Below, piece by piece: positions 1 through 46,749 of a DNA stretch of 46,749 bases. Under the pieces are notes generated by a model, which made no database searches, was not told the origin of the DNA, and saw only the letters and a program-made list of their open reading frames with translations. The translations under genes and the position numbers were made by a program. This DNA comes from Woeseiaceae bacterium. Lineage in GTDB: Bacteria > Pseudomonadota > Gammaproteobacteria > Steroidobacterales > Woeseiaceae. The stretch covers positions 1 to 46,749 of the forward strand of contig JAJFKP010000019.1 in NCBI GenBank assembly GCA_021773135.1. The letters are read 5' to 3'. Position 1 is the first letter of the stretch. Each line of letters starts with the position of its first letter.

Positions 1-243
1 GCTGCGCGCCTTGCCTGGCACCCGCTTAAACGCTCTCAGCACGACGCTCACCAGGCGCCATACGGCGTTGCGCACCGCCTCAAAATGCTCATGTATTTCA
101 TATACACTCCGCTTTTTCGGCGCTGCGCGCCTTACCTGGCACCCGCATGAACGCTCTCAGCACCTGGCATACCGGTCAGCCGTGCGCCGCCGCGAAATGC
201 TCATGCATTGCCAGGTTGCTCCGTTTTCTCGACGCTGCGCAAA
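1..243. repeat. Tandem intergenic repeat, ~113-120 bp unit
   Basis: The 12-mer GCTGCGCGCCTT starts at 1 and again at 121, and GCTGCGC recurs at 234. After each of the first two copies come the same blocks in the same order: CCTGGCACCCGC, then AACGCTCTCAGCAC, then AATGCTCATG, then a pyrimidine-rich CTCCG(C/T)TTTT stretch ending in CG(G/A)CG. Unit 1 is 120 bp, unit 2 is 113 bp, and unit 3 is cut short after about 7 bp just before the stop codon of the gene at 244. The left end is cut by the window, so more copies may exist. A 78-codon open frame runs through it, but the repeat structure makes a protein unlikely. No integron attC core pair or transposon end was recognised. Confidence 0.75.
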
Positions 244-3200
244 TTAGTTGGGTGTCAGGATGCCCCGCCCGGGTGTCCACGGAACGCCGGCCCTATCCAG
301 CGCTTCGAGCAATGCGCTGAATTCCAGGTCAACGAGACGGCTTAACTCGGTGCCGACTTGGTCGTATACATTCTGCGCGATGCTGAGCGATTCCCGCTGA
401 GTCGCAGTGGGTCCGTGCGCATTGGCATGCGGATTATAGGCGGCATGACTCAGGCGGCCGGTCACTGGCACCGGTCGATTTACCGCGAATTCGCCACGCG
501 CTTGATTTCCGGAAAGCCGATCGCGTTGTCCGATAATGTCTTTCTCGATCGAAAGAGCGCGGCTATAGAGACTCATGTCCGAGGTTGAGTTTTGCAACAT
601 CTCTTCGATCGCATCGAGCTGCGCCAGGACTTCGTCAATTGAACGCAGCGAGCCGTCGATTGCCCGGCGCATTTCATCCACCCGTCGCTGGAAAGCAATT
701 CGTTCCTGTTGTGAGCTACCGGCCAGCGTCGGTTCGCGGATCGATTCGACCTCAAAAGTCTGCGCCTGTCCGAGGGCCGTAACAACACCGTCAATACGTT
801 CATACATGGTAACTTTGTAAGTGCCAGGTGCCGCTAACACGCCCGCTCCGCTGTCATTCGGGTTGCGCTCTTCCTCAGGTACCCAGGGACTGACATCAGG
901 ATAGCGCAGGTCCCAGTTGACGCGCCGGAAGCCGGCGTCAGCTGGTGCCTCGATGTGCCGAATGACGTTGCCATCGATATCCGTCACCGTGAAAATAATC
1001 GCCGGAAGGTCTTCCAGTGCTTCGTCATTGAGACGGTCCCAATTCGGAAAAATCACGTTCTCATTCGCTTCGGCAAGATCCTTTTCCTGATCCTGTCTTT
1101 GCTCTTTCAGGCCCTTTCTCGCCTCGGCCAGGTAGTATGTGAAGACGGCTCCGAACGGCGGGTTTGGCGACACAAAGTAAGCATCGCCCTGGCTGTCCAC
1201 GCAGCCTACCGCAGTACAGGAGTGCGGACGCTTGGGCACATACCAGTGTGCGCGACGGACTGGGAACATTACTGAGCCGGTCCGCAGCATGTCAGCGGTG
1301 ACGCTGCGCAGTGGAGAATAGTCGTCAAGCACGTAGAAGCTCCGGCCGAAGGTTGCGCCGACCAGGTCATTTTCACGCGTCTGGATAGCAAGGTCACGAA
1401 ACGCAATATTCGGTACACCACCGGCGAGCTTTGTCCAGCCGTCGCCTCCATCGATGGAAAAGAACACTCCGAATTCAGTGGCGACAAACAGTAGCTCAGG
1501 ATTCACGTGATCCTGCACCAGCCGCCACAAAAGGTGCCGATCAGGCAGGTTCGAGACAATACTCCGCCAGCTGCGACCGCGGTTTTCACTCTTCAGCATG
1601 TACGGCGAAAAATCTCCTGACTTGTGATCGTCTACCACGACATAAACGCTGTCAGCATCGTGCAGGTCTGCTTTAATGTCGTTCACGAAAAAGTTGTCGG
1701 GTACACCGGGCAATGAATCAATCTCCCGCCAGTTTGCACCGCCGTCTTCGCTGACCTGGATTAGCCCGTCGTCGGTACCCGCATAAATCAGTCCGGCCTC
1801 GACAGGAGACTCTGATAAAGAGGTGATGGTGTTGTACTGAGACATGGCGGATACATCCCAGTTGGAATCAACACTCCAGCGCCGACCCATCAAAGGCTGT
1901 TGCAGGCGATTCTGATTGCGGGTCAGGTCAGTCGAAATTGACTGCCAGGAATCGCCACGGTCGTCACTGCGCCAGACACGAAAGCTTGCGAAGTAAAGCG
2001 TTTCGGGATTGTGTGGGCTGATCAGTATCGGTGCGTCCCAGTTGAATCGTTCTTCAACCTCATCTGCATTCGGTTGCGGCCTGACATAGACACTTTCGCC
2101 GGTCGCCCGGTCATAACGGGTCAGATTGCCCTCCTGCCAGTTTGCGTAAATAATATTTGGATTGGTTGGATCGGCCGCTGACTGGTGCCCGTCGGCGCCA
2201 AGCGTCAGGTACCAGTCAGAATTGCGGATGCCGACGTTATTGTCGGTGCGGTGAGGCCCGCCAAGACTGGAGTTGTCCTGTGTTCCGCCGTAGACATTAT
2301 AAAACGGCAGGTCGTAATCTACGGCGACCTTGTAGAACTGCGAAATCGGCATATTGGCCATGTAGCGCCAGGTCGTGCCGCGGTCCAGGCTTTCGTATAC
2401 ACCGCCGTCATTGCCAACCAGCAGGTAGTCCGGGTCGCGGGGGTGAAACGCCAGTGCGTGATGATCTACGTGCTTGGTCTCGGACGTCATCGTTTCGAAA
2501 TTCGTGCCGCCATCGTGAGTGACGTGCAGTCGCACATCCATCTGGTAAACCCGGTCGAACTGGTGTGGATCCGCGAAAATTTCCTGGTAGTAATGCGGGC
2601 CCGTGCCGCCAGACAGGTAGTCATTGCGCTTTTCCCAGGACTCACCGCCATCCTGCGATCGATAAAAGCCACCTTTGCGGTGCGCCAGCTCCACGGTCGC
2701 GTAGACAACGTCGGGCTGTTGTGGAGAAATAGCGAAACCGACTTTGCCCAGGTCCTCCTGCGGTAATCCTTCGGTTAGTTGACGCCAGGTTGCGCCGCCA
2801 TCCGTGGATTTGTGAATGCCGGATCCGGGACCGCCATCCATCAGCACCGCAACATTTCTGAAGCGTTGCCAGGAGACCGCATAAATAACGTCAGGATTGC
2901 GCGGATCAAGGTGCACTTCGGAGACACCGGTATACTGATCATCAATGCTGTTGTTGCCGAGGCCGTCTCCGAGCAGCTTGGTCCAGTTTGCGCCACCGTC
3001 CGTTGATTTGAACAGTCCGCGTTCGCCACCACCTGACCACAGCGGCCCCTGTGCTGCGACGTATATGATATTCGAGTCGCGCGGATCGACGCGAATCATG
3101 CCAATGTGTTCCGAAGCCCTCAGCCCCATGTTTTCCCAAGTTGCGCCGCCGTTGCGACTGCGAAACACGCCTGATCCGTATGCCACATGCCGACCGCTAA

Positions 3201-3546
3201 CGTTTTCGCCGGTGCCAACCCATATGGTGTCGGGATTGTTCGGGTCAAGCGTTATACAGCCAATTGAATAGGAGTCCTGATCATCGAAAATCGTAGCCCA
3301 GGTGGTCCCGCCGTTTTCGGTTTTCCAGATACCACCGCTGCCGACGCCAACGTACCAGGTGCTTGGGTCGTCCGGACTGATCGCTATATCCGATATTCGA
3401 CCTGACATCATGGCGGGCCCGATGCTGCGCATTTCCAGACCTGAAAAGGTTGACTCGTTGAACCCGGGCTCAGCATCTTCGTCCGCGCCGATCGCCATCA
3501 ACGGCATCAACATCAGTGACAAACCGACCTGTATCACACGTTTCAT
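244..3546 (-). CDS. Secreted BNR/Asp-box beta-propeller protein (VPS10/sortilin-like repeat protein)
   Basis: 1100 aa. Residues 1-20 form a Sec signal peptide (MKR, hydrophobic core, cleavage near AIGA-DED), so the protein is exported. About eleven Asp-box motifs of the type S-x-D-G-G-x-T-W follow (for example KTENGGTTW, KSTDGGATW, RSQDGGESW, FSIDGGDGW), spread over roughly residues 50-730; this indicates one or two large beta-propellers. A FlgD-like Ig segment (VTDIDGNVIRHIEAP) follows near residue 880 and a helical tail closes the protein. Such proteins are annotated as WD40/YVTN/BNR-like or glycosyl-hydrolase-like, but Asp boxes are structural and no catalytic residues are evident, so the function is unknown. 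The ATG is preceded by a good GGGGAA ribosome site. The gene stands alone; its stop touches the repeat array. Confidence 0.85.
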   Translation of the reverse strand: MKRVIQVGLSLMLMPLMAIGADEDAEPGFNESTFSGLEMRSIGPAMMSGRISDIAISPDDPSTWYVGVGSGGIWKTENGGTTWATIFDDQDSYSIGCITLDPNNPDTIWVGTGENVSGRHVAYGSGVFRSRNGGATWENMGLRASEHIGMIRVDPRDSNIIYVAAQGPLWSGGGERGLFKSTDGGANWTKLLGDGLGNNSIDDQYTGVSEVHLDPRNPDVIYAVSWQRFRNVAVLMDGGPGSGIHKSTDGGATWRQLTEGLPQEDLGKVGFAISPQQPDVVYATVELAHRKGGFYRSQDGGESWEKRNDYLSGGTGPHYYQEIFADPHQFDRVYQMDVRLHVTHDGGTNFETMTSETKHVDHHALAFHPRDPDYLLVGNDGGVYESLDRGTTWRYMANMPISQFYKVAVDYDLPFYNVYGGTQDNSSLGGPHRTDNNVGIRNSDWYLTLGADGHQSAADPTNPNIIYANWQEGNLTRYDRATGESVYVRPQPNADEVEERFNWDAPILISPHNPETLYFASFRVWRSDDRGDSWQSISTDLTRNQNRLQQPLMGRRWSVDSNWDVSAMSQYNTITSLSESPVEAGLIYAGTDDGLIQVSEDGGANWREIDSLPGVPDNFFVNDIKADLHDADSVYVVVDDHKSGDFSPYMLKSENRGRSWRSIVSNLPDRHLLWRLVQDHVNPELLFVATEFGVFFSIDGGDGWTKLAGGVPNIAFRDLAIQTRENDLVGATFGRSFYVLDDYSPLRSVTADMLRTGSVMFPVRRAHWYVPKRPHSCTAVGCVDSQGDAYFVSPNPPFGAVFTYYLAEARKGLKEQRQDQEKDLAEANENVIFPNWDRLNDEALEDLPAIIFTVTDIDGNVIRHIEAPADAGFRRVNWDLRYPDVSPWVPEEERNPNDSGAGVLAAPGTYKVTMYERIDGVVTALGQAQTFEVESIREPTLAGSSQQERIAFQRRVDEMRRAIDGSLRSIDEVLAQLDAIEEMLQNSTSDMSLYSRALSIEKDIIGQRDRLSGNQARGEFAVNRPVPVTGRLSHAAYNPHANAHGPTATQRESLSIAQNVYDQVGTELSRLVDLEFSALLEALDRAGVPWTPGRGILTPN

Positions 3547-3649
3547 ATATTCCCCCTGCGCGTTTCAGACACTTCATTGCAGGCAAAACTATAGCAAAAG
3601 ATGGTTGAACCCAATTGACGCCCTAAACGACTGCGGCTAGGGTAAAACG

Positions 3650-4240
3650 ATGAGGCGCATCACTACTGTTGAGGACTATATTGACAAGTCGGCGCAGTGG
3701 GGCGAGGAGCTTTCTCGGTTGCGCGAAATTTTGCAGCGAACCGCACTGACCGAAGAGGTAAAATGGGGCGCTCCCTGTTACACCTTTGATAACCAGAACA
3801 TCGTAAGCCTTGGCGCGTTCAAGTCTTATTTCGGCCTCTGGTTTCACCAGGGCGCGTTGCTCGAAGATGAGAAAAAAGTCCTGATGAATGCGCAGGAAGG
3901 CAAGACCAGGGCCCTGCGTCAATGGCGCATGCATTCTTCGCAGGAAATAAAGCCCGCAATCATCAAACGCTATGTCAAAGAGGCTATTCAACTGGTCAAA
4001 AACGGCAAGCGTATCGGACCGGTGAGAAAAAAAGCCCTAAAAATACCTGACGAACTGCTTGCCGCATTCGAAACTGACAAGGCAACGGCCAGGAAGTTTG
4101 CTGAGCTCACGCCCGGAAAACAGCGGGAGTATGCCGATTACATCAGTGACGCAAAGCGAAGCGCGACCAAATTATCCCGCATCCGGAAAATCATACCGCT
4201 CATCAGGCGCGGCGTGGGCCTGAATGATAAATACAGATAG
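3650..4240 (+). CDS. DUF1801 / YdeI-OmpD-associated family protein
   Basis: 196 aa. The N-terminal ~120 residues fit DUF1801 (an SCP2-like small fold): VEDYIDKSAQWGEEL, then a WGAPCYTF motif, then FKSYFGLWFHQGALL. The C-terminal part (KIPDELLAAFETDKATARKFAELTPGKQREY, read as two halves) is the YdeI/OmdA-type bacteriocin-protection helix bundle with the typical basic tail (AKRSATKLSRIRKI). No enzymatic residues are visible and the biochemical role of the family is not established. The ATG at 3650 lies about 100 bp from the divergent propeller gene, so the two may share a promoter region. The gene converges on acdS with a 35 bp gap. Confidence 0.8.
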   Translation: MRRITTVEDYIDKSAQWGEELSRLREILQRTALTEEVKWGAPCYTFDNQNIVSLGAFKSYFGLWFHQGALLEDEKKVLMNAQEGKTRALRQWRMHSSQEIKPAIIKRYVKEAIQLVKNGKRIGPVRKKALKIPDELLAAFETDKATARKFAELTPGKQREYADYISDAKRSATKLSRIRKIIPLIRRGVGLNDKYR

Positions 4241-4275
4241 CGCCTGACAACTCAGTGGAGCGTAGCTGGCGAGTG

Positions 4276-5289
4276 TTAGCCGTTTCTGTAAATGTAGCTG
4301 TAACCGTTGATTGCAGGGACACCTCCCAGGTGGGCATAGAGCACTTTTGAGCCGGACGGAAAAAAGTCGTTCTGCACCAGGTCAATCATTCCCTGCATCG
4401 ATTTTCCTTCATAAACGGGGTCGGTCATCATGCCTTCAAGGCGAGCGCATAGCCGGATTGCTGCATTCGTCTCAGCAGACGGCACCCCATAGGTCGGATA
4501 CGCATAGTCCGTTTTCAAAACGACATCATCTGCGGTGAAATCCCTGTCCAGGCCAATGAGGCTGCCAGTGTTGCGAGCGATGTCAAGGACCTGCGCGTGG
4601 GTCTGTTCCGGCGTGCATGAGGCGTCAATTCCAATTACGTTGCGGGCCCGACCGTCCTTGGAAAACCCAACCAGCATGCCGGCGTGCGTGGAGCCGGTTA
4701 CCGTACAGACGACGATATAATCGAACCTGAATCCCAGCGCTTCTTCCTGTGCGCGCACTTCTTCAGCGAAGCCTACGAAACCGAGTCCCCCGTATTTGTG
4801 GACCGATGCGCCGGCGGGAATTGGATAAGGAATGCCGCCTTTGTCTTTGACGTCTTCTAGGGCCCGTTCCCAGCTTTCACGAATGCCTATATCGAAACCC
4901 TCATCGACCAGCTCTATCTCGGCGCCCATTACCCGGGACATCAGGATGTTGCCAACGCGGTCATAGACCGCATCCTGGACGGGCACCCAGCTTTCCTGAA
5001 CCAGCCGGCATTTCATACCGATTTTGGCCGCGACTGCCGCCACCTGTCGGGTGTGGTTGGACTGCACGCCGCCAATAGTTACCAGGGTGTCAGCCCCGGC
5101 TGCAATGGCATCCGGAACAATGTACTCAAGCTTGCGAATTTTGTTTCCGCCAAATGCCAGGCCTGAATTGCAGTCCTCACGTTTCGCATAGAGTTCGACT
5201 TTTCCGCCACAATGCTCTGAAAGCCGTGCAAGCTTTTCTATCGGTGTGGGGCCGAAGGTCAGCGGATAACGATCAAAATTTTGCAGCAT
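4276..5289 (-). CDS. acdS: 1-aminocyclopropane-1-carboxylate (ACC) deaminase
   Basis: PLP enzyme converting ACC to 2-oxobutanoate and ammonia; cytosolic. The chosen start gives 337 aa, within one residue of characterised ACC deaminases, and the N-terminus [16 protein letters not shown] follows the family pattern. The PLP lysine lies in [11 protein letters not shown] (K50) and the catalytic serine in GGVQSNHT (S77). ACC deaminases differ from related D-cysteine desulfhydrases by a Glu and a Leu in two active-site positions; here these are E294 (DPVYEGKSM) and L321 (LYAHLGGVP), so true ACC deaminase activity is predicted. An in-frame ATG ten codons upstream would overlap the preceding pyrK-like gene by 26 bp. 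The chosen ATG begins 4 bp after that stop and matches family length. It is the last gene of the run tonB-yqgE-ruvX-pyrB-pyrK, an unusual place for acdS. Confidence 0.9.
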
Positions 5290-5293
5290 ATTC

Positions 5294-6178
5294 TTAACTC
5301 GCGAAAACTTCTTTAGCATCGAATACGGGGCCGTCGACGCAGACTCTTTTCATCGCGGGCCCCTGGTCGGTTTGCACAGAGACTCCGCAGCCAGCGCATC
5401 CGCCGACCGCACAAGCCATGAATTCCTCCAGCGACACCTGGCAGGGAACGCCAAACTCGTTCGCTAGATTCGCGACTGCTTCAAGCATCGGCGTCGGGCC
5501 ACAGGAAAATACGCTTACCTCAGCCATTTCATCTTTTGACAGGGACCTAAGCCACACTCTCGAAAGGTCGGTTACAAACCCAGCGTGGCAACCCTTAAAG
5601 CCCTGCAAAGTCGCCAGACGCGTTGGAATACCCCAGTTCTCGATGAGCGGCATCGTTGAACTGGTCCGCGGCGATAACCACGGTGTCTCGATTGACGAAG
5701 GCGCTGTTTCGAACGGAAACGGAATCTCCGAACCCATTATCACCAGCGGTTGCCAGTGATCATCATTTTTGAGCTCTTCGGCCAGATAGATCATCGGCGG
5801 AATCCCGACGCCACCGCCTATCAGCAATGCCCGCGGTCTTTGTCTGTCCGGCGTGAAACCCCGACCGATCGGGCCAATAACACTGGCTTCGTCGCCGGGC
5901 TGTTTTCTGGATAACGCGCGCAGACCGTCACCGACAATCTTGAAGAGAATCTCGATCCAACCTTCACTGGCGTTGACTCGCATTATCGAAAGTGGACGCC
6001 GCATGGGTATCGCTGCATCGCACTGAATATGAATGAAACTCCCGGCCGTTGCACGTGACGCGCAGCGTGGGGAACTGAGGCGAATGACGAACTGTTCACC
6101 GGGGAAATCCGCGACGCTTACGATACGCGCGTCTTCAACGAATATGGTATCTCGATTGGCTTGATAGGATCCGGTCAC
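5294..6178 (-). CDS. pyrK: PyrK-type dihydroorotate dehydrogenase electron-transfer subunit (FAD/2Fe-2S)
   Basis: 294 aa flavoprotein of the ferredoxin-reductase superfamily. Residues 10-100 form the FAD-binding barrel with the R-P-L-S motif ([10 protein letters not shown]). [16 protein letters not shown] at about 125-140 is the NAD(P) nucleotide loop. CGPTPM lies near 225, and the C-terminal [11 protein letters not shown] plus a later Cys (KRVCVDG) provide the four ligands of a [2Fe-2S] cluster, as in PyrK. In class 1B dihydroorotate dehydrogenase PyrK passes electrons from PyrD to NAD. No pyrD gene lies in this window, so the partner is unknown. The gene starts at GTG, overlapping the pyrB stop as GTGA, which implies translational coupling with pyrB. 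A related oxidoreductase role cannot be excluded. Confidence 0.82.
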
Positions 6179-7179
6179 TTGTGCAGATCTTCCAGGGATT
6201 TAACGACGGTGGAAAGTACTGCCATGCGAACTGCAACCCCGTTTCTCACCTGATCCCTGATGACAGAGCAAGGACTGTCTGCAAGACTTGATTCAATTTC
6301 GATACCCCGATTCATGGGCCCTGGATGCATGACAATTGCGTCCGGCGCTGCCAGTTGCATGCGTTTGTGGCTCACGCCGTAGGCAGAAAAGTACTCATCA
6401 ACGCCTGGAACCCCGTCAAGGCTTCCGATTCTTTCGCGCTGTATCCTTAGTGCCATCACGACATCAGCACCCGCAATTCCCTCATCCAGATCCTCGGTTA
6501 CGATCGCATCTTCTGGAAAAGCGTGAATGTCTGGAGCGAGTGCTTTTGGAGACACAAGTCGCAATGAACCCACGCCCATGGTTGCGAGCGCCTCTGACAC
6601 AGATCGCGCTACGCGCGAATGTGCAATATCTCCAACAATCGCCACATGAAGATTTTCAATCTTGCCCTTTCGTTGGCGTATGGTCAGAAGATCAAGCAGT
6701 GCTTGAGTTGGATGCGAGACATGAGATTCTCCAGCGTTTAGCACGCTGACAAAATTGCTTACATGTCGCGCGATATGCGCAGGGACGCCCGCTTCGGCAT
6801 CGCGAACCACGAATACGTCGACCTGCATAGCCTGTAGCGTGTAAATCATGTCCAGAATGCTTTCGCCCTTCTTGCGTGACGAAGTATTTACATCGAGATT
6901 CAAGACGTCGGCCCCGAGTCGTTTTGCTGAAAGATCAAACGACGCGCGCGTGCGTGTGCTCGGTTCAAAAAACAGGTTTGCCACCGTTCTGCCGCGGAGT
7001 GCCGTGGACCTGACCACGGCTTCTCCTTCGGCAATAACGAATTCCTGAGATCGGTCGAGCAATTCGACTATTTGTTCCCGCGCCAGACCGCGGATTGTTA
7101 GCAGGTGCTTTAGCTGACCGCTTGGCGTGAACTGCAATTGCGCATCATCAACCGTGTTATTTTTTTCTGATTCGGGCAT
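6175..7179 (-). CDS. pyrB: Aspartate carbamoyltransferase catalytic subunit
   Basis: 334 aa; condenses carbamoyl phosphate and aspartate to carbamoyl-aspartate, the committed step of pyrimidine synthesis. The carbamoyl-phosphate motif S-T-R-T-R is at residues 74-78 (FFEPSTRTRASF). HPTQALLDLLTI, a GDIAHSRVARS segment and the C-terminal MHPGPMNRGIEI are all present. The ~30-residue N-terminal extension resembles the Pseudomonas-type enzyme, which in that genus forms a dodecamer with an inactive PyrC' encoded next to it. No pyrC' and no pyrR lie nearby here; a PyrK-type gene takes that position. It starts 21 bp after the ruvX stop in the same operon. Confidence 0.95.
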   Translation of the reverse strand: MPESEKNNTVDDAQLQFTPSGQLKHLLTIRGLAREQIVELLDRSQEFVIAEGEAVVRSTALRGRTVANLFFEPSTRTRASFDLSAKRLGADVLNLDVNTSSRKKGESILDMIYTLQAMQVDVFVVRDAEAGVPAHIARHVSNFVSVLNAGESHVSHPTQALLDLLTIRQRKGKIENLHVAIVGDIAHSRVARSVSEALATMGVGSLRLVSPKALAPDIHAFPEDAIVTEDLDEGIAGADVVMALRIQRERIGSLDGVPGVDEYFSAYGVSHKRMQLAAPDAIVMHPGPMNRGIEIESSLADSPCSVIRDQVRNGVAVRMAVLSTVVKSLEDLHK

Positions 7180-7200
7180 GGCGCACGCATTCTACTCCGA

Positions 7201-7632
7201 TTAATACTCTTTTTTCAGCCAGCGTTCTGCGATAAGCACAGCAGAAGCTGAATCAATCATATCCTTAGTGATGCGACCACGAATGCCAGCAGCCCGTTCG
7301 GATTTCAGCCGCTGTTCCGCTTCGAGCGAAGAATAGCGCTCGTCAACCGTTTCAACCAGGAGGTCATATCGTGCCAGGTTGTCAACAAAGTCCTTAACAT
7401 CAACGGAGATATCGGCAGCTGAGCCATCAACGTTGATCGGCATACCAACGATCAGGCGATGTGGGCGCCAGTCAGTGATCAGTTTGGTTATCTGATGCCA
7501 GTCGGGGCCGGATTGATCGTTGACGAGGAACTTCAAGGGGCTCGCGGAAAACGTGACCTGCTGGCCCACTGCAACGCCAATCCGTCGCTTGCCAAAATCG
7601 AATGCAAGGATGGTTTCAGGCGTGTCCGGCAT
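7201..7632 (-). CDS. ruvX: YqgF/RuvX family Holliday-junction resolvase-like nuclease
   Basis: 143 aa from the chosen ATG. RNase H-like fold: first acidic strand ILAFDFGKRRIGVAVG, a central IVGMPINVDG segment, then the conserved VDERYSSLEAE and the final DMIDSASAVLIAERWL. Members act in 16S rRNA 5' maturation and were proposed as resolvases. A longer reading frame exists upstream (to 7707), but its extra 25 residues have no family match. The ATG at 7632 gives the normal length and overlaps the end of yqgE by 17 bp, a common arrangement for this pair. Confidence 0.93.
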   Translation of the reverse strand: MPDTPETILAFDFGKRRIGVAVGQQVTFSASPLKFLVNDQSGPDWHQITKLITDWRPHRLIVGMPINVDGSAADISVDVKDFVDNLARYDLLVETVDERYSSLEAEQRLKSERAAGIRGRITKDMIDSASAVLIAERWLKKEY

Positions 7633-8179
7633 GCGATGACATCTTGCTGATATCGATGCCGATCGTTTTCGCGGCGACCGCCCAACGATCGCCAAAAGGT
7701 ACGTCAAATAACACTTCCGGGCTGGCAGGCACGGTTAGCCAGGTGTTGCTGAGAATTTCATTTTCCAGCTGACCCGCATCCCAGCCGGCATAGCCAAGTG
7801 CGATCAATGACTGATCAGGTCCCGAGCCGGTTGCCATGGCGTCGATGATGTCGCGTGACAGGGTCAGCTGGATGTCAGGAGATACTCTTACCGTGCTTTC
7901 GAAACTGTCCACCGGGTTGTGTAAAACAAAGCCGCGTTCCGGCGCGACCGGTCCACCATTCAGGACCGGGTGATCCGCCAACGTGTCGTCCGTTTTGACA
8001 AGATCGAGTTGTTCGAAAAGTCCGCCGAGATTAATGGTTAGAGGACGGTTAATCACAATGCCCAGGGCGCCTTCTGAATTGTGTTCACAGATTAACGTAA
8101 CCGTCGTGCTGAAATTCGGGTCCGCCATCCCCGGCATGGCGATCAACAGCTGGTTGCTTAAGGAGTCTTTCAGTTGCAT
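7616..8179 (-). CDS. yqgE: YqgE/AlgH family protein (DUF179)
   Basis: 187 aa. The family signature is intact: LLIAMPGMADPNFSTTV near the N-terminus, then EHNSEGALGIVINRPL, NGGPVAPERGFVLH, and LIALGYAGWDAGQLE, with the C-terminal WLTVPAS. The protein is cytosolic; its molecular role is poorly known, and AlgH was first described as an alginate regulator in Pseudomonas. It lies directly upstream of ruvX, with which it is almost always paired, and downstream of the tonB-like gene, exactly as in the P. aeruginosa gshB-tonB3-yqgE-yqgF order. Confidence 0.93.
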   Translation of the reverse strand: MQLKDSLSNQLLIAMPGMADPNFSTTVTLICEHNSEGALGIVINRPLTINLGGLFEQLDLVKTDDTLADHPVLNGGPVAPERGFVLHNPVDSFESTVRVSPDIQLTLSRDIIDAMATGSGPDQSLIALGYAGWDAGQLENEILSNTWLTVPASPEVLFDVPFGDRWAVAAKTIGIDISKMSSHAGHA

Positions 8180-8264
8180 GGCAGGATTATCGCACAGCCT
8201 GAATACCGGGTCTGACCGTCATTCAACATTAGCAGTTCCGTAGCGCCGAAACTTTTTCGGGCGG

Positions 8265-9257
8265 CTAATTTGCCCGCGCGGTTGCCTGCATGTTCGTACT
8301 GTTAAACTGCCATTTGTAGGCGAAGCGGAGTTGGTCATAGTCCAGTCGCACCGCCTCTGGGAACGGATCGAATGGTGCAGCACGACGCAGAATGCTAAGC
8401 GCAATCTGGTCAAGCGCTTTGGAACCCGATGAGCGTCGCACCAGGACTTCCTGCAACTGACCAGAAGCATTGATCGTAACTTCAAGGGTCGGACTCCCGG
8501 TCACGCCGTCGGTCAGCGCCTCCTCAGGGAAATATTTGATGCCAACCGTCTCGATCTTGGTTTTCCAGCGATTCAGGTAACCGGCAATGCTCGATTCCTT
8601 GGTATCTACACTGGTGACCAGTTCGCGTGGGTTCTCGTCACGAATAAAAGGATTGGGCGTATTGTCCTGTGGCAGCGGCATTGTGATCTCGATGCCGGCT
8701 TCGAGATTCGCGGCCGTGGATTCTCGCGTCGAAGGATTCTCGCGAGTGTCGTCAGAGACTTTGAGATCCTGTTCCGCGCGTGCACTCAGCAATTGATCAG
8801 AGAACTGTTCGACCGCCGCGAGCTGTTCGCGACTGTTGCCGTCGTCCGTGCCAATATTGTCGACAGGAACGATGCTTTCAGCACGGGCGCTCGGCCTCGA
8901 TTGTTCCTGAGTGTTACCGGCACCCTGCTGGCTTGCCTGGGCGAGGTACTCCGCACGATCGGGCTCAAGCGCATTGGAATCCGGATCTGCCACGATCGTG
9001 ACTTCCAGTGAAATCGCATCCGCAAACTCGTCGCCGAGGACGCTGTTGAAAGTAATGCCTATGATGAGGATGCCGTGCACCAGCGCGGCCAGAAATAGCA
9101 TAGGCGGCAGCCGGTCCTGGACCGGTAGCCGTTTGAGTACCATATCGTCGGGCGATCCATGCTCGATGGAATCGGATGACGCGCTGATACCGGATTGATG
9201 CGCTTTTTCTGCCATTGCCCGTGCAGGCGTTTGCCCGAAAACCACTGGTAGCCTCAT
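8265..9257 (-). CDS. TonB-family energy transducer (TonB3-like)
   Basis: 330 aa from the ATG at 9257. One membrane segment lies at about residues 47-66 (MLFLAALVHGILIIGITF), followed by a long low-complexity Glu/Ser/Asn-rich periplasmic region. The C-terminal TonB domain (about 240-330) contains GSPTLEVTINASGQLQEV and the helix DQIALSILRRAAPFDPFPE. By position, between gshB and yqgE, it corresponds to P. aeruginosa TonB3, which is needed for twitching motility and pilus assembly, so a link to the adjacent Pil-Chp system is likely although not shown here. The frame extends to a TTG at 9275, but the ATG is preceded by GTGAGAGA and is preferred; another ATG at 9215 is possible. Confidence 0.85.
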   Translation of the reverse strand: MRLPVVFGQTPARAMAEKAHQSGISASSDSIEHGSPDDMVLKRLPVQDRLPPMLFLAALVHGILIIGITFNSVLGDEFADAISLEVTIVADPDSNALEPDRAEYLAQASQQGAGNTQEQSRPSARAESIVPVDNIGTDDGNSREQLAAVEQFSDQLLSARAEQDLKVSDDTRENPSTRESTAANLEAGIEITMPLPQDNTPNPFIRDENPRELVTSVDTKESSIAGYLNRWKTKIETVGIKYFPEEALTDGVTGSPTLEVTINASGQLQEVLVRRSSGSKALDQIALSILRRAAPFDPFPEAVRLDYDQLRFAYKWQFNSTNMQATARAN

Positions 9258-9380
9258 TCTCTCACAGGCCACCAATCAATTGTCCAGTTTAACGGTCTCC
9301 GGTGCCCCGGATTGAGACGCAGGTCACCCGCTGTAATTGCCGGATCCGCGGCAGCACGGCAGAATCACCATAATCTGCCA

Positions 9381-9405
9381 GAAACGGCCTATCTAGGCCA
9401 GTTTC
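9381..9405 (-). terminator. Hairpin at the gshB stop codon, possible weak terminator
   Basis: The arms GAAAC-GGCCTA and TAGGCC-A-GTTTC pair with a single bulge around a 2 nt loop, overlapping the last codons of gshB. No clear T-run follows on the minus strand, so it may be a pausing or attenuating hairpin between gshB and the tonB-like gene rather than a full terminator. Confidence 0.35.
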
Positions 9406-10349
9406 GAATCGATAGCGTCAAACAGGGTCGCAGCGATATTCAGGTCAAAGGCGCGGTCCAGTTCGCGGATCCCGGTCGGGCTGGTGACGTTTATTTCTGT
9501 CAGAAAGTCGCCGATAACGTCAATGCCGGCAAACATCACACCCCGGTCTTTCAAAACCGGTCCAATCTCGTCACAGATCCAGCGATCGCGATCACTAAGC
9601 TCGCGCGCCTCACCCACCGCACCCATCACGAGGTTGCCGCGATTATCGTCGGCGGAGGGAATACGCGCCAGCGCATAGGGAATCGGTGCGCCATCTATGA
9701 GCAGGATCCGCTTGTCGCCAGCGCTGATTTCGGGAATGAACTCCTGTGCCATCGCAAATCGTGCACCGTTGTCCGTCAGTGTCTCGAATATCACGTTGGC
9801 ATTATTGTCGCCGGCAGACACGACGAATATCGATTTGCCGCCCATGCCGTCGAGTGGTTTCACCACGATTTTCCGGTGCTCGGCCAGGAAATCTTTCATG
9901 TCCCGCATCGAGCGCGTGACCAGCGTCAATGGCGCACACTGGGGGAACCACGCGGTATAGGCTTTCTCATTCATATCACGCAAACTCTGCGGCCGATTGA
10001 CGATCAATGCCCCTGCCTGTTCCGCTCTTTCCAGAATATAGCTGGTGTATATGTATTCCATATCAAAGGGTGGGTCTTTGCGCATCAGGATGACATCGAG
10101 ATCGCCAAGTCGAATATCCTTCGTCGCGCCGAGCTCGAACCAGTCATGTTCGTCATCGCGCACGCTCAACAACCGGGAACGAGCGAGGGCGACACCGGCT
10201 AACATCCTCAAATCCGATTGCAGCATGTAGTGGATTTCAGCCTCTCGCCGGCTGGCTTCCAGCAGCATGGCCAGCGAACTGTCCTTGACGGGTTTTATCG
10301 AATCAATCGGGTCCATGACGACACCGACTTGTAGCTTGCTGGCGGACAT
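9393..10349 (-). CDS. gshB: Glutathione synthetase
   Basis: 318 aa ATP-grasp ligase joining gamma-glutamylcysteine and glycine. The N-terminal domain starts LQVGVVMDPIDSIKPVKDSS, the usual family opening with residues that bind substrate. MRKDPPFDMEYIYTSYILE, the ATP-grasp lysine segment KIVVKPLDGMGGKSIF, the RILLIDGAPIPYALARIP strand, the glycine loop in DNRGNLVMGAVG, and the metal-binding end FLTEINVTSPTGIRELDR are all intact. Glutathione made here would feed the glutathione-dependent formaldehyde dehydrogenase further along. It is divergent from pilG, as in Pseudomonas. Confidence 0.96.
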   Translation of the reverse strand: MSASKLQVGVVMDPIDSIKPVKDSSLAMLLEASRREAEIHYMLQSDLRMLAGVALARSRLLSVRDDEHDWFELGATKDIRLGDLDVILMRKDPPFDMEYIYTSYILERAEQAGALIVNRPQSLRDMNEKAYTAWFPQCAPLTLVTRSMRDMKDFLAEHRKIVVKPLDGMGGKSIFVVSAGDNNANVIFETLTDNGARFAMAQEFIPEISAGDKRILLIDGAPIPYALARIPSADDNRGNLVMGAVGEARELSDRDRWICDEIGPVLKDRGVMFAGIDVIGDFLTEINVTSPTGIRELDRAFDLNIAATLFDAIDSKLA

Positions 10350-10778
10350 ATTGCTGATCCTGGACGGCCTGGCTGTAGAGGCCGGCTACTATACCGAATG
10401 TTGTCCGACCAGTGGACAGAAGCGCGCACATCGCAGTTTCACTTACTCATCAGTCGACAGCAGCGTCGCCAACAGCATGATTTGCCTGCGCGTGCGGCAA
10501 TTTAACGGTGCGAAATTCGTTTGCGCGACGAGTCAGCCATTACTGGTCGGCCGGGCTTACCAAAGGATTGAATCCCGCGTGTAAATCCTGCCTACCAGGC
10601 CCGTCGTGGCGGCATTTTGGCCAATATGGTACAAGTCTTTTTGCTTGGCAGAGATTATGGAAACTTCTCCATGAATTGGGCCTGTTGAGCCTGGCGCTTA
10701 TTCGGTGCGGACGCACCGAGGTAATAGTTTTTGGGGATGCCATCTCATTTTGTGATGGCAACTGGGCGAGGATATCCA
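10350..10778. promoter_or_regulatory. Divergent gshB/pilG intergenic region (429 bp)
   Basis: No gene is supported here. A minus-strand -10-like TATAGT (plus strand 10388-10393), about 40 bp before gshB, could serve gshB, but its -35 is poor. A perfect 6 bp hairpin CGGTGC-GGAC-GCACCG lies at 10703-10718 and is followed by TAATAGTTTTT, about 60 bp before the pilG start; it may be an operator or leader hairpin. A GAGGAT ribosome site at 10768-10773 precedes the pilG GTG. No convincing pilG promoter could be assigned by eye. Confidence 0.45.
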
Positions 10779-11171
10779 GTGTCAAATAATGCTTCTCGAG
10801 GTCTTAACGGTCTCAAAATTCTGGTGGTTGACGACAGCAAGACGATCCGCCGGACGGCAGAAACGTTGTTGTCGAAAGAGGGCTGCCAGGTTTTTACGGC
10901 AATCGACGGCTTCGATGCATTGTCGAAGATCGCGGATCACCAGCCGGACCTGATTTTTGTGGACATCATGATGCCGCGCCTGGACGGCTATCAGACATGC
11001 TCGCTTATCAAGCACAACAAGGTCTTCAAGGAAACACCGGTCATCATGCTGTCGAGCAAAGATGGCCTTTTCGACCGCGCGCGTGGTCGCATCGTGGGTT
11101 CCGAGCAATATCTGACCAAACCCTTTACAAAAGACGAATTACTCGGCGCAATTTCCAACCAGGTTAGATGA
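10779..11171 (+). CDS. pilG: Twitching-motility response regulator PilG
   Basis: 130 aa single-domain CheY-like receiver. Phospho-acceptor D62 lies in IFVDIMMPRLDGYQ, the acidic pair in ILVVDDSKTIRRTAE, and the conserved Lys in YLTKPFTKDELLGAI; the block VIMLSSKDGLFDRARGRI is diagnostic for PilG. Phosphorylated by ChpA, it promotes pilus extension and cAMP signalling in Pseudomonas. The start is taken as GTG 10779, which has GAGGAT six bases upstream and gives the short N-terminus usual for PilG; an ATG at 10737 in the same frame would add 14 residues with no family match. First gene of the pil-chp operon. Confidence 0.93.
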   Translation: MSNNASRGLNGLKILVVDDSKTIRRTAETLLSKEGCQVFTAIDGFDALSKIADHQPDLIFVDIMMPRLDGYQTCSLIKHNKVFKETPVIMLSSKDGLFDRARGRIVGSEQYLTKPFTKDELLGAISNQVR

Positions 11172-11181
11172 GGGACTGAGG

Positions 11182-11547
11182 ATGGCTGTAATCCTGATTA
11201 TTGACGATTCTCCCACTGAGCTACATCTCTTCCAGGGAATGCTCGAGAAGGAAGGCTTCGAAACACTTGTCGCGGACAGCGGTGAGGAGGGCATACGTCA
11301 GGCGGGAGCAGCGCGACCTGATTGCATATTGATGGATGTGGTCATGCCGGGAATCAACGGCTTCCAGGCCACTCGGAAACTGACCCAGGACCCTCGAACG
11401 TCGGATATTCCGGTCATCATGATTACCACCAAGGACCAGGAAACCGACAAAATATGGGGTATGCGGCAGGGTGCGGTCGAATACATCGTTAAACCGGTTG
11501 GGCAGAAGGAACTGGTCGCGAAAATTAACTCGGTGATGGCTGACTAA
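11182..11547 (+). CDS. pilH: Twitching-motility response regulator PilH
   Basis: 121 aa single-domain receiver with the acidic pair LIIDDSPTE, phospho-acceptor D52 (ILMDVVMPGINGFQ) and the Lys site YIVKPVGQKEL. The MITTKDQETDKIWGMRQGA block is characteristic of PilH, which in Pseudomonas counteracts PilG and favours retraction. It starts 10 bp after pilG with GAGG directly upstream. It ends in TAA immediately followed by the pilI ATG, so the three genes are tightly packed. Confidence 0.93.
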   Translation: MAVILIIDDSPTELHLFQGMLEKEGFETLVADSGEEGIRQAGAARPDCILMDVVMPGINGFQATRKLTQDPRTSDIPVIMITTKDQETDKIWGMRQGAVEYIVKPVGQKELVAKINSVMAD

Positions 11548-12111
11548 ATGAGCGCCGCGTCTGAACTGGCCGCACTGGTCGAGCGACCGTTTGAACTACT
11601 GCGGGAAATCGAGCGGCGCAGCCGTAGCGCAGTAGCCGGCAAGGGCAGCGGTGATATTCCCGATGAATGGGTAGGGATCGGTTTCCGTATCGGGCAGGAG
11701 CACTTTGTTGCACAACGCGATCAGGTGCGCGAGGTGTTGATGTTGCCTGACGCGATGACCCGGGTGCCAGGATCCAAACGGTGGCTGCTGGGTATCGCCA
11801 ATCTGCGCGGCCACCTGCTGCCATTGGTCGACCTGAAAATGCACCTCGGAAGTGGTCGTACGTCTCACCGACGCATGACTCGCGTTATTTCCGTAAATCA
11901 TCGCGAAATTCCGGCCGGCCTGGTGGTTGACGAAGTACAGGGATTCAGGCGCTTCATGGATAATGAGTTTACCGACACCTGGCCCCAGACGGCTGCGCGC
12001 TGTGATCGTTTCATCAGCGGCGCCTATCAGCGATCCAGCGACACCTGGCCGGTGTTCGATCTATACCAATTGCTCGAAAGCAATACTTTTTTACAGGCCG
12101 CCGCCGAATAG
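11548..12111 (+). CDS. pilI: CheW-like adaptor PilI
   Basis: 187 aa with one CheW domain from about residue 40 to 175: WVGIGFRIGQEHFVAQRDQVREVL, then WLLGIANLRGHLLPLVDLKMHLG, a family core that docks receptor and kinase, and the later VDEVQGFRRF segment. The first 40 residues are a helical extension (LVERPFELLREIERRSRSA) typical for PilI. It couples PilJ to ChpA at the pole. It begins directly after the pilH stop with no spacer and is followed by pilJ after 40 bp. Confidence 0.92.
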   Translation: MSAASELAALVERPFELLREIERRSRSAVAGKGSGDIPDEWVGIGFRIGQEHFVAQRDQVREVLMLPDAMTRVPGSKRWLLGIANLRGHLLPLVDLKMHLGSGRTSHRRMTRVISVNHREIPAGLVVDEVQGFRRFMDNEFTDTWPQTAARCDRFISGAYQRSSDTWPVFDLYQLLESNTFLQAAAE

Positions 12112-12151
12112 CGCGGTGCATATTGAAATTTGACCAAAACGTTGCGAAGCC

Positions 12152-13492
12152 ATGGCTTTAAATACTGAAAACTCCTCTACATTCAAGATCCTGGCGACCC
12201 TGCTCGCTGTGCTGATTCTCGCTGCAGCCGCACTGCTCTATTTGGGAGTGACCACGGGCGCAGGTGAAAACGGTGCGTCCAGCATGATGGCCAGTCCTTA
12301 TTTGCCCATCAGTATTTTACTGATTGCACTGCTGATCCTGGGTGGTCTTGCTGTTCTGCACGGCAAGGCGTCCGTTTTTGAGCAAAGCTCAAGGGAGCAA
12401 ACAGAGCAAAACGAGCGCAACCAGCAGGCCATTCTTCGCTTGCTGGACGAACTGGGCAGCCTTGCAGACGGTGATCTTACGGTCGAGGCAACAGTGACGG
12501 AAGATATTACGGGAGCCATCGCCGACTCTATTAACTATGCAATCGAGAAGCTTCGCGAGCTGGTGGCGACTATTAATGAAACGGCGATTATGGTCGATTC
12601 TGCAGCGAAACAAACTGAGAACACGGCCGTCCACATGGCGCGCGCCGCAGACACGCAGACCAAGGAGATTGCCGCCGCTACGGAATCCATTGTGTCAATG
12701 GCAGGTTCCATTGAAGAAGTGTCCGGGAACGCCGAGAGATCTTCAGATGTAGCTAGACACTCGGTAGAGGTTGCACACAAAGGCGGCGATGCCGTGCGCA
12801 GAACGATCGACGGTATGAACGCTATTCGCGAGACCATCCAGGAGACGTCCAAACGAATCAAACGGCTGGGCGAAAGCTCACAGGAGATCGGTAACATCAT
12901 TGAGCTTATTAACGATATTGCCGAACAGACCAACATACTGGCTCTGAATGCGTCGATACAGGCGTCCATGGCAGGTGAAGCCGGCAGGGGCTTTGCGGTC
13001 GTCGCCGACGAGGTGCAGCGACTCGCAGAACGTTCAACGAATGCGACGAAACAGATCGAGGTCCTGGTACGCACGATTCAAACCGACACCAACGAAGCGG
13101 TGGTTTCAATGGAGCGCAGCACAACAGATGTTGTCGGTGGTGCACTGCTGGCTGAAAACGCCGGTGCGGCACTGGACGAAATCGAGCAAGTCTCTAACCA
13201 GATTGCGAACCTCGTGCAGAACATTTCAGGATCGGCGCGGCAGCAGGCTGGTTCTGCTGCAGATGTGACAAGGCGAACAACCAAACTCAAAGAGATCAGC
13301 GATCAAACTGGCAAGGCAACGATTGCAACGGCCGCGTCGATTTCCAAGCTCTCGGAGCTCGCATCGCAACTTCGTCAAACTGTCGCAGGTTTCACGCTGC
13401 CCAGTTCTGCTCTGCAGGGTAGTGCGCTCGCAAAGGCGTCGATCAATTCTCCCGCGGCAGCACAGCAGGCACAGGAAAAAGCAGCGGGATAG
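12152..13492 (+). CDS. pilJ: PilJ-type methyl-accepting receptor lacking the periplasmic sensor
   Basis: 446 aa. Transmembrane segments lie at about 11-33 and 49-69, separated by only about 15 residues ([15 protein letters not shown]). A HAMP-like stretch follows (70-145), then the coiled-coil signalling domain with the tip [18 protein letters not shown] at about 264-281. P. aeruginosa PilJ is about 680 aa and carries two PilJ sensor modules between its membrane helices; that portion is absent here with no sign of frameshift. The tip sequence [10 protein letters not shown] is PilJ-like rather than generic MCP. Its position between pilI and chpA fixes its role as input of the Pil-Chp system. 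The input may come through the membrane helices, a partner protein or the cytoplasmic side. Confidence 0.88.
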
Positions 13493-13516
13493 ACCCCGCC
13501 AGTCATACGACACGAA

Positions 13517-16500
13517 ATGAGTAGCCAATCAGGCATCCACAGCGCGCCAGAGCTCGATAATACTGTCGAGTCGGCGGCGAACGTGCTCGCCGTTGTCAGT
13601 GAGGAGCTGATGGCCACGATTCACAACGCGCATCTTGCGTTGGAGGATTGTGTGGATGGCCGGGGCGGTTCCGCGGCACTGGTTCGCAGTGGCCAGCTGC
13701 TGCATCAACTCGGCGGCGCGCTCAAAATGACTGAGACCTACGGCGCCGCGCTGCTCACAGAAGAGATGGAAGCTGTGTGCACCTATTTGGCCACGTTACG
13801 TGCCGGCAAAGGCCGTGAGGATGGTCTCGATGCGTTGACTCGCGCAATGGTACAGCTCCCTATTTATATTGAGCGACTGCTCGGGGGCGGCCGCGATATC
13901 GCCCTCGTGTTGTTGCCGATGCTCAACGACCTGCGGGCCGCTCGCGGCCAGCCCCTGTTGTCAGAAGGCACATTGCTGCTGCTGAATCTTTCGCCGCAGA
14001 GCAAGCCGGCAACCCGCGGAGCGGGCGAGGCAAGCGGCGAAGATCCTGTGTTCATCGCTAAAAAGCTGCGGCCGAAGTTTCAGCTGGCCCTGCTTGGCTG
14101 GATTCAGGGCGGCAACAATGAACGGCATTTGCAGACATTGTCGGACGTTATTCAGGCACTGGAGAATTCGGCAAACCGCGATGACATGTTCCAGCTGTGG
14201 TGGGTGGTTGGCGGCGTTCTCGAGTCGCTGCGTAATGGCGGTCTTGAGACATCGGTCGCACTAAAACGGCTCCTGGGCCAGACCGACCGCCAGATGAAAC
14301 TTATGATCGATAAGGGCGTGGAAGCCTTTGATTCGCATCCAGTAACGGATTTGCTGAATAACCTGTTGTATTACGTTGCACGCTCAAGCCATGCAGGTGA
14401 GCGCATTAGTGAAATCCGGGCTGCCTTCAACCTGTCAGAGCTGCTGCCTGGCGACGAACAGGTCGAACATGCGCGGGAAGCGCTATCTGCACCAAGCGTT
14501 AAACTCATGCAGACGGTTGCGGCAGCGATTAAGGAAGATCTCAGCCGGGTAAAAGACGTCCTGGATATTTTCGTCCGCACCGGTATGAACAACGCGGCTG
14601 AACTGGTGCCGCAACTTGATCTGTTGAAAAAAATCAGCGATACCCTGGGCGTTCTGGGCTTGGGCGAGCTCCGAGGCGATATTGATTCTGAAATAGATCG
14701 CCTGAAAGATGTCGTATCCAAGGGCGGCCCGGTTAACGAGAAAACCATAGTCGAAATCGCTTCGACCCTGTTGCGCGTTGAAGATCGACTCGATCAACAG
14801 CTGGTACGACTGATCGTCCCGACTGATGCCCCGATTGATGCGACTGATCAGCCCGACCTGCCGCCCGAGGAGGATGCCGACTATAAGCAGGTCGCTGAAG
14901 CAGTAATGCGCGAAAGCATTATCAATCTTGCCCGCATCAAGGAAACATTCAGCCAGAGCATGGACGAGAAAGGCAGTTCGCAGGGTCTTGATGCAGTGCC
15001 TGCGCTGATACGCGGCATCAAAGCCGGACTGATGATGCTGAACAAATCACGGGCGATGGAGATAGTAGATCGGGTAGGCACTCTGCTGACCTTGTCTTTG
15101 TCGGGCGATGGGCCCGGGCGGCTGACCCAGAAAGAAACAGATCGTCTCGCTGACGCGATTGTAAGCATCGAATACTACATGGAGACCGTTAAGGCCGGTC
15201 GCAGTGAGCCGTGGTACATGCTGGACAATGCCGAAGCCTGTCTGGCCGTACTGGGAGATCTCGAGACGAGGCTTGCTGCTGAACAAACAGCAGCTGTGTC
15301 CCAGGCGAAAGATGTGCCGGGCGAGGCCGCTCCAGCGGGTACGATGACAATAGAACGTCCCGATTTTGACGCGATCGCCGCAGAGCAGAAAATCCACACT
15401 CCACCGGCGGAGCAGCAGGCCACGACAGTTATGCCCCCGGCCCCGGTCGTTTCCGAATCTGCCGAACATCTCGATCCGGAGCTTCTCGAATTGTTTATCG
15501 AGGAAGCGAAAGAAGAAATCGCCACGATCAACCGGAATTTGCCGCAGTGGGCACAATCTCCGGACGATATGGAAACGCTGATAACCGTGCGTCGCTCGTT
15601 CCACACGCTCAAGGGTAGCGGAAGAATGGTCGGCGCTGAACGCATCGGTGAATACGCGTGGAGCATAGAGGGCCTCTTAAACAAACTGATCAACAAGACC
15701 CTGGTACGCATACCACCAATGGTTGACTTTATTCTGGCTGCCGCGAATGCATTGCCGGAACTGGTCGAACAACTTGAGGTCGGTAGCGAGCCGCAGACCG
15801 ATATAAGTTTGCTGATGGCGCGTGCAAATGCGTTTAGCGAGGGTGACCCGAATGCTGCCATTCTGACTATTGCCGGTTCGGAACCGGCGGCAGCGCAGGA
15901 ACCGGTCGCAGCCCTGGAAATGGACCCGGTTTTGCTGGATATCTTTTCCAAAGAAACCGCAGGCCATCTCAAGGTGATCTACGATTACCTCGAAGCCTGT
16001 AAAGGTCATGCGCCGCCGTTTCACGTGACCGACAAACTGCACAGGGCGTGTCACACGTTGCACGGCAGCGCAAATATGGCCAATGTCGAGCGCGGCGTTT
16101 CGGTGGCCGGCGCGCTGAATCGTTATGTCCGCCGGGTCTACGACTACAAGGTTGGCTTCGAACAGTCGGGTATCGAAGCATTGCATGCAGCTGCGAAAGC
16201 GCTCGAGTCGATCGTTGCTGATATCAATCAGCCAGAGCGAAACCGCTCTGATTTCACAGTTCTTATCGAACACCTGAGGAATCTCGCAAACGTTGTAGAA
16301 CAGTCCGTGCCAAAAGAGGATTCAGGGATCGTTGAGGTGGTGGATCTCGACGAGCCCCCGGTCGAGGTTCCTGAGGAATCGACTTACGACGCAGAAATCG
16401 CTGCCATCTTTTCGGAGGAAGCGGCGGAACTGCTGGAGGAGGCGGATCAGGCGCTCGATGCATGGAAATCGGATCGCAATGACCGGGATCAGGTTGAAGC

Positions 16501-19120
16501 GCTCAAGCGCCACCTGCATACCCTTAAAGGCGGCGCTCGCATGGCGGGCATCTCGGCCATGGGTAACCTGAGCCACGAGATTGAGACGCTGCTGATCAAC
16601 GTCGACGACGGTCGAATTCCGGCGCGACCGGAGATCGACGAACTTCTGCAGCAGAGTATTGATGAACTACACGGCATGCGGGATACCGTAATCGCCGGTA
16701 AACCGGTGACGGATTCGACTGACCTGGAACAGCGAATTCATGCGCTCAATGCCGGCGATATTTCGGCAGAATCGTTGACGTCGCCCGCAGCTGCCGAGAC
16801 CGTGGCGGACGACGTAGAGAGCAGTGCGGCAGCTGAATTTACGATCAAGCCCGAAGACACCCTTAGCATGGTGATTACGGATACGCCCCCTGAGGCAGAG
16901 CCGGTCACTTCGCCCGACACCAGAACCACGCCAGACGACGTGCCGGACGACGCGCAGGACGATCAGCTCGAAGCGGTCGCGGCGCTGGAGGATGAACCCG
17001 CGCCGGCGCCGAAGGATGTGCCGGAACCTGCCGCAGTGCCGGACGAAGAGCCTGAAAGTGACGTAACGCCTGAAGAAGCGCCGGAAACCGGGGCAACGCC
17101 CACGGATGAACTGGATACCATTCAGTCGCCGCAAGACGAGCCGCAAGACGAGCCGCAAGACGAGCCGGGAGACGAGGCGGACGACGAGGCGGAAAGTGAC
17201 GAGTCGCGCGACGAGGATGTCGCGGTGCCGCCTCCGGCGAGGCCCATGGAGCGTGTGGCCGAGGGGCGGGCAATGCCGACGGCGCAGCGTTCCGGCGATG
17301 CCCGCCAGGAATTCGCGAGGATCGATGCTGAACTGCTTGAAGATCTACTGAATGCGGCCGGTGAAATCAGTATTTATCACTCGCGGCTCAGCCAGCAAAT
17401 CAAATCCATCGAATTTCATGTCGAGGAAATGGAACAGACAGTTTCGCGACTGCGTGGACAATTACGCAAACTCGAGATGGAAACTGAAGCGCAAATCATG
17501 CACGGACACCAGGACACGCTGGTATCGCAAGACTTCGACCCGTTGGAGTTGGACCGGTATTCAAATATTCAGCAGTTGTCACGCGCGCTCGCTGAATCGG
17601 CCAGCGATATGAACAGCCTCAAGGAGCTTCTACAGACTCTGACTGCTGAGGCCGAGACATTGCTGGTGCAACAGTCGCGGGTAACCGCGGAATTGCAGGA
17701 CGGGTTGATGCGCACGCGCATGGTTCCATTCCAGCAGTATGTGCCGCGATTGACGCGCCTGGTTCGGCAGGCGGCATCCGAGGCGGGCAAAAAGGCTGAA
17801 CTCGCTGTAGAGGGTGCTTCCGGAGAGCTCGATAGACAGGTCCTGGAAAAAATGCTGCCGCCATTCGAGCACATGATGCGCAATGCCATCGTGCATGGCA
17901 TTGAGTCTCCGAGCGACCGGTTGGCCGCGGGCAAGCCAGCAGGTGGTCGGATCACGATTCGCCTACAGCGCGAAGGCGCCGAGATGGTTATCGACGTCGC
18001 TGACGACGGAGCAGGACTTAATGTCGAATCAATTCGGCGCGCCGCTTTTGAGAAAGGATTGTTGCAGCGTGACAGCAAAGTAACAGACGAGGGCATTATG
18101 CAGCTAATCCTGACGCCGGGATTCAGTACTGCCGAAAAAGTTACGCAAAGTGCCGGGCGAGGCGTCGGTATGGATGTTGTCGCCAATGAAATCAAGCAGC
18201 TCGGTGGTTCGCTGCAGATATCGTCAGTCACCGGGCAGGGAACAAACTTCACCATTCGCCTGCCTTTCACGCTTGCCATTACACAGGCGCTGATTGTCAG
18301 AACCGGCACCGAGATCTATGCGCTGCCATTGCCCACGGTGGAGGGTGTTGTGCGGGTGTCCCGGTCAGAGCTTGAAAACCTCCTCAGCCAGAGCGAGCCA
18401 AGTTACGAATATGGCGAGCAGGTGTATAGATTTCGCCATCTCGGCATGTACCTCGGCGGGCAGTCGGCCCAGCTGCCTGAAGACGATGCATTCGTCCCAA
18501 TTATTCTCGTCCGGGCAGGAGACCATTCCGCCGCACTTCTGACCGACGAGATGGTTGCCAGCCAGGAGATCGTCGTCAAGTCCATCGGGCCTCAGCTCGC
18601 GAGCATTCGCGGCATATCGGGTGCGACGATCCTGGGCGACGGTAGCATTGTTCTTATTCTTGACATTAATGCGCTGGTTCGCGCCGGTGCGCCAGTGGTT
18701 GAGCTCAAGAATGCTGCCCCGACACCGGTAGACGAAAGGCCGCTGGCGTTAGTCGTCGATGACTCAATCACAGTGCGACGGGTCATGGAGAAGTTTCTGG
18801 AACGCAACGGCATACGAGTGATAACGGCGAAAGACGGTCTCGATGCAATTCGCGTTCTGCAGGATGCCAAGCCGAATATTATTCTGCTCGATATTGAAAT
18901 GCCGAACATGGATGGTTACGAATTTGCGACCCACGTGAGAAATGATGATCGTGTCGCCGATGTGCCGATCATCATGATCACCTCCAGGGTTGGCGATAAG
19001 CATCGTGCTCGCGCAATTGAAATCGGCGTCAATGACTATCTTGGCAAGCCGTACCAGGACTCCCAGTTGCTGGAGTCAATTCGCCGCCTGCTTGATGAAC
19101 AGGGAGTTTTACTCCAGTGA
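13517..19120 (+). CDS. chpA: ChpA (PilL) hybrid CheA-type histidine kinase
   Basis: 1867 aa. N-terminal FimL/Hpt-like helical repeats: a first one with H63 (LLHQLGGALKM), then repeats near 350-400 and 490-530 without a phosphorylatable His. Three canonical Hpt domains follow at H696 (HTLKGSGRMVG), H846 (HTLHGSANMAN) and H1001 (HTLKGGARMAG). An acidic Pro/Glu/Asp-rich linker spans about 1120-1240. Next come the dimerisation helices, the ATPase with N-box HMMRNAIVHG (about 1452-1461), DDGAGL (1496-1501) and GRGVGMD (1547-1553), a CheW-like domain (about 1580-1720) and a receiver with phospho-acceptor D1792. It phosphorylates PilG and PilH. P. aeruginosa ChpA is about 2470 aa with more phosphotransfer modules, so this is a slimmer version. 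It is followed by chpC with overlapping ends; pilK and chpB are absent. Confidence 0.95.
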   Translation: MSSQSGIHSAPELDNTVESAANVLAVVSEELMATIHNAHLALEDCVDGRGGSAALVRSGQLLHQLGGALKMTETYGAALLTEEMEAVCTYLATLRAGKGREDGLDALTRAMVQLPIYIERLLGGGRDIALVLLPMLNDLRAARGQPLLSEGTLLLLNLSPQSKPATRGAGEASGEDPVFIAKKLRPKFQLALLGWIQGGNNERHLQTLSDVIQALENSANRDDMFQLWWVVGGVLESLRNGGLETSVALKRLLGQTDRQMKLMIDKGVEAFDSHPVTDLLNNLLYYVARSSHAGERISEIRAAFNLSELLPGDEQVEHAREALSAPSVKLMQTVAAAIKEDLSRVKDVLDIFVRTGMNNAAELVPQLDLLKKISDTLGVLGLGELRGDIDSEIDRLKDVVSKGGPVNEKTIVEIASTLLRVEDRLDQQLVRLIVPTDAPIDATDQPDLPPEEDADYKQVAEAVMRESIINLARIKETFSQSMDEKGSSQGLDAVPALIRGIKAGLMMLNKSRAMEIVDRVGTLLTLSLSGDGPGRLTQKETDRLADAIVSIEYYMETVKAGRSEPWYMLDNAEACLAVLGDLETRLAAEQTAAVSQAKDVPGEAAPAGTMTIERPDFDAIAAEQKIHTPPAEQQATTVMPPAPVVSESAEHLDPELLELFIEEAKEEIATINRNLPQWAQSPDDMETLITVRRSFHTLKGSGRMVGAERIGEYAWSIEGLLNKLINKTLVRIPPMVDFILAAANALPELVEQLEVGSEPQTDISLLMARANAFSEGDPNAAILTIAGSEPAAAQEPVAALEMDPVLLDIFSKETAGHLKVIYDYLEACKGHAPPFHVTDKLHRACHTLHGSANMANVERGVSVAGALNRYVRRVYDYKVGFEQSGIEALHAAAKALESIVADINQPERNRSDFTVLIEHLRNLANVVEQSVPKEDSGIVEVVDLDEPPVEVPEESTYDAEIAAIFSEEAAELLEEADQALDAWKSDRNDRDQVEALKRHLHTLKGGARMAGISAMGNLSHEIETLLINVDDGRIPARPEIDELLQQSIDELHGMRDTVIAGKPVTDSTDLEQRIHALNAGDISAESLTSPAAAETVADDVESSAAAEFTIKPEDTLSMVITDTPPEAEPVTSPDTRTTPDDVPDDAQDDQLEAVAALEDEPAPAPKDVPEPAAVPDEEPESDVTPEEAPETGATPTDELDTIQSPQDEPQDEPQDEPGDEADDEAESDESRDEDVAVPPPARPMERVAEGRAMPTAQRSGDARQEFARIDAELLEDLLNAAGEISIYHSRLSQQIKSIEFHVEEMEQTVSRLRGQLRKLEMETEAQIMHGHQDTLVSQDFDPLELDRYSNIQQLSRALAESASDMNSLKELLQTLTAEAETLLVQQSRVTAELQDGLMRTRMVPFQQYVPRLTRLVRQAASEAGKKAELAVEGASGELDRQVLEKMLPPFEHMMRNAIVHGIESPSDRLAAGKPAGGRITIRLQREGAEMVIDVADDGAGLNVESIRRAAFEKGLLQRDSKVTDEGIMQLILTPGFSTAEKVTQSAGRGVGMDVVANEIKQLGGSLQISSVTGQGTNFTIRLPFTLAITQALIVRTGTEIYALPLPTVEGVVRVSRSELENLLSQSEPSYEYGEQVYRFRHLGMYLGGQSAQLPEDDAFVPIILVRAGDHSAALLTDEMVASQEIVVKSIGPQLASIRGISGATILGDGSIVLILDINALVRAGAPVVELKNAAPTPVDERPLALVVDDSITVRRVMEKFLERNGIRVITAKDGLDAIRVLQDAKPNIILLDIEMPNMDGYEFATHVRNDDRVADVPIIMITSRVGDKHRARAIEIGVNDYLGKPYQDSQLLESIRRLLDEQGVLLQ
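17129..17176 (+). repeat. 12-bp tandem repeat inside the chpA linker
   Basis: CCGCAAGACGAG occurs three times without error at 17129-17140, 17141-17152 and 17153-17164, with a degenerate fourth copy (CCGGGAGACGAG) to 17176. It encodes repeated Pro-Gln-Asp-Glu in the acidic linker between the third Hpt domain and the kinase core. Because the unit is a multiple of three, copy-number changes would alter linker length without breaking the frame. Confidence 0.85.
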
Positions 19121-19584
19121 GTGCCGATGAAGAACTGTATAGCTTGCTCGTACCGTTGGTGGACGAGCGCCTTATCGTGCCACGAGCCTGCGTTGCGGAA
19201 GTCGTGCGCTACACGCCGCCTGTGCAGCAGGATGGTAACCAGAACTGGATGCTCGGCAGCATCAGCTGGAATGGGCGCGATCTGCCGGTCGTTGCCTTTG
19301 AAGGAGCGATTGGCAAGGATGTGCCAGCGCCCACAGGCAGAACCCGGGTGGTTGTGTTTTATTCCAGTACTGGCGGTGTTCGGTCGGGGTTTTTCGGTGT
19401 GCTCACGCAGGGTTTTCCGCAGCTCGTTCGTGTGAACGAAGAAGTTTTGCAGCTTGAAGCCACGGAAGGATGGCCGGATGATGCGCCGATATTGTGTCGC
19501 GTAAAAATGATCAACGAATTCCCTCTGATTCCTAACCTTGAAATGCTTGAAGAAATGATTGCCGGAGAATCGGCGCAGGCCTAG
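19117..19584 (+). CDS. chpC: CheW-like protein ChpC
   Basis: 155 aa CheW-domain protein: ELYSLLVPLVDERLIVPRAC, then WMLGSISWNGRDLPVVAFEG, a core like that of adaptor proteins, and a C-terminal helix (IPNLEMLEEMI). In Pseudomonas ChpC is an alternative adaptor that links other receptors to ChpA. The start is a GTG whose last bases overlap the chpA TGA (GTGA), so translation is likely coupled. It is the last gene of the cluster; chpB, chpD and chpE of the Pseudomonas operon are absent. It converges on rsmE with a 6 bp gap. Confidence 0.9.
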   Translation: MSADEELYSLLVPLVDERLIVPRACVAEVVRYTPPVQQDGNQNWMLGSISWNGRDLPVVAFEGAIGKDVPAPTGRTRVVVFYSSTGGVRSGFFGVLTQGFPQLVRVNEEVLQLEATEGWPDDAPILCRVKMINEFPLIPNLEMLEEMIAGESAQA

Positions 19585-19590
19585 CGAGTC

Positions 19591-20349
19591 TCAGTCGGAG
19601 TTTCGCCCGGTCGCCAGATCGCCGAATTGAACCTGCAGCCCCGCGGCGATTGCAATCGCCGCGGTCTCAGTGCGCAAAACGCGCGGCCCGATGCTGATGG
19701 GAAAAAAGTGAGTTGCGTCCGCCAGGTCATACTCTTCATCGCTGAATCCACCTTCGGGACCAATTAATACGGCTACGGATTCAACATCGCCTTGCAGCGA
19801 TCGCAGTGAATTGGCAGCGCCGGGTTTGAGAATCAGGCGTCGCTCGTCACCAGTTCTGGAATTCTCGCCGAGCCAGTTTCGGAGGCGCACTGGTTCGTAT
19901 ACAACCGGCGGCAAATTACGTCCACATTGCTCGCACGCACTTGTGCAAATGCCGCGCCAATGCTGCAGCCGTTTCGCAGCCCGCTGTTTCTCCAGCTTGA
20001 TTACCGAATACTCAGTGATTATCGGCGTTATGGCCGCAATACCCAGTTCGGTTGCTTTTTGCATTACAAGGTCCATGCGGTCTCCACGGGAGATGCCCTG
20101 CAACAGGTGGATCTTCAATCCGGATTCAACATCGCGATTAACATGTTCGTCGATGGAAACGAAAACAGAATTCCTGGAAAACGAAAGAATCGTGGCGCGG
20201 TATTCGCCACCAAGACCGTTAAACAAGGCCAGTGTGTCGTCCGGGCGGAGTCGCAACACGCGACTGATATATCGAGCGCGATCTGCACCAATCTCCGTTC
20301 TGGCGCCAATGTGTAGCGGTTCGTCAATATACAGGCGGGCTCGCGACAT
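19591..20349 (-). CDS. rsmE: 16S rRNA m3U1498 methyltransferase
   Basis: 252 aa SPOUT-family enzyme methylating U1498 of 16S rRNA. The N-terminal PUA-like part has HIGARTEIGADRARYISRVL. The knot region carries KATELGIAAITPI, LLIGPEGGFS-type sequence (VLIGPEGGFSDEEYD) and the C-terminal SIGPRVLRTETAAIAIAAG, which bind SAM. It also lies next to the chp cluster in P. aeruginosa, so this neighbourhood is conserved. It is divergent from ampD. Confidence 0.95.
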   Translation of the reverse strand: MSRARLYIDEPLHIGARTEIGADRARYISRVLRLRPDDTLALFNGLGGEYRATILSFSRNSVFVSIDEHVNRDVESGLKIHLLQGISRGDRMDLVMQKATELGIAAITPIITEYSVIKLEKQRAAKRLQHWRGICTSACEQCGRNLPPVVYEPVRLRNWLGENSRTGDERRLILKPGAANSLRSLQGDVESVAVLIGPEGGFSDEEYDLADATHFFPISIGPRVLRTETAAIAIAAGLQVQFGDLATGRNSD

Positions 20350-20457
20350 GGGAGATCTTCTACAGTATTTGAATTGTTGCTACCGACAGCGGCGTTGACA
20401 TTAAGCCCCGTTACGTTTGACCATGTCAAAGCGTTCCTTCTGCAGCGGATCAATTGA

Positions 20458-21057
20458 TTGAATTCACCAGTTCCTTCCAGGTTTACCGTAAGTCCCGGAG
20501 CCGGGCTGCTGCGTCCCGCGACACAGTGCCCATCGCCGAACCAGGATGAACGTCCCGAACTGGCGCAACCTGAATTGGTCATTCTGCATGGCATTAGTCT
20601 GCCGCCCGGCAAGTATGGGGGACCGCACATCGAAGCTTTTTTTACAAACCAGCTCGACTGTTCTGCACATCCCTATTTCAAGCAAATCGAAGGACTGAAG
20701 GTCTCGGCACATCTCCTGATCCGACGGGACGGAGAGGTAATCCAGTTCGTTCCGTTCGAACGGCGTGCATGGCATGCCGGTGATTCCCGATTCAGGGGTC
20801 GATCATGTTGCAATGATTGTTCGATTGGAATCGAGTTAGAAGGCGTCGATGATGCGGCGTATTCCGACGCGCAGTACCAGCAACTGGTCATGGTCATTGA
20901 GGCGATAATGAACGCCTATCCAGCAATTACCATTCGTTCAATCGCCGGGCATTGCGACGTTGCACCGGGTCGAAAAACAGACCCTGGTCCTGCTTTCGAC
21001 TGGCTACGATTGTATGATGGCATCAACGAACATGCCCGCGAACGTGACCGCCAATGA
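20458..21057 (+). CDS. ampD: 1,6-anhydro-N-acetylmuramyl-L-alanine amidase
   Basis: 199 aa cytosolic zinc amidase that releases peptides from anhydro-muropeptides during cell-wall recycling. The zinc site is complete: LVILHGISLPPG (first His), the middle block RRDGEVIQFVPFERRAWHAG, and the end GHCDVAPGRKTDPGPAFDW with the second His and Asp. The frame is closed by a TGA at 20455-20457 and contains no ATG or GTG before the conserved core. TTG at 20458, with GCGGAT about 8 bp upstream, is therefore the most likely start, which makes the start somewhat uncertain. It overlaps ampE as ATGA. Confidence 0.93.
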   Translation: MNSPVPSRFTVSPGAGLLRPATQCPSPNQDERPELAQPELVILHGISLPPGKYGGPHIEAFFTNQLDCSAHPYFKQIEGLKVSAHLLIRRDGEVIQFVPFERRAWHAGDSRFRGRSCCNDCSIGIELEGVDDAAYSDAQYQQLVMVIEAIMNAYPAITIRSIAGHCDVAPGRKTDPGPAFDWLRLYDGINEHARERDRQ

Positions 21058-21959
21058 AACTGCTTGCTCTATTGATAGGATTGCTTGTTGAACGATTGGC
21101 TACGCAACTTTTTCACCTGCGCAGGCAGCGTTGGCTGGACAGGGCTATCGACGCAGGCTTCAGAATCGGCAGTAAATTTTCGAACTGGCCTGCCTTGATA
21201 CCGGTTAGCGTGCTCGGCCTGCTCCTTGTTTTGCCGGTTTTCCTGATACGTTTCGGGTTGGGCGACATGTGGTACGGCGTTCCTTATGTCGCGCTTGCAA
21301 TCATCGTCTTATTTTTCTCACTGGGACCAAAAGACATCGGTGAGGATGTAACTGAGTATTGCCACGCGATCGAGCGTGATGATGCAGAGCGAATCATAGA
21401 AACTGCGAGGTCACTTACAGAAAAAGACGTGCCCGATGATCCGGAGAAACGGACGCAGCTGGTTGAAGAATCTGTCTGTATTCAGGCCAACAACCGACTA
21501 TTCGCGGTCGTATTCTGGTTCATATTGCTGGGTCCGGTCGGTGCCTGGGCGTACCGGGTAACTGATCTCATCAGGCGGCGGGCCGTTTTCAGGGCCTTGC
21601 GGGCAGCAGAAACAGGCACAGACCCGGTCGTCGAAGCCGCAGAGCTGCTACATGCCCTGGTGGCGTGGATTCCGGCAAGACTGACCGCGATCGGCTATGC
21701 GATGGCTGGCGCGTTCGACGGTGCGCTTGCTGCCTGGCGCAGAGTGCAAAGTGCCGATCGACTGCCTTTGCGTGAGCAGAGTGAGCGGCTTCTTGCGCAA
21801 GTTGGCGTAGGCGCCCTGGCCTTGCACCGTCGGGAGGACGAGAGCCTCGCCGAGAGAGCGGTGCGTGGTGCCAAAGCGGCAAACGGAATTGTAGTGCGCC
21901 TGTTCATCATCTGGGCCGTAGTCGTTGGTGCGATGACACTTTACGGTCTGTCACTGTGA
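21054..21959 (+). CDS. ampE: AmpE-like inner-membrane protein
   Basis: 301 aa. Opens with MKLLALLIGLLVERL, the AmpE-type N-terminus, followed by membrane segments near 48-65, 75-93, 150-170 and 278-298. FSLGPKDIGEDVTEYCHA and the VEESVCIQANNRLFAVVFWF block are family hallmarks. AmpE is a membrane partner of the AmpD system, historically called a sensor of beta-lactamase induction; its biochemical activity is not settled. The start overlaps the ampD stop, so both are co-translated. Confidence 0.88.
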   Translation: MKLLALLIGLLVERLATQLFHLRRQRWLDRAIDAGFRIGSKFSNWPALIPVSVLGLLLVLPVFLIRFGLGDMWYGVPYVALAIIVLFFSLGPKDIGEDVTEYCHAIERDDAERIIETARSLTEKDVPDDPEKRTQLVEESVCIQANNRLFAVVFWFILLGPVGAWAYRVTDLIRRRAVFRALRAAETGTDPVVEAAELLHALVAWIPARLTAIGYAMAGAFDGALAAWRRVQSADRLPLREQSERLLAQVGVGALALHRREDESLAERAVRGAKAANGIVVRLFIIWAVVVGAMTLYGLSL

Positions 21960-22046
21960 TGCCAGGCTCAGGATTCTGTCCTGCATCTTTTGTCGAGTGG
22001 GCAGCGGCTAATTCAACATCAAGCCCGGTTTGCCTGGGGCGCTACG

Positions 22047-22499
22047 ATGGCTGACCTGCATATGCCCACGTTGCGCAAAGCCACTGCAAGCGACCGGTCT
22101 GCAATCATTGGGCTCCTGGTAGCCGAGTCGTTGCCGGTCGCTGACCTCGATGAGCAGAAAATATCCAATTTTCTTGTCGCTGAGGATGGCGCGGACCTGC
22201 TTGGGCTGATAGGTGTTGAGCTCTATGGCACGGTCGGGCTGCTACGTTCTCTGGTCATCGCCAGCAATGCGCGCAGATCGGGGCTGGGCAGCAAGCTCGT
22301 CGGCGCTCTGGAATCTGCCGCAGATACAGCCGGCGTCACTGAGCTTTGGCTGCTAACGACTGACGCGCAGCAGTATTTCGAACGCCTTGGTTACAGGATC
22401 ATTGCACGCGAAGAAGCACCTGCGAGCGTTCGGTCAACCGGAGAATTTTCCAGCCTGTGTCCCGAATCAGCCTGTTTGATGATGAAACGACTCTGCTGA
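22047..22499 (+). CDS. GNAT acetyltransferase, ArsN2-like
   Basis: 150 aa from the ATG at 22047 (the frame reaches back to a TTG at 21990). Single GNAT fold: LRKATASDRSAIIGLL opens it; GLLRSLVIASNARRSGLGSKL is the beta4/acetyl-CoA pyrophosphate loop (R-R-S-G-L-G); LLTTDAQQYFERLGYRII and the end EFSSLCPESACLMMKRL match the ArsN2 group, which is associated with arsenic resistance loci. No ars genes lie here, so the substrate is open. It sits 87 bp after ampE on the same strand and converges on the cobalamin adenosyltransferase gene. Confidence 0.75.
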   Translation: MADLHMPTLRKATASDRSAIIGLLVAESLPVADLDEQKISNFLVAEDGADLLGLIGVELYGTVGLLRSLVIASNARRSGLGSKLVGALESAADTAGVTELWLLTTDAQQYFERLGYRIIAREEAPASVRSTGEFSSLCPESACLMMKRLC

Positions 22500-22548
22500 T
22501 TTGCGGGATACCCAAGCGCCAGAATATTTCGCAAGCAAAACGTGCAGG

Positions 22549-23100
22549 TCAGCCGCGCTCCCGATTCCAGATGACCTCACGTCCGGACTCAGCACGCGCC
22601 AGGACCCGCGCGACGACAAACAATAGATCGGAAAGGCGATTGAGGTAACGTAATGCTTCCGGGCGCGCTGCATCTTGCTGCCGGAGACTGCTGACGCGTC
22701 GTTCCGCCCGTCTAACGATCGTTCGCGCCAGGTGACAGGCAGCGGTTGCCTGACCCCCCCCGGGTAGAATGAAGTCCTTGAGCGGCGGCAGGTCAGCATT
22801 GAACTGATCGAGCTGCTGTTCGAGTCGCGTTACGAAACTGTCTTCAATGGCGGCATAGCCAGGAATAGAAAGTTCGCCTCCCAGTTCAAATAGATCGTGT
22901 TGCACTTCCGTCAGGCAATCGCGGATCGAATCCGGAACTGAGTCGCAGGCCAGGACTACGCCAATGGCGCTGTTTGCCTCGTCAACTGTGCCATAGGACT
23001 CGACTCGCAAACTGTCTTTGGCAACCCGACTTCCATCGCCCAGACCGGTCGTACCATCGTCGCCTGTCTTCGTATAAATCTTACTTAGGCGATTGCCCAT
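22549..23100 (-). CDS. PduO-type cob(I)alamin adenosyltransferase
   Basis: 183 aa from ATG 23100. Transfers the adenosyl group of ATP to cob(I)alamin to make coenzyme B12. KIYTKTGDDGTTGLGDGSRV is the ATP-binding N-terminus; VESYGTVDEANSAIG, FILPGGG-type (DFILPGGGQATAACHLAR) and the C-terminal RYLNRLSDLLFVVAR are the helical-bundle signatures. ATGs at 23112 and 23136 in frame would lengthen it by 4 or 12 residues; GGGAAG just upstream of 23100 favours this start. No B12-dependent enzyme is nearby. Divergent from hisN across a region holding a long inverted repeat. Confidence 0.92.
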   Translation of the reverse strand: MGNRLSKIYTKTGDDGTTGLGDGSRVAKDSLRVESYGTVDEANSAIGVVLACDSVPDSIRDCLTEVQHDLFELGGELSIPGYAAIEDSFVTRLEQQLDQFNADLPPLKDFILPGGGQATAACHLARTIVRRAERRVSSLRQQDAARPEALRYLNRLSDLLFVVARVLARAESGREVIWNRERG

Positions 23101-23160
23101 GAGTCTTCCCATCTCCAAAAGAGCGCTAGCATGCAAGATGCGTCGTCATGAGTCGAGTTC

Positions 23161-23218
23161 TTCGTGGTCGTCACTTGTTTATACCCACGTCTCCAGCCAT
23201 AGTGACGACTTTCACGAA
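23161..23218. repeat. Long inverted repeat upstream of hisN
   Basis: GTCGTCACT (23167-23175) and AGTGACGAC (23201-23209) are perfect complements; the outer flanks TTCGTG (23161-23166) and CACGAA (23213-23218) also pair if three T's are bulged out, giving 15 bp arms around a 25 nt loop. It lies 15 bp upstream of the hisN ATG and within the region divergent from the adenosyltransferase gene. It could be an operator or an RNA hairpin that controls hisN. It does not resemble a cobalamin riboswitch. Confidence 0.6.
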
Positions 23219-23232
23219 CAGCAAAAGTTGAC

Positions 23233-24018
23233 ATGCCCGACCAAGAACCATCAGCGGAACTAACCGTTGCGCTGCGCGCAGCCTCCGTCGCTGGCGAAAT
23301 CAGCAAGAGCTACTTTCACGGCGAGTTTTCTGTCGACATCAAGAAAGATTTGACGCCGGTAACTCAGGCCGACGTGGAGTGCGAACAAGCTATACGCGAC
23401 ATTATCCTGGATGCGTTTCCGGACCATGGTTTTTACGGCGAGGAAACCGGCACGACGCAGGCCGATTCCGAAAACCTGTGGCTCGTCGATCCCATCGATG
23501 GCACCAAGGCTTTCGTCCGTGGGTACCCGTTTTTCTCCACCCAGATCGCCTTGATGCGGCGTGGCGACATCGTGTTGGGAGTGTCGAGTGGAACAATGTT
23601 TGGAGAATTGGCGTGGGCTGAGGCCGGGCGCGGGGCGTGGCTTAATGATCAATCGCTGCATGTCAGCGCCATTGATGATCCGGACAGGGCGGCCATATCA
23701 ACAGGCAATCTCAAGTCTCTGGCCGCTAGCGCCGGATGGGAACAACTTGGGAAAGTCGTTGCCCGGTCGGATCGAATACGAGGTTACGGAGATTTCTATC
23801 ACTACCATCTGCTGGCGGCTGGCAAAATCGAGGCGGTGATTGAGTCAGATGTAAACATACTGGATATTGCGGCGCTGTCTGTGCTGGTCAAAGAAGCCGG
23901 TGGAACGTTTACTGACTTAAACGGCAAGCCGGCCGGGCTCGAAACACGGTCCGTACTGGCAGCAAATCCCGACCTGCATTCGAGGCTGCTTAAGAATCTG
24001 AGAGGCTTCGTCCGTTAA
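23233..24018 (+). CDS. hisN: Histidinol-phosphatase / inositol-monophosphatase family enzyme
   Basis: 261 aa Mg-dependent phosphatase. The metal motifs are complete: KKDLTPVTQADVECE, GFYGEETG, WLVDPIDGTKAFVRG (D-P-I-D-G-T) and NILDIAALSVLVKEAGG. Within the IMPase superfamily the FVRGYPFFSTQIAL stretch and YGDFYHYHLLAAG are most like HisN-type histidinol-phosphatases rather than SuhB or CysQ. No other his genes lie here, so the substrate is inferred from family only. The ATG at 23233 was chosen as the first that precedes the family core. The stop overlaps the phzF-family start by one base (TAATG). Confidence 0.88.
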   Translation: MPDQEPSAELTVALRAASVAGEISKSYFHGEFSVDIKKDLTPVTQADVECEQAIRDIILDAFPDHGFYGEETGTTQADSENLWLVDPIDGTKAFVRGYPFFSTQIALMRRGDIVLGVSSGTMFGELAWAEAGRGAWLNDQSLHVSAIDDPDRAAISTGNLKSLAASAGWEQLGKVVARSDRIRGYGDFYHYHLLAAGKIEAVIESDVNILDIAALSVLVKEAGGTFTDLNGKPAGLETRSVLAANPDLHSRLLKNLRGFVR

Positions 24019-24803
24019 TGGAGTTGGACATTCATCAGGTCGCCGCATTTACACGTGAGCAATTTGGCGGTAATCCTGCAGCTGTTGTGCCACTGAACAG
24101 CTGGCTCGATGCCACCGTTATGCAAAAAATAGCTGCTGAAAATAACCTGTCGGAGACGGCGTTCTTCGTGCCTGCTGGTGCCAGCGAATGGCAAATTCGA
24201 TGGTTTACACCGACCGTTGAGGTGCCCTTGTGCGGTCATGCGACGCTGGCAAGCGCGGCGGTCATTCGTTCGAAACTCGGGCACACCGACTGGCCAATCC
24301 GGCTGCAGTCCGCCAGTGGCACGCTGCTGGTCGATATCCAGTCGGACGCGTTCGTTCTTGACCTGCCAGCGAACCAGCCCACGCCGACCGGGCTGCCTGA
24401 CGGGATGCGAGAGGCGCTTGGCGCAACGATATCCGAAGCAATGATTGCGCGGGATCTGTATCTCGTCATTCTGGAAGACGAGGCAACTGTTGCAAACCTG
24501 GATCCGGATTTTTCAGCGCTGCAGAAAATGATCGAACATGGCGTGATCGTGTCCGCGCCTGGCGATAAGGTGGACTTCGTCTCGCGATTTTTCGCGCCGG
24601 CGATCGGTATTAACGAAGATCCCGTGACCGGGGCGGCACACTGCGTATTAACACCTTATTGGTCACGCCGACTGGACAAGCGTCGCCTGGTAGCACAGCA
24701 GATTTCCAGCCGTGTCGGAGATCTGCAGTGCGAATATCTCGGCCAGCGGGTCAAATTGACCGGCAATGCTGTGTTCTATCTTTCAGGCCGAATATCAATC
24801 TAG
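24018..24803 (+). CDS. PhzF-family isomerase/epimerase
   Basis: 261 aa with the two-lobed diaminopimelate-epimerase-like fold. The catalytic Glu is E46 in AENNLSETAFF; WFTPTVEVPLCGHATLA and the C-lobe INEDPVTGAAHCVLTPYW are the diagnostic blocks. PhzF itself isomerises a phenazine precursor, but no phenazine genes are present, so this is an uncharacterised member, probably acting on a small metabolite. Its start overlaps the hisN stop, implying co-translation. It converges on the secreted HExxH gene. Confidence 0.9.
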   Translation: MELDIHQVAAFTREQFGGNPAAVVPLNSWLDATVMQKIAAENNLSETAFFVPAGASEWQIRWFTPTVEVPLCGHATLASAAVIRSKLGHTDWPIRLQSASGTLLVDIQSDAFVLDLPANQPTPTGLPDGMREALGATISEAMIARDLYLVILEDEATVANLDPDFSALQKMIEHGVIVSAPGDKVDFVSRFFAPAIGINEDPVTGAAHCVLTPYWSRRLDKRRLVAQQISSRVGDLQCEYLGQRVKLTGNAVFYLSGRISI

Positions 24804-24820
24804 CAGATTCGGGTCCATCG

Positions 24821-25591
24821 TCATTTCGTCAGCCCGATTTCAGCGGCCGTCAGTGATCCGATGACGACGGCATCGAGGCTCGCCGGCGTCTTTGCATCGT
24901 CGGCAGCCAAAGGTATGCGGCCGCCCATTACTTCGGCAAAACGCTGCGGGTAACGCGGGGTTCGGTCCGGTTCTGCATACCCCAAAGGAAATTCCGGATT
25001 CCCGGTGCCTGGGTCGTATTTGTCTGTCGCGCCGAGCGTATGCAGGAACTCATGCGCAATAATGACGTTATTGACACCGGCATTACGCCGGCCAGCTCGC
25101 GCATTGACAACGCCAACCATGCCTTTCTGCAACCCGACTGAATTCTCAAGAACAAATAGGTCGTCTGGCGCGTGGTAGCGGACAAATATCCGCACATCCG
25201 GCCTGGGACTATCCTGCGGTCCGGCAACGCTTCCTGCCCACCAGCGCATTTTCAGGCTCCAGAACATGATGCTAAAGACACTATGTTGGTCCCCAACGGC
25301 GGGCGGTTGCTCGCGAATTTCCTTGCCTAGTTCCATGCGTACCGGTCGGGAAAGGGAGTGCCCGTACTTTCCGATTTCGCGCGCGACAAACGCTTCGATC
25401 GATGCGAAATCGTCAGCTCGCAAGGACGTAATATAGTTGCTGCTGCTGGTGCTGCCGTCCGCGTTAATCGGATAAATCTTAACCCACAGACTATCGTTCC
25501 AGTTCGTGCTGCGCGCCTGGGCCAGCCAGGTGCTAAGTGAAACGAAAAACAGGACCAGCAGCAAGACTGCGATACGGATGGCTTTGAACAT
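24821..25591 (-). CDS. Exported protein with zinc-protease HExxH motif
   Basis: 256 aa. A hydrophobic N-terminal segment at about 5-24 (IRIAVLLLVLFFVSLSTWLA) is a signal peptide or anchor, so the rest is periplasmic. H180-E-F-L-H184, followed by TLGATDKYD, is a zincin-type metal motif in which the following Asp/Tyr could complete the site. The middle has Trp-rich and basic stretches (FWSLKMRWWAGSVAG) with no match I recognise. I do not know the family name or substrate; a metalloprotease or peptidase-derived role is inferred only from the motif. The gene stands alone with a short upstream region containing a hairpin. Confidence 0.7.
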   Translation of the reverse strand: MFKAIRIAVLLLVLFFVSLSTWLAQARSTNWNDSLWVKIYPINADGSTSSSNYITSLRADDFASIEAFVAREIGKYGHSLSRPVRMELGKEIREQPPAVGDQHSVFSIMFWSLKMRWWAGSVAGPQDSPRPDVRIFVRYHAPDDLFVLENSVGLQKGMVGVVNARAGRRNAGVNNVIIAHEFLHTLGATDKYDPGTGNPEFPLGYAEPDRTPRYPQRFAEVMGGRIPLAADDAKTPASLDAVVIGSLTAAEIGLTK

Positions 25592-25635
25592 GATTGATCA
25601 ATCCGCGCCCGACAACGAAAAACAATGATCAATTA

Positions 25636-25654
25636 AGCCCGCTTAGGTCGGGCT
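25636..25654 (-). terminator. Hairpin downstream of the methyltransferase gene, possible terminator
   Basis: AGCCCG-CTTAGGT-CGGGCT is a perfect 6 bp stem. Read on the minus strand it is followed by TTAATTGATC, a weak T-run, in the gap after the methyltransferase stop. The sequence GTAGCCCGACCTAAGCGGGC looks like a dispersed intergenic motif, so it may be a repeat remnant as well. Confidence 0.45.
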
Positions 25655-25724
25655 ACAACAGTGTATCGGTCTCAATTTGGTAAAATGCGGGGCTGGTCAA
25701 AAGGTGACGATGCGCCTCAACTGC

Positions 25725-26534
25725 TTAACGCGGTTTTCGGAAACGCAACACGAATCGGTCCGTTTTGCCGCGCACCTCAGGGTCCGACATATTCAGGCTG
25801 TGATCATCATCCATGTTCCGCAAGACATCACTTTTTTCCTCCAGCACGAATCCGACCGCCTGCAGCTCGGAAATGACAATCTCCGGATCTATGCGATGCA
25901 AACTATTGCCCGTTTCACGTCCGGAGCCTGCCGCAGCATAGTGATCCACCACACCGAGAATACCGCCTGGGCGAAGCGCGTCGAATAGCTCCGCTCCCAG
26001 TTTTGGGCCATCAATTTTTGGCCAACCGTTGTTGGGGCTGACGTAATAGATGTCGTGGTAAGCGAGCACCATCAGCACCGCGTCGAAGGCGTCTTCCGGA
26101 AATTCGAGCGCCTGGTTCTCTGCCATCAGGATTTTTACGTTGGCAAGTCGGTTGTTGCCGTAGCGATTAGTTGCTTCCTCGCCGACAAATTGTGCGTAAG
26201 CCTGGTTCGAGTGGGCGACCACGCTGCCCGCAGCGCCGGCAACGCGCGACAGCACTTCAGTGTAGTAACCGCCACCTGAAAACATATCCAGAATATCCAT
26301 TCCCGGTTCGATACCAAAAAACTCGAGCACTTCGGCAGGTTTGCGGCCAGCGTCTCGCGCCCGGTCGGCAGCAGTTCGATCGGGATGCTCCACTGCTGCA
26401 ATATAGACAGATGCAGGCGGCATAATTGCCTGTTCGGCTGTCGGACTGTAAGCAGCGTCGGCAGGCGGCGGAACGTCGCTGCCACACGCGGCTAATGCGA
26501 TCAGGATGATTGTCAGGGGTATTTGCTTGCGCAT
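25725..26534 (-). CDS. Lipoprotein-type SAM-dependent methyltransferase (COG4798-like)
   Basis: 269 aa. The N-terminus is a lipoprotein signal with lipobox L-A-A-C (Cys17), so the mature protein should be tethered in the periplasm or outer membrane. Residues 60-200 form a class I methyltransferase fold: motif I MDILDMFSGGGYYTEVLSR, an acidic/Asn segment NVKILMAENQALEFPEDAFD, and LMVLAYHDIYYV. The C-terminal part has LRPGGILGVVDHY, as in many methyltransferases. A SAM enzyme outside the cytoplasm is odd because SAM is not expected there; related proteins are described only as predicted methyltransferases. It lies between the secreted HExxH gene and the proposed small RNA. Confidence 0.82.
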   Translation of the reverse strand: MRKQIPLTIILIALAACGSDVPPPADAAYSPTAEQAIMPPASVYIAAVEHPDRTAADRARDAGRKPAEVLEFFGIEPGMDILDMFSGGGYYTEVLSRVAGAAGSVVAHSNQAYAQFVGEEATNRYGNNRLANVKILMAENQALEFPEDAFDAVLMVLAYHDIYYVSPNNGWPKIDGPKLGAELFDALRPGGILGVVDHYAAAGSGRETGNSLHRIDPEIVISELQAVGFVLEEKSDVLRNMDDDHSLNMSDPEVRGKTDRFVLRFRKPR

Positions 26535-26590
26535 CGAGTTTCCACCATCGCAAATGATGGCACTATAGACAGGTGCGAAAAACGAAAGTG

Positions 26591-26794
26591 CAAAAATAAA
26601 AAGCCCCGCGTTTTACGGCGGGGCTAACGACTCTTCTTATTAAAGAGGTAACTGTTTGTTCGGTAACCGGATACAGACTTTATTATTATTATTGGATCTC
26701 GATCTTCTTGTTTTTATTATTGTTTTTCTTCTGGCGTCTAAATCCTGTATGTATCTTCAAAGGGCTCCGAGTTCAGTTACACTTCGCTTGGGCA
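26591..26794 (-). ncRNA. Proposed sigma-54-dependent small RNA with CA-type Hfq/Crc motifs
   Basis: On the minus strand a -24/-12 element (26803-26820) precedes about 170 nt without an open frame of note, then a strong Rho-independent terminator (26602-26625) with a T-rich tail. Within it, two A-rich stretches carry AANAANAA motifs: AAAAACAATAATAAAAACAA (plus strand 26708-26727) and CCAATAATAATAATAAAG (26679-26696). In Pseudomonas, sigma-54-driven CrcZ/CrcY RNAs with such CA motifs sequester Hfq/Crc to lift catabolite repression. The same architecture here suggests an RNA sponge of similar type, but no cbrAB lies nearby and the identity is inference. A predicted start of about 26794 gives a ~200 nt transcript. 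Confidence 0.6.
26602..26625 (-). terminator. Rho-independent terminator
   Basis: The 8 bp perfect stem AGCCCCGC / GCGGGGCT has an 8 nt loop. On the minus strand it is followed directly by TTTTTATTTTT (plus strand 26591-26601). It therefore ends a transcript coming from the right, i.e. the proposed small RNA, and lies 67 bp upstream of the methyltransferase start. The downstream side on the plus strand has no T-run, so it is one-directional. Confidence 0.85.
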
Positions 26795-26802
26795 AGACAT
26801 AT

Positions 26803-26820
26803 ATAGCAAGTCCTATGCCA
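26803..26820 (-). promoter_or_regulatory. Sigma-54 (-24/-12) promoter
   Basis: Minus strand TGGCATAGGACTTGCTAT: the GG and GC invariant pairs are separated by exactly 10 bp, and TGGCA...TTGCT matches the consensus TGGCAC-N5-TTGCW at all but one key position. It points left into the A-rich transcript ended by the terminator at 26602. No sigma-70 box is needed to explain the placement. Confidence 0.7.
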
Positions 26821-27091
26821 CAAGCTCATAAAGCAAGTGATTTCAAAGATTTAAAACAGAACCTGATATAGGCGGATTAACACAGCGCCATCAGTTGTAA
26901 AAATTTTCGACAAATCGACGCCGTGTCGGCTAGGTTCACGCCAAGCAACATTTCCTATAACTTTGAAAAAGCGGGGAAAACGTTTTTTGAGCGCACGGGT
27001 GGTTTTCTTCCCCGGGCACTATTCGTCTCTATCATCCCAAAATCGACCCAAGCGTCGCAATTTGGCGACGGTCGACCCATATTTTGTCAAA
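26821..27091. promoter_or_regulatory. AT-rich upstream region with candidate enhancer sites
   Basis: No gene is supported. Two dyads lie upstream of the sigma-54 promoter: the imperfect 19 bp palindrome TTGTAAAAATTTTCGACAA at 26895-26913, about 80-90 bp upstream of the -24 element, and CGTCGC-AATTTG-GCGACG at 27053-27070. The first lies where bacterial enhancer-binding proteins usually bind. The second is about 20 bp downstream of the amidohydrolase stop and could instead be part of that transcript's end. Confidence 0.4.
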
Positions 27092-29071
27092 TTATTCGAC
27101 ATTCTGTGAAACGCCGGCTCGCTCCAGCAGGCTCACGAGGCTGAAGAATCTACCGTTGCGGACAACAGCCGCTATTTGCAACGCATCGCCGGGGTGGTTA
27201 ATGGGATCGCCGTTGATCAACAGCAGGTCCGCCATGGCGCCCGGGGTAATGGTGCCTACCCGGTTTTCAAGGCCCAGCAATAAAGCCGCATTCTTGCCAG
27301 CAGCGTGCAGGACCTGTTCGCCACTGAGGCCAGCGGCGCTTAATGCCCGCAATTCGGCGTGCAGGGCGAGCCCAGGCGGCAAACCATTGGGGCGGCTGCC
27401 AGCGGCGACTAGCAGGTTGCTTGCAGAGAGTGCGGGCCTGTGGGAAAGGCGCCTGGCCGGAGCGACACGGTGACCTAATGCCGCCGCCTGCCTGGTCTCT
27501 AACAAGCTGCTTATCCCGAGCGTGCCTGCATCCGCCATACCCGATATCAGTGTAGGCATGAAGGCTTCAGTGTCGCCCCTGTTGCTGACAGCAGGTTGAC
27601 CGACCGCAAGCGATGCAACCCCCAGAAGCACGTCTGCACCAATACGTGTTCCCACAGTAAAGCTGTCGACAACGATCGGTATGTTGAGAGCCCGCCATCT
27701 GGCCAGCGCCGCCGGCGCGCCGGTAGCAGTCTGAATCCTGGCCAGGTAATAGGCCGATCGGTCAGCTCCGGCGGTGATCTCGCCAACCTCGGCAGCCGGC
27801 AGCAGTCGCGGTCCCGGTGCTGCGGCACCCTCCCAGGCCGTCGTATCGATAGTTACATCGATATCAGGGGAAACCAGCGTAGTCACGCCGTAGGAAAGCA
27901 GCGCGGCGCCGTTAGCAGCATCCAGTGGGTCCGGTAGTGCGGACCACGCGTCAATCAGGCCAGGCATGATGGTCACATCGCCAAGATCGAGAACGGTCGT
28001 GTCCAACCAGTCGCGTCGCGGCTCAATCGCAATGACGGTTCCGTTTTCGATCAGTACATCGAAATTTTCCCGGTATTGGCTCCATATGCCATCGAACAAC
28101 CGCTTCCCGCGAACCACGAATCGGTCTTCCGGTGGATTGATGAGTTCAAGCTGTCGCTTTGCAAATTCGCGCCGCGCCGGCGGAGCGGTTTGGCCGATAT
28201 TCGCCTGAAACCTGACTGCACGACCCCGCCGATCTTCAAAGCCTCGCGCCATGATCTGGCCGTTCGCAACATAAATCATGCGCATTCGATCCGGCCAGAT
28301 GATCGGCGCCACAAAAAAATCCTCGCGATCGCTTACGATCCGGACCAGCGCAGGAGATGACAGGATCGCCATCTTCAGAACCCACCTGTTGTCGACCTCG
28401 TGGAGAAACGTTATCAGGCTGCCGTCCGGTCTCCAGGATGGTGTTGCAAGCGGCGTGTCCGAGACAAACAGTTCAACGTCGTTTTGACCTTTCCTGCGCA
28501 GCATCAGACTGAAGTCGCTTCCGGATTTTCGAACGTAAGCCAGGTTTCTGCCGTTTGCTGACCAGGCGGGATCGGTTTCGTCTCCTTCGAGATCGGTTAG
28601 TCGCCATATCAGTCCCGTCGCAAGATCGGTTTCGAATATGTCCAGCCCCTGCCCGTAACGATCAGTAGAAAAGACCAGGCGCTCGCCGTCAGGATGCCAG
28701 GACGCATCCTGCACATGCAGTGGCGTTTCGATCACACGTCGTTTTACGCCGGAAGCGATATCCAATTCCCATACCTGTTCGCCTGCCTCGGTGCGTAACC
28801 CATACAGGATTCGTGTTCCGTCGGGAGACCAGCGCGGATCGTTCACAGGAAAAATGCCGTTAATCAGTTGCTGTGCCTGTCCCCCGCCGGGTGCGAGCGT
28901 CCAGATTCGATCCATCAAATCCATCGCGATCGTGCCATCTGTCGGCGATACGTCGACGCTGAATTCGCCACCGCTGGCGATCACCGTGTCGGCCTGCGCA
29001 GGCATCTGTGCAATCAAAAGCAGCGCCGCGCAAACGTGTCCGGCCTTAGTCGACACGTTCCACTCGCACAT
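27092..29071 (-). CDS. Secreted TolB-type propeller fused to an amidohydrolase-like domain (active site lost)
   Basis: 659 aa. A signal peptide ends near AQA (about residue 27). Residues 30-310 are PD40/TolB-like propeller blades (DPRWSPDGTRILYGL, DASWHPDGERLVFST, DPAWSANGRNLAYVR, TPSWRPDGSLITFLH). Residues 325-650 follow the amidohydrolase layout (FDGIWSQYRENFDVLIENGTV, DVTIMPGLIDA, and the final VGTITPGAMADLLLINGDP). The metal-binding HxH expected after MPGLIDA is replaced by WSA, no carboxylated-Lys or paired His positions are evident, and the usual G-T-D of the last strand reads G-S-R. So catalysis is unlikely. A 26 bp overlap with the CPXCG gene suggests co-translation; a GTG at 29056 is an alternative start. 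Confidence 0.82.
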   Translation of the reverse strand: MCEWNVSTKAGHVCAALLLIAQMPAQADTVIASGGEFSVDVSPTDGTIAMDLMDRIWTLAPGGGQAQQLINGIFPVNDPRWSPDGTRILYGLRTEAGEQVWELDIASGVKRRVIETPLHVQDASWHPDGERLVFSTDRYGQGLDIFETDLATGLIWRLTDLEGDETDPAWSANGRNLAYVRKSGSDFSLMLRRKGQNDVELFVSDTPLATPSWRPDGSLITFLHEVDNRWVLKMAILSSPALVRIVSDREDFFVAPIIWPDRMRMIYVANGQIMARGFEDRRGRAVRFQANIGQTAPPARREFAKRQLELINPPEDRFVVRGKRLFDGIWSQYRENFDVLIENGTVIAIEPRRDWLDTTVLDLGDVTIMPGLIDAWSALPDPLDAANGAALLSYGVTTLVSPDIDVTIDTTAWEGAAAPGPRLLPAAEVGEITAGADRSAYYLARIQTATGAPAALARWRALNIPIVVDSFTVGTRIGADVLLGVASLAVGQPAVSNRGDTEAFMPTLISGMADAGTLGISSLLETRQAAALGHRVAPARRLSHRPALSASNLLVAAGSRPNGLPPGLALHAELRALSAAGLSGEQVLHAAGKNAALLLGLENRVGTITPGAMADLLLINGDPINHPGDALQIAAVVRNGRFFSLVSLLERAGVSQNVE

Positions 29072-29237
29072 TCTGTTCGTATTCGTGACCCACGGTGAGG
29101 AGGATCTGTATCGGTTGGCAACAGACCTGACAGTCCTCTATATAGGATTGGTCACCCGCAGATCCGTCGACGAGAATGACGCTGGACTCTCCGCAATACG
29201 GACAGGCAATTGCTTGTTCGACCACTAAGTTGTCCAT
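29046..29237 (-). CDS. CPXCG-motif cysteine-rich small protein
   Basis: 63 aa from ATG 29237. CPYCGE near residue 12 and DCQVCCQPI near residue 38 form a four-Cys zinc-ribbon-like pair; the frame ends VRVERVD. It matches the CPXCG-containing cysteine-rich family, whose function is unknown. The reading frame continues to 29300, but the extra residues would overlap pdxH and have no family match, so the internal ATG was chosen. Lies between pdxH and the amidohydrolase-like gene in one transcript. Confidence 0.8.
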   Translation of the reverse strand: MDNLVVEQAIACPYCGESSVILVDGSAGDQSYIEDCQVCCQPIQILLTVGHEYEQNVRVERVD

Positions 29238-29260
29238 TTTGTTATAGCGGCACCATCGAA

Positions 29261-29944
29261 TCACGGTTGCAGTCGCGTGCTGGTCCACGGCGTCATGCAA
29301 AAAGGTTCAGGTTCTGCATCGAGTATGTCTCGCGACCAGAACCCTCGATCGTGAATTCTATCTGCACCCTCAACCCATAACTCTACCGAAGTGATCCAGA
29401 GTCGAAATCCGCCCCAGTGCGGTGGTCGGTCGATCCTGGGTACCTGCTCGTTTGAAATTCGCCGGGTGCCCTCTTCGAGGGATAAACCCAACTCGATTCC
29501 GCGACTGGAGATTTGCCTGACAAGCGCCTCCCTGGACTCAATAGGTGCGCTTTGATCACTGCCCCAGGCACCGAGTTGACTGCCCCAATGGCGGGTCTGA
29601 AAATACGCATCACTTTCTGCTGCAGGCGAGCGTGAGATCGTGCCTCCAATTCGAATTTGCCGGCCGAGTGCGTCCCAGTGGAACAGCGCAGCGGCGTTCT
29701 TGTTTGCCGCCAGCTCTGTACCTTTCCGGGATCGATAGTTGGTATAAAAAACGAGATAGCCCGGGTCCGCAACCAATTCCTTGCACAGGACGACCCTGGC
29801 CGACGGTTTGCCATCCTTTGCCACCGACACAATCGTCATTGCATTTGGATTTCGCTGTACTTCGCGTGCCGAGGCCTCTTCGATCCAGCTGGCGGCCAGC
29901 GGCAATGGATCCGGTGGCAATTTTTCGGGCAGGCGGTCAGGCAT
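29261..29944 (-). CDS. pdxH: Pyridoxamine 5'-phosphate oxidase
   Basis: 227 aa from the ATG at 29944 (a TTG at 29959 in the same frame would overlap the upstream stop). FMN enzyme making pyridoxal 5'-phosphate, the cofactor of AcdS among others. AMTIVSVAKDGKPSARVVLC is the FMN-binding start; VFYTNYRSRKGTELAAN and ALFHWDALGRQIRIGG bind substrate and FMN phosphate; AWGSDQSAPI and PPHWGGFRL are typical, and the end EPFCMTPWTSTRLQP carries the conserved RLxP. It starts 7 bp after the gamma-glutamyltransferase-family stop. Confidence 0.95.
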   Translation of the reverse strand: MPDRLPEKLPPDPLPLAASWIEEASAREVQRNPNAMTIVSVAKDGKPSARVVLCKELVADPGYLVFYTNYRSRKGTELAANKNAAALFHWDALGRQIRIGGTISRSPAAESDAYFQTRHWGSQLGAWGSDQSAPIESREALVRQISSRGIELGLSLEEGTRRISNEQVPRIDRPPHWGGFRLWITSVELWVEGADRIHDRGFWSRDILDAEPEPFCMTPWTSTRLQP

Positions 29945-29951
29945 ATCGACG

Positions 29952-31514
29952 TTACTCAATCAGATCTCCACTTTGTTGCTCGATTTCCGTCATGTAGGTA
30001 CCACCTTCTCTGCGCGGATCAGCGGCAACCTGAAATACACCAAGTGTGTCGGCATAGGCGGCAACCACCCCACCGAAGTACATGCTCGGACCCGGATACC
30101 GACGCACCGGTATACCCAGGTCAGGCACCTGCAGGCCAGGCTCAACTGCGAGCGAGGTGCCGCTGCCGTCGATTTTCAAGTGCATGCGAGGATGTGCCAC
30201 GGCATCATCCAGATCAAGTCCAAGCTGAGCAAAATTCACCAGAAACTGATGCAGAGCTGTCGTGATCCTGTCAGCACCCGGCGAACCGATAGCCAGGACG
30301 GCGTTGCCGGAACGGGCTGCACTGGGCGCCATATTTGAAGGCAAGCGCCTGCCTGGTGGTGCGGCGGTGAGACCTTGCGGGTTGAGTTCGAGCTCGCCGA
30401 GGCTGTTATTGAGCCACAGTCCGGTCTTGTCCGGCATCTCGCCGGCGCCATACCCCGATGAGGCTGTAATCGAACACGCGAGATGGCAGCTATCAACCGT
30501 CGAGGTATGCACAGTGGCGCCGGATGCCCACCTGGAGAGAAGCGCGTCTGATCTTGCCGCTTCAAGCAGTTCGGCGACAGGTTCGCTTACATCGTCTGCA
30601 GTATCGAGTTTCTCGAGGCGGTAGGACATGACTGCCAGTTGAGTTTGGTAAAGTCGTGCCAGCGTCGCGTCATCCCAGCGGCCTATTTTTTCAGTGCCGA
30701 ACGTAAGCAGCATGGCAGCCAGGCTCGCCCCACCAATAGCCGGCGGCGGGTTGGTGGCAATTTGCCAGTCGCCGACATTAATCATCAACGAGTCGCGAAC
30801 CTGCGGCACGTAGTTCTGCAGGTCATCGATAGTCAGCAGCCCCCCATTTTCCTGTACGTGCTCGACAATACGCTTACCAATGTAGCCTTTGTAGAAAACG
30901 TCAGGTCCCTCTTCTGCGAGAACGCCGAGCGTTTCTGCCAGGTGAGGCACAACAATGGCGCTGCCTGTTTTCCGCAAACTGCCATCGTCGTTGTGTAGCG
31001 CGCTGTGGCCGTCAGGGCTGCGCCCAAAAATGACGTCGCCGGAATACTCGAGGTAATGATGACAGGCCGCGGCCAGCGGGAAGCCTTCGCGTGCGGCCCG
31101 AATGCTCGGCCGCAGCAGGTCAGACCAGGAAACCTTGCCGTAACGTTCCGATGCGAGGTGCAACGCGGCAAGTGTGCCGGGTACCGCAACTGAGCCGGAC
31201 CCTACCAGGGTGCGAACGCCCCCGCCGTACTCGAGCTCAACCGGCTCGGCCAAAGCCTTCCGAGCGGCTGCCAATCCGGCACCGGGAACGGCAACATTGC
31301 CATCGATGGTTATCGGTTTCTGGTCAGCTGGCCAGATGGTAACAAAGGCACTTCCTGCCAATGCACAGACGCCCGGCTGAGTATTGATCGAACACATTGC
31401 TGCCGCGATACCACAATCGACCGCATTGCCACCGCGGTCAGCGATTTCCGCAGCAGCGTCTGCGGCCAGTTGAGACGTCGTTGCCACAGCGATATCGTTG
31501 CAATTCGTGGCCAT
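29952..31514 (-). CDS. Gamma-glutamyltransferase-family protein (no signal peptide)
   Basis: 520 aa from ATG 31514 (TTG 31523 is also in frame). Ntn-hydrolase fold: ADAAAEIADRGGNAVDCGIAA opens it; SVAVPGTLAALHLASERYG and PPAIGGASLAAMLL are family blocks. The presumed nucleophile and processing site is T334 in GATVHTSTVDS, and GLWLNNSLGELELNP and MAPSAARSGNAVLAIGSPG follow. Known GGTs are periplasmic, but no signal peptide is seen here, so it should act in the cytosol. The small subunit start differs from the usual T-T-H-x-S (here T-V-H-T-S). It may cleave another gamma-glutamyl or amide substrate. It sits between frmA and pdxH on one strand. Confidence 0.82.
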   Translation of the reverse strand: MATNCNDIAVATTSQLAADAAAEIADRGGNAVDCGIAAAMCSINTQPGVCALAGSAFVTIWPADQKPITIDGNVAVPGAGLAAARKALAEPVELEYGGGVRTLVGSGSVAVPGTLAALHLASERYGKVSWSDLLRPSIRAAREGFPLAAACHHYLEYSGDVIFGRSPDGHSALHNDDGSLRKTGSAIVVPHLAETLGVLAEEGPDVFYKGYIGKRIVEHVQENGGLLTIDDLQNYVPQVRDSLMINVGDWQIATNPPPAIGGASLAAMLLTFGTEKIGRWDDATLARLYQTQLAVMSYRLEKLDTADDVSEPVAELLEAARSDALLSRWASGATVHTSTVDSCHLACSITASSGYGAGEMPDKTGLWLNNSLGELELNPQGLTAAPPGRRLPSNMAPSAARSGNAVLAIGSPGADRITTALHQFLVNFAQLGLDLDDAVAHPRMHLKIDGSGTSLAVEPGLQVPDLGIPVRRYPGPSMYFGGVVAAYADTLGVFQVAADPRREGGTYMTEIEQQSGDLIE

Positions 31515-31562
31515 GGTATTCAATGATTTCGTTCACGCGCTATCGCGTGAGACCGGTTCCGA

Positions 31563-32834
<1,272 letters not shown>

Positions 32835-32895
32835 TCAAAAGGAGACTGCGGTAAAAGGGAGTCTGCATTCATACCAGCAGCAAGAAGTTAGCTAC

Positions 32896-33981
32896 ATGTC
32901 TCTAAAAAATCTTCGCGACGAAATGTCATCTATCGATCAGCAGATTATTGAATTGATCGCCAAACGCCAGGCAGTTGTCGATGAAATAGGCAATACGAAG
33001 CAGTCTGCGGGCCGTGCAACGCGCGACTACGAACGGGAGCGGGATGTTCTGGAGACGGCGCGCAGCCGGGCCGTGTCGCTTGGTGTCGATCCAAAGCTCG
33101 CCGATGAAGTGATGACAACCCTTATCCGGGCCTCTCTGACTCATCAGGAGCGGAGTCGGGTGGTTGCTGAAGGCAGGGGTGACGGCCGTCGCGCGTTGAT
33201 CATCGGTGGTGCGGGTAAAATGGGCGGCTGGTTCGTTAATTTTTTCAGTTCACAGGGCTTCCTGACCGTCATCGCAGACGCCAACGTCGAGCCGGGGCCC
33301 GGTAAATGCAGGGACTGGCGCCAGGCGGGTATAGACTACGACGTCATCGTTGTCGCGACACCTATGGCGATTTCAGGTCAGATTCTTGCGGAACTGGCAA
33401 AGCTGAAACCGGCGGGATTGGTATTTGACATAGGATCGCTCAAGTCGCCGCTTAAGAGTGGTATCGCGGCACTGCGTGACGCGGGCTGCAAAGTCGCTTC
33501 GCTACATCCGATGTTTGGCCCTGATACAGAACTGCTTTCTGGTCGGCATCTGATTTTCGTGGATGCGGGTAGCGCCGAGGCTACCAGCGAAGCGAAGGAT
33601 CTGTTTGCCGCGACGATGGTAGAGGAACTTGAAATGGGCCTCGACGATCATGATCGTCTGATTGCCTATGTCCTCGGTTTGTCACACGCGCTCAATATCG
33701 CATTCTTTACCGCCCTGGCTGAAAGCGGCGAGGCGGCACCGAAATTGGCGCAGCTGTCCTCTACTACGTTTGATGCACAGTTACTGGTTTCCGGCGCAGT
33801 CGCCCACGATAATCCGCATATGTACTTCGAGATTCAGCATCTAAATGATTTCGGCCTGAGTCCCCTCGATGCGCTTTGCGATTCCGCGGGCCGGATTCGT
33901 GAACTGGTGCAGACGGGCGATGAAGCGGGCTTCGTCGAGCTAATGCAGAAGGGCCGGGAATACCTGGCGACCCGGCGATAA
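32896..33981 (+). CDS. tyrA: Chorismate mutase / prephenate dehydrogenase (T-protein)
   Basis: 361 aa bifunctional enzyme of tyrosine synthesis. Residues 1-90 are an AroQ-type chorismate mutase (LRDEMSSIDQQIIELIAKRQ, then the long helix with ERERDVLETAR). Residues 95-361 are prephenate dehydrogenase with the NAD loop ALIIGGAGKMGGWFVNFF, VFDIGSLKSPL, SLHPMFGPD and the C-terminal dimer helix. The frame is open 87 codons upstream, but ATG 32896 gives the E. coli TyrA-like length and N-terminus. The FbpA-like lipoprotein gene begins 2 bp after its stop, so they are likely co-transcribed. Confidence 0.94.
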   Translation: MSLKNLRDEMSSIDQQIIELIAKRQAVVDEIGNTKQSAGRATRDYERERDVLETARSRAVSLGVDPKLADEVMTTLIRASLTHQERSRVVAEGRGDGRRALIIGGAGKMGGWFVNFFSSQGFLTVIADANVEPGPGKCRDWRQAGIDYDVIVVATPMAISGQILAELAKLKPAGLVFDIGSLKSPLKSGIAALRDAGCKVASLHPMFGPDTELLSGRHLIFVDAGSAEATSEAKDLFAATMVEELEMGLDDHDRLIAYVLGLSHALNIAFFTALAESGEAAPKLAQLSSTTFDAQLLVSGAVAHDNPHMYFEIQHLNDFGLSPLDALCDSAGRIRELVQTGDEAGFVELMQKGREYLATRR

Positions 33982-33983
33982 CC

Positions 33984-35048
33984 ATGCGGGTGCGCTGCAT
34001 TCTGGTGCTCTACGCGCTGTGCCTCGCAGCAGGTTGCGGGCAGGATACGGCCCAGCCATTAGTGGACGCAAAGCCGGCGGTTGCGCCTCCGCCAGAGGCC
34101 AGAGCGGTCGGGCCGGTAATCGTCTATGCGTCCAGTGGACAGGGGCAATTGTTCGATGTTCTGGAAGCGTTTCGGGCGGAGACCGGCGCAAAGTATGAAT
34201 TTCTCGACGTTCCGTCAGCGGAATCGCCCATTTTGCTCAATACACCGCGGCAACTGCCCAAGACTGACCTCTTCATCGCCAACAGTCTCGCGGAACTCTG
34301 GACCGTGGCGGAAGATGGTGGTTTGCGGCCAACGCGCTCGGACAGTATTAACGACAATATTCCTGACAGCCTTCGCGACCCGGAGTCGCGTTGGAGTGCG
34401 CTTTCTGCGCGTGCACGTATTGTCGTTTATGACCCTGCTCTTGTTTCCGCTGAGGAAATAAATGGCGTACAGACCTATGCCGCCCTTGGAGAATCTACCT
34501 GGAAGGATCGCTTGTGTGTTTCTTCTTCTCGCGCGGCCGGCAACCGGTCGCTGGTCGCGTTTCTGATCCATCAACATGGCGTTAGCGAGGCAGAAGCGAT
34601 CGTGCGTCGATGGCGCGCGAATTTTGGCGACTCCGTCTACAAAAGCGACGCTGACCTGCTTGAAGCATTTTCTTCGTCCGGCTGCGCTATCGGTATCGTG
34701 GACAGCAGTATTCTGCAGATTTCTGGCAGCCGTTCGTCGCAGGCGGGTCTCGCCGCGCATTGGTTCGAGAATGATGACGAAATACTGATTGACGTTCGCG
34801 GCGCCGGAGTAAGCCGACATGCAGCCAACCCGGAGGCGGCCGTCAGGTTGCTCGAGTGGTTGACGGCTCGTGACGGCAATGCGCTGTTTGCGATCAGGCA
34901 TGCGGAATATCCGGCAAACGCTGCGTCGCCGGTGGCATCGGTGCTTGAACCCAGGGCAGAAATACTTCGTGATACCGTTGCTCTGTCGGGCATCGGTTTT
35001 CTGCAGGAAGACGCCGTAAGACTGATTGAACGCGCCAGGTATCGATAA
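33984..35048 (+). CDS. FbpA/AfuA-like solute-binding lipoprotein
   Basis: 354 aa. Lipobox L-A-A-G-C with Cys18 marks a membrane-anchored periplasmic protein. The fold follows extracellular iron-binding family proteins: VIVYASSGQGQLFDVLEAF, TDLFIANSLAELW, ARIVVYDPALVSAEEI, WKDRLCVSSSRAAGNRSL and LLEWLTARDGN near the end. In iron-binding members a Tyr pair after the first third of the C-lobe holds Fe(III); the corresponding stretch reads CAIGIVDSSILQI with no Tyr, so another ligand or a changed role is likely. No permease or ATPase gene follows. The start is 2 bp after tyrA. Confidence 0.75.
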   Translation: MRVRCILVLYALCLAAGCGQDTAQPLVDAKPAVAPPPEARAVGPVIVYASSGQGQLFDVLEAFRAETGAKYEFLDVPSAESPILLNTPRQLPKTDLFIANSLAELWTVAEDGGLRPTRSDSINDNIPDSLRDPESRWSALSARARIVVYDPALVSAEEINGVQTYAALGESTWKDRLCVSSSRAAGNRSLVAFLIHQHGVSEAEAIVRRWRANFGDSVYKSDADLLEAFSSSGCAIGIVDSSILQISGSRSSQAGLAAHWFENDDEILIDVRGAGVSRHAANPEAAVRLLEWLTARDGNALFAIRHAEYPANAASPVASVLEPRAEILRDTVALSGIGFLQEDAVRLIERARYR

Positions 35049-35167
35049 TGAGGTGCGCAATTCTTCAGCACAGTTTGAAAGGTGGCAGGCAAACCCGACC
35101 GCCGGCCCATGAAATCTAAACGGCCGAGGACAGCAGTACACCACGTATATTTAGACGGAATCGGGTA

Positions 35168-35785
35168 ATGAGCAACGACCACATCGATGCTGAGGGCTTC
35201 CGGGCCAACGTTGGAATCATACTTTCCAATGACGACGACCAGCTGCTGTTAGCCGGTCGCGTTGGCAGCAAAGGTTGGCAATTTCCCCAGGGGGGGATGC
35301 TCGAAGGAGAAAGCGCTGAGGAAGCAATGTTCCGCGAGCTGCACGAGGAGGTTGGTCTCACAGATTCGGACGTAGCGGTTCTCGGCTCTACCGCAGACTG
35401 GATTCGTTATCGATTGCCAAAACGATTTGTACGTCACGATCGCACGCCGTTGTGTATCGGCCAGAAGCAAAGATGGTTCATGCTCCGACTAACCGGTTCC
35501 GATGCTGAAGTCCGTTTCGACCGGTCGGACACACCTGAATTCGATCGCTGGCGCTGGGTGGAATTCTGGCGACCTGTCAACGAGGTTATTTATTTCAAGC
35601 GGCGCGTTTACGCACGTGCGCTGCAGGAGCTTGGCCCGTATTTGTATCCCGACGGCTTGCCGCCGCAACCTCGCTGGTGGCCGAACCGCTGGCGAGCAAT
35701 GTTCGACAAGGACCTGCGCCGTGCCAATGAAAGTTGTGAGCGCGACCCGTCCGGGCGGTTGCAGAATGGCAGTCCCGATGAGTGA
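35168..35785 (+). CDS. rppH: RNA pyrophosphohydrolase (Nudix)
   Basis: 205 aa. Removes pyrophosphate from the 5' end of triphosphorylated mRNA, starting RNase E decay. FRANVGIILSNDDDQLLLAGR and KGWQFPQGGMLEGESAEEA begin the domain; the Nudix box G-x5-E-x7-R-E-L-x-E-E-x-G-L is complete (GGMLEGESAEEA...RELHEEVGL). YRLPKRFVR, GQKQRWFMLRL and FDRWRWVEFW match RppH rather than other Nudix enzymes. The C-terminal 40 residues are a variable tail. It converges on hemJ with an 11 bp gap. Confidence 0.93.
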   Translation: MSNDHIDAEGFRANVGIILSNDDDQLLLAGRVGSKGWQFPQGGMLEGESAEEAMFRELHEEVGLTDSDVAVLGSTADWIRYRLPKRFVRHDRTPLCIGQKQRWFMLRLTGSDAEVRFDRSDTPEFDRWRWVEFWRPVNEVIYFKRRVYARALQELGPYLYPDGLPPQPRWWPNRWRAMFDKDLRRANESCERDPSGRLQNGSPDE

Positions 35786-35796
35786 AGTTGGCAATC

Positions 35797-36231
35797 TCAA
35801 AAAGGTTTGACGACCGCGAGCATGATGATCCCCAGCAGGAACATCACGGGAATCTCGTTAAACCAGCGTAGCCACCTGGTGTCTGTCGGGAAGTCTTCGG
35901 ATTTCAGAACGGTTATCCAGCGCCGACACCGGAAGTGAAAAACCACGAGTCCCGCCAGCAACAACAGTTTAATGCCGAACCATTCCTGGCGAATCAGGGA
36001 CTGATTGATATACAGCAAAACCAGGCCGAAAACCGTCGTCAAGACGGCGCCTATCGACATGATGATGTACAGCCTGCGCTCCATGACCTCGAAAGTGCCG
36101 CGACTTGGGTCATCACGGGCTTCTGTGTGGTAGATGAACAGGCGAGGCAGATAAAAGAGGCCCGCAAACCAGGTCACCATAAAAGCAATGTGCAATGCCT
36201 TGATCCATAAATAAGCGGCTGACAACTGCAT
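35797..36231 (-). CDS. hemJ: HemJ-type protoporphyrinogen IX oxidase (UPF0093)
   Basis: 144 aa integral membrane protein with four predicted helices (about 10-28, 52-73, 83-100, 124-142). YLWIKALHIAFMVTWFAGLF then YLPRLFIYH is the family start with the conserved His residues, and FGIKLLLLAGLVVFHF carries the conserved Lys. HemJ oxidises protoporphyrinogen IX in heme synthesis using a heme-bearing membrane core. Related CopD-like small proteins are possible but the motif fit is best for HemJ. Divergent from the DUF6776 gene. Confidence 0.9.
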   Translation of the reverse strand: MQLSAAYLWIKALHIAFMVTWFAGLFYLPRLFIYHTEARDDPSRGTFEVMERRLYIIMSIGAVLTTVFGLVLLYINQSLIRQEWFGIKLLLLAGLVVFHFRCRRWITVLKSEDFPTDTRWLRWFNEIPVMFLLGIIMLAVVKPF

Positions 36232-36378
36232 TCACAGGGTCCTCAAAATCGTAACAATCGGCCGTTAACTGCCTGATCGCAAGACTTATAACCAATTCCG
36301 TGACCTGCCGCACTTCTGTTTGTCGTGGTCCGCGCGTAACATAACCCAACTGCACTGAAACAAATCAATGAGTTATCG

Positions 36379-37092
36379 ATGAAATCACGCTCACACAGGC
36401 CCGGCACAGGGCGGAGCAATGGCATGCGGGCTGCGATCGTCTTAGCAATTGTCGTCGGTGCCTATCTGATATTCGAATTCGGGCGTATCCAGGCGAATTA
36501 CAACATTGTTGACGCGCAGGCGGAACAGCGGGAGTACAGAAACCAGATCGACACGCTGGATAATGAAATCGCTGAATTGAAGCAGGAAATAGCCCGGCTG
36601 GAGACAACGCAGGTTATCGAGAAAGAGGCATACCAGGTTGTCGAGGCGAATTTGAGCGATTTGCAGCGCAAAATACAGGAGCAGCGGGATGCTATCGCAT
36701 TCTACCGGGGCATTCTTTCGCCAAAAGATGGTGGCAGAGGCCTGCGTGTGCAGGACCTCAGGCTGACCCGGGGTAGAGATGAGCAGCATTACAATTTACG
36801 CCTGGTCCTGGTGCAGGTCATGCAACACGATCGCAGCGTTAAGGGTGAAGTGGAGTTCAGTATAGATGGTCAAATCGATGGCGTTGCAACCACCTATAAT
36901 TTGTCTCAGCTGCTTCCGGAAGACGGCAGCAGCAGCTGGCCATTTGCGTTTCGATACTTTCAGGATTTCGAACGAGTGTTGGTGATTCCTGACGGATTTA
37001 CTCCGTCGAAAATCAATGTTGAAGTCATCTCAAGGACAAAATCAATCGCGAGCGTCAAACAAAGTTTTGACTGGATCGCGGGACAGAGTTAA
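36379..37092 (+). CDS. DUF6776-like inner-membrane coiled-coil protein
   Basis: 237 aa. One membrane helix at about 17-35 (MRAAIVLAIVVGAYLIFEFG), then a coiled coil at about 45-115 (EYRNQIDTLDNEIAELKQEI, LEANLSDL-type heptads), then a beta-rich C-terminal domain (LRVQDLRLTRGRDEQHYNLR, LVLVQVMQHDRSVKGEVEFS). It has no enzymatic motif. The same order, DUF6776-type protein, bactofilin, then erpA, recurs in gammaproteobacteria as I recall it, which suggests a membrane partner of the bactofilin scaffold; this is inference from neighbourhood. Spacing to the bactofilin gene is 17 bp with AAGGAG. Confidence 0.75.
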   Translation: MKSRSHRPGTGRSNGMRAAIVLAIVVGAYLIFEFGRIQANYNIVDAQAEQREYRNQIDTLDNEIAELKQEIARLETTQVIEKEAYQVVEANLSDLQRKIQEQRDAIAFYRGILSPKDGGRGLRVQDLRLTRGRDEQHYNLRLVLVQVMQHDRSVKGEVEFSIDGQIDGVATTYNLSQLLPEDGSSSWPFAFRYFQDFERVLVIPDGFTPSKINVEVISRTKSIASVKQSFDWIAGQS

Positions 37093-37109
37093 ATAAGGAG
37101 TGGTGCAAA

Positions 37110-37538
37110 ATGTTTGGGCAGAAACAACGCAGGCATAGTGTCGTTGACACGTTGGTAGGATCTAATTCTCTGGTCAATGGTGATCTCACGTTCTCCGGAG
37201 GCTGCCATATAGATGGGACAGTAAAGGGCAACGTGAGCGCTGATAGTGACAGCAATTCAGCGCTCAGCATCTCCGAGGACGGCACGGTCGAGGGAGGGGT
37301 GACAGTCCCTTATGTAATATTGAATGGCATTGTACGCGGAGATCTTGTAGCCGCTCAGCGTGTGGAACTCGGGCCGACTGCGCGGGTCATCGGTAATGTA
37401 TATTACAATCTCATTGAAATGGCGATCGGTGCGGAAATCAACGGCAAGCTTGTTCATCAGCCGGAAGGAAGAGTACCCTTGCTGGAACAGGCCGATATCA
37501 ATGCCGAAACGCCACCGAATGTCGCAGCGGCTACTTGA
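37110..37538 (+). CDS. Bactofilin-family cytoskeletal protein
   Basis: 142 aa DUF583 right-handed beta-helix that self-assembles into filaments. The repeating pattern SLVNGDLTFSGGCHIDGTVK, ALSISEDGTVEGGVTVPYVI and VELGPTARVIGNVYYNLIEM gives the short parallel rungs; N- and C-termini are short and disordered. Bactofilins position wall enzymes and polar structures and are membrane-linked. Good AAGGAG ribosome site 7 bases before the ATG. Lies in the operon with the membrane protein upstream and erpA 33 bp downstream. Confidence 0.92.
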   Translation: MFGQKQRRHSVVDTLVGSNSLVNGDLTFSGGCHIDGTVKGNVSADSDSNSALSISEDGTVEGGVTVPYVILNGIVRGDLVAAQRVELGPTARVIGNVYYNLIEMAIGAEINGKLVHQPEGRVPLLEQADINAETPPNVAAAT

Positions 37539-37571
37539 TAATCAGGTTGTCACCCCCAGATACAGGCAATT

Positions 37572-37940
37572 ATGAATACACCAACACCCGTCATTGGCAC
37601 AACCGCGGCACCGCCACCCGTCGTTTTCACCGACGCAGCGGCAGTCAAAGTCAGCGAGCTCATTCAGGAAGAGGACAACCCGGACCTGATGTTGCGGGTG
37701 TTCGTGGCCGGCGGTGGCTGTTCCGGATTTCAATACGGATTTACTTTTGACGATAGCAAGGAAGAGGGCGATTCCAGCGTTGAAAATCAGGGCGTAACGC
37801 TGGTTGTTGACCCTATGAGCGTGCAGTACCTGATGGGTGCGGAAATCGACTACAAGGAAGATCTCCAGGGTGCGCAATTCGTCATTCGCAATCCGAATGC
37901 GGCTACGACATGTGGCTGCGGCTCTTCTTTCACTGTGTAG
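37572..37940 (+). CDS. erpA: Iron-sulfur insertion protein ErpA
   Basis: 122 aa A-type Fe-S carrier delivering clusters to target proteins. Cluster ligands C50 ([11 protein letters not shown]), C114 and C116 ([11 protein letters not shown]) are all present, and the N-terminus is the slightly extended form of ErpA rather than IscA. The gene ends TAG at 37938-37940. The reading frame continues open after this stop straight into ppx in the same frame. Confidence 0.94.
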
Positions 37941-37976
37941 CCGCGTCGGCAGCAGGAATATCCAGGGCACAGGCAA

Positions 37977-39515
37977 ATAACAAGTATTTCCGCAGAATCG
38001 CCTGCCGTTGAAACGGGTGATGGGGCGCCGCCCCAGGTTCTCGCAGCCGTTGATCTTGGCTCAAACAGTTTTCATATGATTGTCGGAGAGGTTCGTCATG
38101 GGCAGCTCACGATAATCGATCGCCTGAAAGAAACGGTGCGGTTGTCCGAAGGCCTCAAGGGTCGCGGCACGTTGTCGCCCGCGGCGCGCCAGCGTGCGCT
38201 CGATTGCTTATCCCGATTCGGCGAGCGGCTTCGTGATATGCATGCATCCAGCGTCAGGACTGCGGGCACGAGTGCGTTGCGGCGTGCGAGCGATAGCGAC
38301 GATTTTCGCCAAGAGGCGGAACTCGCACTTGGCCACCCGATTGAAGTGATCTCCGGCATCGAAGAGGCGCGCCTGATATACGCCGGGGTTGCACATAGTC
38401 TGCCACCACAAGACGGCCTGAGAATGGTGCTTGATATCGGCGGCGGCAGTACCGAACTCATTCTTGGCCGGGGCGACAAACCGCACGCGCTGGAAAGCCT
38501 GCACATGGGTTGTGTCCTGATGACAGAGCAACATTTTCCAGAAGGCAACCTGAGTGCTGAGAATTTTGCGGACGCCAGGATGGCTGCACGTCTCAAACTG
38601 CGTCCTGTCAAAGCATTCTTCCGCAACACAGACGGCTTCGAAGCTGTTGGCACTTCCGGGACGATTATTTCGTCAGAGCGCGTTGCCCGCGAGACAGGCA
38701 TTATTGAGTCAAGCGATCTCACACCCGCAAGTGTTCAACAGCTTATCGATCGCGTTATCGAATTCGGTAATATTGCAACCCTGAAGATGCCCGGCTTGTC
38801 GGAACGGCGCGCACAGGTATGGCCTGGCGGGCTCGCTATCCTGTTGGAGTTGCTGGAGGTTTTGCGTATCCAGCGGCTGCGTGTCTCTGACGGTGCGCTC
38901 AGGGAGGGGCTCCTGTATGACCATCTGGGCAGACTTCAGCACGAGGACGCACGCGAGCGTAGCGTGCAAGCACTGGCTAATCGCTACAATGTGGACCAGG
39001 AGCAGGCGGCCAGGGTTGCGCAGACCGGGCGCCAGTTGTTGCGACAGGTTGCTGCCGATTGGAACCTGGTAACGCCGCTGTCGAAAAATATGGTCGATTG
39101 GGCGGCGCGGTTGCATGAGATCGGGCTGGACATATCTCACAACGGATTTCAGAGGCATGGCGCCTACATCGCCGAAAACGCGGATTTGCCAGGGTTTCCC
39201 TACTCTGAACAAAAACTCCTGGCATGGCTTATTGCGACACAGCGATCGGCTATCGATAAGTCTGGTTTACGCCCGTTACCCACGAGCTGGACAGACCGTG
39301 CGCTTAAACTATCTGTTCTAATAAGGCAGGCAGTGCTGCTGAACAGAAGTCGCGGACCGCTGGATTTGTCCGGGATAAAAGCGTCCGCAGGTGACAACGT
39401 CCTGCGCCTGTCGTTTCCTCCAGAGTGGCTAAGCGAAAACCCGCTGACGATTGCTGACCTCACCAGAGAGCAGGAATTTCTGGCGGCAATCGATTATCGC
39501 CTGGAATTTGCGTAG
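37977..39515 (+). CDS. ppx: Exopolyphosphatase (Ppx/GppA) with non-canonical start
   Basis: Up to 512 aa. Hydrolyses polyphosphate (or pppGpp). The conserved first phosphate loop LAAVDLGSNSFHM lies before the first ATG at 38076, so translation must start upstream. Between the erpA stop and that motif the frame has no ATG, GTG, TTG or CTG; possible starts are ATA 37977, 9 bases after AGGG, and ATT 37986. I chose 37977, giving a typical length. Later motifs: VLDIGGGSTELILG (second loop), GTSGTIISSERVA, and the C-terminal HD-like helical part (LHEIGLDISHNGFQRHGAYI). It is convergent with ppk, 16 bp apart. Confidence 0.85.
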   Translation: MTSISAESPAVETGDGAPPQVLAAVDLGSNSFHMIVGEVRHGQLTIIDRLKETVRLSEGLKGRGTLSPAARQRALDCLSRFGERLRDMHASSVRTAGTSALRRASDSDDFRQEAELALGHPIEVISGIEEARLIYAGVAHSLPPQDGLRMVLDIGGGSTELILGRGDKPHALESLHMGCVLMTEQHFPEGNLSAENFADARMAARLKLRPVKAFFRNTDGFEAVGTSGTIISSERVARETGIIESSDLTPASVQQLIDRVIEFGNIATLKMPGLSERRAQVWPGGLAILLELLEVLRIQRLRVSDGALREGLLYDHLGRLQHEDARERSVQALANRYNVDQEQAARVAQTGRQLLRQVAADWNLVTPLSKNMVDWAARLHEIGLDISHNGFQRHGAYIAENADLPGFPYSEQKLLAWLIATQRSAIDKSGLRPLPTSWTDRALKLSVLIRQAVLLNRSRGPLDLSGIKASAGDNVLRLSFPPEWLSENPLTIADLTREQEFLAAIDYRLEFA

Positions 39516-39531
39516 GTAGTTTGGCACAGGA

Positions 39532-41604
39532 TTATTCGCTGCCGAACTGCTCAAGAAACACTTCCTGTGCTGATACTGCGGCATCGTCGCCAGGAACCAG
39601 CGGCTCATACGTGCCATCTCCCTGCAAGATCCATGCTTCGGTATTGTCGCTGAGAAACAGTTCGAGATCTGCCCACAGCCGCTCCTTGAGCGGTTTTTGT
39701 TTGATTGGGAAACACGCCTCATTGCGGCGAAAAAAATTGCGATCCATCCAGTCAGCGCTGGAGCAATAGAATTCCTCTTTCCCGTCGTTCCGAAAGTAAA
39801 AAACACGCGAATGTTCGAGAAATCGCCCAACGATCGAGCGGATGCGAATATTGTCCGATAGCCCGGGTATGCCAGGTCTAAGCGAGCAGATGCCACGAAC
39901 AATCAGGTCGATTCTGACGCCTGCGCAGGACGCCTCATAAAGCTTGTCGATTATCTTTGGTTCGATAAGTGCGTTGACCTTGGCAACGACCCTGGCTTCC
40001 CTGCCTGTCTTTGCGAATTCAATTTCTCTGTCGATCTTGGAAACCAGGGAATCGAAAAGGTCAAACGGTGCGGTAATTATTTTCACCAGGTCATGCGCTT
40101 CCGTAAGGCTTGTCAGCTGCATGAAAATCTTGTGTACGTCTTCGCCTAGATTCTTATTGCTGCTCATGTACCCGTAGTCTGTATAGGCTCGCGTTGTGCC
40201 GGGATGATAGTTGCCGGTGCCAAGGTGGACATAGCGTGCGATTCCGTCGGCTTCACGACGTACAATCATTAGCATCTTGGCATGCGTCTTGAAACCCACC
40301 AGGCCGTAAACGACGTGAGCGCCCGCCTCCTGCAGCCGATTTGCGGAACTGATGTTCTCGGCTTCATCAAACCGGGCCATTAGTTCGACGACGACGGTGA
40401 CCTCTTTTCCGGTACGCGCCGCACGCACAAGCTGATCAACGATTGGGGAATTTGCACCAGTTCGATATAAGGTTTGCTTGATGGCCAGCACGTCCGGGTC
40501 CATTGCAGCCTCGCGGATAAAATCCACTACAGGTGTGAAAGACTGATATGGATGGTGCAGCAATACATTCTGCTGTTTCAGCACAGAGAAAACGCTGCTA
40601 TCGGTGCGCAGCGGCGCTGGTATTCCCGGTATGAACGGTGCGTACAGCAAATCCGGCCGCTCGTCGATTTCACAGACCTGCGCGAGCCTGTTCAGGTTGA
40701 CGGGCCCGTCAACGGAGAACATATCTGCAGTATCCAGGTGAAAATGGTTGAGCAAGAATTCAGAAAGATCTGCAGGACATTGATCGCTGATTTCCAGGCG
40801 GACGGCCGCTCCGTAACGACTGGCGGCGAGTTCACCTTCCAGGGCGCGTACCAGGTCTTCGACCTCTTCCTCGTCCACGTACAGGTTGCTGTTCCGGGTG
40901 ACTCGAAACTGGTAACACCCCTCTATTTTCAAACCTGGAAACAGTTTGTCGACGTTCGCATGAATGATAGACGAGAGAAATACATAGCTCACCGTGCCCG
41001 GGTTCACCTGCTGCTGCGGTAACCGAATGATTCGCGGCAGCGAGCGGGGTGCCTGGACAACGGCACGATGTCGCTTGCGCCCGAATGCATCCTTTCCTTT
41101 CACACGCACAATGAAATTCAGGCTTTTGTTCAATATGCGCGGGAATGGCCGCGAAGGATCGAGCGTCAGCGGCGTCAGAACCGGGACAATTTCATCGGCA
41201 TAGTACTGACTCAGCCATTCCTGTTGCTGCTCGGTCCAGTCCGTTCGATGGATGAAGTGAATCTGTTCGTCCGCCAGTTGCGGCAAAATCATGTTGTTCA
41301 GCAGGCTGTATTGCTGATTGACCAAAGTCAGCGAACGCTGCCTGATTTCGTCAAGCAGCTGTTGCGGCTGCATCAGATCGGGGCCAGGAGACTTCGCACC
41401 GATTTCCAGGCGCTGTTTCAGTCCCGCAACGCGCACTTCGAAGAACTCGTCAAGATTCGTGCATGAAATGCAGAGAAACCGGAGCCGTTCCAGTAGTGGA
41501 ATCGCCGGGTCGCTTGCCTGGGCAAGCACACGATGATTGAACTCCAGAAGACTGAGTTCGCGATTAATATAGCGATCGATCGGTGGCGAGGCTGGTGCGT
41601 CCAA
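39532..41604 (-). CDS. ppk: Polyphosphate kinase 1
   Basis: 690 aa. Polymerises phosphate from ATP. The N-domain begins YINRELSLLEFNHRVLAQA; the autophosphorylated His is H441 in GFKTHAKMLMIV; VHLGTGNYHPGTTRAYTDYG, IDLIVRGICSLRPGIPGLS and the second His-containing-type block DWMDRNFFRRNEACFP complete the phospholipase-D-like catalytic core. The start appears to be TTG 41604, as no ATG precedes the family N-terminus. It lies 58 bp after anmK on the same strand and meets ppx tail to tail. Confidence 0.95.
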   Translation of the reverse strand: MDAPASPPIDRYINRELSLLEFNHRVLAQASDPAIPLLERLRFLCISCTNLDEFFEVRVAGLKQRLEIGAKSPGPDLMQPQQLLDEIRQRSLTLVNQQYSLLNNMILPQLADEQIHFIHRTDWTEQQQEWLSQYYADEIVPVLTPLTLDPSRPFPRILNKSLNFIVRVKGKDAFGRKRHRAVVQAPRSLPRIIRLPQQQVNPGTVSYVFLSSIIHANVDKLFPGLKIEGCYQFRVTRNSNLYVDEEEVEDLVRALEGELAASRYGAAVRLEISDQCPADLSEFLLNHFHLDTADMFSVDGPVNLNRLAQVCEIDERPDLLYAPFIPGIPAPLRTDSSVFSVLKQQNVLLHHPYQSFTPVVDFIREAAMDPDVLAIKQTLYRTGANSPIVDQLVRAARTGKEVTVVVELMARFDEAENISSANRLQEAGAHVVYGLVGFKTHAKMLMIVRREADGIARYVHLGTGNYHPGTTRAYTDYGYMSSNKNLGEDVHKIFMQLTSLTEAHDLVKIITAPFDLFDSLVSKIDREIEFAKTGREARVVAKVNALIEPKIIDKLYEASCAGVRIDLIVRGICSLRPGIPGLSDNIRIRSIVGRFLEHSRVFYFRNDGKEEFYCSSADWMDRNFFRRNEACFPIKQKPLKERLWADLELFLSDNTEAWILQGDGTYEPLVPGDDAAVSAQEVFLEQFGSE

Positions 41605-41662
41605 TTGGAGATCCGGAGCGTTGCGGACCAGCGATTATACCAAGCGAATTATTGCAGGCGTG

Positions 41663-42802
41663 TTATTCGCATCCGGAATAGAGTGCGCCAAGGGTTGCAA
41701 GACGAGTAGCGCCGGTAACTTCCGGAACATTGCCGGGCTTACCTTCCAGGAACCGCATCGCGAGCCAGGCGAATGCGGCCGCCTCGACCCAGTCGGGATG
41801 AAGGCCACGTATTTCGGTTGAATTCAGGCTGACGCCGGGGAGTTCGCAACGCAGTCGCTGCATCAGGTGTGTGTTGTGCACGCCGCCGCCACACACAAGG
41901 ATTTCCGTGACATCGTCAGCGGCACTGCGAATCGCATCAGCAATCGTTCGCGCACTCAAATCGGTCAGCGTGGCCTGTACATCTGCATCCTTGATGCTGG
42001 TCTCGCCGGAAGTCAGAACACAATGCTCGATCCAGGCCGCGTTGAAATGCTCAAATCCTGTGCTTTTCGGCGACGGCTTCATGAAATAACTGTCATTGAG
42101 CATTACCGACAATAGTGATTCAGATACGTGCCCGCTTTTTGCCCATTCGCCATCGGCGTCGAAATCGGCACCGAGTTTTTCCCTGGTCCAGGCATCCATC
42201 AGCGAATTGCCGGGTCCTGTATCGAATCCTGAAGCCCGTCCATCGTTTGCCGGAAGAATTGTCACATTGGCAAAGCCGCCGATATTCAAAATGCACAATG
42301 TGTGATCTTTGCTCGAGAAAAGCCAGCGGTGAAAAGCAGGTGCGAGAGGGGCGCCCTGTCCGCCAACAGCCATATCACGACGCCGGAAATCGGCGATCGT
42401 CGCAATACCGGTGCCGGCGGCAATAATATTGGGATCGCCTATTTGCAGCGTGAACGGACGCTCGCCCTGCGGCTGATGTCTCAATGTCTGGCCATGACTA
42501 CCGATGGCAGCAACTTTACCTGCATCGATTCCTGCTTCGGACAAGATTTCAAGCGTTGCATCGCGAAAACACTCACCGACCCAATGGTCCAGTTTGCCAA
42601 TTCTGTCGACTGTGCATTCGTCGGGAGTTCGAGATGCCGAAATAATTTCATCCCGCAGTGTTTCGGGATACGCGATCGATTTCGCTTCGATCACCTTACA
42701 GGCACGGTTGCCAAACTCAACCAAAGCGGCGTCGATTCCATCCATACTGGTGCCGGACATCAGCCCTACATAGAGCGACGGTAAAGCAGTTTGCGAAGCC
42801 AT
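41663..42802 (-). CDS. anmK: Anhydro-N-acetylmuramic acid kinase
   Basis: 379 aa ASKHA-fold kinase that phosphorylates and opens anhMurNAc in peptidoglycan recycling. YVGLMSGTSMDGIDAALVEF is the ATP/catalytic N-terminus; IGSHGQTLRHQP, TGIATIADFRRRDMAVGGQG, LNIGGFANVTILP and FDTGPGNSLMDAW are the family blocks; EILVCGGGVHN is in the C-lobe. It complements AmpD, the amidase encoded 21 kb away. It follows the mepM-like gene by 5 bp and precedes ppk on the same strand. Confidence 0.95.
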   Translation of the reverse strand: MASQTALPSLYVGLMSGTSMDGIDAALVEFGNRACKVIEAKSIAYPETLRDEIISASRTPDECTVDRIGKLDHWVGECFRDATLEILSEAGIDAGKVAAIGSHGQTLRHQPQGERPFTLQIGDPNIIAAGTGIATIADFRRRDMAVGGQGAPLAPAFHRWLFSSKDHTLCILNIGGFANVTILPANDGRASGFDTGPGNSLMDAWTREKLGADFDADGEWAKSGHVSESLLSVMLNDSYFMKPSPKSTGFEHFNAAWIEHCVLTSGETSIKDADVQATLTDLSARTIADAIRSAADDVTEILVCGGGVHNTHLMQRLRCELPGVSLNSTEIRGLHPDWVEAAAFAWLAMRFLEGKPGNVPEVTGATRLATLGALYSGCE

Positions 42803-42807
42803 CGCGG

Positions 42808-44286
42808 TCAGTCGGCGTTAAGAGTGGCGATTTGCGTGGGGTTGTCGTCAGTGAGCTCGGCTAAGATCGGCTCAACAGAGGCGAGGAATTCACTTCGGTA
42901 TTCTGCACTGATTGGGTCGGCTTGAGGTAGCGACACCGTGCGCGAATTGCGGTGGACGCCGTTGACCCGATACTCGTAGTGCAGGTGTACACCGGTAACC
43001 AGTCCGGTCTTGCCCACATAGCCAATCGTCTGACCCTGTCGTACACGAGTGCCATTGCGGACTTTTGAAGCAAACTTGGACATATGCGCATAGAGCGTCG
43101 AGATATTGCCGCCGTGCTGCAATATAACAACATTGCCATAGCCCGATTTGACGCCACGAAAGATAACTTTGCCATCGCCGGCTGCCTTGATTGGCGTGCC
43201 TCTCGGCGCTGCGTAATCGGTACCACGGTGCGGGCGAACGGTTTTCAAAACCGGATGCCGCCGATTCGGATTAAATGACGAACTCACACGAAAATCGACA
43301 GGTGCCCGCAGGAAGGCTTTACGAATGCTCTTACCGTCCGGTGTGAAATAGTCGGCGCGACCGTTTTTGTCTACGTAGCGAATCGCCTGAATCGTCCGGC
43401 CGTTGTTATTGAATTCGGCAGCGATGATTTCCCCATCACCAATATATTCGTCGCCCTGGTACAGCTCTTCATAGAGAATTCGATAACTGTCGCCGCGGCG
43501 GATATCGAGTACAAAATCCACGTCCCACGCAAAGATTCCGGCGAGATTCATAATTGTCTTGTCGCGAATTCCGGCGTCAACAGCGCTGAGGTAAAGAGAA
43601 TTTTCAATTTTGCCGGACGCTTTCTTGCGCACCACTTCGAGCGGCCGGTCAATCATGGTCGTTGAGAAGCCGTCTTCCCCATTCTCAATCTTCATCGCAC
43701 TGGTTACTGATAGTTCCCGGTACAGGCTGATCAGGGAACCCTCGTCGTGCTCTATGATCAGTTCGTCACCAGGTATCAATTTTTTCAGATGCGGCGCCGC
43801 CTCCGGGTCCTTCAGCATCATGGCGAGGTGCCCGAGATTCAGATCGTTCCTTCGAAACAGGCGGTCCAGTGTGTCGCCGCGTTTAATCGTTACCTGCAAT
43901 CGATCAAATTCGGGTGCAAGTTCCAGTGGCGGGTGGAATGCTGCCACGGTCACAGCGTCCGATTCGAGCGGATCCGTTTCCGGGGTTGCGATGTTTTCTT
44001 GGGCAGCTGGCGCGTCGTCAAATGCAACAGCGAGATGTATTATCTCATCAGATTGTGCATCGCGTTGATGCTCGGCAAAAGCCTGCGAGTAGTCATCGAC
44101 CAAACTCAAAGCTGCCGGCACCGGCGCCGCCGGAGCCGGCGTCTCGGCCTGCGTCAAAACGAGGGCGATGCCGAGCAAAGGCACGCCAAGCCCGGCCGCA
44201 AACCACGGTAGCGGGCTCTTCTTTTCGACCTTTGGCTCGGCAGACGGTTTGTAATCGTGTCGTATTGGACTCGACGGACGATTCAA
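42808..44286 (-). CDS. mepM: M23 peptidoglycan DD-endopeptidase (MepM-like)
   Basis: 492 aa. A single membrane segment at about 27-45 (LPWFAAGLGVPLLGIALVLT) anchors it; residues 125-175 form a LysM/OapA-like region (LQVTIKRGDTLDRLFRRNDL) and the M23 LytM domain lies near 345-450. Its zinc ligands are H353 and D357 (HRGTDYAAPRG) and H436 in VHLHYEY, with H434 catalytic. It cleaves cross-links to allow wall growth. The start is TTG 44284-44286, with GGGGAG nine bases upstream and no ATG before the membrane helix. anmK follows by 5 bp, so they form an operon that links cutting and recycling. Confidence 0.92.
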   Translation of the reverse strand: MNRPSSPIRHDYKPSAEPKVEKKSPLPWFAAGLGVPLLGIALVLTQAETPAPAAPVPAALSLVDDYSQAFAEHQRDAQSDEIIHLAVAFDDAPAAQENIATPETDPLESDAVTVAAFHPPLELAPEFDRLQVTIKRGDTLDRLFRRNDLNLGHLAMMLKDPEAAPHLKKLIPGDELIIEHDEGSLISLYRELSVTSAMKIENGEDGFSTTMIDRPLEVVRKKASGKIENSLYLSAVDAGIRDKTIMNLAGIFAWDVDFVLDIRRGDSYRILYEELYQGDEYIGDGEIIAAEFNNNGRTIQAIRYVDKNGRADYFTPDGKSIRKAFLRAPVDFRVSSSFNPNRRHPVLKTVRPHRGTDYAAPRGTPIKAAGDGKVIFRGVKSGYGNVVILQHGGNISTLYAHMSKFASKVRNGTRVRQGQTIGYVGKTGLVTGVHLHYEYRVNGVHRNSRTVSLPQADPISAEYRSEFLASVEPILAELTDDNPTQIATLNAD

Positions 44287-44355
44287 GGCTCAAGTCTCCC
44301 CACTTGCATGACGCCGCTACTCTACAGCCTGCTTTCCAGAAGGTCAAAGAAATCT

Positions 44356-44382
44356 GTTATAACTCATAGCCTTAACTGTAAA
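44356..44382 (-). promoter_or_regulatory. Possible promoter of mepM-anmK-ppk
   Basis: On the minus strand TTTACA (plus 44377-44382) and TATAAC (44356-44361) are spaced 15 bp, a little short; a second reading uses TTGTCG with GGCTAT 17 bp apart in the same stretch. Either would give a leader of about 65 bp before the TTG start of mepM. Confidence 0.35.
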
Positions 44383-44486
44383 AATTAACGACAAGTCTTG
44401 ACCTGTTGTCGAATCCGACCAAATGTCTCAACACCACCGTCATTGAGTGATAAAGTGCCGCTGTTTTGCAAACGCCCAGACCGGAA

Positions 44487-45686
44487 ATGACCGATATTAA
44501 AGAACAGCTTATCGAACTGACGCGCGGCACGGATGAAATCCTGCCGGACGGGGGCCTGGAACGAAAACTTGGAACCGGGCGGCCGCTCAACATCAAGGTT
44601 GGGTTTGACCCCACCGCGCCTGACCTGCATATCGGCCATACCGTCATTATCAACAAGATGCGCCAATTCCAGGAGTATGGACACAATGTTGTTTTCCTGA
44701 TTGGCGACTTCACCGGCATGATCGGGGATCCTAGCGGCAGAAACGCAACCCGCCCGCCGCTGACGCCTGAGCAGATCGACGAAAATGCCACGACCTATAA
44801 GGACCAGGTGTTCAAAATTCTGGATCCCGAGAAGACGATCATCGACTTCAACTCTCGTTGGCTGACGGAGCTTGGTTCACCAGGCCTGATAAAGCTGGCC
44901 GCCCGATATACGGTCGCCCGAATGCTCGAAAGAGACGATTTCAGCAAGCGTTTTGCGTCCGGACAGTCCATATCGATACATGAATTCCTTTACCCGCTGG
45001 CGCAAGCCTACGACTCCGTGGCACTAAAAACTGACGTGGAAATGGGTGGCACCGACCAGAAATTCAATTTGCTTGTCGGGCGGCACATACAGCAGAGTTT
45101 TGATCTCGAGCCCCAGATTGTTATTACATTACCGCTACTTGAGGGTCTCGACGGCGTGCAGAAGATGTCGAAGTCCTACGGTAACTACATCGGCATAACC
45201 GACCCGGCCGGTGAAATGTTCGGCAAGGTCATGAAGATATCGGATGACCTGATGTGGCGCTATTTCGAATTATTAAGCTTCCGACCGCTGGCAGACGTTA
45301 ACGGTCTCAAGGCCGCGGTGGAGGAAGGACGGAATCCGCGAGATGTGAAGTTCGAACTCGCGCGGGAGATTGTGGCGCGTTTTCATGACCAGGATGCCGC
45401 GGAAGCTGCCCAGGCCGAGTTCATATCCCGTTTCCAGAAAGGCGCTATGCCCGCGGAAATCGAGGAGGTCGCGGTCAACGGCGACGGCCCCAGCCTGGGC
45501 ATTGCCCATCTATTGAAGGCGGCAGGGCTGGTCAGCAGCACCTCCGAGGCGTTTCGCATGATAAAGCAAGGCGCAGTCAGGGTAGATGGCGAGCGGATCG
45601 AGGATCGCGGGCTGGCGGTTCCCGCAGGAACGAGTCACGTTTTCCAGGTCGGCAAACGCAAATTTGCGAGGGTGACGCTGACCTGA
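44487..45686 (+). CDS. tyrS: Tyrosyl-tRNA synthetase
   Basis: 399 aa class I synthetase. HIGH motif in [14 protein letters not shown], the tyrosine pocket and [13 protein letters not shown] segment, [16 protein letters not shown], and KMSKS in [12 protein letters not shown] are all present, with a C-terminal S4 RNA-binding domain ([15 protein letters not shown]). It belongs to the shorter, TyrZ-like bacterial type. ATG 44487 was chosen (GGAA upstream); a TTG seven codons earlier is in frame. Divergent from mepM and followed by the rrn operon. Confidence 0.96.
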
Positions 45687-45966
45687 TTGGATCGGTGTCT
45701 TGCAAAGCTACCCGGTAACTAGGACCTGCTGGCACCAATCCGCCAATGAATTGCCGACCTCCTTGTGCCGGCCGACATCAGCGACCCGCAGGGACCGGCA
45801 CCAGCAGCGCAATTTTTCGCTGGCCCGCCGGTCGGGCGCACCTGACCGATCCTCGGCACGGCGCTGCCGCAAGAGGTTGGGGTGGCGAAAAAGCCTGTTT
45901 TTCCCCTTAAATCGGGAATTTGGGCACTCTTTGGAGCGCGCGCCAGGGCTGGCGATCGGGTTGCCT
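45687..45966. other. Intergenic region between tyrS and the rrn promoter
   Basis: No gene seen. Contains a spaced inverted repeat GTGCCGG (45765-45771) / CCGGCAC (45795-45801) and a compact palindrome CGCCAG-GG-CTGGCG (45941-45954). No convincing tyrS terminator with a T-run is visible. The last part before the promoter becomes A-rich. Confidence 0.5.
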
Positions 45967-46015
45967 GAAATAAGTCGAAAAAAAGTGTTGACCAACGCCG
46001 CTTCGCCGCTATAAT
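45967..46015 (+). promoter_or_regulatory. rrn P1 promoter
   Basis: TTGACC (45988-45993) and a perfect TATAAT (46010-46015) are separated by 16 bp. The 45967-45987 stretch is A-rich like an UP element, and GCCCCGC directly follows the -10, a GC-rich discriminator typical for stringently controlled rRNA promoters. Transcription should start near 46022 and run into the 16S leader. A TATACT at 46110 may mark a weaker second promoter. Confidence 0.88.
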
Positions 46016-46144
46016 GCCCCGCTGTCTGAGGGAACGGTGTCCCTTAGCCAGACCCCGAAAAACATGACTATAGGCATCCATGGGCTGTCATTTGAGCCTC
46101 GTTCGCCTGTATACTAGTGGGTCTGCTTGAAATTGTTGCAGATG

Positions 46145-46215
46145 GGGACATTCTGGATTTAATAACGGCATCTTGCGGGGCCCGACGAGGCACTCGCGTT
46201 AAATGCAGAATGTCC
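46145..46215 (+). other. Long inverted repeat in the rrn leader
   Basis: GGGACATTCTG (46145-46155) pairs perfectly with CAGAATGTCCC (46205-46215), and after one mismatch ATTTAA pairs with TTAAAT, giving an 18-position stem (46145-46162 with 46198-46215) that encloses about 35 nt. It lies between P1 and boxA, so it will form a stem in the nascent leader RNA. Its role is not clear; the known 16S processing stem normally pairs with sequence after 16S instead. Confidence 0.75.
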
Positions 46216-46236
46216 CAATAAGCACCATTTTCAGTC

Positions 46237-46314
46237 GCTCTTTAACAATTTAATCAGATAATTTGTGTGGGTGCTTGCGTTGGAGTTTGCCAATGGCAAA
46301 TCAACGTAACACCC
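46237..46314 (+). promoter_or_regulatory. rrn leader: boxA antitermination site and boxC-like hairpin
   Basis: GCTCTTTAACAA at 46237-46248 is the boxA element bound by NusB/NusE during rRNA antitermination, and the following GTGTGGGTG resembles the E. coli boxC area. At 46269-46314 a hairpin forms: GGGTG with CACCC, CGTTG with CAACG, and TTTGCC-AAT-GGCAAA at the tip. This order matches E. coli rrn leaders. Confidence 0.88.
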
Positions 46315-46371
46315 GAGTTTAATTTGTAATTAAAGTTGGGGATTACGTCTTTAGATAAAGCTCAAAGCTTT

Positions 46372-46749
<378 letters not shown>

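Follow-up and report, generated by a model that had tools for sequence, protein, structure and literature searches.

The small RNAs GlmY and GlmZ of enterobacteria are sigma-54 sRNAs preceded by several sites for the activator and by IHF sites, and they are similar in size to the RNA of about 200 nt described here. Three QseF and two IHF putative sites have been reported upstream of P. mirabilis glmY, and the published site of the activator GlrR is TGTC-N10-GACA. CrcZ and CrcY of Pseudomonas are free-standing RNAs with a sigma-54 promoter served by an NtrC-type activator and with A-rich motifs that suit the Hfq distal face; for CrcZ one expects a place next to cbrAB, activation by CbrB and a Crc partner besides Hfq in the genome. 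At 407 nt and with six A-rich stretches, CrcZ acts by titrating Hfq (PMC4063720). For the PrsK/PrsR-RpoN regulon, a motif pair of proteobacterial PEP-CTERM genes has been matched by phylogenetic profile to PrsR, PrsK and PrsT (Haft 2006, PMC1569441). The upstream motif is 17 nt long, ends in TTTACA, is sometimes repeated and lies 32-92 nt (mean 62.8) before the sigma-54 motif. The targets described there are mainly PEP-CTERM protein genes, and PF07589 is reported to leave many PEP-CTERM proteins undetected. In DAP-chip, enrichment was reported for the PEP-CTERM targets predicted for DVUA0057 of D. vulgaris (PMC3333781), and an RpoN-dependent PEP-CTERM gene has been reported (PMC9850573). In Desulfovibrio vulgaris, the two-component response regulator DVU0679 has as its target Dv_sRNA2, an sRNA encoded downstream of the regulator's own gene (PMC3333781). 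Our literature search, covering several papers as excerpts, met no sRNA described in the PEP-CTERM/PrsR regulon; the sole sRNA met alongside PEP-CTERM and sigma54 has another regulator.

The window, that is, the whole stretch of DNA analysed here (46,749 nucleotides), is an entire contig of a member of the Woeseiaceae, a family common in marine sediments. Its last part (46372-46749) is a 16S rRNA gene cut off by the end of the contig. A sequence-only reading of the window had proposed a sigma-54-driven small RNA on the minus strand, with a near-consensus -24/-12 promoter, two A-rich segments and a strong terminator with an 11-nt T-rich tail, all within about 230 bp of otherwise gene-free DNA. 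These parts are found where it placed them (Table 1), and no open reading frame of at least 100 aa lies within 26535-27083. The unit is longer than first reported, however, because two enhancer copies lie upstream. Comparison among relatives confirms 26591-26820 of the minus strand as a conserved candidate gene for a sigma-54 small RNA.

Table 1. Parts of the sRNA locus in the window.
Feature	Position	Strand	Remarks
Distal enhancer TGTCGAATAATTTGACA	27085..27101	minus	overlaps amidohydrolase stop codon; found in 45/47 copies
Proximal enhancer TGTCGAAAATTTTTACA	26896..26912	minus	92 bp before TGGCA; in 44/47 copies
IHF-like element (TAA-N4-TTGA, reverse of TCAA-N4-TTA)	26841..26853	minus	between enhancer and promoter; one mismatch
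Sigma-54 -24/-12 promoter TGGCATAGGACTTGCT	26805..26820	minus	GG-N10-GC; TGGCA-N6-TTGC in 47/47 copies
Small RNA, about 199-202 nt	26595..26793	minus	covariance model 224 bits; no Rfam family at gathering score
Predicted RNA start, the G of GCCCAAGCG	26793	minus	13 nt past C of TTGC
Conserved 5' block GCCCAAGCGAAGTGTAACTG	26774..26793	minus	first 13 nt mostly unpaired (predicted; candidate seed), last 7 nt in stem P1
Near-invariant block GGATTTAGACGCCAGAAGAA	26726..26745	minus	5' side of stem P2; from alignments
A-rich stretch 1 (AANAANAA / A-R-N repeats)	26704..26732	minus	apical loop of P2
A-rich stretch 2 (AATAATAATAATAAAG)	26676..26693	minus	
Conserved CAGTTACCTCTTT	26642..26654	minus	3' arm of P1, beginning of stem P3
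Intrinsic terminator, 11-nt T-rich tail	26592..26625 (stem 26625-26602)	minus	

Since no Rfam family reaches its threshold at the sRNA, the locus probably represents a new family within a known kind of RNA, the sigma-54-driven, Hfq-type sRNAs. The sequence-only reading had seen in it the design of CrcZ/CrcY, which holds for the Hfq-type A-rich motifs but not as kinship. Homology to CrcZ (RF01675) was rejected at 12.6 bits against a gathering score of 95, with no Crc recognised, and GlmY/GlmZ are absent from the 14 Rfam matches up to E 10. In contrast to CrcZ/CrcY, the locus has PrsR-type enhancers, an invariant 5' end and another genomic place. Its two enhancers (TGTC-N9-GACA and TGTC-N9-TACA) have a spacing of N9, whereas the GlrR site has N10, and the glrR-like gene of the window's genome is located on another contig (C32). 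The PrsK/PrsR-RpoN regulon has the same arrangement of enhancer and sigma-54 promoter, and PrsR is present in the window's genome, but the product here would be an RNA. Dv_sRNA2 is comparable as an sRNA under a two-component response regulator, but its regulator is another one.

The promoter string alone may be due to chance. The sequence-only reading had estimated about 0.2 occurrences in the window; we obtain 0.29, and 25 of 100 shuffles contain at least one, so the case rests on conservation. A blastn search with 26540-26880 as query gave matches in 28 of 60 genomes (its own included), all among the 37 of the same family, and in none of the 23 genomes from other families of the order. The match starts at query position 57-61 in 17 of the 28, and TGGCA is at position 61. 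A covariance model built from 29 copies matches 43 of 61 family genomes. One copy, cut by a contig end (G003), was detected by blastn only, and a diverged copy (G018) was detected through its promoter. The 47 copies examined comprise those of 44 genomes with a blastn or model match, two further loci and the diverged copy. Six genomes of one genus (g5) without a blastn match are small (1.3-2.0 Mb), and the two of them that were tested for Hfq are both without it.

Outside the family, model hits are weak, with three in 274 genomes of a class sample (29.6-34.9 bits) and three in 147 of an order sample (27.2-34.4 bits). The three class-sample hits were rejected as chance because they share little beyond the terminator, the body being mostly deleted in two of the alignments, and because none of them has an enhancer or a sigma-54 site at the right position.

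In relatives the promoter, the A-rich motifs and the terminator are kept after the same upstream gene, a beta-propeller/amidohydrolase gene on the same strand in all 47 copies. Between its last codon in the alignment and the promoter lie 203-300 bp in 46 copies and 83 bp in the diverged one; in the window the gene ends at 27092. The other neighbour named by the sequence-only reading, a methyltransferase gene, is less constant and was recognised downstream in only 28 of 47. As some loci stop soon after the sRNA, the 19 without it are an upper bound. When loci were retrieved through the methyltransferase instead (n=26), the promoter and 5' block were found in eight. The diverged orthologue (L209, 1590-1815, in G018) sits at the same place and retains the enhancer, the promoter, the first ten letters, an A-rich stretch and a terminator, though its body has changed; it carries GCCCAAGCGA at the predicted start.

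Copies were located by an expression requiring a relaxed sigma-54 site before GCC[CA]AAGCG, by which no blastn or model copy was lost. In 45 copies the G of GCCCAAG follows the C of the -12 element at a distance of 13 nt, in the other two at 14 nt. The enhancer is a 17-nt element, TGTCG-N8-KACA, present twice, 92 and 281 bp before the promoter, and 42 of 47 copies have both. The proximal one ends in TTTACA and is separated from TGGCA by 75 nt, within the published limits of 32-92 nt. The element between enhancer and promoter, which is IHF-like with one mismatch to the IHF consensus, is present in relaxed form in 29 of 47 copies. Over 30 aligned upstream regions, the commonest base has a mean frequency of 0.94 and 0.84 in the enhancers, 0.91 in -24/-12 and 0.66 in the IHF-like element, whereas the three spacers of the promoter region are poorly conserved (0.45-0.47). 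The enhancer pattern occurs four times in the window against 0.15 expected, and none of 100 shuffles reaches four. Two of the four are at the sRNA. The others are at 7984-8000 and 44377-44393, and by eye no good sigma-54 site follows the latter.

Single-sequence folding of the RNA is better than that of shuffles (z -2.5). A four-helix structure over 37 copies is paired in 98.6% of cells with six two-sided pair changes, neither of which is reached by any of 500 shuffles; the number of further pair types is unexceptional (100 of 500 shuffles). Covariation is present in P1, which is paired in 100% of cells with two pairs changed on both sides, and in the terminator, where four of eight pairs are changed on both sides. 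P2 and P3 show no two-sided change in the 37 copies, P3 being paired in 93.2% of cells, which counts against the reading preferred below. The mean unpaired probability is 0.66 for nucleotides 1-13, 0.92 for A-rich stretch 1 and 0.63 for stretch 2. Across the 37 aligned copies the first 11 letters do not vary, and the strictest conservation in the alignments is at this 5' end and in other blocks outside the A-rich stretches. A small protein as product was rejected, since four of the first 12 of 43 copies have a reading frame of at least 11 codons and the starts and frames differ.

The A-rich stretches retain their character among the copies. Of 43 complete copies, 40 have the motif AANAANAA in stretch 1, 38 have it in stretch 2 and 36 in both, with two to five non-overlapping occurrences per copy; three further copies, with the 3' end cut or not parsed, are outside this count. 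Letters of stretch 1 vary but it stays A-rich. Of the partners that the likeness to CrcZ/CrcY would bring in, Hfq is encoded in the window's genome (as in 17 of 19 genomes tested), but no Crc was recognised among its four PF03372 (Exo_endo_phos) proteins. The two strongest were compared with PDB entries, the two weaker ones (34 and 50 bits) being outside that comparison. One is closest to exonuclease III-type enzymes. The second scores 305 bits with an AP endonuclease (2jc5) and 252 bits with Crc. It retains GDWNIAH and SDHAP, two motifs of AP endonuclease catalysis which are absent from Crc in the alignment. A terminator with a U tail, an A-rich site and an Hfq gene in the genome are thus found together, as in Hfq-type sRNAs.

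These features could mean that the RNA, made under PrsR and RpoN, is a sponge which, like CrcZ, fills the Hfq distal face with its A-rich stretches, releasing A-rich mRNAs from repression by Hfq. The sequence-only reading had suggested a new family of RNA sponges; newness agrees with the Rfam result, but for the sponge, the main rival of the reading preferred below, we consider the chances rather low. The repeated motifs, the predicted exposure of stretch 1 in a loop, its drift in letters with constant A-richness and the precedent of CrcZ speak for a sponge. However, the RNA has about half the length of CrcZ and fewer A-rich stretches, no Crc was recognised, and a sponge could do without an invariant 5' end. 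As the strictest conservation falls outside the A-rich stretches and the diverged orthologue retains its first ten letters, the facts fit better with an sRNA bound by Hfq and pairing via its 5' end. Such pairing, by GCCCAAGCGAAGUG and perhaps GACGCCAGAAG, is predicted from conservation and folding. A search for targets of the 5' block in 223 loci (1.26 Mb) gave no convincing site, with scattered 9- to 11-letter matches besides the sRNA itself, and this counts against pairing.

The enhancers link the sRNA to another group of genes. Searching ten genomes with the enhancer pattern led to genes with sigma-54 promoters, one of which encodes a PEP-CTERM protein. In a set of 20 PEP-CTERM genes (from four of five genomes searched, the window's genome contributing none) the enhancer and a sigma-54 site, both in relaxed patterns, are upstream of ten. 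The commonest 4+4 dyad upstream of these genes is GTCG-N8-TACA, found at 12 of 20 with a maximum of 5 in 20 shuffles. With a matrix from the PEP-CTERM sites only, the distal sRNA enhancer ranks first in the window and the proximal one second. Promoter and enhancers are common to the sRNA and PEP-CTERM genes of the family. Enhancer and promoter at the right distance gave 42 matches in 17 of 20 genomes, compared with three for the reversed pattern, and in the window's genome the combination occurs once, at the sRNA. Thirty of the 42 were classed: 13 as the sRNA, one as a diverged sRNA, seven as genes for PEP-CTERM-like C-ends, two as PagP-like and seven as other or unclear, some of which are perhaps chance matches.

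The window's genome has 15 Sigma54_activat matches, from which the presence of RpoN was taken. Twelve are above 100 bits, and none of these is encoded on the window's contig. Among ten of the twelve scanned with NCBIfam, one NtrC and one PrsR are over their cut-offs, PrsR (PEP_resp_reg) with 698.9 bits against 502.6. PrsR is over cut-off in 37 of 61 family genomes. Among the family's genomes 37 are at least 90% complete; of these, sRNA and PrsR over cut-off are both present in 25, the sRNA alone in five, PrsR alone in two and neither in five (Fisher p 0.009, with genomes counted as independent and kinship ignored). Since the enhancer is shared with the family's PEP-CTERM genes and fits the published PrsR/RpoN site, the regulator of the sRNA is likely to be PrsR and not CbrB.

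Several observations count against PrsR as regulator. The window's genome has no match to PF07589, and its best PrsK candidate (E 1.9e-22) is below the cut-off, which is passed in eight of 24 genomes. The sRNA occurs without PrsR over cut-off in five of the genomes at least 90% complete (G001, G007, G338, G347 and G351), and PrsR without a model match in two, G339 and G018, the latter having the diverged copy. However, PrsK is over cut-off in G001 and in G338, which is rated complete, so PrsR may be missing from these two assemblies. One genome (G022) has PrsK and neither PrsR over cut-off nor the sRNA.

A different activator, such as GlrR in a control of the GlmY/GlmZ type or another NtrC-like regulator, we regard as quite unlikely. 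The window's genome does encode a GlrR-like protein (629 bits, the best of 25 models listed, below the cut-off of 763), and the published GlrR site resembles TGTC-N9-GACA, one base of spacing apart. In addition, three genomes (G001, G007 and G009) combine the sRNA with a lack of PrsR over cut-off and with a TIGR02915 match at the level of the GlrR of the window's genome (371-383 bits), and GlrR-like genes adjoin PrsR in several genomes. But that one base is absent from both window enhancers, the proximal one has the ending of the published PEP-CTERM motif, PEP-CTERM genes have this enhancer upstream, and G001 is one of the genomes with PrsK over cut-off.

On balance, we therefore consider it probable, by a modest degree, that the locus encodes a free-standing, PrsR/RpoN-induced, Hfq-binding trans-acting sRNA of about 200 nt which pairs via its invariant 5' end. 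Phosphorylated PrsR, the PEP-CTERM/exopolysaccharide response regulator, would bind both enhancer copies, and IHF-type bending would bring it to RpoN polymerase at the -24/-12 promoter, from which a short RNA would be transcribed up to its own terminator. Hfq would hold this RNA by the A-rich loop, through its distal face, and by the U-rich 3' tail, and the accessible 5' end would pair with mRNAs, by which the surface programme would gain a post-transcriptional output. That the conserved stretch is instead a long 3' UTR and terminator of the amidohydrolase mRNA, or a methyltransferase leader, is very improbable: the two neighbour genes are on the same strand, the amidohydrolase precedes every copy and the sole other terminator-like site on the strand between its stop and the sRNA is a weak one at 26923, but conservation sits in the enhancers, in -24/-12 and in the RNA and not in the spacers, and a cis leader was rejected on the methyltransferase not being recognised downstream in up to 19 of 47 copies.

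The shared promoter and enhancer switch suggests that the sRNA is an unrecognised RNA arm of the surface-matrix (PEP-CTERM) programme of the family. If this is true, the RNA would be a marker of PrsR activity and would help to ask which signal PrsK and PrsR sense and how the cell couples matrix production to its other activities. It is also conceivable, though doubtful at present, that PrsR in the Woeseiaceae has the sRNA as its core output, this RNA and not the PEP-CTERM proteins being its most widely kept target, and that in lineages like that of the window's genome PrsR survives chiefly for the RNA.

A PagP-like outer-membrane protein gene (PF07017) follows the same enhancer and a sigma-54 promoter in three genomes (L221, L206 and L092 in G013, G034 and G017), with a distance of 66-67 bp in two and 204 bp in L092; it is a candidate for a second recurrent target of PrsR. 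Galactose-oxidase/kelch-type proteins are encoded after the enhancer-promoter pattern in two genomes (L212, L216). PrsR itself is found near a cluster that reads as galE-glrK-qseG-glrR (L181 10789-16985, L187 2529-10025 and L180 7071-12985), the names being assigned by eye apart from that of the glrR-like gene in the window's genome. A separate EPS locus (L185, L186) holds PrsK and a PrsT-like gene, whereas Haft et al. describe prsK and prsR in tandem.
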